From Candidatus Pollutiaquabacter sp. (GTDB lineage: Bacteria > Bacteroidota > Bacteroidia > AKYH767-A > 2013-40CM-41-45), in NCBI GenBank assembly GCA_947465495.1, contig CANIAS010000023.1:1-38182 (forward strand): a DNA stretch of 38,182 nucleotides. Direction: 5' to 3'. The notes under the pieces were generated by a model, which did no database searches, was not told the DNA's origin, and saw only the letters and a program-made list of their open reading frames with translations. This document shows positions 1 to 38,182 of the stretch, piece by piece. Within the stretch, counting starts at the first letter, position 1. The number at the start of each line of letters is the position of its first letter. The translations under genes were made by a program, and so were the position numbers.

Positions 1-1433
1 CGGTACTCCTGCATAAGGTTGCGGAAGTCAGGATATAACGAATCCAATTTCGTTTCTTCCAACGCGAGGCAACTTTCGTTGACCCATTCCGAATACAACG
101 CATTTACCATGGATTCAGCAGGCATGGTGGCACCGCGACGACTTTGATGGTCGACTACATAACCTGCGAAATCTTGCTGTGAATAATTCTTTCCTCCCAG
201 ATAGAACATGTCGGCTTTCAAGCCATCCGCTTTTTCAAGCGACCAGGTACCTTGCGTCAAGGTCGAATCCACTACTTTCATAAATGCCGCCTTGGAAGCT
301 GGAACTTCCTTGAAACCATAACGCGACTTAATCTTATTGATCATGGAAGTGCGACTGAGGTCGGAACGAGAATCTTTTTGAACGCGCTGTTTGAGTTCAG
401 CCTGCATTGACTCGAAACTACCGATAGGCTTTGTTTCCATCAACATGATGATGTGCCAACCGTACGGTGTTTTTACTGGAGCACTATAGTCGCCAGGGTA
501 TTTCAACGCAAAAGCCGCTGCTTCGAATTCAGGAACCATGCGTCCAGTACCGAACCAAGGTAAAAGCCCTCCGTTTTTACTAGAACTCTGGTCATCAGAA
601 TATTGACGAGCCAGATCTTCAAACTTATCACCGGCTTTGAGCTTAGCATAAATCTCGTTGATTTTCTGAACAGCTTTAGTGGAATCTTCTGCATTTGGTG
701 CAGTACCGGTTTTAACCATAATATGGGCTACACGAATTTCGCCTTGATTCGGACGAGTATTCGTCACTAATATGATGTGATAACCATACCGTGTTCGCAC
801 CGGTTGACTGAATTCACCTTTCTTGGTGGTGTAGGCAGCGCTCTCGAATGGATAAACCATTTGCATCGAAGTAAAGAAACCCAAGTCGCCGCCATTCTCT
901 TTAGCAGATGGATCGTCCGAATATTTGCGAGCTAACGTGGCAAAGTCGCCACCTTTCACCAATTCAGCACGAATCTTCAACGCCTTGTTATAGGCCTCCA
1001 AAGTATCTTTGGGCAGCGCATTCATATCAACCTTGATTAAGATGTGACTAGCACGAACGTCCGTTTTTAAACGATCATAAGCCTCTTTGATTAAGGCATC
1101 GCTGACGTCCTTATCCACCAGGTAGGGCTGAGCTAACTGCTTACGATATCCTGCCAATTCATCACGAAAGGATTGAACGGTATCCATTCCCAACTCCAGT
1201 GCTTCGTGCACTTTCATTTTGTAATTAACATACAACTCCAGATAATCTTCAACAGCCTTCTTGTCGAAATTCGATTCTTTGGTATTGTTCTTTTTGAAAA
1301 CACGAACGAATTCACTTTTAGAAACGTTCTCTCCTCCGACCGTCAGAATGATCGGATCATTTTGATCTTGAGCCACACTTAGCGTAGCAAACAACAACAT
1401 TCCGGCAAGGAACGATACACTGATTTTTTTCAT
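1..1433 (-). CDS. Periplasmic peptidyl-prolyl isomerase, SurA/PpiC type, two parvulin domains (3' end missing)
   Basis: I translated this open frame by hand; it runs off the left edge, so about 477 codons are visible and the C-terminus is missing. It begins with a signal peptide (MKKISVSFLAG to VAQ, residues 1-21). A SurA-like helical N-domain follows, then two parvulin rotamase domains at about residues 125-235 and 240-345. The first opens with RASHILIKV and carries YSDDPSAKENGGDLGFF. The second opens with RVAHIMVKT and carries the matching GGLLPWFGTG. This family folds and escorts outer-membrane proteins in the periplasm. It starts at ATG 1433, with an excellent -33/-7 promoter upstream, and diverges from the multicopper oxidase. 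The tail after residue 350 has no domain I recognise. The family is certain; the exact role (SurA orthologue or specialised chaperone) is inferred. Confidence 0.93.
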   Translation of the reverse strand, partial: MKKISVSFLAGMLLFATLSVAQDQNDPIILTVGGENVSKSEFVRVFKKNNTKESNFDKKAVEDYLELYVNYKMKVHEALELGMDTVQSFRDELAGYRKQLAQPYLVDKDVSDALIKEAYDRLKTDVRASHILIKVDMNALPKDTLEAYNKALKIRAELVKGGDFATLARKYSDDPSAKENGGDLGFFTSMQMVYPFESAAYTTKKGEFSQPVRTRYGYHIILVTNTRPNQGEIRVAHIMVKTGTAPNAEDSTKAVQKINEIYAKLKAGDKFEDLARQYSDDQSSSKNGGLLPWFGTGRMVPEFEAAAFALKYPGDYSAPVKTPYGWHIIMLMETKPIGSFESMQAELKQRVQKDSRSDLSRTSMINKIKSRYGFKEVPASKAAFMKVVDSTLTQGTWSLEKADGLKADMFYLGGKNYSQQDFAGYVVDHQSRRGATMPAESMVNALYSEWVNESCLALEETKLDSLYPDFRNLMQEY

Positions 1434-1460
1434 GGTAGATTCAATGGATTAAAAGAGGGG

Positions 1461-1490
1461 CAAATTTAAGAAAGCAACGGGTATACACAA
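1461..1490 (-). promoter_or_regulatory. Bacteroidota-type promoter for the parvulin gene
   Basis: Reading the minus strand, TTG (1490-1488) is followed by exactly 19 bases and then TAAATTTG (1468-1461). This fits the Bacteroidota consensus TTG/TTTG, about 19 bases, TAnnTTTG. The ATG at 1433 would give a leader of about 20-25 bases. It is the only promoter in the window where both boxes fit cleanly. Confidence 0.6.
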
Positions 1491-1610
1491 GTTATTATTT
1501 GAATGAAGGTTTGATGAAATTATTGAATTTCAAGCACTTAAGCAGTGCGTTAAATAAGTTTAACAATCACAGGGATAATAAACAACATGACCAACAATCC
1601 GAAGAAATCG

Positions 1611-1618
1611 TAATTTTG
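1611..1618 (+). promoter_or_regulatory. Candidate -7 element for the multicopper oxidase gene
   Basis: TAATTTTG matches TAnnTTTG exactly and lies 18 bases before the ATG at 1637. No convincing -33 box is seen about 19 bases upstream. Its position supports the ATG at 1637 over the upstream in-frame ATG at 1499, because the upstream stretch would be untranscribed. Confidence 0.4.
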
Positions 1619-1636
1619 GTTGGAATCGAATTTAAC

Positions 1637-3328
1637 ATGTCTAAAATATCCCTGCTCCTAGTTTCACTAGTCACCACCCTCCATGTAAATGGTCAGGCCT
1701 TTACTAATCCTTTGAGTATCCCTCCGCTGCTTTCCGGGCGTGTATTCACGTTGAATTGCGATACGGGCTCCAAGCAAATTTATCCAGGGCAACCTACTCA
1801 AACCTTTGCCATCAGCGGCGATATATTAGGTCCAACGATCCAATTACAGCGAGGTGATTCGGTAGCGCTGCAAATCAATAACTACCTCGGCGAAACGACG
1901 AACATCCACTGGCATGGGCTTCATGTTCCAGCTTCCATGGATGGAGGCCCTGAAACAATCATCCCATCTATGGGCGCTTTCAGTTCGCGTTTTGTTGTAA
2001 AAAATCAGGCTGGAACTTATTGGTATCACCCGCACATCCATATGAATACACAAGCGCAAGTAACACGTGGCATGGCGGGAATGATCCTTGTAAAAGATAG
2101 TGCCGAAGCTACACTTGATTTACCTCGCAACTATGGCGTCGATGATTTCCCCGTCATTTTACAAGACCGCACCTACGACGCCTACAATCAAATCTTCATT
2201 GGTCCAATGGGAGATTCCATGCTGGTGAATGGTACCGCGTCGCCTTATCTGAACGTTCCCGGACAAGTAGTACGCTTGCGTTTTTTGAATGGATCCAACG
2301 CGCGCTCCTACGTACTTGGCTTTAATGACAATAGCACCTTCACCGTAATCGCGTCGGACGGAGGCATACTACCTGTTCCAGTCAACACCAACCGGTTGCA
2401 AATCAATCCCGGCGAACGATATGAAATCGTAAAGGACTTTAGCAACATCATCGGTGGATCAATCGTGTTAAAAAGTTATGCTACTGAACTACCTAACACA
2501 GTGGCAGGAAATATACTTGGAGGAATGGGATCCAATGGTCCATTAGACGGCGTCGACTTCGACATCATGGAGCTGCGCAGCATATCGCCTATTCCGGGAG
2601 GTGTGACCACGTTGCCGGCAAATCTACTTCCGGTCGTGACATGGGATAGCTTAAGTGCAAACCGTGTGCGTGACCGACTGCTGACAGGCCAAGGTATGAT
2701 TGGCATGGGGAGTTTTTACATTGACGGTAATCAATATATCATGGGAGCATTTAACGATACCATGCGACTAGGAGATATCGAATTATGGCATGTAACGAAT
2801 TACTCAAACATTTCACACCCCATGCACGTGCACGATGTTTCTTTCCGAATCCTCAGTAGAAACGGAGTAGCTCCTAGCCCCATCGAAGACGGATGGAAAG
2901 ATGTATTCCACCTACTGCCACAAGAAACCATTTCCTTAATTATGCGCTTCGAAGACTATTCAGATGCCAATATTCCTTATATGTATCATTGTCACAACCT
3001 AGCGCACGAAGACATGGGAATGATGAGTTCTTTCATTGTCGTTGATACCAACACAAGTGCAGTTAGCAGTCCGAGCGAAACTCATACGATGTCCATCTAT
3101 CCTAATCCGACCGCAGAATCCTGGAAGCTGCACATGCCGCATGCTCAACAAACAACCGTCAGCATAGTTATTCTCGATGTCACGGGAAGGCCGATACTAA
3201 CCGAGGTTCACATCGTAGGTCATGAAGAAATAACGATCAGCACCGAAGGATTAACCTCCGGAATCTACTTCCTAAAAATCGAAAAGGGCAATGGAGTCTG
3301 TGAAGTAGTTCGTGCGGTCAAGCAGTAA
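1637..3328 (+). CDS. Secreted multicopper oxidase with T9SS type A sorting domain
   Basis: A 563-residue three-cupredoxin multicopper oxidase of the CueO / CotA / bilirubin-oxidase group. These enzymes oxidise Cu(I) or phenolic substrates and reduce O2 to water. All four copper-ligand motifs are present: HWHGLH (91-96), HPHIH (131-135), HPMHVH (394-399) and HCHNLAHEDMGM (451-462). The last supplies the type 1 copper Cys452, His457 and Met462. A signal peptide (MSKISLLLVSL to NGQA) starts at the chosen ATG; the frame is open for 46 more codons upstream, but those residues look non-coding. Residues about 483-563 form a type A sorting domain (SIYPNPTAE, then LTSGIYFLKI), so export is expected to be Sec across the inner membrane and T9SS across the outer. 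It is monocistronic and ends tail-to-tail with guaB. The physiological substrate cannot be read from the sequence. Confidence 0.93.
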   Translation: MSKISLLLVSLVTTLHVNGQAFTNPLSIPPLLSGRVFTLNCDTGSKQIYPGQPTQTFAISGDILGPTIQLQRGDSVALQINNYLGETTNIHWHGLHVPASMDGGPETIIPSMGAFSSRFVVKNQAGTYWYHPHIHMNTQAQVTRGMAGMILVKDSAEATLDLPRNYGVDDFPVILQDRTYDAYNQIFIGPMGDSMLVNGTASPYLNVPGQVVRLRFLNGSNARSYVLGFNDNSTFTVIASDGGILPVPVNTNRLQINPGERYEIVKDFSNIIGGSIVLKSYATELPNTVAGNILGGMGSNGPLDGVDFDIMELRSISPIPGGVTTLPANLLPVVTWDSLSANRVRDRLLTGQGMIGMGSFYIDGNQYIMGAFNDTMRLGDIELWHVTNYSNISHPMHVHDVSFRILSRNGVAPSPIEDGWKDVFHLLPQETISLIMRFEDYSDANIPYMYHCHNLAHEDMGMMSSFIVVDTNTSAVSSPSETHTMSIYPNPTAESWKLHMPHAQQTTVSIVILDVTGRPILTEVHIVGHEEITISTEGLTSGIYFLKIEKGNGVCEVVRAVKQ

Positions 3329-3377
3329 ACTCACCTTTGTTGCAAAATGCTGATACCGCGGCCATGCCATCCTTTGA

Positions 3378-3394
3378 TACCATCAACGATGGTA
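3378..3394. other. Small hairpin in the MCO/guaB convergent gap
   Basis: TACCATC, loop AAC, GATGGTA makes a perfect 7-bp stem that overlaps the guaB stop codon. There is no T-run on either side, so it is not a classical intrinsic terminator. It could act as a weak transcript-end hairpin for the two converging genes. Confidence 0.25.
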
Positions 3395-4849
3395 ATTCGG
3401 CGCCTCCTTAACGATGGTCACATCGTGAGGATGACTTTCACGAACACCCGCTGAGGTGATCCGGATAAAGGATGCTTTCTTGAGCGCCGCAATGTCTTTT
3501 GCTCCACAGTATCCCATAGAAGCACGTAGTCCACCTACCAGCTGATAAATCTCTTCAGCTACATGTCCTTTATAAGGAACCCGACCAACGATACCTTCGG
3601 GAACAAGCTTCTTCACATCATCGGTCTCGGCCTGGAAGTACCGGTCTTTAGATCCTTCACGCATCGCTTCAATAGAACCCATACCTCGATAGGATTTAAA
3701 CTTACGACCTTCGTAAATCATGGTCTCACCCGGCGACTCTTCCGTACCTGCAAACAAAGAGCCCAACATCACGCAGTCTGCCCCGGCAGCAATGGCTTTG
3801 GCAACATCTCCGCTGTAGCGAATTCCGCCATCAGCGATCACACACACATTGGTACCTTTCAATGCCTCAGCCACATCGTAAACTGCGGTGAATTGCGGAA
3901 CACCGATTCCTGCTATGATACGAGTGGTACAAATTGAGCCCGGACCAATACCTACTTTGACTGCATCGGCGCCGGCTGATGCCAGGTATTTCGCTGCGTC
4001 TGCAGTGGCAATATTCCCAACGATGACGGGAAGTTTTGGGAACGCCTTTTTTACTTTCTTGAGCACCTCAACGACACCTTTGGTATGACCATGAGCGGTA
4101 TCAATGGTAATGACATCTACTCCTGCTTCAACCAGTGCTTTTGCGCGCTCAAAGGAATCTCCTGTAACGCCAATCGCTGCTCCAACACGTAGTCGCCCTT
4201 GCTCGTCCTTACAGGCCCAGGGACGAGATTTAATTTTACTGATATCCTTATAGGTAATTAGTCCAACGAGACGTCCTTTTTTATCGACTACCGGCAACTT
4301 TTCAATTTTATGTTTCTGAAGAATTTTTTCGGCTTCTTTAAGATCTTTGACCCCCATCGTGGTAACCAGTCGCTCCTTGGTCATGATCTCTTTTACAGGA
4401 CGGTCCAGGTTCTTTTCAAATCGCAAGTCACGACTTGTGCAAATTCCCACTAGCACGTGATCCTTATTGACAATTGGAATCCCGCCAATGCCAGTCTTCA
4501 TGATAGTGTGAGCATCACGAACAAGTGCAGATTCGAGCAGGGTAACTGGATCGGCAATCATGCCACTTTCACTGCGTTTTACTTTACGCACTTGCGCCGC
4601 TTGATGTTCAATAGATAGGTTCTTGTGCAACATGCCAATCCCACCCTCTTGCGCAATAGCAATCGCCATTTCTGCTTCTGTCACGGTATCCATGGCAGCA
4701 GAAATAATGGGGATGCTAATGCCGATTTTAGCCGTTAATTTAGTGGAAACGTTGACTTGATTCGGGAGCACTTCCGAATAAGCTGGAACCAGCAAGATGT
4801 CGTCGTAGGTAAGGGATTCGCCTAAAAATCGGCTTTTTGCAACTTTCAT
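3383..4849 (-). CDS. guaB: Inosine-5'-monophosphate dehydrogenase
   Basis: A 488-residue IMP dehydrogenase, the usual family length. It oxidises IMP to XMP with NAD+, the committed step toward GMP. The (beta/alpha)8 barrel is interrupted by a CBS-domain pair at about residues 96-209. The catalytic loop reads [11 protein letters not shown] with the nucleophile Cys307. The mobile-flap region ([15 protein letters not shown]) and DGGIRYSGD are also visible. The frame could begin at a TTG at 4882, but that codon lies inside the -7 promoter element, so the ATG at 4849 ([10 protein letters not shown]) is the start. It shares its strand with the T9SS-B gene upstream but has its own promoter. GuaB is a known (p)ppGpp-sensitive enzyme in several bacteria, and spoT lies 11 kb away. 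Confidence 0.98.
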
Positions 4850-4879
4850 GAAGTATTGGGCTTTGAAAAAAGTTGCACG

Positions 4880-4887
4880 CAAAGATA
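4880..4887 (-). promoter_or_regulatory. -7 element of the guaB promoter
   Basis: On the minus strand this reads TATCTTTG, an exact TAnnTTTG match, giving a leader of about 25 bases before ATG 4849. A TTTC lies 18 bases further upstream as an imperfect -33 box. A perfect palindrome (TTGATC, GTT, GATCAA; 4913-4927) sits just upstream of the -33 region and could be an operator. Confidence 0.5.
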
Positions 4888-4912
4888 CTAGAAAAACTCA
4901 AACCGGAAAGTA

Positions 4913-4927
4913 TTGATCGTTGATCAA
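4913..4927. promoter_or_regulatory. Palindrome upstream of guaB
   Basis: TTGATC GTT GATCAA is a perfect 6-bp inverted repeat with a 3-base centre, about 25 bases upstream of the guaB -7 element. A second short inverted repeat (GCATTT, CAAAGC, AAATGC; 4945-4962) lies between it and the stop of the upstream gene and may be a weak terminator hairpin for that gene. Either could be chance. Confidence 0.25.
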
Positions 4928-4982
4928 GCCCTGAACATCCTTTAGCATTTCAAAGCAAATGCCCCCATAAAATTATTGTTAC

Positions 4983-7028
4983 TTACCGGATCAATGTCAC
5001 AGAGCCAACTCGACGAAAGGTAGAACCATCGGGTTGTTTGGACTCAATCTGATAAACATACACAGCTTCAGGCGCCTGCTTTCCATCCATTGATCCATCC
5101 CAACCTATTTGCGGATCATCTGCTGAAAAAATCAATTCACCCCAACGATCATAGATCCTGAATGTGTAGTCATCCGAAGAAACGAACTGTGGATACGGAC
5201 GGAAAATCTCATTGATACCACCTCCCGGATGAAAGGCATTGGGAATAAACATCGTCGGTTGTTGAATGACGCAGACTTCGTTGGAAAAAACTGTATCAAT
5301 AAAAAAATATGGATTGCCAAGCGCTTCAATCGCCTGTACAACATAACAGAATTCACCATCACTGTAAAAATCATCAAGTACAGAATCAACTACTGACAGT
5401 GAATTACCGTTCATCACAGTGACTAATGGCTGAGGATCCATCAACCCATTAACAGTCCTAAAAACACGGTAACTACTTACGCCGGTTGGCCAATGTTCGT
5501 ACATCGTCCAATTCAGCAGGTTGGCTCCTCCAGCATCTGCTGTGCCTTTCAGTAAAATTGTACGGCTGACTTGTGAACTTTTAACACGTGTGCCGCAAGA
5601 ATCAACGGTGACAACTTGGTAGTAATACACCTTAGCGCCAGTCGATGGCACTTGATCAGTAAATGTAACGGTTGAAACACCGGAAGTTATTTGCGAAGCA
5701 ACGACATTGAATGGCCCCGCCGCACTGGAGGCGCGAAGCAATTCATAACCATCAACGACTGCACCAGGGTCAACATTCGCAACCACCTCAACATTCGTAT
5801 TGCTCAACACGCTTACACGACGAATGTCACAAAAACCCGGAGGCGCAGGGAAAACAGGAACGATACAAAATCGGTTGGAGGTTGACGATCGCAAACTTCC
5901 AATTTCATGTGCGGCGACACGATAACAGTAATCAACGCCGGAAACTATGGCATCATCATTATAGGTCGTGGCTGCGGTAGTCCCAATCAACTGCTCTGCA
6001 CCACCTGAAGTACTTCGCCAGATGTCGTAGCTAACTGCAGTATTCCAATATGAATAGGCATTCCAGGAAAGTGACACGGATTTACTACACAACAACAATC
6101 CTCCATCGAGGAAAATAGTAGCATGTGGTTGACTTTGCGCACTTGGATTACCGCAACTATCTACAGCAATCAATTCGAAAGAAATAGAACTTCCTGCTGC
6201 ATTCACACCGGTAGCGGAAAAAGTACTGTTACGACCAAACAAAGTATCTATTGGTGTCCATATCGAACCGACACCTTGCAACACCACATAAGCTCGTGTA
6301 TCGGGTGAAGAATTCACTGGCCAACCGATAACAACTGCACCGGTAGCATTCACGCTGACAGAATCCAACTCAGGATAGGCAGGTGGTTGAAGGTCGCGGA
6401 AAATATCTCCATCCTTATTTGAAACGGACTTGCAGCCACTCAAGTCCTGTACTTCTATACGGTAATTGATAGAGTCATTGCAAATGGAAATCAAGTCGCT
6501 GTACAACATCGGATTCGGAGCAATGGATGCATCAACCGAATCGATACGCGTGAAGACTCCCAATGGGTATTCTCGGTAAATCTGATATTCCTTCGAATGA
6601 GTGGAAATCAGTGGTGTGTGCATGACGTTCCAGGCCAAATTAGCAAACCCGCTTCCTGGATTCAGTACAGTTAATTGAATGGCACGAACCGTATCTGAAT
6701 AAATATCCGGTCCTCCACTAGCACTTTTACAAACGAGTGTATACCATGCAGCATTGTTTGCCGCATTAGCTGTTGCATGCGTTTGAATGGTATCACTAAA
6801 AATGAAAACACTGTCAATGGCCACAAAAGGACCAGAGGAAGCGGTAGAATGATAGAGGTAATAACTTCGAAAATCCGAAGATGACAATCCATTGCGATCC
6901 CAGGTAACGGTAACTTGCCCAGAACTGCCAATACTCAAGCAATGGATACGAAAAGTCTGGCCTTTTACAAACTGGGAGACCAGCATGAAAAGCAACAGCA
7001 CGAGTATTTTATTGGTTAATTTCAACAA
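4983..7028 (-). CDS. Secreted fibronectin-III-like repeat protein with T9SS type B (gliding motility-associated) C-terminal domain
   Basis: A 681-residue protein. A signal peptide (residues 1-23, ending VKGQ) is followed by beta-rich fibronectin-III-like modules and a type B sorting domain at 593-681. That domain shows FIPNAFHPGGGINEIFRP, then FRIYDRWGELIF, GWDGSMDG and VYVYQI. The middle repeats with a period of about 186 residues. Landmarks recur: W133, W322, W507; VDSCG at 289 and 475; YCYRV at 367 and YCYVV at 561; SNRFC at 384 and SNEVC at 582. The start must be TTG (7028, or the next TTG at 7025): there is a stop just upstream, and the first ATG, at codon 15, would cut the signal peptide. 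Type B cargo is exported by T9SS and is often shed or attached to the cell surface. The likely role is adhesin or surface structural protein (inferred). No catalytic domain was seen. Confidence 0.88.
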   Translation of the reverse strand: MLKLTNKILVLLLFMLVSQFVKGQTFRIHCLSIGSSGQVTVTWDRNGLSSSDFRSYYLYHSTASSGPFVAIDSVFIFSDTIQTHATANAANNAAWYTLVCKSASGGPDIYSDTVRAIQLTVLNPGSGFANLAWNVMHTPLISTHSKEYQIYREYPLGVFTRIDSVDASIAPNPMLYSDLISICNDSINYRIEVQDLSGCKSVSNKDGDIFRDLQPPAYPELDSVSVNATGAVVIGWPVNSSPDTRAYVVLQGVGSIWTPIDTLFGRNSTFSATGVNAAGSSISFELIAVDSCGNPSAQSQPHATIFLDGGLLLCSKSVSLSWNAYSYWNTAVSYDIWRSTSGGAEQLIGTTAATTYNDDAIVSGVDYCYRVAAHEIGSLRSSTSNRFCIVPVFPAPPGFCDIRRVSVLSNTNVEVVANVDPGAVVDGYELLRASSAAGPFNVVASQITSGVSTVTFTDQVPSTGAKVYYYQVVTVDSCGTRVKSSQVSRTILLKGTADAGGANLLNWTMYEHWPTGVSSYRVFRTVNGLMDPQPLVTVMNGNSLSVVDSVLDDFYSDGEFCYVVQAIEALGNPYFFIDTVFSNEVCVIQQPTMFIPNAFHPGGGINEIFRPYPQFVSSDDYTFRIYDRWGELIFSADDPQIGWDGSMDGKQAPEAVYVYQIESKQPDGSTFRRVGSVTLIR

Positions 7029-7063
7029 GCCGCTAATTTACGTCCGTAAAGCCCGCAAAGCAA

Positions 7064-8365
7064 TCATTTTACGCCAACGACTAATTCGTATAAATCTTCT
7101 TTTTTGAAGTATTTTCTGGCTAAATCACGTATCTCTTCCGATCCAATGGTCTCGAGCTTAAGTAGATAACGTTCAAAATAGCTGTAATCCAGCCCCGACA
7201 ACTGCAATGTTTTAAATCGATCCAGTAAAGCAAAAGGACCGTCAATTCCTTTTAGAAATGAACCCAACATATAGTTTCGTACCATGTATAGTTCCTCTTT
7301 GGGGACAAGTTCGTGCTGCAAAATTTCAATTTCCTTGTAGATTTCAGCTAGTGCAGCCGAGGTAACATCTGCACCAACTTCCGTAGAAATGAAAAAGTAG
7401 CCTTCACGTTTCAACGAAACCAGGGCAGACCCAATGCCATAGGTATAGCCCTTGTCTTCGCGAATGTTAGACATCAAACGGGAACCGAAGTATCCACCTA
7501 ATACCGTATTCAACACCGATAGACCGGGGTAATCTTCGTGAGCGCGGGTCATCATTCTCCTACCTATACGGATAGCAGATTGCAAAGCACCTTCCTTATG
7601 AAGAAAATGAATCTTGGAAGCATCGCTTACTATTTCTCCGAAAACAGGTTGCGATGGAGCTGGCTGTTGCCAATCATTACCTCCAAAATGCTGATTCAAC
7701 AATGGCAAGGTGCTATCATGAATTTTACCTGCTAGCAACAAAACACAATTACCAGAATGATATTGTGATTGATGATACTCCTGCAAGATGGCCGTGTCCA
7801 GTCGATCGAAATCAGTGGATTCGACCATGTACCCATACGGATTAGAACTACCAAAGAGTAACTGATTAAATTTCCTTCGTGCAATAGAGTTGACACGCTC
7901 ATTTTCGACCGCCAAACGCTGCTGTTGCTTTTTACGGTAAACACCTACTTCACTTTCAGGAAACACCGCCAGGGTCAACATTTCCTTGACAATAGGCAAG
8001 GTGGAGGCAAGATGCTTATTCAGGGTATACAAGACCACCGAACAATTGTCGGCAGACTCTTCAGTTTCAAGAAATGCGCCGACATCGTCAATCATTTCTG
8101 CTAATTGTAAGGCCGAATGACGGGTAGTTCCTTCTGACAACAAGCGATTTGCTGCAGCAGTAAGCGCAGCAAGCTCGGGTCTGAATCTCCGATTTTCAAA
8201 AAGAAATTCAACTCGTATTAAGTCTTGAAAACCGGCATTGACTGAATAAACAGGCATTCCATTATTCAAATTTCCGATTTCTGCTTGAGTCACCATCAAA
8301 TTGCGAACGGGTAACGATGCAGGTGGAATGGAACGGTCAGGTAGAGCGTGAGTAGATGCAGTCAT
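7064..8365 (-). CDS. M16 peptidase-family protein, non-catalytic partner subunit
   Basis: 433 residues with the M16 (pitrilysin / processing-peptidase) fold but no HxxEH zinc motif. The corresponding helix reads ANRLLSEGTTRHS. The other half keeps the substrate-binding R/Y signature (GSRLMSNIREDKGYTYG). This is the usual form of the inactive member of a heterodimeric M16 pair. It begins 4 bases after the stop of the catalytic partner (8370-9608), so the two are almost certainly co-translated and form one complex, like the two subunits of mitochondrial processing peptidase. Neither protein has an obvious signal peptide, so a cytoplasmic location is suggested. Substrate unknown. Confidence 0.9.
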   Translation of the reverse strand: MTASTHALPDRSIPPASLPVRNLMVTQAEIGNLNNGMPVYSVNAGFQDLIRVEFLFENRRFRPELAALTAAANRLLSEGTTRHSALQLAEMIDDVGAFLETEESADNCSVVLYTLNKHLASTLPIVKEMLTLAVFPESEVGVYRKKQQQRLAVENERVNSIARRKFNQLLFGSSNPYGYMVESTDFDRLDTAILQEYHQSQYHSGNCVLLLAGKIHDSTLPLLNQHFGGNDWQQPAPSQPVFGEIVSDASKIHFLHKEGALQSAIRIGRRMMTRAHEDYPGLSVLNTVLGGYFGSRLMSNIREDKGYTYGIGSALVSLKREGYFFISTEVGADVTSAALAEIYKEIEILQHELVPKEELYMVRNYMLGSFLKGIDGPFALLDRFKTLQLSGLDYSYFERYLLKLETIGSEEIRDLARKYFKKEDLYELVVGVK

Positions 8366-8369
8366 AGGT

Positions 8370-9608
8370 TCAATTCATGGATAAATAATGCAGGACGGAA
8401 CAATTCTCTTTACGAAATACCTGCTTGGCAATATTCATCACCTGCTCCTTGGTGACTGCAGCATATCGCTTCAATTCAGAATTCACCAAGTCGGGATCTC
8501 CCATGTAATCAGCGATAGCCAACGCCAACGCTCGACCGGAAAGATCCATTTCAGAAAACTCGATGGTTGATTCGACTTTATTTTTAGCGCGATCTAATTC
8601 TACCTCCGACACAAACGTAGTAGTGATTTTCTCCAATTCCTCAACGATAGCCGCTTCAGCAGTTTCCACGGAGACCCCCTTTATCAATTTCCCTTCTACA
8701 ACCACCAGGCCTTTATCAAAATCGCCGGTGAGATACGCCTGAACATCGCTGAACAATTTCTTTTCCTTGACAAGGGCATTGTATAAACGAGATGACTTTC
8801 CTCGCGACAATACATCTGTCATCAAATCGGTGGAATAAAAATCATCGTCCAACCTTGAGCAGGCATGATAGGCCATGTAGATGGAGTCGAAGGGAATGTC
8901 ACGTTCAACACGCAGCTGACGGTATTCCGTTTGGACCGGCTCTTGCGGATATGTAAGACGCTTTTCGAATTTACGTTGAATAGTTCCGAACCATTTCTCG
9001 GCAAGCTCAACTACTTCAGTGGTCTTTACACCACCCGCAACGACCATCACTGCATTATCAGGTGTATAATACCGAAAGAAAAAATCTCGCACATCTTGCA
9101 AAGTCGCCTCTTCAATGTGACTGATTTCTTTACCAATGGTTGCCCATTGATACGGGTGAACCTTATAGGCAAGCGGTCGCAACAGCAACCACACATCGCC
9201 ATATGGCTGGTTGAGGTATCGTTGTTTGAATTCTTCAATGACGACTTGCCGCTGTACCTCCAAACTCTTTTCAGAAAACGCAAGACTCAACATTCGATCA
9301 CTTTCCAACCAGAAGGCTGTTTCCAAATTGTTGGCTGGCAAGGTGCAATAGTAATTCGTTATGTCATTATTGGTAAATGCATTGTTATCACCACCAGCAA
9401 TTTGAAGTGGACCATCATATTCCGGAATGTTCACAGAACCACCAAACATGAGATGTTCAAATAAGTGTGCGAATCCGGTACGGGATGGATCTTCGTCACG
9501 GGCGCCTACTTTATAAAGGATGTTAACGGTAGCCAACGGAGTCGAAGGGTCTTCGTGAACGATAAGTGGCAAACCGTTGGAGAGGATATGTCTGGAGAAA
9601 CTAATCAT
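8370..9608 (-). CDS. M16 zinc metallopeptidase, catalytic subunit
   Basis: 412 residues. The inverted zinc-binding motif HLFEH sits at residues 48-52 (ligands His48 and His52, catalytic Glu51). The third ligand is expected from VVIEE at 122-126. The GGDNNAFTNNDITNY segment after the active site is typical of the PqqL / processing-peptidase group. This member lacks the R/Y half found in the downstream gene, so the pair together make one complete peptidase. It starts at ATG 9608 with an exact TACCTTTG -7 element upstream. It is the first gene of a two-gene operon with 7064-8365. Confidence 0.94.
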   Translation of the reverse strand: MISFSRHILSNGLPLIVHEDPSTPLATVNILYKVGARDEDPSRTGFAHLFEHLMFGGSVNIPEYDGPLQIAGGDNNAFTNNDITNYYCTLPANNLETAFWLESDRMLSLAFSEKSLEVQRQVVIEEFKQRYLNQPYGDVWLLLRPLAYKVHPYQWATIGKEISHIEEATLQDVRDFFFRYYTPDNAVMVVAGGVKTTEVVELAEKWFGTIQRKFEKRLTYPQEPVQTEYRQLRVERDIPFDSIYMAYHACSRLDDDFYSTDLMTDVLSRGKSSRLYNALVKEKKLFSDVQAYLTGDFDKGLVVVEGKLIKGVSVETAEAAIVEELEKITTTFVSEVELDRAKNKVESTIEFSEMDLSGRALALAIADYMGDPDLVNSELKRYAAVTKEQVMNIAKQVFRKENCSVLHYLSMN

Positions 9609-9625
9609 GGTCTAAGATGAATGAT

Positions 9626-9633
9626 CAAAGGTA
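9626..9633 (-). promoter_or_regulatory. -7 element for the M16 operon
   Basis: The minus strand reads TACCTTTG, an exact TAnnTTTG match 17 bases before ATG 9608, giving a leader of roughly 12 bases. No clear -33 TTG is seen at the expected distance. Confidence 0.4.
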
Positions 9634-9715
9634 CGTTTCAATGGCGCCATTTCGCATGAAAAGGAGGTTTAAAGAAACCAGTTATTGACAATATTAGCGT
9701 GAACTTCGGGTACTG

Positions 9716-10672
9716 TCAGAGTGCGCCGAACCGATGGCTCAAGGACTTACCGGCATGTATAAATTCCTGCCAAATTTCACGTACGATTTCCCCTGCAGGT
9801 ATAACGTGTTTAACGGCAGCGGCTACCTGTCCGATTTCCAATTCGCCCTGTTGCATATCTCCTTCAAACATTCCCTTTTTAGCCCGAGCTCTTCCGAGTA
9901 TTTCTTTCAGTTCCTCATCCGAAGCCCCGCGAGCTTCAGCCTGTTCTATATCGATGGAAAAATCGTTTCGCAACAAACGAACGGGCGTGAGTCGCTTCAT
10001 CAGTAATTTAGTCTCTCCTTCCACCGAAGCAACTACCCGCTCTTTGAAAGCTACGTGTGCTGAAGATTCGGTGGAGGCGACAAATCGAGTGCCAATTTGA
10101 ACTGCTTCAGCGCCTAGCGCAAATGCAGCCAACATGGAACTTCCATCGCCAATACCTCCTGCTGCTATAATGGGTAATCTCGTGACTTTTTTAATCAATG
10201 GCAATAGCACCAAGGTGGTAGTTTCCTCACGACCATTATGTCCGCCAGCTTCAAAACCCTCCGCCACAACCGCATCTACTCCAGCTTGTTCAGCCTTAAT
10301 GGCAAACTTCGTATTGGCAATTACATGCACCACTATGATTCCATGTTGTTTGAGGTAGCTGGTCCATGTCATCGGATTGCCAGCTGATGTAAATACAATA
10401 CGTACCCCCTCTTCCACCAACGTCTTCATGTGTTGTTCGATATCTGGATAGAGCAAAGGGATATTAACACCAAATGGTTTCGTTGTAGCCAACTTGCATT
10501 TGCGTATCTGGTCACGAAGAACGTCTGGGTACATCGAACCCGCACCAATAAGTCCCAAGCCACCGGCATTGCTTACCGCTGCTGCCAATTCCCAACCACT
10601 GCACCAGATCATTCCTGCTTGAATGATGGGATACTGAATATCAAAGAGTTCGGTAATTCGAGTGTTGAACAT
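9716..10672 (-). CDS. Nitronate monooxygenase / 2-nitropropane dioxygenase family flavoprotein
   Basis: 318 residues, an FMN-dependent TIM-barrel of the nitronate monooxygenase family, which also contains the FabK enoyl-ACP reductases. Visible motifs are PIIQAGMIW near the N-terminus, VAEGFEAGGHNG with the conserved catalytic-type histidine, PIIAAGGIGDG for phosphate binding, and GAEAVQIGTRFV. The frame is open back to a GTG at 10696, but ATG 10672 (MFNTRITELF) fits the family start. A -7 element TATTTTTG (10721-10714) lies upstream. The sequence does not decide between nitronate oxidation and enoyl-ACP reduction. It is divergent from the nucleotidyltransferase gene. Confidence 0.88.
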   Translation of the reverse strand: MFNTRITELFDIQYPIIQAGMIWCSGWELAAAVSNAGGLGLIGAGSMYPDVLRDQIRKCKLATTKPFGVNIPLLYPDIEQHMKTLVEEGVRIVFTSAGNPMTWTSYLKQHGIIVVHVIANTKFAIKAEQAGVDAVVAEGFEAGGHNGREETTTLVLLPLIKKVTRLPIIAAGGIGDGSSMLAAFALGAEAVQIGTRFVASTESSAHVAFKERVVASVEGETKLLMKRLTPVRLLRNDFSIDIEQAEARGASDEELKEILGRARAKKGMFEGDMQQGELEIGQVAAAVKHVIPAGEIVREIWQEFIHAGKSLSHRFGAL

Positions 10673-10713
10673 GCCACGTAAAAATGAGCGCGTCACGACG
10701 TTGCGACAGCCCT

Positions 10714-10721
10714 CAAAAATA
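10714..10721 (-). promoter_or_regulatory. Candidate -7 element for the nitronate-monooxygenase-like gene
   Basis: The minus strand reads TATTTTTG, an exact TAnnTTTG match. It gives a leader of about 38 bases to ATG 10672, or about 14 to the alternative GTG 10696. No -33 TTG is evident. Confidence 0.35.
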
Positions 10722-10798
10722 ATACTTTTACACCTGGAATCGGCCCTGGAAAAACTACGATCAAAAACTTCCTGCCTTCATCCAATTAATTTTCAACC

Positions 10799-11791
10799 AT
10801 GAAAGTAATTATCCCTGTGGCCGGCATTGGCAGTAAGCTACGGCCACATACGCATACTCAACCCAAGGCGCTAGTGCCCGTCGCAGGCAAACCTATTTTA
10901 TCCCACATTGTGGACAATCTGATAGAAGCAGGAATGACTGAATTTATTTTCATTGTGGGCTACCTAGGCGATAAAGTAGAAGCGTACATCCGCTCTACTC
11001 ATCCCTCTATTAAATCTACCTTTATAATACAAGAACCCCGTGAAGGAACCGGGCAAGCAGTTTGGCTGGCCAAGGAGCACGTTGGACCCAACGAAGAATT
11101 GGTAATTGCCCTCGGCGACACCATTTTTGATGTTAATCTCCGCGAAGTCCTTCAATTACCTACCTCCGCTCTTGGGGTTAAACGCGTAGATGACCCTCGT
11201 AATTTCGGCGTAGCTGAAGTGGATGAAGATGGGTTTATTACACACCTCATTGAAAAACCGGCTATCCCAAAATCGAATCTTGCATTGGTAGGACTCTACA
11301 AGATCCGTGAAGGTCAAGCATTGATGGATGCCCTCGAAGAAATCATTTCACGCAACCATCGATCTTATAATGAATTTCAATTAACCGATGCGATTGACAT
11401 AATGATTCGTAAAGGATCACGAATCAGGACCTTCCCTGTAGAAAACTGGTACGACTGCGGTAACAAAGAAAGCCTCCTGGAAACAAACGCAGTATTGCTA
11501 CAGAAATATGCTCAACCGACCGACCGGCACGACTTCCAAAACACCATTATCATTCCTCCCGTGAGTATAGCGCCCAATTGCAAAATCAGCAATAGCATTA
11601 TTGGCCCACAGGTTTCTATAGGAGAAAATACCATTGTCAATTACTCTATACTATCTGATTCAATTATCGGCTCTTATTCACAACTCGAAAATGCCGTCCT
11701 GCACCAATCTGTCATCGGCAGCGACGCTTCCTTGCATGGACTCAGCCAATCACTCAACCTGGGAGACAACACCGAGATCGACTTCGGCTAA
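10799..11791 (+). CDS. Sugar-1-phosphate nucleotidyltransferase with left-handed beta-helix tail
   Basis: 330 residues. The N-terminal Rossmann-like nucleotidyltransferase domain opens with IIPVAGIGSKLRPHT and then PKALVPVAGKPI, the pyrophosphorylase signature. EGTGQA and ALGDTIF (nucleotide and metal binding), NFGVAEVD and EKP follow. The C-terminal part from about residue 245 is a hexapeptide-repeat beta-helix (NCKISNSIIGPQVSIGENTIVNYSILSDSIIG). The architecture resembles bacterial glucose-1-phosphate thymidylyl- or uridylyltransferases. The helix here looks too short to be sure of an acetyltransferase activity as in GlmU. The exact sugar and nucleotide are not decidable by eye. It lies 69 bases upstream of glyA on the same strand. 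Confidence 0.88.
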   Translation: MKVIIPVAGIGSKLRPHTHTQPKALVPVAGKPILSHIVDNLIEAGMTEFIFIVGYLGDKVEAYIRSTHPSIKSTFIIQEPREGTGQAVWLAKEHVGPNEELVIALGDTIFDVNLREVLQLPTSALGVKRVDDPRNFGVAEVDEDGFITHLIEKPAIPKSNLALVGLYKIREGQALMDALEEIISRNHRSYNEFQLTDAIDIMIRKGSRIRTFPVENWYDCGNKESLLETNAVLLQKYAQPTDRHDFQNTIIIPPVSIAPNCKISNSIIGPQVSIGENTIVNYSILSDSIIGSYSQLENAVLHQSVIGSDASLHGLSQSLNLGDNTEIDFG

Positions 11792-11860
11792 TTGACAATT
11801 CATACCACCCATATTATTCCACACTTCTGAACCAAGCTAGCACCTTCAACACCTACAATT

Positions 11861-13129
11861 ATGATTACCAAAGACACCGAGATATTCAAACTGATCAACC
11901 TGGAAAAGAAGCGGCAACAATTCGGAATTGAATTGATAGCTTCTGAAAACTTCGTTAGCAAGCAAGTCATGCAAGCAATGGGCTCCTGCCTGACCAACAA
12001 ATATGCAGAAGGCCTTCCGGGGAAAAGATACTACGGCGGATGTGAAGTGGTAGATAAAATAGAACAACTGGCCATTGACCGCGCTAAGCTGCTTTTCAAT
12101 GCCAGCTGGGCAAACGTTCAACCGCACTCCGGGGCACAAGCTAACGCTGCTGTCATGCTCGCGTTGCTTCAGCCAGGTGACACCATTCTTGGTTTCGACC
12201 TTTCGCACGGAGGCCATTTGACACACGGATCACCGGTGAATTTCAGCGGTAAAATTTATCGAGCGACCTTCTATGGAGTATCCAAGGAAACTGGCCGAAT
12301 CGATTATAAAAACATGGCTGCTGTTGCAAAAAAAGAACGGCCAAAATTGATCATTGCTGGTGCATCTTCCTATTCGCGCGACTGGGATTATGCCCAAATG
12401 CGCAAGATTGCTGATGAAGTAGGCGCTTTTCTGTTAGCAGATATTTCGCATCCCGCAGGACTTATCGCTCGCGGGCTTTTGAGTGACCCACTGCCGTATT
12501 GCGATGTCGTCACAACAACTACTCACAAAACACTTAGAGGTCCACGGGGCGGAATGATCCTCCTCGGACACGACAAAGAAAATCCCTGGGGCCTTAAGAC
12601 ACCAAAAGGGGAAACTAAAATGATGAGCACACTTTTCGACGCAGCAGTATTTCCGGGAACGCAAGGTGGACCGCTCGAACATGTCATCGCTGCAAAAGCG
12701 ATCGCGTTTGGCGAAGACCTCTCAGACGACTACATGAAATACTGTGTGCAAGTTGTACGTAACGCTTCGGTAATGGCGAAAGCGTTTGTAGAAAAAGGAT
12801 ATCAGGTAATTTCAGGTGGCACGGATAATCATTGCATGTTGATTGATTTGCGTTCGAAAAACTTAACTGGAAAATTGGCAGAAACAACGTTAGGCAAGGC
12901 GGACATCACGGTAAACAAAAACATGGTTCCTTTCGACGACAAGTCACCTTTTGTCACTTCAGGAATTCGCATCGGCACGCCTGCTATTACCACCCGAGGA
13001 GCAAAAGAAAAAGATTGCCTTAAAATTGTCGATTTGATCGACCAAACGCTAATGGCCCACGATAATGAAACAAAACTTGCCAACATTAAGAAAAAAGTCC
13101 ACACTATGATGGAACGATTCACATTATAG
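11861..13129 (+). CDS. glyA: Serine hydroxymethyltransferase
   Basis: 422 residues, the normal length. A PLP enzyme that interconverts serine plus tetrahydrofolate with glycine plus methylene-THF. Signature residues: ELIASENF (24-31), [15 protein letters not shown] (46-60), the SHGGHLTHG loop (115-123), and the PLP lysine Lys223 in [14 protein letters not shown]. It is cytoplasmic and supplies one-carbon units and glycine. The glycine-cleavage T protein (gcvT) lies further along in this window. Likely co-transcribed with the nucleotidyltransferase upstream. A small hairpin (GGTAAT, CTC, ATTACC; 13153-13167) follows but lacks a T-run. Confidence 0.98.
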
Positions 13130-13291
13130 AAGCGAGAATCGTCATCGGATCAGGTAATCTCATTACCCGTATTCAATTTCAATATAGTTACAACATACTT
13201 GGAGTTTCCTACCATGCAACGGACAAACACCTGTTGTATCCGAAAATTTCCTTTATTCTTTAAAACAAAACAATAAATAAACTACCGAACA

Positions 13292-13564
13292 ATGAAAAAA
13301 TTCATGGTTGACATTACGCTGAAGGGCTTGGACAACGAGACACGAATGAGCCTACTGCCTAAAGAACAAGAATTAGTGAAGGAACTGGAGCAAAAAGGGG
13401 TAATCGTTGACAACTACATCAAACTTGACATGTCAGGTATTTACATGGTCATCATGGCTCAAGACCCAGATGATGTTCATGCCAAATTATCCATTCTGCC
13501 TTATTACCCTTACATGAAACTTGAAATTACTCCAATACGAGTAGTTAATAGTATCAACCAATAA
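13292..13564 (+). CDS. Small muconolactone-isomerase-like protein
   Basis: 90 residues with a ferredoxin-like alpha+beta pattern. It matches the muconolactone delta-isomerase family by its start (MKKFMVDITL), its middle helix (LPKEQELVKELEQKGVI) and above all its end: LPYYPYMKLEITPI mirrors the family's LPLFPYMDIEVTPL. Classic members isomerise muconolactone in catechol catabolism and form ring-shaped oligomers. No other beta-ketoadipate genes are present here. The gene lies 162 bases after glyA and converges on hmgA, a ring-cleavage dioxygenase gene, 54 bases away. It may be an isomerase or a structural relative with another role. The family match is good; the function is not established. 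Confidence 0.75.
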   Translation: MKKFMVDITLKGLDNETRMSLLPKEQELVKELEQKGVIVDNYIKLDMSGIYMVIMAQDPDDVHAKLSILPYYPYMKLEITPIRVVNSINQ

Positions 13565-13618
13565 CCCTTAATCAACAGAAATTACGCGCAGGAAGTGGCA
13601 CTAATCTTTGGCCTGAGT

Positions 13619-14776
13619 TTATTCCACCCACGATTTGTAATAATCATCGGACATAATGGAAAGTCCGGCTTTAGTAACCCACAATGGACGGAACGTATCA
13701 ATCATGACCGCTAGTTCTTTGGTTTCCTTTTGACCTAAACTTCGCTCGACGGTACCTGGATGCGGACCGTGTGGGATGCCACCCGGATGCAGCGTGATCA
13801 TACCACGGGTCACTTTTTTGCGGCTCATAAAATCACCGTCGACGTAATACAGGACTTCATCCGAGTCGATGTTGGAATGGTTGTAAGGCACAGGAATCGA
13901 CAGTGGGTGATAGTCGTAGAGACGTGGAACAAAGGAACAGATTACATAATTAGCAGCCTCAAAAGTCTGATGGACAGGAGGCGGCAAATGGACACGTCCT
14001 GTAAGCGGTTCAAAATCATGAATCGATAAAGCCCATGGATACAGGTAACCATCCCATCCAATGGCATCGAATGGGTGTGTTGCATAGACGTACGGGTAAA
14101 TCATCCCCTCCTTCTTGATCAATATTTTAAAATCACCGTGCTGATCAAAAGTTTCGAGTTGTTCAGGGCGACGAATATCACGCTCGCAGTACGGAGAATG
14201 TTCCTCCAACTGACCATAATTATTTCGATACCGCTGAGGAGTCTCAATCGCCGAGAAAGACTCGACAATAAGTAAACGATTTTTATCGTCGTTGAATTCG
14301 ATTTGATAAATTGTTCCGCGAGGAACCAGGATATAATCACCGTAGCCGAATGTCAACGAACCATAGATGGTCTTCAGTGTTCCACTTCCTTCGTGAATAA
14401 ATAATAACTCATCTGCATCCGCATTCTTATAAAAATAAGAGGTCATGGATTTCCGCGGCGCAGCGAGTGAAATGTGTAGGTCATTGTTAACCAAAACAGC
14501 CTTTCGACTCTCCAGAAAATCGTCTGAAGGAGCAATGTGAAACCCCTCAAAACTTTGATGCTTGAGCGATCGCTGAAATGCCAATTCCGGCTGCACAGAA
14601 TAAGGCTCACCCATTTCCTTAATCATCGTTGGAGGATGACAATGGTAAATCAACGAATACACGCTGGAAAAACCATGCGTGGAAACCAATTCTTCAGCAT
14701 ACAAAGCGCCATCAGGCTTCCTGAATTGCGTATGACGTTTGGCGGGCATTTGCCCTAGACGGTGATAGTTTGGCAT
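13619..14776 (-). CDS. hmgA: Homogentisate 1,2-dioxygenase
   Basis: 385 residues, shorter than the roughly 440-residue human enzyme and typical of the compact bacterial form. A cupin-fold Fe(II) dioxygenase that opens the homogentisate ring to maleylacetoacetate in tyrosine and phenylalanine breakdown. Motifs include LLFIHEGSGTL and GDYILVPRGTIY (N-terminal cupin), PFDAIGWDGYLYPW, and the iron site NHSNIDSDE plus PGGIPHGPHPG. The ligands are expected to be His300, an acid at 306/307 and His336. The acid position is odd: spacing from the human enzyme points to Asp306, while Glu307 is one residue off. It is divergent from the fumarylacetoacetase gene across a 279-base region with an inverted repeat. 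It starts at ATG 14776. Confidence 0.92.
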   Translation of the reverse strand: MPNYHRLGQMPAKRHTQFRKPDGALYAEELVSTHGFSSVYSLIYHCHPPTMIKEMGEPYSVQPELAFQRSLKHQSFEGFHIAPSDDFLESRKAVLVNNDLHISLAAPRKSMTSYFYKNADADELLFIHEGSGTLKTIYGSLTFGYGDYILVPRGTIYQIEFNDDKNRLLIVESFSAIETPQRYRNNYGQLEEHSPYCERDIRRPEQLETFDQHGDFKILIKKEGMIYPYVYATHPFDAIGWDGYLYPWALSIHDFEPLTGRVHLPPPVHQTFEAANYVICSFVPRLYDYHPLSIPVPYNHSNIDSDEVLYYVDGDFMSRKKVTRGMITLHPGGIPHGPHPGTVERSLGQKETKELAVMIDTFRPLWVTKAGLSIMSDDYYKSWVE

Positions 14777-14801
14777 AAGAGCGATCGATCTACAAGTGGG
14801 G

Positions 14802-14858
14802 AATTAATCTAACATCCCCAGTTCTTCCAAAATTAAGCAAACTTCTGTTAGATTGATT
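14802..14858. promoter_or_regulatory. Inverted repeat flanking the hmgA -7 element, likely operator
   Basis: AATTAATCTAACA (14802-14814) and TGTTAGATTGATT (14846-14858) are inverted copies that match at 12 of 13 positions; the mismatch would be a G-U pair in RNA. The 31-base spacer contains TAATTTTG on the minus strand (14835-14828), an exact -7 element for hmgA. One arm therefore covers the -33 region and the other lies just downstream of the expected start point. This is the classic layout for a repressor binding two sites. The rest of the 279-base gap (14777-15055) is AT-rich. It holds only a weak TACTTTTA (15027-15034) as a possible -7 element for the fumarylacetoacetase gene. Confidence 0.5.
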
Positions 14859-15055
14859 TATTGCCAAGGGGAATGTTTAGAAAAAAGCAAACAATTACTA
14901 TCAAAAACGGGTGGGCAATGCAATAACCATCCTGGTAAAAATCATTGCGTCAAATCAAACCTAAATTATCCTACCTAAAAGAATCAATTTTGTTTAACTA
15001 ACCGATGCTTTTCAAAGCGGTGTTCGTACTTTTACCGTTAGAAAAATAGTGAATC

Positions 15056-16084
15056 ATGAAACTCGTCTCCTACCTTGACCATGCTAGTATCCAATTGGGA
15101 ATTTTCCATCAAGAACGCATATATCCGTTAAATCATACGTTGAAGCAATTGGGATTACCCTCAGTCGCTGAAAGGATGGCCACTTTTCTAGTGGAAGGTG
15201 ATACCTCCATGGAAATTGCAAAGAAAGCAGATGCAGCGATTAAAAGCGGCACATCCCTCAGCAGCATCGATGTGAATGCAACTACACTGATGGCTCCAGT
15301 TCCCCATCCCACCTCTTGTCGTGATGGCTACGCCTTTCGCCAACACGTAGAAGCCGCACGTCGTAATCGCAAAGTTCCTATGATTGCCGAGTTCGACCAA
15401 TACCCCATTTTCTATTTTACCAACCACCAGGCCATTCAAGGCCCGGGCGACATTTTATGCATGCCAGATCATTTTCAAAAACTCGACTTTGAACTAGAGG
15501 TGGCAGTGGTCATTGGCAAGAAAGGACGAAACATACGTGCAGCAGAAGCGGACCAGTATATTGCTGGATACATGATTATGAACGACATGAGTGCTCGTAC
15601 CCTGCAGATGGAAGAAATGCTACTTAACTTAGGCCCAGCAAAAGGTAAAGATTTTAGTACCGTAATCGGCCCCTGGCTCGTAACACCGGATGAATTAGAA
15701 CCCTTTAAAGTTTCCGCAAAAGCCAATCATACCGGCAACAATTACGACCTTACCATGACCTGTAGTGTCAATGGCATCACGGTAAGCAGCGGTAACATGA
15801 AAGACATGGATTGGACGTTTGCAGAAATTATCGAACGCTGTGCATACGGAGCAGATATTCACCCGGGTGATATCATCGGATCCGGAACGGTTGGCACAGG
15901 ATGTTTTCTTGAGCTCAATGGCACAGGACTCCTTCACGACCCTGCCTACCAGCCGCAATGGCTGCAACCGAACGATGTGGTTGACATGGAAATTGCCGGA
16001 CTAGGTAAACTTTCCAACACCATCCGTAAAGAAAATTCCGATTTCTCAATTTTAGCCCTCAAGAAAGTAACTCAGAATTCGTAA
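15056..16084 (+). CDS. Fumarylacetoacetase (FAH family)
   Basis: 342 residues, FAH-fold hydrolase. It is expected to split fumarylacetoacetate into fumarate and acetoacetate, the last step of tyrosine breakdown. Active-site residues line up with mammalian FAH: Asp90, Tyr92 and His97 in RDGYAFRQH (matching Asp126, Tyr128, His133), Glu146 and Glu148 in DFELEVAVV (Glu199, Glu201), and Asp177 in MNDMSAR (Asp233). QMEEMLLNLGPAKGKDFSTVIGPW and GSGTVGTGCF are also typical. It is divergent from hmgA, which supports the true fumarylacetoacetase role over other FAH-family reactions. spoT begins 38 bases downstream. Maleylacetoacetate isomerase, the step between the two, is not in the window. Confidence 0.9.
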   Translation: MKLVSYLDHASIQLGIFHQERIYPLNHTLKQLGLPSVAERMATFLVEGDTSMEIAKKADAAIKSGTSLSSIDVNATTLMAPVPHPTSCRDGYAFRQHVEAARRNRKVPMIAEFDQYPIFYFTNHQAIQGPGDILCMPDHFQKLDFELEVAVVIGKKGRNIRAAEADQYIAGYMIMNDMSARTLQMEEMLLNLGPAKGKDFSTVIGPWLVTPDELEPFKVSAKANHTGNNYDLTMTCSVNGITVSSGNMKDMDWTFAEIIERCAYGADIHPGDIIGSGTVGTGCFLELNGTGLLHDPAYQPQWLQPNDVVDMEIAGLGKLSNTIRKENSDFSILALKKVTQNS

Positions 16085-16094
16085 ATTTAATCTG

Positions 16095-16114
16095 CAGGAT
16101 GTAATAGTATCCTG
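16095..16114 (+). other. Short hairpin between the FAH gene and spoT
   Basis: CAGGAT, an 8-base loop and ATCCTG form a 6-bp stem within the 38-base gap, flanked by AT-rich TAAATTTAA and AATTTAAATT. There is no T-run. It may be a weak terminator or may separate translation of the two genes; chance is also possible. Confidence 0.2.
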
Positions 16115-16122
16115 AATTTAAA

Positions 16123-18357
16123 TTGGAAGAGCATCCCACCACCCCATTGAACGATCCCGAAGGAACAAATAGTGCTGACGCGGAAAAGGAACTGATACTT
16201 CGTTCCTACAAAGCACTATTACGTGCATTACGCCCTAGTCTGGGCAAAGGCGACAAGAAAACAATACGTCTTGCTTTTGACATGTCCCTGGAAGCACACA
16301 AGGACATGCGTCGCAAGACTGGGGAACCCTATATTTTACACCCACTATCGGTCGCTCAAATTTGCGCAGAAGAAATGGGGCTGGGACCTCTGGCTATTGT
16401 CTGTGCATTATTACACGACACGGTTGAAGATACCCACCTAACGCTCGACGACATCCGCAACTCCTTTGGCGAGAAAGCCGCAATGATCGTAGACGGTCTC
16501 ACCAAGATCTCCGGAGTAATTTTACAAGGAAGCTCTATCCAAGCAGAGAATTTCCGAAAAATGCTTCTCACCCTTTCAGACGACGTGCGGGTGATTCTCA
16601 TCAAATTAGCAGACCGACTTCACAACATGCGCACCTTGGATTCCATGGCGCGCGAGAAACAGCTCAAAATAGCTTCGGAGACAGCCTTTTTATATGCGCC
16701 ACTTGCACACCGTCTAGGCCTTTACCCCATCAAGACCGAATTGGAAGATCTGGCGCTGAAGTATACCGAGCCCGATATTTATACAGAAATCGCATCGAAG
16801 CTTCAACAGACGAAAAGAGAGCGCACACGTTTCATCAACGAATTCATGGAGCCAATCCGTGAAGAGTTGACACGACAAGGATTTAAATTTGAAATTCGAA
16901 GTCGTACAAAATCTGTTCAGTCCATCTGGAATAAAATGAAACGTCAAGGTGTTGGATTCGAAGAAATCTACGACATCTTTGCCGTTCGCATTATTTTAGA
17001 TGCAAAAGAAGAGGATGAAAAAGCAATGTGTTGGCGATGCTACTCGGTTTTTACAGATTACTATACACCGAACCCAGATCGCTTAAGGGACTGGATATCT
17101 ACTCCAAAGGCCAACGGCTACGAATCGTTGCATACTACCGTCATGGGTCCAGGCGGACGATGGGTGGAGGTTCAAATCCGGAGTCGAAGAATGGACGACA
17201 TTGCTGAAAAGGGGTATGCTGCGCATTGGAAATACAAGGAAGCTTCCGTAGAATCGGCTCTGGATGAATGGATCAAAAAAATCCGTGAGTTATTAGAAAA
17301 TCCGGATTCGAATGCGTTGGATTTTATTGACGATTTCAAGTTAAACTTATTCTCCGACGAGATTTTCGTCTTTACACCCAACGGCGAATTAAAAACCCTG
17401 CCCTCAGGCGCTACCGCGTTAGACTTTGCTTTTGAGATTCACACCGACCTTGGCTCTAAATGTATAGGAGCAAAAACCAACCACAAATTAGTTCCACTTT
17501 CACATCGACTACGAAGTGGAGATCAAATTGAAATCCTAACTTCTAACAAGCAGACACCCAAAGAAGATTGGCTCAACTATGTTGTTACCGCCAAAGCCAA
17601 ATCGAAAATCAAAAGTGTTCTGAAAGAAGAAAAACGGAAATTCGCAGACGATGGAAAAGAAATCCTTGAGCGAAAATTCAAGCATCTTAAACTACAACTA
17701 ACGACCGAAAATATCAACGAGCTCCTCGCCTACTACCGTATACCTTCCTCGCTGGAATTATATTATCGGATAGCAAAGGGTATGATTGAAATTTACGACC
17801 TTAACGAATTCATCATAGACAAAGGTACCATCCGTGCCAAGCAGCCGCTTCGCAGCGAACAGCAGACACTGGAGCAAATGGTAAAAAACATTCGAGGATC
17901 CAGTGACATGCTGGTACTTGGTGAGAATTTAGACAAAATCGACTACAAGCTCTCATCTTGTTGCAATCCAATTCCAGGTGATGACGTTTTTGGTTTTATT
18001 ACTGTTGATGAAGGCATCAAAATCCATCGTGTATCTTGCCCGAACGCTGTCCAGCTAATGTCCAACTATGCGTACCGAATTGTTAAAGCGAAATGGACCG
18101 GACAACAAGAAATCGCTTTCTTGGCAGGAGTACGAATGACCGGCATTGATGAAGTAGGTGTTGTCAATAAAATCTCCAAAGTCATATCAAGTGAACTAAA
18201 AGTGAACATGCGAAGCATAAGTATTGATTCCAACGATGGAATCTTCGAAGGCACTATCATGCTCTTTGTGCACGATACACACCACCTCGATAAACTCATC
18301 AAAAAGCTCAAAGAAATCCACGGCATCCTGACGGTCAGCCGAATTGATGGAAAGTAA
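16123..18357 (+). CDS. spoT: Bifunctional (p)ppGpp synthetase/hydrolase, RelA/SpoT family
   Basis: 744 residues with the full long-RSH order. HD hydrolase domain: His73, His98-Asp99 in LLHDTVED, LADRLHNMR at 162-170. Synthetase domain: IYDIFAVRI with Asp284, NGYESLHTT at 331-339, VEVQIRS with Glu349. TGS domain about 412-474 (DEIFVFTPNGELKTL). A cysteine-rich segment contains SCCNPIPGDD. The C-terminal ACT domain holds GIDEVGVVNKI. Both catalytic sites look intact, so it should make and degrade (p)ppGpp. The start is TTG 16123; the next in-frame Met (codon 54) would cut into the HD domain, and an upstream ATG at 16099 meets a stop at once. It is followed 11 bases later by a fur-family gene. 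Confidence 0.97.
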   Translation: MEEHPTTPLNDPEGTNSADAEKELILRSYKALLRALRPSLGKGDKKTIRLAFDMSLEAHKDMRRKTGEPYILHPLSVAQICAEEMGLGPLAIVCALLHDTVEDTHLTLDDIRNSFGEKAAMIVDGLTKISGVILQGSSIQAENFRKMLLTLSDDVRVILIKLADRLHNMRTLDSMAREKQLKIASETAFLYAPLAHRLGLYPIKTELEDLALKYTEPDIYTEIASKLQQTKRERTRFINEFMEPIREELTRQGFKFEIRSRTKSVQSIWNKMKRQGVGFEEIYDIFAVRIILDAKEEDEKAMCWRCYSVFTDYYTPNPDRLRDWISTPKANGYESLHTTVMGPGGRWVEVQIRSRRMDDIAEKGYAAHWKYKEASVESALDEWIKKIRELLENPDSNALDFIDDFKLNLFSDEIFVFTPNGELKTLPSGATALDFAFEIHTDLGSKCIGAKTNHKLVPLSHRLRSGDQIEILTSNKQTPKEDWLNYVVTAKAKSKIKSVLKEEKRKFADDGKEILERKFKHLKLQLTTENINELLAYYRIPSSLELYYRIAKGMIEIYDLNEFIIDKGTIRAKQPLRSEQQTLEQMVKNIRGSSDMLVLGENLDKIDYKLSSCCNPIPGDDVFGFITVDEGIKIHRVSCPNAVQLMSNYAYRIVKAKWTGQQEIAFLAGVRMTGIDEVGVVNKISKVISSELKVNMRSISIDSNDGIFEGTIMLFVHDTHHLDKLIKKLKEIHGILTVSRIDGK

Positions 18358-18368
18358 TTTGCACGACC

Positions 18369-18842
18369 ATGACGAATCAGGAAACCATAGTAGCAGCAAA
18401 AAAGGTTTTCACCAACTACCTGGAGAAACACGGTCATCGTAGAACGAACGAGCGTTTTTCGGTATTGGAAGAAATCTATTTGCTGAACGATCATTTTGAT
18501 GTAGAATCGCTCTTCGTCCATATGAAAAGCAAATCATATCGAATCAGCAGAGCCACGCTTTACAATACCATTGAACTGCTACTCGAATGCGACCTAATTA
18601 CCAGGCATCAATTCGGGAAAAACCTCGCACTCTTCGAACGCTCCTATGCCTATAAGCAACACGATCATTTGATTTGCCAGGATTGCGAACACATCTTCGA
18701 ATTCTGCGACCCTAGAATTCAGCAGATACAATCCATGATGGGGGACATCTTACGCTTTGACGTGGCTGCACATGCACTCCACCTATTTGGGCATTGCCGA
18801 GAATTAAAAGATAAAGGGGTTTGCAAGCATCATAAGGGCTAA
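18369..18842 (+). CDS. Fur-family transcriptional regulator
   Basis: 157 residues. An N-terminal winged helix (HRRTNERFSVLEEIYLLNDHFDVESL, with RISRATLYNTIELLLE as recognition helix) precedes a metal-binding dimerisation domain. That domain has HDHLIC for the regulatory metal and a structural zinc site from CQDC and CRELKDKGVC. Fur-family proteins sense Fe, Zn, Mn or peroxide. The sequence does not settle which; the C-terminal HCRELKDKGVCKHH is similar to Fur itself. It is 11 bases after spoT, so probably translated from the same mRNA. No obvious Fur box was recognised in the window. Confidence 0.93.
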   Translation: MTNQETIVAAKKVFTNYLEKHGHRRTNERFSVLEEIYLLNDHFDVESLFVHMKSKSYRISRATLYNTIELLLECDLITRHQFGKNLALFERSYAYKQHDHLICQDCEHIFEFCDPRIQQIQSMMGDILRFDVAAHALHLFGHCRELKDKGVCKHHKG

Positions 18843-18937
18843 AAAGCGTAAAATACCGACAAATAGTTGCACAACGCTCGGTTAAAAACTCCCCTCCTGT
18901 AAGTCTTTCGTTGCTTCAAAAATCGTAATTTAGAGCC

Positions 18938-19285
18938 ATGGATTTTAATTACAACATCACCCTGAAAGGCACTTATGCCCTCGTTGACATGTCAGGTAAT
19001 CTGATCGATAAAAATCAGGCAACACCATTACTGGATGAAATCCAGGCAATGATTGACAACGACACCAAGAACTTTGTCATCTCTATGGAGAATTTCAAGT
19101 ACCTGAATAGTAATGGACTCAACGTGCTGGTAAACATTCTTACGAAAAGCCGCAAGAACGGTGGCGACACAACCATCTGTAGCATCAACGACAAGATCAA
19201 AGAATTACTAATCATCACCAAACTCAATACGGTTTTCACTATCACGGAAGACCTGATGAGTGCGACCCGCCAATTTCAGGCTTGA
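18938..19285 (+). CDS. STAS-domain protein, anti-sigma factor antagonist type
   Basis: 115 residues, a single STAS domain like SpoIIAA / RsbV. The conserved phosphorylation loop reads YLNSNGLNVLVN, with Ser58 at the position phosphorylated by an anti-sigma kinase in known systems. The motif is NSNGL rather than the common DSSGL. No RsbW-like kinase or PP2C phosphatase gene is nearby, so the partner is elsewhere. It sits 95 bases after the fur-family gene and is followed by a strong hairpin terminator. Role inferred: partner-switching regulation. Confidence 0.9.
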   Translation: MDFNYNITLKGTYALVDMSGNLIDKNQATPLLDEIQAMIDNDTKNFVISMENFKYLNSNGLNVLVNILTKSRKNGGDTTICSINDKIKELLIITKLNTVFTITEDLMSATRQFQA

Positions 19286-19305
19286 TGAAATCAATCATCT
19301 AATTC

Positions 19306-19333
19306 AAACATCCCGTTCATGGACGGGATGTTT
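19306..19333 (+). terminator. Intrinsic terminator after the STAS gene
   Basis: AAACATCCCGT, loop TCATGG, ACGGGATGTTT is a perfect 11-bp stem with a 6-base loop, followed by TGTTTG. It lies 20 bases after the STAS stop codon and ends the spoT-fur-STAS transcript. It also shows that an in-frame TTG at 19333 cannot be the purA start, since that codon is part of the stem. Confidence 0.85.
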
Positions 19334-19374
19334 TGTTTGAACACTCACTCAATACATCAGGACACTTCCAGCAC

Positions 19375-20649
19375 ATGTCAGTAGACGTATTACTTGGCCT
19401 CCAATGGGGCGACGAAGGAAAAGGTAAAATCGTAGATGTTCTAGCTCCGGAATACGACGTCGTCGCCCGGTTTCAAGGCGGCCCGAACGCCGGTCACACG
19501 TTAGAATTCGAAGGCATTAAACATGTCCTGCATACAATTCCTTCCGGTATTTTTCGTGCCGACAGTATCAACGTAGTTGGCAATGGTGTCGTGATTGATC
19601 CTGTGACGTTGCGAAAGGAAATCGAAGCGCTGCTGGGCATGAATGTACCTGTTTCAAAAAGACTTTTTATTTCGCGAAAAGCCAATCTGATTCTTCCGAC
19701 ACACCGACTGCTAGATGCGGCCTCTGAAGCTTTGAAAGGAGTCGACAAAATCGGCTCAACTCTTCGTGGCATCGGGCCTACCTACATGGACAAGACTGGA
19801 CGCAATGGATTACGAGTCGGCGATATCGAATCCGATGCATTTACTTCTCGGTATGAAAAACTAAAACTGAAGCATCTTGAGTTGCTCCGTTCCATGAACT
19901 ATGGCACCGAAGCGTTGGAAGCGCTGGAAAAAGATTTCTTTACAGCAATCGATTATTTGCGTCAACTTAATTTAGTGGACAGCGAGCACCTGATGAATAA
20001 ATTCATTCAATCTAAACGCTCTGTCCTGGCGGAAGGCGCACAAGGATCCCTGCTGGATATCGACTTTGGTTCCTATCCGTTCGTCACCTCTTCCAACACC
20101 ATCACAGCCGGAGCTTGCACTGGCTTAGGAGTTGCTCCACGTCACATCAACAAAGTGTATGGGATATTCAAAGCTTACTGCACACGGGTTGGAAGCGGTC
20201 CTTTCCCCACTGAATTGAACGACGCTACTGGTGAAGCTATTCGTAAATCGGGCAATGAGTTCGGAGCAACCACAGGTCGTCCAAGACGCTGCGGCTGGCT
20301 GGATCTTCCCGCCTTGCGATATGCTATCATGATTAATGGTGTCACAGACCTTACCATGACCAAACCGGATGTACTGAGCGACTTCGACGATATTTACGTT
20401 TGTACGCATTACGAAATAAACGGAGAGCGAATAGACTACATGCCGTATGACATCGTTCATACCCCTGTTACACCTGTGTACAAGAAGTTACCCGGTTGGA
20501 AATGCGACCTAACCGGCATCGAACGTGAAGACCAGTTTCCACTTCCTTTGGCTGGCTACATTGCATGGCTGGAAGAACAACTTCAAGTGCCAGTATCCAT
20601 CGTTTCTGTTGGTCCAAACCGAAAGCAGACCATCATTCGCAAAAAATAA
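19375..20649 (+). CDS. purA: Adenylosuccinate synthetase
   Basis: 424 residues, normal length. It uses GTP to join IMP and aspartate in the first step toward AMP. The GTP-binding P-loop is QWGDEGKGK with the catalytic Asp13; GGPNAGHT supplies catalytic His41. GSTLRGIGPTYMDKTGRNGLR, EGAQGSLLDIDFGSYPFVTSS and TTGRPRRCGWLD are also present. The start is ATG 19375, since the frame upstream runs into the terminator. Its stop is one base from the stop of the converging nuclease gene, with no terminator between. PurA is a known (p)ppGpp target in other bacteria; spoT lies two genes upstream. Confidence 0.98.
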   Translation: MSVDVLLGLQWGDEGKGKIVDVLAPEYDVVARFQGGPNAGHTLEFEGIKHVLHTIPSGIFRADSINVVGNGVVIDPVTLRKEIEALLGMNVPVSKRLFISRKANLILPTHRLLDAASEALKGVDKIGSTLRGIGPTYMDKTGRNGLRVGDIESDAFTSRYEKLKLKHLELLRSMNYGTEALEALEKDFFTAIDYLRQLNLVDSEHLMNKFIQSKRSVLAEGAQGSLLDIDFGSYPFVTSSNTITAGACTGLGVAPRHINKVYGIFKAYCTRVGSGPFPTELNDATGEAIRKSGNEFGATTGRPRRCGWLDLPALRYAIMINGVTDLTMTKPDVLSDFDDIYVCTHYEINGERIDYMPYDIVHTPVTPVYKKLPGWKCDLTGIEREDQFPLPLAGYIAWLEEQLQVPVSIVSVGPNRKQTIIRKK

Positions 20650-20650
20650 T

Positions 20651-21610
20651 TTACTGATCCTGATCACAATTGTGTCCTGGATGTACTGAAGAAGAGGTTG
20701 AATCTTTTACTTCTTCTGTATAGTTCATCGTTGGCGAAGAAATAGAAGTTGTCAATGCTGGCTGACCTGCATCTATCCATGCCGAATACCAATAACAAGC
20801 AACAGCATTTACCGCAGCCATCATCCTGCGTTCAACCTGCCCATCCAACCGCTCGTGATAAGCAGCTGCATATTTCCTCGAATAGGTTCGCACCACCGTA
20901 TTTCCTCTTTCTTCAAAGGTAAATTTCAAATCGGGAGGCATACGACAGCTAATTTCCGCTTCAAAAGTTAAGACCGAATCGACTGCAGCAGCACTTTTTT
21001 TCAAAATTGCCCACGCGGTCTCCAATGGATTCTCAAGGTAGTGGCATTCTCCCGTAATAAAATCATAATCGCTACCAAACAATTCCGGTAAACGCGATTC
21101 CCAAAAACCATGTATCCCTTTCTGCCCGGTCAACTGCCCGTTGTAGTTGCGAGTACAATGTAAAGGAACATGTGCATCGCCCACATAATGTCCTAATACC
21201 GCTGAGTAATAGAGAATCTTACCTTCTTCTCTATCTCGAAATGCGTTTACCAATCGGAAATAAAATTGCTGGATTGCCCAAGGCACAATGCCATGTTCCA
21301 GCAATGTATCCGCTGTGAATTTTTCAACAGCAGCAGTCCAGCGGTGTGGCACCGCATCTGTACCACCATAACGATCTAGATCGATGAAATGCCTGGGCGC
21401 TTCTTGAGGATCGGAATAACGTCGTTTATCGGGATCAACAGCGTGATCAAATAAATACCCGATATGCGGCTTGTAATAATTAAAAAGCGGAGTCGGCAAG
21501 GAAAAACACGCCATATAATTGATACGCTGATGTGCCCAGAATCCCCAGGCAAATGAAGGAGAAGAATTCCACAAGAGTATGGCACATAGAAAAATCCATC
21601 GGTGAATCAT
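20651..21610 (-). CDS. Secreted zinc-dependent hydrolase of the S1/P1 nuclease - phospholipase C superfamily
   Basis: 319 residues from ATG 21610. The signal peptide ends PSFA, so the mature protein starts with Trp. In this superfamily the N-terminal Trp itself binds zinc. Expected ligands (precursor numbering): Trp22, His27, Asp56 or Asp59, His74, His141, Asp145, His151, His167, Glu171. The motifs are WGFWAH, HFIDLD, LGHYVGDAHVPLH and HGFWES. The Trp1-His6 spacing is that of P1 nuclease, whereas the final HxxxE is that of Bacillus phospholipase C (P1 has HxxxD), so the substrate (single-stranded nucleic acid or phospholipid) is open. The C-terminal tail after about residue 290 is low-complexity, rich in Ser/Thr, and ends HNCDQDQ. 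The frame extends to a TTG at 21616, less likely. Confidence 0.87.
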   Translation of the reverse strand: MIHRWIFLCAILLWNSSPSFAWGFWAHQRINYMACFSLPTPLFNYYKPHIGYLFDHAVDPDKRRYSDPQEAPRHFIDLDRYGGTDAVPHRWTAAVEKFTADTLLEHGIVPWAIQQFYFRLVNAFRDREEGKILYYSAVLGHYVGDAHVPLHCTRNYNGQLTGQKGIHGFWESRLPELFGSDYDFITGECHYLENPLETAWAILKKSAAAVDSVLTFEAEISCRMPPDLKFTFEERGNTVVRTYSRKYAAAYHERLDGQVERRMMAAVNAVACYWYSAWIDAGQPALTTSISSPTMNYTEEVKDSTSSSVHPGHNCDQDQ

Positions 21611-21673
21611 ATCCAAAGATGATACGATTCACCAATACATCCATACAATAAATGCGGGTGAATTAATGAAAGG

Positions 21674-22417
21674 TTAGCAATCAACCAGTTGTTTCATCCG
21701 AACCAAAGCACCGTTTTCCAAAACCGGAATTACTTCCGTTTGATTGGGGGTCAGACAATACCGTATATCTTTTTTAAGATTCAATTTCGCCAGGCGTTCC
21801 TTATGGTAAGAATAATTGAGAAACTTAATCGGATCTTGTTTAGCCATCTGGTAAAGATACTTCAGCGCCAGGCAACCATCACCGTGCTGGTAACGATCGG
21901 ATCGCTCGAGAATCTCCTCTGTCACAGCTCCTGCAAATAAAGAATCTTCCAAATTGAATTTATTCTTCCATCCAGAGCATAACAAGAGAATGTCACGTTC
22001 TTGCTTGACCAACCATGAACACAAGGCGTCAATATTCAAAAAAGAACCAATAACAACTTTATACGCATCTTTGGAAACGTCAATGGCTTGTGTGCCATTG
22101 GTAGTGGTGATGACCAACGTCTGCCCTTTGATTCGTTCATCCATGTAGTGATACGGTGAATTACCGAAATCAAATCCATCTACCTGAACCGCATCACGCT
22201 CGGCTCCGGTTAAGTATCCTTTTTCCTTGTACGTGCGCGCCTCTTCTACCGAGGATACAGGAATCACTTTCTCTGCACCCCATTCAAATGCCGTACAAAT
22301 AGCAGACGTAGCTCTGAAAATATCAATGATGACGACAATACTATCCTTGCTCTTGTATACTGGATACAAGTAGGGAGAAACACACGCATCTATTTTGAAC
22401 GGAGCTGGATTGCTCAT
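21674..22417 (-). CDS. comB: 2-phosphosulfolactate phosphatase (ComB family)
   Basis: 247 residues from ATG 22417. ComB hydrolyses (R)-2-phospho-3-sulfolactate to sulfolactate, first known from coenzyme M synthesis. Family motifs in order: DIFRATSAI (32-40), GFDFGNSP (81-88), TTTNGT (104-109), FNLEDSLFAG (154-163). Bacteroidota do not make coenzyme M by the archaeal route as far as I know; a sulfonate role, such as supplying cysteate for sulfonolipids, is an inference. No ComA or ComC homologue is next to it. The upstream TTG at 22429 overlaps a TAATTTG near-promoter sequence and is rejected as start. Confidence 0.88.
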   Translation of the reverse strand: MSNPAPFKIDACVSPYLYPVYKSKDSIVVIIDIFRATSAICTAFEWGAEKVIPVSSVEEARTYKEKGYLTGAERDAVQVDGFDFGNSPYHYMDERIKGQTLVITTTNGTQAIDVSKDAYKVVIGSFLNIDALCSWLVKQERDILLLCSGWKNKFNLEDSLFAGAVTEEILERSDRYQHGDGCLALKYLYQMAKQDPIKFLNYSYHKERLAKLNLKKDIRYCLTPNQTEVIPVLENGALVRMKQLVDC

Positions 22418-22488
22418 ACGTACTATCAAATTAGTTAATCAGACAAATGACTCAATCCCTTCAAGGAAGCACCTTCAACTATCCGAAA

Positions 22489-23589
22489 TTACTTTTTATA
22501 AAATGGCAGCTTGACCACTTTAGCTTTAATTGCCTTGTCCCTAACTGGTATAAAAATCTCCGAGCCTTCCTTCGCAAATTCCGCAGTGACATACCCCATA
22601 CCAATTGCCTTTTGAAGGGAAGGCGACTGTGTACCAGAAGTCACTTTACCAATCGTATTTCCTGTTGCATCTTGTATTAAATAGTCATGACGTGGAATAC
22701 CACGATCCATCATTTCGAATCCGACGAGCTTACGAGATACTCCGGTTTCTTTTTGCAACTTAAGTGCTGAAGAGTTTGTAAAGTCCTTGGTGAATTTGGT
22801 AATCCAGCCAAGCCCTGCTTCGATGGGGGAAGTTGTATCGTCAATGTCGTTTCCATATAGACAAAATCCCATCTCTAATCGAAGTGTATCACGTGCACCC
22901 AACCCGATCGGTTTAATGCCATGATCCTTACCTGCTTCAAAAACAGCGTTCCAAACCTTTTCAGCATCCTTATTCTCTACATAGATTTCGAAACCTCCTG
23001 CTCCTGTGTATCCAGTAGCAGAAACAAGAACATTTTCACATCCAGCAAAATCCCCTTTTGCAAAGGTGTAATACTCCATATTAAGCAGGTCCATACTGGT
23101 CAAGGGTTGTAGTGCAGCAGCAGCCAAGGGGCCTTGAACAGCTAACAAGGAAGTCTTGTCAGAAATATTATGCATCTCGACGCCCTTTGTATTGCGTGAA
23201 ACGAACCAGTTCCAATCCTTGTCAATGTTGGAAGCATTCACCACCAACATGTAGGATTTATCATCGATTCGGTAGACAAGCAAGTCATCCACAATTCCAC
23301 CATCTTCGTTCGGAATACAGGAGTACTGAACTTTCCCGTCCACCAATTTTGCTACATCATTACTGGTCAATCGCTGAATCAACTCCATGGCATGTTCACC
23401 TTTGAGTATAAACTCACCCATGTGAGACACGTCAAAAACACCGATACGATTTCGAACGGTTTCATGCTCGGCATTGATGCCTTCATACGATACCGGCATC
23501 AAATAACCGGCAAAGGGGACCATTTTGGCGCCTAGTTTCACGTGTATGTCGGACAAAGCGATGTGCTTGAGGTCGGTAGCTGCTTCCAT
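22489..23589 (-). CDS. gcvT: Glycine cleavage system T protein (aminomethyltransferase)
   Basis: 366 residues, normal length. It transfers the aminomethyl carbon from the H protein's lipoyl arm to tetrahydrofolate, giving methylene-THF and ammonia. Family motifs are [83 protein letters not shown] and the C-terminal [17 protein letters not shown]. It starts at ATG 23589. TATTTTCG, one mismatch from the -7 consensus, is upstream. gcvH and gcvP are not in the window. It works with GlyA in glycine/serine one-carbon exchange. Confidence 0.97.
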
Positions 23590-23625
23590 GGATTGAATTA
23601 TTTTAGAGGACGAAAATACAAAGAA

Positions 23626-24708
23626 TCAACTCTTGTCGGACGCATCGAAAAGAGAAATAAAATTCGAACTATTGGATTGTACGGAGTATTTATCCTGAAT
23701 CCGGACACGGGCCTTATTGCTCAAACGACGCACCAGTGCGGGATCTGCAAGTAAGCATTCAAGGTAATGTTGAAAATCCTTTGCATCCTTGCATAGAAAT
23801 CCATTCACACCATGCTCAACTATCTCCTCATTGACGCCCACCTTGGATATTACCGCAGGAACACCAACTGCCATATATTGTAATGCTTTGAAGCCACATT
23901 TTCCTTTTGCCCATTCAGAATCCGGCAATGGCATGATACCAACATTCATTCTCAGCAAATCATTGACTTCAGCCTCCTTGCTCCATGGTATATAGACAAG
24001 GCAAGGTAGCTGAAATCGTGGCGGAACATCACAAATCACGTGCAGCTCAAAATCAAACCGAGCTTGTAAATACTCGAAAACCGGAACCAACGGATCCAGA
24101 AACTGTACCGTGGAATGTGAGCCAGTCCAGCCAATGATGAAACGATGATTGGAGTGATCAGTAGTTACATTATGATATAACTCGGTATCAATCGTAGTGG
24201 GGTTAACTACCACGTTTTTATTGAACCGAAGCGCATAATCCGCCAAATACTTATTTCCCGCAGAAACGATGGTTGACCAGCGAATAATCTTGGAGGCGTT
24301 TCCAAAATATTTAAACGCATGGGTCAATCGACTGTTACTTTGAGAAGCATTGGGAATCCATATAGCATCGTCAAAATCAAATACCATCTTCTTACGAAAA
24401 ACCTTCGCAATCAACCATTCGAAAATAGGCGGGCCAAATGGTCCGGCTTCACGATGGATAAATACGATATCGTATTGAAACAATAAGAACAGATCTATCA
24501 CCCGACGAAAATAACCTCGAAGTAAAGACAGTACTTTCTGCCCAATAAAACCCTCTTTGTAAAGCACTCCCCAAGCCCTTTCATCCAGAAAAGGGGAAAT
24601 ATGATACTTCCAGCCCCTGGCTTTTAACTCACCTAAATATTGCTCATACCGAAAGCGCTGGCTGGGAGCTTTATCATAGGGATATGGAACTAGAAAAAGA
24701 ATTTTCAT
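23626..24708 (-). CDS. Glycosyltransferase, GT4-like (GT-B fold)
   Basis: 360 residues. It opens MKILFLVPYPYDKAPSQRFR, typical of GT-B enzymes. It has an N-terminal acceptor domain, FDFDDAIW in the middle, and a C-terminal sugar-nucleotide domain with FIIGWTGSHST and GKCGFKALQYMAVGVPAV, then GVNEEIVEHGVNGFL, the EX7E-type donor-binding region. No signal peptide or membrane span, so it acts on the cytoplasmic face of the inner membrane. It diverges from a CapD/PglF-type dehydratase gene across an 80-base region with promoters both ways, so both likely serve surface-glycan synthesis. Donor and acceptor unknown. Confidence 0.9.
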   Translation of the reverse strand: MKILFLVPYPYDKAPSQRFRYEQYLGELKARGWKYHISPFLDERAWGVLYKEGFIGQKVLSLLRGYFRRVIDLFLLFQYDIVFIHREAGPFGPPIFEWLIAKVFRKKMVFDFDDAIWIPNASQSNSRLTHAFKYFGNASKIIRWSTIVSAGNKYLADYALRFNKNVVVNPTTIDTELYHNVTTDHSNHRFIIGWTGSHSTVQFLDPLVPVFEYLQARFDFELHVICDVPPRFQLPCLVYIPWSKEAEVNDLLRMNVGIMPLPDSEWAKGKCGFKALQYMAVGVPAVISKVGVNEEIVEHGVNGFLCKDAKDFQHYLECLLADPALVRRLSNKARVRIQDKYSVQSNSSNFISLFDASDKS

Positions 24709-24724
24709 AGGTTGGTAGACCTTA

Positions 24725-24732
24725 CAAAGATA
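24725..24732 (-). promoter_or_regulatory. -7 element for the glycosyltransferase gene
   Basis: The minus strand reads TATCTTTG, an exact TAnnTTTG match, 17 bases before ATG 24708. A TTC at 24754-24752 lies 19 bases upstream as a weak -33 box. Confidence 0.45.
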
Positions 24733-24764
24733 GCCGATAGGATCAAAAACGGAATTATTTCGAC

Positions 24765-24772
24765 TATCTTTG
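24765..24772 (+). promoter_or_regulatory. -7 element for the sugar dehydratase gene
   Basis: TATCTTTG, the same octamer as the opposing promoter, lies 17 bases before ATG 24789. The two divergent elements are 32 bases apart, so polymerase binding at one should interfere with the other. No -33 TTG is evident. Confidence 0.45.
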
Positions 24773-24788
24773 ATTTCGGATAAAGCCT

Positions 24789-26660
24789 ATGAACATCCGA
24801 TTCTCAGACAAGAACACCCCCCGTTGGATCATCTTCCTGATTGACTGTGGCATCTGCTTTATTGCCATGATGCTGGCTTATCAAGTACGTTTCAATTTCA
24901 GAGTCCCGGAAAGCGAAATCCAACTTTGGTACTATTCCATCCCCGCATTGATGGGCGTGCGCATCATTAGTTTTCTAGTGTCGAGAATGTATCAAGGAAT
25001 CATTCGATACACCAGTAGCCGAGATGCATTACGTATATTTTATACTATCACCACTGGATCAATCGTTTTGTCAGTTGGCAACGTTATTTCTTATCACTAT
25101 TATGGCTTTTTTGTAGTACCCTACTCGATCATTATCATCGAGTATTTTGCGTCAGTATTCACGCTTTCTGCCTTCCGCATCCTGGTTAAATCCATCTACC
25201 TGGAAATACGAAATCCTAGCAAAGACCGAAAAGCGGTTATCATTTATGGTGCTGGAGAATCCGGAGTTATCACCAAGCGTACACTCGATCGCGATGCCGG
25301 TAGCCGCTATAGAGTAATTGCCTTCGTGGATGATGATCCTTCCAAATCCGGAAAAACGGTGGAGGGTGTCCGGATTTTCAATTCTATTGAATTAGAAGAC
25401 TTATTGCGCTCCAACACCGTAGCTCAACTGATCATCAGTATACAGAATATCAATCCTTCCGTGAAGCAGGAATTAATTGAACGTTGTCTGAATCATCAGG
25501 TAAATGTTTTGAACGTGCCAGCCGTCTCAAATTGGATTAACGGTGAACTTAGTTTCAACCAGATCCGCAACCTGCGCATCGAAGACCTATTAGAGCGAGA
25601 TGCGATACGCCTTGACATGGATCTGATACGCAATGAGCTAACCGGAAAAACAATTCTCGTGACAGGAGGCGCCGGTTCTATTGGCTCCGAAATCGTGCGG
25701 CAAGTGCTTGCCTTCCAACCCAAGAAAGTCATCGTCCTGGATCAGGCTGAAACCCCACTCTACGATCTTGAACTTCAAATTCGTGAAAAATTCCATTACA
25801 ACAATCTCGAAACTGTAATTGCAGACGTTCGGCAACACGATCGAATGGCTCGCGTGTTTGATGCATTTCATCCACAAGTTGTCTTTCATGCAGCAGCCTA
25901 CAAGCATGTACCGGTGATGGAAACCAACCCTTCTGAAGCCATCTTGACAAATGTTCATGGCACCAGAATTTTGGCAGATCTCTCCCATGAAACGGGTGTA
26001 GAAACTTTCATTCTCATCTCGACTGACAAGGCCGTTAATCCGACCAATATCATGGGAGCGACCAAGCGTACCGCTGAAATCTACTGCCAATCACTTGGAC
26101 GAACTTCAAAAACCCGTTTCATTACCACTCGTTTTGGAAATGTACTTGACTCCAACGGCTCGGTCATTCCAAGATTCAAGAAACAAATTGAAGATGGCGG
26201 CCCCATCACTGTAACCCATCCGGAGATTACAAGGTTTTTTATGACCATTCCAGAAGCTTGTCAGCTGGTGCTTCAAGCAGGCTCTTTTGGAAAAGGCGGG
26301 GAAATTTTCCTGTTTAATATGGGTAGAAGTGTAAAAATCGTAGACCTAGCAAAAAAGATGATCCAACTAGCCGGTCTAGAAGAAGGAAGAGATATTCAAA
26401 TCATCTATACCGGCCTAAGACCTGGCGAGAAAATATACGAAGAGTTATTAGCGGATTCGGAAACTACGCTACCTACCCATCACGATAAAATACTGATTGC
26501 AAAAGTTCGTGAGTATGATTTTGAACATGTAAAAACAGACATCAACGAACTGATCGATCTATTTAAAGAGCAGAACAACGACTCGATTGTAACCAAACTA
26601 AAATCAATCGTACCTGAATACATTTCAGCCAACTCAGTCTTTGCTGCCTTAGACAAATAA
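24789..26660 (+). CDS. Membrane-bound UDP-sugar 4,6-dehydratase, CapD / FlaA1 / PglF type
   Basis: 623 residues. Four hydrophobic segments lie in residues 12-135. A first Rossmann domain follows (IIYGAGESG, 151-159), then the catalytic short-chain dehydrogenase domain with VTGGAGSIGSE (291-301). The active-site stretch STDKAVNPTNIMGATKR (411-427) has Thr412, Asp413 and Lys414, with Met422 where ordinary SDR enzymes have Tyr, and Lys426. This substitution is characteristic of PglF-like UDP-GlcNAc 4,6-dehydratases. They start synthesis of di-N-acetyl-bacillosamine, FucNAc or QuiNAc-type sugars for capsule, O-antigen or glycoprotein glycans. It is divergent from the GT4-like gene. The exact product cannot be told from sequence alone. 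Confidence 0.93.
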   Translation: MNIRFSDKNTPRWIIFLIDCGICFIAMMLAYQVRFNFRVPESEIQLWYYSIPALMGVRIISFLVSRMYQGIIRYTSSRDALRIFYTITTGSIVLSVGNVISYHYYGFFVVPYSIIIIEYFASVFTLSAFRILVKSIYLEIRNPSKDRKAVIIYGAGESGVITKRTLDRDAGSRYRVIAFVDDDPSKSGKTVEGVRIFNSIELEDLLRSNTVAQLIISIQNINPSVKQELIERCLNHQVNVLNVPAVSNWINGELSFNQIRNLRIEDLLERDAIRLDMDLIRNELTGKTILVTGGAGSIGSEIVRQVLAFQPKKVIVLDQAETPLYDLELQIREKFHYNNLETVIADVRQHDRMARVFDAFHPQVVFHAAAYKHVPVMETNPSEAILTNVHGTRILADLSHETGVETFILISTDKAVNPTNIMGATKRTAEIYCQSLGRTSKTRFITTRFGNVLDSNGSVIPRFKKQIEDGGPITVTHPEITRFFMTIPEACQLVLQAGSFGKGGEIFLFNMGRSVKIVDLAKKMIQLAGLEEGRDIQIIYTGLRPGEKIYEELLADSETTLPTHHDKILIAKVREYDFEHVKTDINELIDLFKEQNNDSIVTKLKSIVPEYISANSVFAALDK

Positions 26661-26683
26661 TTAGTCTATACTTTCAGCCTGTA

Positions 26684-27103
26684 TTATAGTTCGCCTTCAT
26701 AACCAAGAATAGCTTCCTTCCAACGTTCAGGAACTTGAATTGATTGCCGATTTACATAATCAAAGGCCACCAACACCGTTCGGGCATCTGCCATCAGCAA
26801 TTCTTCCACACCATTTTTTTTAACAATTCTATACTCCAGAAGCAAACTCTTATTACCGATGCGCTCGCAACGCGTATAAACAGAAATTATATCTTTTAAC
26901 TTAATCGGCACCAAGAAGTTTAAGGTGGCTTGCGCTAAAATAATCCCTTCTTTAGACCAATCGTATTCCCACCCTACTAAATCATCAAAGTATTTTACGC
27001 GAGCTTGCTCCAAGTAGGTCAGATAATTAGCATTGTTCACGTGCCCAAATACGTCTAGATCGACAAACCGAATTTCAATAGGTGTACAATGCTTAAATGA
27101 CAT
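26684..27103 (-). CDS. Acyl-CoA thioesterase, 4HBT hot-dog family
   Basis: 139 residues, a single hot-dog fold. The active-site motif is FVDLDVFGHVNNANY with Asp15/Asp17 and His21, as in YbgC / 4-hydroxybenzoyl-CoA thioesterases. LEQARVKYFDD is the long hot-dog helix and ILAQATLNFLVPI the following strand. It hydrolyses short or aromatic acyl-CoAs (family knowledge); the substrate is unknown. It starts at ATG 27103. It follows miaE on the same strand by 84 bases and may be co-transcribed. Confidence 0.9.
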   Translation of the reverse strand: MSFKHCTPIEIRFVDLDVFGHVNNANYLTYLEQARVKYFDDLVGWEYDWSKEGIILAQATLNFLVPIKLKDIISVYTRCERIGNKSLLLEYRIVKKNGVEELLMADARTVLVAFDYVNRQSIQVPERWKEAILGYEGEL

Positions 27104-27187
27104 GGTGTGATTTGAGAGAGAGTAGAACTAAATAAGTGAAACCTGACCGCCACTAAAATGCGCAAAAAATCATTCTACAGGTAGATT

Positions 27188-27769
27188 TCAACCATGAATC
27201 GTTTCCTTTTTACCATACTTTTGAATGACTTCAGCCTCGTATTCTAGAAACTGCTTCCAACGAAGGTCTACATCCTCACCTTGTGCATACTGGCGAGCAA
27301 AATTGATAAAAAGCGCATAATGATTAGCTTCACTAATCATTAATTCTCTGTAAAAAGAACGCAACGATTGATCAGCAATATTCTCCGACAAGACTTTAAA
27401 ACGCTCGCAACTACGAGCTTCTACCAATGCAGCGAACAATAGCTGATCTATTAATGAAATGTGTTTAGCATAACCTTTTCGAACGAATTTACTTAATTCC
27501 CACACATAATCATCACGACGTTCATGTCCTAAAACAGCGCCACGCTTTTTGATGTGCTCATGTACCATTTCAAAGTGAAGCAACTCTTCACGTGCAAGAT
27601 CAATCATAGCAGTTACTAATTCAGGATACTCCGGAAATCGAATTACTAGATTGATTGCATTCGTCGCTGCCTTCTGCTCACAATAGGCATGATCTGTAAG
27701 AATTTCGTCGATATTTCGTTCAACGATATTGACCCAATATGGATCTGTAGGAAGCTTAAGACCTAACAT
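27188..27769 (-). CDS. miaE: tRNA-(ms2io6A37) hydroxylase
   Basis: 193 residues, ferritin-like diiron monooxygenase. MiaE hydroxylates 2-methylthio-N6-isopentenyl-adenosine at position 37 of tRNAs reading UNN codons, using O2. The ligand set is complete: Glu31 in YCEQKAA, Glu62 and His65 in EELLH, Glu117 in LVEARSCERF, Glu147 and His150 in SEANH. The length agrees with the family. It starts at ATG 27769 behind an exact -7 element. It requires MiaA and MiaB products as substrate; those genes are not in the window. Confidence 0.93.
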   Translation of the reverse strand: MLGLKLPTDPYWVNIVERNIDEILTDHAYCEQKAATNAINLVIRFPEYPELVTAMIDLAREELLHFEMVHEHIKKRGAVLGHERRDDYVWELSKFVRKGYAKHISLIDQLLFAALVEARSCERFKVLSENIADQSLRSFYRELMISEANHYALFINFARQYAQGEDVDLRWKQFLEYEAEVIQKYGKKETIHG

Positions 27770-27796
27770 GACCTGATTTCCTGTTTTTTAATACTC

Positions 27797-27804
27797 CAAA
27801 GTTA
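27797..27804 (-). promoter_or_regulatory. -7 element for miaE
   Basis: The minus strand reads TAACTTTG, an exact TAnnTTTG match, 28 bases before ATG 27769 (leader of about 22 bases). No -33 TTG is seen at about 19 bases. Confidence 0.4.
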
Positions 27805-27845
27805 GGAAAATCACGTGTAAGAAATAAATAGCATTCCATTTTACA

Positions 27846-28373
27846 ATGGCGGCTCACGCAGTAACCTTCTATTCATTTAAAAAGTTTGAATCCACTATGT
27901 CACCCATTTTCATTTACGAAGACAAAGCCATCCTTCCATTGACGAAGGAGCTGCGACAGCTGATCAACATCACGTTATCCGGCGGACGATTCATCCTTAT
28001 CCATCCACATTATTCCTTGATCAGGGAAGCCATGCGTTTGGATATCATTGAAGAAGAACGCTTAGACGATCTCGAAATAGTTGCCGGACAATATGAGCAA
28101 GGTGAAATGATTCAATTCAGCCGTGAAGACCTTCTCTTCCTCTATTCCTTACTTGAAATCACTTGTCGACTGTTTGTTTGCGAAATTGGTGACGACTTAA
28201 AACGCCTTGCGATAGAATGCGGAGATACCAATGAAGAAGAATTCACGCGCGTCAGAAATTTCTTCTTGCATCAGGCTGAATCTTTTTTGAAAATTACGCA
28301 AGAAGCCTTGTCGGACTGGGAAGAATTCACAAGTCTGCAGGAACGAATCGAACAGCTGAACATCTTGGCATAA
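27846..28373 (+). CDS. Unrecognised acidic helical protein
   Basis: 175 residues from ATG 27846, or 158 from the in-frame ATG at 27897 (MSPIFIYEDKA). The second start looks better: the first 17 residues are unlike the rest, and AAAGTTTG (27881-27888), one mismatch from the -7 consensus, lies just upstream of it. I recognise no family. It has a short beta-like start (IFIYEDKAILPL, GGRFILIHPH), then mostly helix rich in Glu and Leu, with a hydrophobic helix (LLFLYSLLEITCRLFVCEIG) and a coiled-coil-like C-terminus. No signal peptide or clear membrane span, so probably cytosolic. It is divergent from miaE and converges on the GT51 gene 10 bases away. Function unknown. Confidence 0.7.
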   Translation: MAAHAVTFYSFKKFESTMSPIFIYEDKAILPLTKELRQLINITLSGGRFILIHPHYSLIREAMRLDIIEEERLDDLEIVAGQYEQGEMIQFSREDLLFLYSLLEITCRLFVCEIGDDLKRLAIECGDTNEEEFTRVRNFFLHQAESFLKITQEALSDWEEFTSLQERIEQLNILA

Positions 28374-28382
28374 TCATTCAGA

Positions 28383-30317
28383 CTATTCCAACTGATCAAC
28401 AGGCAGCTCTATCAGCGTATCCTTGGGTAATAAATAATCCTTGGCTGGCCCGGTCAAAACTACATTAGGCACCAGGGCATCGTGCTGGATTTGATCTATT
28501 AAATTTTTCCTAAGCATAAAATTAGAAACCACACGGTAATAATCAGCCATATAGGGCTTTAGCGAACCAGTAGTATCGAAAGAAGAGCGGAACCATTTTG
28601 GATGTGGTAACAAACTAGCCAAGAAAATGCCTTCGGAAAGCTCTAGAGATTGTGGCGACTTGTTGAAGTAAAATCTGGAGGCCTCTCCGATTCCATACAC
28701 ATTCGGACCCAGTTCGATGATATTGAAATAAACTTCCAACATACGATCCTTACTTACCAATCGGTTGGATTCTATCAACCAAACCATTAATGCTTCCTCA
28801 GCTTTTCGGGCAATCGTTTTACGACGAGTCAAAAAGACGTTCTTCACCAATTGCATTGTAATAGTACTTCCTCCACGCACAAACTTACCTGCTTTATAAT
28901 TCGCGGCAATTGACTTCCTGAAGGCATCTTCATTGAATCCATTGTGATAGAAAAAACTTCCATCTTCTGACGTCAATACCGCGTTCTTGAAATTAGCGGA
29001 TACATTTTCTACCGCAGTAAAATCAGGATTAGTAGGCCCAATGGTAATTGAACGAATATAGCGCTCATTTTCAAAGACATCATAAACAAACTCACCATTC
29101 ATTTTTGCAATATTACTGGCCCCTAAACTTCTTAATCGAAATTTCTCTTTCTGCAACCGACAATCAAAGACTACATTATCAGGACTCGATGTAGGCAACC
29201 TGAAATTCATTTGGAAGCAAAGCTTTCCATCTGCGCGTATTCCTCGAATCTCATCAAACATACCCTGAGGCAAAGAAGCAAAGAAATCGTTAGCAGGTAA
29301 CGTATCGGTATGCAGCCGCAATGTGTACACAGATTGTGGTTGTCTGTCAATTCGAAGGAACGGATGCACAACCATTCGATCCATCACGGCACTGGAAGTA
29401 CTATCAATCTGAAGATATCCTGAGCCTGCGGAAAAATGGTAATCAAACTTAGAGAATGGAAGTTTTACGGTATCGGCAGCAATCTTTGGATGATGCAGTG
29501 ACAGTCCTTTAACAGAAAAAACACCCTGCAATTCTAATTCATCGGATGAATAATTAAATAAATTCAACGCCAACCGCAGGGTATCAAATCCCAGAGAAGC
29601 GCCAAACAACGAACCAATAACTGGTAGAATTCTATCTCTTTGGAGTGGATAAATGGACACATCAAAGGTCCGTTTACCTTGCTGGAAATCACCCTTCATT
29701 TGCCAACTCCGTCCACTGCTAAGATCAACTAAAGTCGCATGCAAATCCTGAGAAGTAGAAATAAACTCAGGTATCAGCAGGTCTGCCCTCAAGGTATCCG
29801 AACGTACTTCCAAATGCAGTTCAGAGAGATGGGAGCGCTGCGGTGCAAGTGAAAAAGCTTGTGAAAGCAGATTATTCAACAACTTCGCATAACTTGATTC
29901 AACACTAGCAGCATTTGGTATCTCAGCTGATTGATTTTGCTTCTTACCACAATAATTGGCCGTTCCATCTTTCGAACTCAACCGCAATGTCGCTCGATCC
30001 ATTTCCAGGTAACCAAATCCAGGCCTACCCATGATAAAGGAAAAAAAGGAAGGACGAACTGCCAGTGTATCAATTTGCAGTAGCGTATCACCAGCTGCAG
30101 GGACAATTCGAATGCCACTAAACCATATCGTAGAGATCCCACTCATCCCACAATGGTCAATGCTAAGGCGCCAACCATATCGTTCCTCCAATTTAATTTT
30201 GACCTTCGAAAGGACTGTGTCAAGCACAAGTACGCGCAAGGAAAAATAGGCAACCGACAAAAGCAGAAGACTAACCCCTGTCCACTTGATGATTTTTCTC
30301 AATAAATCGACTTTCAC
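28383..30317 (-). CDS. GT51 peptidoglycan glycosyltransferase with AsmA-like N-terminal region
   Basis: 644 residues from GTG 30317. A TTG at 30347 would add 10 residues but overlaps a near-consensus -7 element (TTACTTTG, 30352-30345). In TTG numbering: membrane anchor 20-42, then about 400 residues of beta-rich sequence. The opening (KLEERYGWRLSIDHCGMSGISTIW, then LEMDRATLRL) resembles AsmA / YhdP-type repeating beta-groove proteins. The GT51 lysozyme-like domain occupies about 440-610: catalytic Glu461 in SEDGSFFYHNG, GGSTITMQLVKN (492-503), EEAL (518-521), and Glu538 in RMLEVYFNIIELG. There is no transpeptidase domain. It should polymerise lipid II glycan strands at the periplasmic face. 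The AsmA-like assignment rests on pattern only. Confidence 0.88.
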   Translation of the reverse strand: MKVDLLRKIIKWTGVSLLLLSVAYFSLRVLVLDTVLSKVKIKLEERYGWRLSIDHCGMSGISTIWFSGIRIVPAAGDTLLQIDTLAVRPSFFSFIMGRPGFGYLEMDRATLRLSSKDGTANYCGKKQNQSAEIPNAASVESSYAKLLNNLLSQAFSLAPQRSHLSELHLEVRSDTLRADLLIPEFISTSQDLHATLVDLSSGRSWQMKGDFQQGKRTFDVSIYPLQRDRILPVIGSLFGASLGFDTLRLALNLFNYSSDELELQGVFSVKGLSLHHPKIAADTVKLPFSKFDYHFSAGSGYLQIDSTSSAVMDRMVVHPFLRIDRQPQSVYTLRLHTDTLPANDFFASLPQGMFDEIRGIRADGKLCFQMNFRLPTSSPDNVVFDCRLQKEKFRLRSLGASNIAKMNGEFVYDVFENERYIRSITIGPTNPDFTAVENVSANFKNAVLTSEDGSFFYHNGFNEDAFRKSIAANYKAGKFVRGGSTITMQLVKNVFLTRRKTIARKAEEALMVWLIESNRLVSKDRMLEVYFNIIELGPNVYGIGEASRFYFNKSPQSLELSEGIFLASLLPHPKWFRSSFDTTGSLKPYMADYYRVVSNFMLRKNLIDQIQHDALVPNVVLTGPAKDYLLPKDTLIELPVDQLE

Positions 30318-30433
30318 AGTTGCAATTTGGGAAAAAGTTCCCCTCAAAGTAACTAAATATCATGCACACCGAAACGTTGATAATTAGGTCAGCGTAAGTC
30401 ACAATGCTGGCACTTCCAACTTTAAATTGTTAC

Positions 30434-31690
30434 ATGATGAAACAGCTACATCCAGTCTATCTGCTCTATTTCTTTTTACTGACGCTACTGTTTTCAATTT
30501 CTTTAAGCGCTAAATCCAATATTACGGAAACGTATTATCAAACCACACATCAACAGCAACTCCAGGAGCTTCGCACTAAAGCCCAAAGTCAAGTCGACAA
30601 AAACCTCAATCGTTTCGGATTGGAATGGCTGAAAAAATACGACGTCCTTTCGGACTCTATCGCTGCCCACGAAAAATCGGATACAGTAGCGGCAATAGTC
30701 GCGCAATTCAATCGCGATGCTGCCGGCAAACTATCAACCATTGCTGCCAACAAATCAGAAGTCGAAGAATATGGCAACCAAAACACAGTAGCAAAAAAGC
30801 GTTTTCTCAACCTCTTCACCAAATCCTTAATGGCTTTGGGAGTATGGTTACTCATCATCTTCATAATGATCAGAATGCGAAATAAGAAATTACGAAAAGT
30901 AGAAGCGGTATTAGCGGCAACAAAATTACAAGCTCTTTCCACCGAGGAAGATCAAATCACTGCTAAGCAAAACGTTTCACTCTTTTCAAACAAGGCTGTA
31001 CAACTTGCTGACGCCGCCGAAATAGCACGTGAATCACATCGTCAACTAGAAATTTTTCACGAGCAACTTCCTCCCGGTGATGCAATGCTTGAGTCAACTA
31101 ATGAAGCACTAAAAATCGCAGATAAATTAGCCGTAGCACTTAATCGTGAATCGTTTATTGCTGAAAAAATCGCAGGACAAATTAGCCCTGACAATCTTGA
31201 ATTAACTGCCTGTTCTATCAACGACCTTTGCGACCAATATTTAGAAATCGCATATCAAGGCCACATACATCTATCCTCCCCACCCTTCGAGTGTATAATT
31301 ACAAAAGATCTTGAAAAAAATCTCCAGCCAATCCAGCTACACCCTACTCAGGCAGGCGCAGTGCTGTTAAATGTATTTGATAATGCCTTTAGAGCTGTTA
31401 AAGACCGGGCATCCAAAAATGAAAAAGGATACAAACCTTCCGTTGGTGTGAGTACCCGAATCCTACCTCGTTTCCTTCAGATTCGAATAAAAGACAATGG
31501 CGATGGAATACCAGAAGGCATTCGAGATAAAATACTGGATGAATTCTATAGCACACGGGCTACCGGTGAAGGAGCTGGCGCTGGACTATCAGAAGCCAAA
31601 CGTATTCTTACAACTTTACACAAAGGCGAAATTGTCATCGAATCCGAAACAGGCAAAGGCACTGATGTTTATTTGAAATTATTCCGGTAG
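30434..31690 (+). CDS. Membrane histidine-kinase-like ATPase lacking the phospho-acceptor H-box
   Basis: 418 residues from ATG 30434 (an ATG at 30404 would add ten). Positions here use the 30434 start. Membrane anchor 7-26; helical periplasmic part about 27-130; second span about 131-147; cytoplasmic helices; C-terminal HATPase domain. The CA domain is clear: SINDLCDQYLEIAYQG, N-box LLNVFDNAFRAV with Asn317, G1 box DNGDGIP (354-360), degenerate F/G2 region EFYSTRATGEGAGAGL. It matches the NtrB-like class common in Bacteroidota. The preceding helices have no AHEIxNPL-type H-box: the aligned stretch reads NVSLFSNKAVQ. ATP binding looks retained and canonical His autophosphorylation lost. It lies 3 bases before a partner gene. 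Confidence 0.8.
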   Translation: MMKQLHPVYLLYFFLLTLLFSISLSAKSNITETYYQTTHQQQLQELRTKAQSQVDKNLNRFGLEWLKKYDVLSDSIAAHEKSDTVAAIVAQFNRDAAGKLSTIAANKSEVEEYGNQNTVAKKRFLNLFTKSLMALGVWLLIIFIMIRMRNKKLRKVEAVLAATKLQALSTEEDQITAKQNVSLFSNKAVQLADAAEIARESHRQLEIFHEQLPPGDAMLESTNEALKIADKLAVALNRESFIAEKIAGQISPDNLELTACSINDLCDQYLEIAYQGHIHLSSPPFECIITKDLEKNLQPIQLHPTQAGAVLLNVFDNAFRAVKDRASKNEKGYKPSVGVSTRILPRFLQIRIKDNGDGIPEGIRDKILDEFYSTRATGEGAGAGLSEAKRILTTLHKGEIVIESETGKGTDVYLKLFR

Positions 31691-31693
31691 ATC

Positions 31694-32479
31694 ATGATCA
31701 ACAAAAAAACAATATTGGCGATTTTTATCGCGATCAACGCCGCACTTCTGCCTGCTACAGCGCAATTACAAGATGAACTGCAGCAAATGCAGAACAACGC
31801 TAGTTCCACATCAGTCAAGCCGGAAGCTCTTGACCGAATGGTCAATCGTTTGCGTGATGTGCAACCAAACAACGATCGGGAAGAACAATTATTGATGGAT
31901 ACCCACAAAGCCATAAGCAACGGCTATGCCATTAACAATCACTTTAAACCTGCTTATCGCGAATTCGCAGTTTATCTGGACCTGAAGGAAAAGCAGACTG
32001 AAAAAAAATTTTCAACTGTGGTGAATGAAGCAAAACACAGAATCGATGAAAAAGCGGGTAAACTCGACTCCGAAGTGGATGCCACTCGGAAAGCGGCGGA
32101 CGAATTGAAAAATTCAGCCGCACGTTATACTAATGCTCGTTTCGTGTATAAGAAATTCTTCTCCGCAGCAATTATTGTATTATCTGTTTTGTTTGCTTTT
32201 TCATTGTTCCGTTCTGGATTGCGCCTGTTGAATATGCGCTCAGAAACCACCGAGAAGCGAATTAAAATTGTAGAGATGCATCGTATCGCACTTATTGGAA
32301 AACTAGTAGCTGGAAACGAAAGCGGAATTTCAGCGATGATCAACGACCAACAGCTAGTAACAACAGATCTATTGAAAAGACTTGAGCTCCTAAAGCAATC
32401 CTCCACTGTGTCGACGGACCAGAAAACATTGGAAGCGCTACAGCGCCTTTCAGCCGCATTAAAAAGAATTGCTAGTTAG
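31694..32479 (+). CDS. Membrane protein with pseudo-DHp helix, partner of the kinase-like protein
   Basis: 261 residues. Signal peptide 1-23 (ending ATAQ), helical coiled-coil-like periplasmic domain 24-153, one membrane span about 155-173, and a cytoplasmic tail of about 85 residues. I know no named family. The tail segment [18 protein letters not shown] (195-212) aligns with the kinase H-box pattern xKMAxLGELxAGIAHEI. The phospho-histidine aligns with Ser210 and the following Glu with Gly211. Two further helices follow and the protein then stops, with no ATPase domain. It has the same topology as its upstream neighbour, from which it is 3 bases away. Its stop codon overlaps that of the convergent rocD by three bases. 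Confidence 0.75.
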
Positions 32480-33720
32480 AATTTGGAAAGCGTTTTTCGT
32501 ATAATTTCCACGCACTCCATCAACTGATCTTCAGTGATGATCAGGGGTGGTGCAAATCGTATAATGTCACCGTGCGTAGGCTTGGCCAAGAGGCCATTCT
32601 CTTTTAATGCGAGACAAACATCCCATGCTGTTTTACCGTCTTTGGGAGAAATAACCATGGCACAAAATAATCCTTTGCCCCTTACCTGACGAATCATTGG
32701 GTGGTCGATGGCTGAAAGGTCTTGAATTAAGCGCGCACCTAAATGCGCTGATTTTTGAGCTAGATCTTCATCACGTAACACCTCTAGTGCAGCTATAGCT
32801 ACTCTGGCTGCCAGGGGATTTCCACCGTAGGTACTGCCATGCTGACCAGGTCTGATACAAAGCATGATTTCATCATCCGCCAAGACAGCCGATATGGGTA
32901 AAAGCCCGCCGGAAAGTGCTTTACCAAGAATGAGAATATCGCCACGCACTTGCTCATGATCGCAGGCCAGCACCTTGCCGGTACGACAAAGTCCTGTTTG
33001 AATTTCATCGTTGATAAACAACACACGATGCGATTTACATAATTCGTAACAGGATTTCAGATATCCCTGATCGGGAACAACGATACCCGCTTCCCCTTGG
33101 ATAGGCTCTACTAAAAATCCTGCTACAGTTGGATCCTTCAACGCATTCGCCAGTGCTTGTACATCGTTGTAGGGTATCTTGACAAATCCCGGTGTAAAAG
33201 GACCGAAATTCCCAAACGAATCAGGGTCGTTGGAAGCTGATATGGCAGCGATCGTCCGGCCGTGGAAATTACCTTCGCAAACAATAATCTTGGCCTGATT
33301 TTCAGCTACACCTTTCTTCTCATAAGCCCATCGACGACACAATTTAATAGCTGTCTCCACACCTTCGGCACCGGTATTCATTGGCAATACCTTATCGTAA
33401 CCAAAATATCGTGTAATGAACTCTTCATATACACCCAACTGGTCGTTATAGAAGGCTCTCGATGTAAGCGACAGCTTTTGAACCTGATCGATTAATGCTG
33501 CAACAATTTTGGGGTGATTGTGTCCTTGATTCAAGGCAGAATACGCCGACAAAAAATCGAAATAACGACGTCCCTCCACGTCCCATACATACACGCCCTC
33601 CCCTTTCTCCAACACCACTGGTAGCGGATGATAATTATGAGCGCCATATTTGTCTTCCAAAAGCATGGCTTGTTGGGAGTGATTTTCTAGAGTCATGGTT
33701 GTTTTCATAGTGCTTAGCAT
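32476..33720 (-). CDS. rocD: Ornithine aminotransferase (ornithine-oxo-acid transaminase)
   Basis: 414 residues. A class III PLP aminotransferase that moves the delta-amino group of ornithine to 2-oxoglutarate, giving glutamate semialdehyde. It opens with the family-specific [46 protein letters not shown] and [15 protein letters not shown] follow, with PLP lysine Lys267 in ILGKALSGG and the [12 protein letters not shown] loop. Later ATGs (33708, 33696) could serve as start; the longest ATG form is given. The exact -7 element TAAATTTG lies upstream. It overlaps the convergent upstream operon at the stop codons. It links arginine/ornithine catabolism to proline and glutamate. Confidence 0.95.
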
Positions 33721-33757
33721 GGATTGGATCCGACATTGACAGCAACTGGCCGAGTAG

Positions 33758-33765
33758 CAAATTTA
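33758..33765 (-). promoter_or_regulatory. -7 element for rocD
   Basis: The minus strand reads TAAATTTG, identical to the octamer of the parvulin promoter, 38 bases before ATG 33720 (leader of about 33 bases). No -33 TTG is seen at 19 bases. The remaining bases up to 33904 show no gene or clear structure. Confidence 0.4.
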
Positions 33766-33904
33766 AGGAAACAATAACGCGCTGTCATGATGAATTATGT
33801 AAAAAGTCGTAAAAGTGGGATGATTGCTAGTTATATCATGACAATAGCATAAACAATCCTGAAAAACTGGATGTTTCCACCGGAAATGAACGTATTTTCG
33901 CGCT

Positions 33905-35314
33905 GTGAAACTACCATTCAAACGAGGAGATATCCTAGAAAACATCCTGGTGGAAGACATGACCACCGAGGGACATGGCGTAGCACGGGTCGACCGAGCT
34001 GTCTTATTTATCGCCGGAGGTGCACCTGGCGATATTGCGAACATTCGTGTCATTCGTACCAAAAAGAAACATGGTGAAGCGGTTATCGAGCAGTTGCTAC
34101 AACCGTCTACCTTCAGGGTCACACCGGCATGCGAACACTTCGGCACGTGTGGTGGCTGTAAAATGCAACACATCGCTTACAGTCAACAACTAACCTTAAA
34201 AGAGAAAGTGGTAGTGGATGCTTTCCAACGAATTGGCAAAGTTGATTTTCCAGAATTATTACCCATCCTGGGCTCGGCCAACGTCTTCCAATACCGAAAC
34301 AGGCTGGACTATGCATGCGCTACCAAACGATGGCTGACCGAGCAGGAAATTCAGTCGGACGCCATCATCAACGAAGCAGCTATTGGCTTTCATGTACCTG
34401 GCAGATTCGACAAAGTACTTGATGTGCGTCGATGTCATCTTCAAGATGAATTTACCAACACGATTCGCAATGCGGTAAGAACCTACGCCATCGCAAACGG
34501 ACTCACCTTTTTTGATCCAATCAGCCAGGAAGGATTTCTACGAAACGTCATCGTTCGCTCCACGTCTACTGGACAATGGATGGTGATTGTGGTTTTCAAA
34601 AGTGAGGATGAAGCAGGTCGAATAGGATTGTTAACCCACCTGCGCGATCAATATCCTGCTATCACCTCCTTGCTTTATATCATCAATGAAAAAAGGAACG
34701 ACACTATTTTCGATCAGGAAGTAGTTTGCTTCAGTGGGAACGACCATATTGTAGAGGAAATGGAGGGACTTAAATTCAAGATCTCTGCAAAATCATTTTA
34801 CCAAACCAATTCCCTGCAAGCCTATGAGCTCTATAAAATCACGCGGGAATTTGCTGGCTTGACTGGACAAGAAAACGTATATGACTTATACACCGGAACC
34901 GGAACCATTGCGCAGTTTGTAGCCACTAAGGCTCGACAGGTAGCAGGCATTGATTACATCGAGGATGCCATCTTGGACGCCCGACTGAATGCTGAACGGA
35001 ACGGCGTGAAGAATGTACGTTTTCAGGCTGGCGATCTGAAAGACACCTTGAACGACGATTTCATCAATGAAAATGGTGTGCCGGACGTGATTATCACCGA
35101 TCCACCACGTTCGGGTATGCATCCGGATGTCGTCCAAAAAATTCTCCAATTGAAACCTCAACGAATCGTTTACGTTAGTTGTAATCCTACCACTCAGGCC
35201 AGGGATGTGCAAATGATGTCAGATCAGTACAGGATTGAAAAAATCCGTCCTGTCGACATGTTTCCACATACCACGCATGTTGAATGCGTGGTCTTGTTGG
35301 TACGTAACGATTAA
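33905..35314 (+). CDS. rlmD: 23S rRNA (uracil-5-)-methyltransferase, RlmD/RumA type
   Basis: 469 residues starting at GTG 33905. A TRAM RNA-binding domain (about 4-62) precedes a 4Fe-4S cluster site with Cys76, Cys82, Cys85 and Cys177, matching the CX5CX2C...C arrangement of RumA. The SAM-binding motif is VYDLYTGTGTIAQF (325-338). ITDPPRSGMHPDVV follows. The catalytic Cys426 is in VSCNPTTQARD, and the general base Glu460 is in HVECVV. It makes 5-methyluridine in 23S rRNA; TrmA-family members can differ in target (tRNA or another 23S site), so the exact uridine is not certain. It is the first gene of a run with an NlpC/P60 gene 5 bases on and a PyrR-like gene beyond. Confidence 0.92.
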   Translation: MKLPFKRGDILENILVEDMTTEGHGVARVDRAVLFIAGGAPGDIANIRVIRTKKKHGEAVIEQLLQPSTFRVTPACEHFGTCGGCKMQHIAYSQQLTLKEKVVVDAFQRIGKVDFPELLPILGSANVFQYRNRLDYACATKRWLTEQEIQSDAIINEAAIGFHVPGRFDKVLDVRRCHLQDEFTNTIRNAVRTYAIANGLTFFDPISQEGFLRNVIVRSTSTGQWMVIVVFKSEDEAGRIGLLTHLRDQYPAITSLLYIINEKRNDTIFDQEVVCFSGNDHIVEEMEGLKFKISAKSFYQTNSLQAYELYKITREFAGLTGQENVYDLYTGTGTIAQFVATKARQVAGIDYIEDAILDARLNAERNGVKNVRFQAGDLKDTLNDDFINENGVPDVIITDPPRSGMHPDVVQKILQLKPQRIVYVSCNPTTQARDVQMMSDQYRIEKIRPVDMFPHTTHVECVVLLVRND

Positions 35315-35319
35315 TAAAA

Positions 35320-35871
35320 ATGTATTTTCGAGGACTACTATTTGTCATCTTTTTCCTTTCAGCTACCGGCATTTCTTTTGCCGACGAGCCGGAAAGTGCT
35401 CTTTCCGCAGCAATTTCTGAAGACTCCAAAGATCCAGAACAGCAACAGCTCGAGTGGTGTTTTGTCTACTCAAATAGACTGGGGTATGACATTCAATACA
35501 TCGCTAATCCACGCTTATTCGATTTTGTAAGTAAATGGATTGATACACCCTACCATTATGCTGGAAATGATGAACAGGGTATCGATTGTTCGGGTTTTGT
35601 TGCTATGATTTACAAAAACGTATATCACATCGATTTAGAAGGCGGTTCCAGGGATATTTATAAAGAATCCACGTCTCTTTCCCGCGCAGATCTACGCGAA
35701 GGAGATATGGTATTTTTTAAGATTAATCCATCCCGAATTTCTCACGTCGGTGTTTATCTTGGTCAGAATAAGTTCGCCCATGCCAGTGTAAAATCAGGCG
35801 TTATCATCAGCGACCTGGATGAACCATACTACCAACAGCGGTATTTTTCGGGCGGACGAATCGGACAATGA
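35320..35871 (+). CDS. NlpC/P60 family peptidoglycan hydrolase
   Basis: 183 residues. Signal peptide about 1-21 (ending SFA). No lipobox cysteine, so a soluble periplasmic or secreted protein. The cysteine-peptidase domain is residues 65-183: Cys90 in GIDCSGFVAMIY, His142 in ISHVGVYLG, and His154 in FAHAS completing the triad. WIDTPYHYAGNDEQG is the typical lead-in. Such enzymes cut gamma-D-Glu-diaminopimelate bonds in muropeptides (family knowledge). It lies 5 bases after rlmD and runs into the start region of the next gene, so it is probably co-transcribed. Confidence 0.92.
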   Translation: MYFRGLLFVIFFLSATGISFADEPESALSAAISEDSKDPEQQQLEWCFVYSNRLGYDIQYIANPRLFDFVSKWIDTPYHYAGNDEQGIDCSGFVAMIYKNVYHIDLEGGSRDIYKESTSLSRADLREGDMVFFKINPSRISHVGVYLGQNKFAHASVKSGVIISDLDEPYYQQRYFSGGRIGQ

Positions 35872-35875
35872 TGAC

Positions 35876-35883
35876 TATATTTG
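35876..35883 (+). promoter_or_regulatory. TATATTTG element just before the PyrR-like gene
   Basis: This is an exact TAnnTTTG match, but only 5 bases separate it from ATG 35889. Transcription from here would give a nearly leaderless mRNA. It may be chance, or the gene may be read mainly from the rlmD transcript. Confidence 0.25.
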
Positions 35884-35888
35884 CACCA

Positions 35889-36389
35889 ATGTCTAAAACG
35901 ATCCTACTTACACCTTCTCAGATTCGCCAGCGAATTACCCGTTTGGCTTGGCAGCTTTATGAAGACAACGCCGATGAGAAAGAGGTTGTCATTGTGGGCA
36001 TCATGAGTTCCGGAAACTCCGTCGCACTTCAAGTGGCGGATGCACTTAAAGCCATTGCCCCTTTTCAGGTACAAACCGGAACACTGCGTATCGACAAACA
36101 CAGTCAGGTAGCAGGAAAATGCGACCTTTCCTTATCCACGCAAGATCTTGAAGGAAAAGTAGTAGTAATCGTAGACGACGTATTAAATTCAGGGAAAACA
36201 TTGATGTACGCATTAAAACCCTTCCTTGCTATCGACTTGCGTAAAATAAGAATCGTAGTACTTGTGGACCGCAACCATCGGAAATATCCGATTGCTGCAG
36301 ACTACTCCGGCATGACGCTCGCAACCACACTAAAGGAACATATTTCCGTGGAAGCTATCGAAGGCGAATTAACAGCATTCATCGAATAA
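35889..36389 (+). CDS. PyrR-like phosphoribosyltransferase
   Basis: 166 residues from ATG 35889; an upstream in-frame ATG (35868) overlaps the NlpC stop codon and would add MMTIFAP. A type I phosphoribosyltransferase fold with the PRPP-binding loop VVVIVDDVLNSGKT (91-104), preceded by IVGIMSSGNSVA (36-47), which binds pyrophosphate. The order and length recall PyrR (uracil phosphoribosyltransferase / pyrimidine regulator). Here pyr genes are absent around it, and the RNA-binding regulatory role cannot be assumed. It converges on aroK with 11 bases between stops. Confidence 0.85.
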   Translation: MSKTILLTPSQIRQRITRLAWQLYEDNADEKEVVIVGIMSSGNSVALQVADALKAIAPFQVQTGTLRIDKHSQVAGKCDLSLSTQDLEGKVVVIVDDVLNSGKTLMYALKPFLAIDLRKIRIVVLVDRNHRKYPIAADYSGMTLATTLKEHISVEAIEGELTAFIE

Positions 36390-36400
36390 TTAGACGAATA

Positions 36401-36904
36401 TTATCGGGAAAGTATAGCTGCTGCAATTTGGTGTGGCGTACTCTCCGCGCATTGGATAATTCGAGTTGCTTGTAGGTAATATTTTTCGCGCTCTTCCAGT
36501 TGCTTGGCTATGTGGACCAACAACTCTTTTTCCTCCAGCCCTTTCAGCATTGGTCGTTTGCTTGTTTCTTGTTTCAATCGATGAAATAACTGCTCGGCAG
36601 TCAACTGTAAGTAAATAGTTTCTCCGTGTTGATTCATCCAAGACATGTAATCATAAAAACACGGCATGCCTCCTCCTGTAGCAACGATTGCCTTTTGATG
36701 CAATAAGGTGCTTCTCAACACTTCTCCTTCCTTGATTCGAAATTCCTCTTCACCATATTTTTCAAAGTACCCAGGAATTGTCAATCCAGCAGCTAACTCA
36801 ATAACCTCATCCGTATCAATAAAAGGAATTCCATTAATTTCAGAAAGCAAACTTCCAATAGTCGACTTCCCACATCCCATGTATCCAATCAGGTAAAACC
36901 TCAT
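36401..36904 (-). CDS. aroK: Shikimate kinase
   Basis: 167 residues, normal length. It phosphorylates shikimate at the 3-hydroxyl using ATP in chorismate synthesis. Walker A is GYMGCGKST (7-15). Shikimate binders are Asp32 in DTDEVIE, Arg56 in EEEFRIKE and Gly77-79 in ATGGGMP. The lid arginine is Arg117 in SKRPML. Its ATG overlaps the TGA of the upstream antiporter gene in the arrangement ATGA, so translation is probably coupled. AroK makes the aromatic amino acids that hmgA and FAH elsewhere in this window break down. Confidence 0.96.
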   Translation of the reverse strand: MRFYLIGYMGCGKSTIGSLLSEINGIPFIDTDEVIELAAGLTIPGYFEKYGEEEFRIKEGEVLRSTLLHQKAIVATGGGMPCFYDYMSWMNQHGETIYLQLTAEQLFHRLKQETSKRPMLKGLEEKELLVHIAKQLEEREKYYLQATRIIQCAESTPHQIAAAILSR

Positions 36905-38151
36905 AGTTTTCGTGCTAATGGTAATTGAAGGAATACACGCATCATTGGACCAGCAGCGATGCTAGTTACCAATGCCATAACTATCAATGCAGTGTATAAG
37001 TGATCACCGATAATACCTGCCTTAAAAGCCAAAGTACTGAGTACAATTTCCATTGCGCCACGAGCATTCATTCCAAAACCGACCACAAAAGAAGATCGGA
37101 CATCCAAACCACCCATGTATGCACCTAACACTGCACCAACTAGTTTTCCAACAGTAGCGAGTGCGATTACCAAAACTACTAGTGAAAAACTAAAATTCTC
37201 AATCAAGTTCATATGAAGCCCTATACTGACAAAAAACAGTGGAGCAAAAAAATTAGTAATGAATTGGTGGATGATTTCACGAGCAGACTCTTTTAGTTCA
37301 GCCGAGTCGCCCAATGCTATTCCCATGATGAATGCACCCAGTATGGCATGGATACCCAACCATTCGGTGAACGCAGCACAACAAAAACAAAGTCCTAATG
37401 AAACCGAAAGTATTCCCCCAGGCCACGATAATTTATCTTGCATCCAAGGAACTAATTTTGAGAGTACTTTTCTACCAATTGTTAGCATGAATACGCCAAA
37501 AGTCAAGACGTAAAGAATGGTTAGACCGAGGTCTACACCTACTCCACGATGATCCATCATGGCCAATACGACGGCAAATACTAACCATCCAATCAGGTCA
37601 TTGAACATAGCGGAAGCGATGATCAGCATGCCGATTTTTGTACGGTAAATGCCAAGATCTAATAGAATTCTGGCTATCACAGGCAGAGCCGTAATGGACA
37701 GAGCAGTTCCAACAAAGAGTGAAAAAATGAGCAAGGAACCTTTAGTATTCCAATGCAACAACTGTGGAAAATGCCAGGTGACCCAAAAACCAAGAGTAAA
37801 TGGAATGATCATACTGGTAACACTGGTAAACATCGCAAGCTTACCTTGTCGGAGTACAATGGGAAGTTGAACCTCCATACCAGCTACAAATAACAGTAAA
37901 ACTACGGATAACTGAAAGATGGCATCCATAGCAATGGAAACCGGACCAACCTTTGGAAAAACGAAACTTGTTACCTCCGGGAAAAAACCACCCAGTAACG
38001 TCGGTCCTAATAATATACCGACAATTATTTCTCCGATTAATACAGGCAATCCAATTTTTTTACCAAATTCTGCCAGCACTCTGGACGCCAGCAGTAAGAT
38101 GCTGATGGAAAGCAGTAAGACAACTAAATCACCATTAGTTATCTGATTCAT
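36901..38151 (-). CDS. Cation:proton antiporter, CPA2 / Kef-NapA type
   Basis: 416 residues, almost wholly hydrophobic with about 12 or 13 membrane spans. It stops after the transport domain; no TrkA-N (RCK) domain is attached. Motifs are LPVLIGEIIVGILLGP (helix 2), LLLFVAGMEVQ, and the ion-binding SAMFNDLIGW with the Asn-Asp pair. IHAILGAFIMGIAL, FFAPLFFVSIGLHM and GFGMNARGAMEIVL follow. It exchanges Na+ or K+ for H+ at the inner membrane; which ion is not clear. Start ATG 38151. The 31 bases to the right edge contain no recognisable feature. Confidence 0.93.
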   Translation of the reverse strand: MNQITNGDLVVLLLSISILLLASRVLAEFGKKIGLPVLIGEIIVGILLGPTLLGGFFPEVTSFVFPKVGPVSIAMDAIFQLSVVLLLFVAGMEVQLPIVLRQGKLAMFTSVTSMIIPFTLGFWVTWHFPQLLHWNTKGSLLIFSLFVGTALSITALPVIARILLDLGIYRTKIGMLIIASAMFNDLIGWLVFAVVLAMMDHRGVGVDLGLTILYVLTFGVFMLTIGRKVLSKLVPWMQDKLSWPGGILSVSLGLCFCCAAFTEWLGIHAILGAFIMGIALGDSAELKESAREIIHQFITNFFAPLFFVSIGLHMNLIENFSFSLVVLVIALATVGKLVGAVLGAYMGGLDVRSSFVVGFGMNARGAMEIVLSTLAFKAGIIGDHLYTALIVMALVTSIAAGPMMRVFLQLPLARKL

Positions 38152-38182
38152 CGGAAAGATCAGTAGAATCGTTGATGCGCGA

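Follow-up and report, generated by a model that had tools for sequence, protein, structure and literature searches.

A Bacteroidota protein family joining a TamB/AsmA-like region to a GT51 peptidoglycan glycosyltransferase domain

Glycosyltransferases of the GT51 family and proteins of the AsmA/TamB type belong to two central systems of the cell envelope, which are usually studied separately. In repeating-beta-groove proteins, each unit is made of about five strands and a loop. TamB has been described as a 16-nm rod, and Levine connected both TamB and AsmA with chorein-N, for which the Vps13 structure 6CBC served as the solved template (PMC6791001); a connection of DUF748 with these two proteins has also been drawn (PMC4494059). 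On the side of wall synthesis, the motif residues of the S. aureus monofunctional glycosyltransferase MGT include Asp111 in motif I and Gln136 in motif II (PMC6053601). An AsmA query has been used to catalogue AsmA-like proteins in F. johnsoniae, and the passages concerned mention no GT51 fusion (PMC12045153). No description of AsmA combined with GT51 or a transglycosylase was found in the literature searched, a scope that left most subscription journals outside. The family described here is widespread in Bacteroidota and apparently undescribed: its parts are known, and their pairing appears to be unreported.

Layout of the protein and its GT51 domain

The DNA analyzed (the window) is a stretch of 38,182 nucleotides from Candidatus Pollutiaquabacter sp. 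The open reading frame of 644 residues that the original prediction had placed in it is present there, on the minus strand (Table 1), with two equally possible start codons (GTG at 30317 or TTG at 30302, five codons downstream). As in the AsmA-like superfamily, a single predicted N-terminal anchor is followed by a beta-rich region. Lys/Arg residues precede the anchor, and R28, which follows it, is invariant in 52 homologues; the protein is predicted to have this one anchor in the inner membrane and its remainder in the periplasm. The some 400 beta-rich residues expected between anchor and GT51 are borne out by the AlphaFold2 model, in which residues 48-400 are almost wholly beta-strand.

Table 1. 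Positions in the window of the fusion gene and its parts
Feature	Positions	Strand	Length or evidence
Whole gene, AsmA/TamB-like region fused to GT51	28383..30317	-	644 aa
Single N-terminal transmembrane anchor, residues 9-27	30237..30293	-	hydrophobic column means; helix 3-47 in model
Chorein-N/TamB-AsmA-like part, residues 28-160	29838..30236	-	TamB/AsmA-type N-termini, GspN, Vps13 fragment fold
Remainder of the putative groove, residues 161-400	29118..29837	-	DSSP of models, strand amphipathicity, hhalign with own AsmA
Best-conserved motif of the putative groove, residues 342-366, around SLPQGMFDEIRGIRADGKL	29220..29294	-	invariant columns; hhalign
Conserved beta-hairpin linker into GT51, residues 401-427	29037..29117	-	strands 410-416, 419-426; conserved columns
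GT51 peptidoglycan glycosyltransferase domain, residues 428-577	28587..29036	-	Pfam Transgly 5e-43; PBP1A GT fold
Catalytic Glu451 codon, motif I EDxxFxxH	28965..28967	-	invariant 52/52; aligns with 2oqo/3nb6
Second conserved Glu508 codon, motif III RKxxE	28794..28796	-	invariant 52/52

The C-terminal GT51 domain without a transpeptidase, also part of the original prediction, was recovered as the sole Pfam domain of the protein: Transgly scores 147 bits against a cut-off of 27, and the same scan gave neither a transpeptidase nor PF04357. NCBIfam GT51 models match the protein as well, and Transgly matches all 52 homologues, with no transpeptidase among the Pfam families matched in them. The domain aligns with Aquifex PBP1A, and its fold compares with that of the A. 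aeolicus PBP1A glycosyltransferase at Z 16.2 (172 residues, 2.2 A). The residues E451, D452, G482, S484, T485, R504, K505, E508, K523, E528, Y530 and N532 are invariant in the 52 homologues, the motifs RGxST, RKxxE and KxxMxExYxN are conserved, and His458 is found in 50 of the 52. A degenerate GT51 is ruled out by the invariance of the catalytic set, and the domain is expected to be an active enzyme. At the jaw, the position of S. aureus MGT Asp111 is occupied in the family by Val, Ile or another residue, and that of Gln136 is always Met in the 52 homologues, as it is in A. baumannii PBP1a. This Met488 (28852-28854) replaces the first Gln of GGSTxxQQ in all of them, and offers a handy signature for telling the GT51 of the fusion from MtgA. 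The hydrophobicity of the jaw (GRAVY) is -0.71 in the fusion family, between MtgA (-1.02) and PBP1 (0.16); a family-specific shift, which might have pointed to an off-membrane enzyme, was not found.

The closest described enzymes are the MtgA/MGT proteins, which share with the fusion the GT51 fold and catalytic residues, a single N-terminal anchor, the lack of a transpeptidase and the same side of the GT51 tree. However, about 400 residues separate anchor and GT51 in the fusion, whereas the catalytic motif of MtgA-type proteins lies 65-150 residues from the start of the frame. The fusion protein also scores 151.3 bits against the TIGR02070 cut-off of 182.65, over profile positions 56-200 of 224. 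Class A PBPs (PBP1a/1b/1c) likewise have a GT51 domain, but they carry the transpeptidase that the fusion lacks and fall in a separate clade.

Kinship and predicted fold of the beta-rich region

The opening of the beta-rich region, originally described as AsmA/YhdP-like, proved to resemble the N-terminal ends of both TamB and AsmA-type proteins. In the fusion protein itself, residues 17-101 are matched weakly (E 2e-4) by the NCBIfam model GspN, which we take to be an AsmA-related secretion protein, and Pfam gives no match to AsmA, DUF748 or YhdP. Among the 52 homologues, matches were obtained to DUF748 in 32 (best E 9.7e-12), to AsmA in 14 (best 2.4e-8) and to YhdP in three (best 1.1e-6), and in the members inspected they fall at the N-terminal end of these profiles. 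Members scanned singly score below the cut-offs of the three families, although the best AsmA match (E 2.4e-8) should lie near or above the cut-off of 29.8 bits. The fusion resembles the AsmA/DUF748/YhdP proteins through N-terminal matches in many members, and differs from them in scores mostly below the curated cut-offs and in its C-terminal enzyme.

A profile search in the reverse direction, with residues 33-428 as query against genomes of the same genus, family and order, also picked up, more weakly, frames of about 1480 residues and others of 850-900 residues in those genomes. Five such frames were inspected: PF04357 identifies three of them as TamB (E 5e-53 or better), and the other two are of the AsmA/DUF748 type. 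The match sits at the N-termini of these proteins, with E values from 1e-12 (TamB) to 5e-9 (AsmA-type). By hhalign, the beta region aligns with a TamB over 99 residues (94% probability, E 1e-7), and residues 136-343 of its profile align with an AsmA protein of the same genome (69%, E 4e-5), which gives weaker support for the second half; as an unrelated control, the PBP1a of the same genome gave 0.2% and E 0.27. The span aligned with this AsmA protein takes in a conserved SLPxGLF..L.G....G.L motif. Within residues 342-366, P350, F354, G359 and G364 are invariant, and the AsmA protein has this motif in similar form (SFLSLLPPRFVHYFKDFKSSGKF) in the hhalign alignment. Chance likeness, or an artefact of beta-rich sequence, is ruled out by the profile matches together with the negative PBP1a control. 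The N-terminal part of the beta region is therefore regarded as homologous to TamB/AsmA, a relationship that the sequence comparisons make firm only for roughly the first 100-170 residues. In Bacteroidota TamB, the homologous segment occupies the same place after the anchor. However, TamB has about 1480 residues, against a groove of about 350 in the fusion, and the TamBs of related genomes have the C-terminal domain PF04357, whereas the fusion ends in an enzyme. A sequence search of the PDB for a relative of the groove returned PBP/MGT chains only, at the thresholds used.

AlphaFold2 models were built with 52 family sequences and reached a mean pLDDT of 88.7 (pTM 0.78) for the whole protein and a pLDDT of 87.1 for residues 33-428 alone. 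In the modeled order, the anchor helix is followed by four strands, a crossover helix, five strands, a helix, about five strands, a further helix, two long strands, the hairpin and GT51. Residues 28-160 comprise an amphipathic helix, the four strands and the crossover helix, and DSSP places runs of about five strands in residues 161-400, each closed by a short helix (232-238, 342-348). With one unit taken as about five strands plus a loop, the beta region would correspond to roughly three to three and a half groove units. As a family average, the strands are strongly amphipathic, hydrophobic on one face and polar on the other, with a value of 0.63 against 0.40 in shuffled strands (none of 2000 shuffles as high).

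Fold comparison related the beta region to an N-terminal fragment of Vps13 (6cbc; Z 9.5, 162 residues, 5.2 A), to LPD-3 (Z 9.1, 313 residues, 8.2 A, model residues 1-366) and to the Atg2 N-terminus (Z 7.6), all of which share an N-terminal helix followed by a curved beta-sheet. In contrast to these proteins, with which no sequence likeness was found, the fusion is bacterial, short and joined to GT51. Z values as high as those of the lipid-transfer proteins were also obtained for porins, BamA and VDAC. Because beta-barrels score equally, the fold search by itself shows no more than a curved, single-layer-like sheet and proves no groove. In Foldseek, LPD-3 was the sole non-GT51 chain below 1e-3 for the full-length model (1.5e-4); the isolated beta region returned nothing below E 1e-3, an absence that is not evidence. 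It is the sequence homology to TamB/AsmA, rather than the fold match, that points to a groove. The original prediction had named a model without a repeating beta-groove, or profile matches to an unrelated domain family, as outcomes against it; the model shows repeating beta elements, and the profiles lead to AsmA/TamB relatives.

Distribution, descent and genomic setting

The survey of this architecture in Bacteroidota that was originally proposed covered 198 genomes, the present one among them. Long homologues occur in 21 of the 197 other genomes (L005-L025), with 27-37% identity over the alignment. When the beta region alone was the query, 36 of 41 genomes of the same genus, family and order proved to have this architecture (own genome left out; matches with E under 1e-40). 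A contig scan gave at least 80 loci, mainly in Pedobacter, Flavobacterium, Pontibacter, Mucilaginibacter, Spirosoma, Larkinella and Rufibacter. Complete members have open frames of 634-767 residues, with the fusion intact in all of them, and every GT51 of the clade has at least 330 residues ahead of its catalytic motif. Thus, the fusion is fixed and is not an accident of gene calling.

In a tree of 96 GT51 domains, those of the fusion family form one clade (SH-aLRT 100) on a long branch (1.05), separate from MtgA on the monofunctional side of the tree and apart from PBP1. The simplest reading of this tree is that the fusion arose once and then descended mostly vertically. The sole match from outside Bacteroidota among the matches listed (L101) comes from a 7.9-kb contig of a Krumholzibacteriia metagenome bin; its GT51 falls among those of Bacteroidota in the tree, and a binning error probably explains it.

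The Candidatus Pollutiaquabacter genome also encodes a 737-residue PBP1a, a 231-residue MtgA, two AsmA proteins and one TamB. Since the genome keeps all of these, the fusion is an addition to the usual sets and no substitute for them. The order of neighboring genes is kept only inside the same taxonomic family, in most genomes with enough flanking sequence, and differs elsewhere; an operon or a conserved partner gene is not implied, since synteny is confined to that family. Two plus-strand genes (30404-32479), transcribed away from the fusion gene, keep their place as a pair in most same-family genomes. The first encodes a membrane protein with a HATPase_c domain and no HisKA by Pfam, and the second a coiled membrane protein with no Pfam match above cut-off. 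On the other side, 27846-28373 (plus strand) encodes a protein of 175 residues, for which neither Pfam nor NCBIfam gave anything above cut-off; it is conserved at about 50% identity, beside a MiaE-like gene, in most same-family genomes. A gene of the NlpC/P60 cell-wall peptidase type (35320-35871, plus strand) lies about 5 kb from the fusion gene.

Possible function and alternative readings

The reading that we put forward, at even chances, is that of an active, transpeptidase-free GT51 polymerase tethered to the membrane through a short lipid-binding groove of the TamB/AsmA type that acts locally. The tether of the GT51 domain to the inner membrane would then be the TamB/AsmA-type region, instead of a transmembrane helix directly, and the enzyme would polymerize lipid II at the periplasmic face of that membrane. 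The groove would bind hydrophobic tails: it may keep a C55 tail, belonging either to lipid II or to the growing chain, close to the cleft of GT51, or its being occupied or empty may tie polymerase activity to the supply of lipid. Cross-linking would be left to other enzymes, such as the PBP1a of the same genome. If its 350 residues are scaled in proportion from TamB, the groove would be about 4-5 nm long and would end short of the outer membrane, so any lipid binding would act locally; at about a quarter of the length of TamB, it also makes trans-envelope lipid transport by the fusion protein alone unlikely. The groove may plausibly hold lipid II or the carrier of lipid II, or deliver either of them. 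The profile searches, the confident model and the conserved family support the architecture originally predicted; a groove that feeds or senses lipids at the polymerization site is the putative part of that prediction.

The main rival reading takes the beta region as a spacer or docking scaffold that sets the distance between GT51 and membrane or binds partners, and that handles no lipid. The groove is indeed far shorter than TamB and evolves fast, with a mean identity to this fusion protein of 25%, compared with 61% for GT51, the best-conserved part. However, TamB and AsmA are fast-evolving too and are nonetheless regarded as lipid carriers, and in the beta region the strands retain a hydrophobic face across the family and several residues are invariant. 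A scaffold would also suit the need of GT51 itself to reach the membrane for lipid II, where its jaw embeds (PMC6053601). On balance, we consider the scaffold possible, at a tentative level.

Two related proposals would move the enzyme away from the bilayer. That the groove is a conduit for lipid II or undecaprenyl, lifting the precursor from the inner membrane to a GT51 held off the bilayer, seems unlikely; if true, it would, to our knowledge, make this protein the first bridge-like lipid carrier to have an enzyme of its own, and also the first case of a GT51 supplied through a protein groove. It is slightly more doubtful still that lipid II or lipid-linked chains are raised to a GT51 standing nanometres above the membrane, with polymerization near the sacculus: the jaw is at least as hydrophobic as that of ordinary MtgA enzymes, which leaves room for direct contact with the membrane, and we know of no GT51 that works off the membrane, although in the model the anchor lies at the opposite end, as such an arrangement would have it (PMC6791001). 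Least credible, and highly improbable in our view, is a lipid carrier for outer-membrane biogenesis in which GT51 merely binds peptidoglycan or is vestigial. The TamB/AsmA-like N-terminal part and the two deviating jaw positions would fit such a role, but no catalytic residue varies among 52 sequences, no other part is as well conserved as GT51, the C-terminal domain of TamB is absent, and the groove does not have the length to span the periplasm.

With a locally acting, groove-tethered polymerase as the preferred reading, the fusion family suggests that lipid handling and wall building may be directly linked. As a short, single-chain AsmA groove, the fusion protein may allow cargo to be identified more easily than in much longer bridges. 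Because this fixed fusion occurs in Flavobacterium, Pedobacter, Mucilaginibacter, Pontibacter, Spirosoma and others, the coordination of lipid flow with wall growth could be tested through one gene in tractable hosts.
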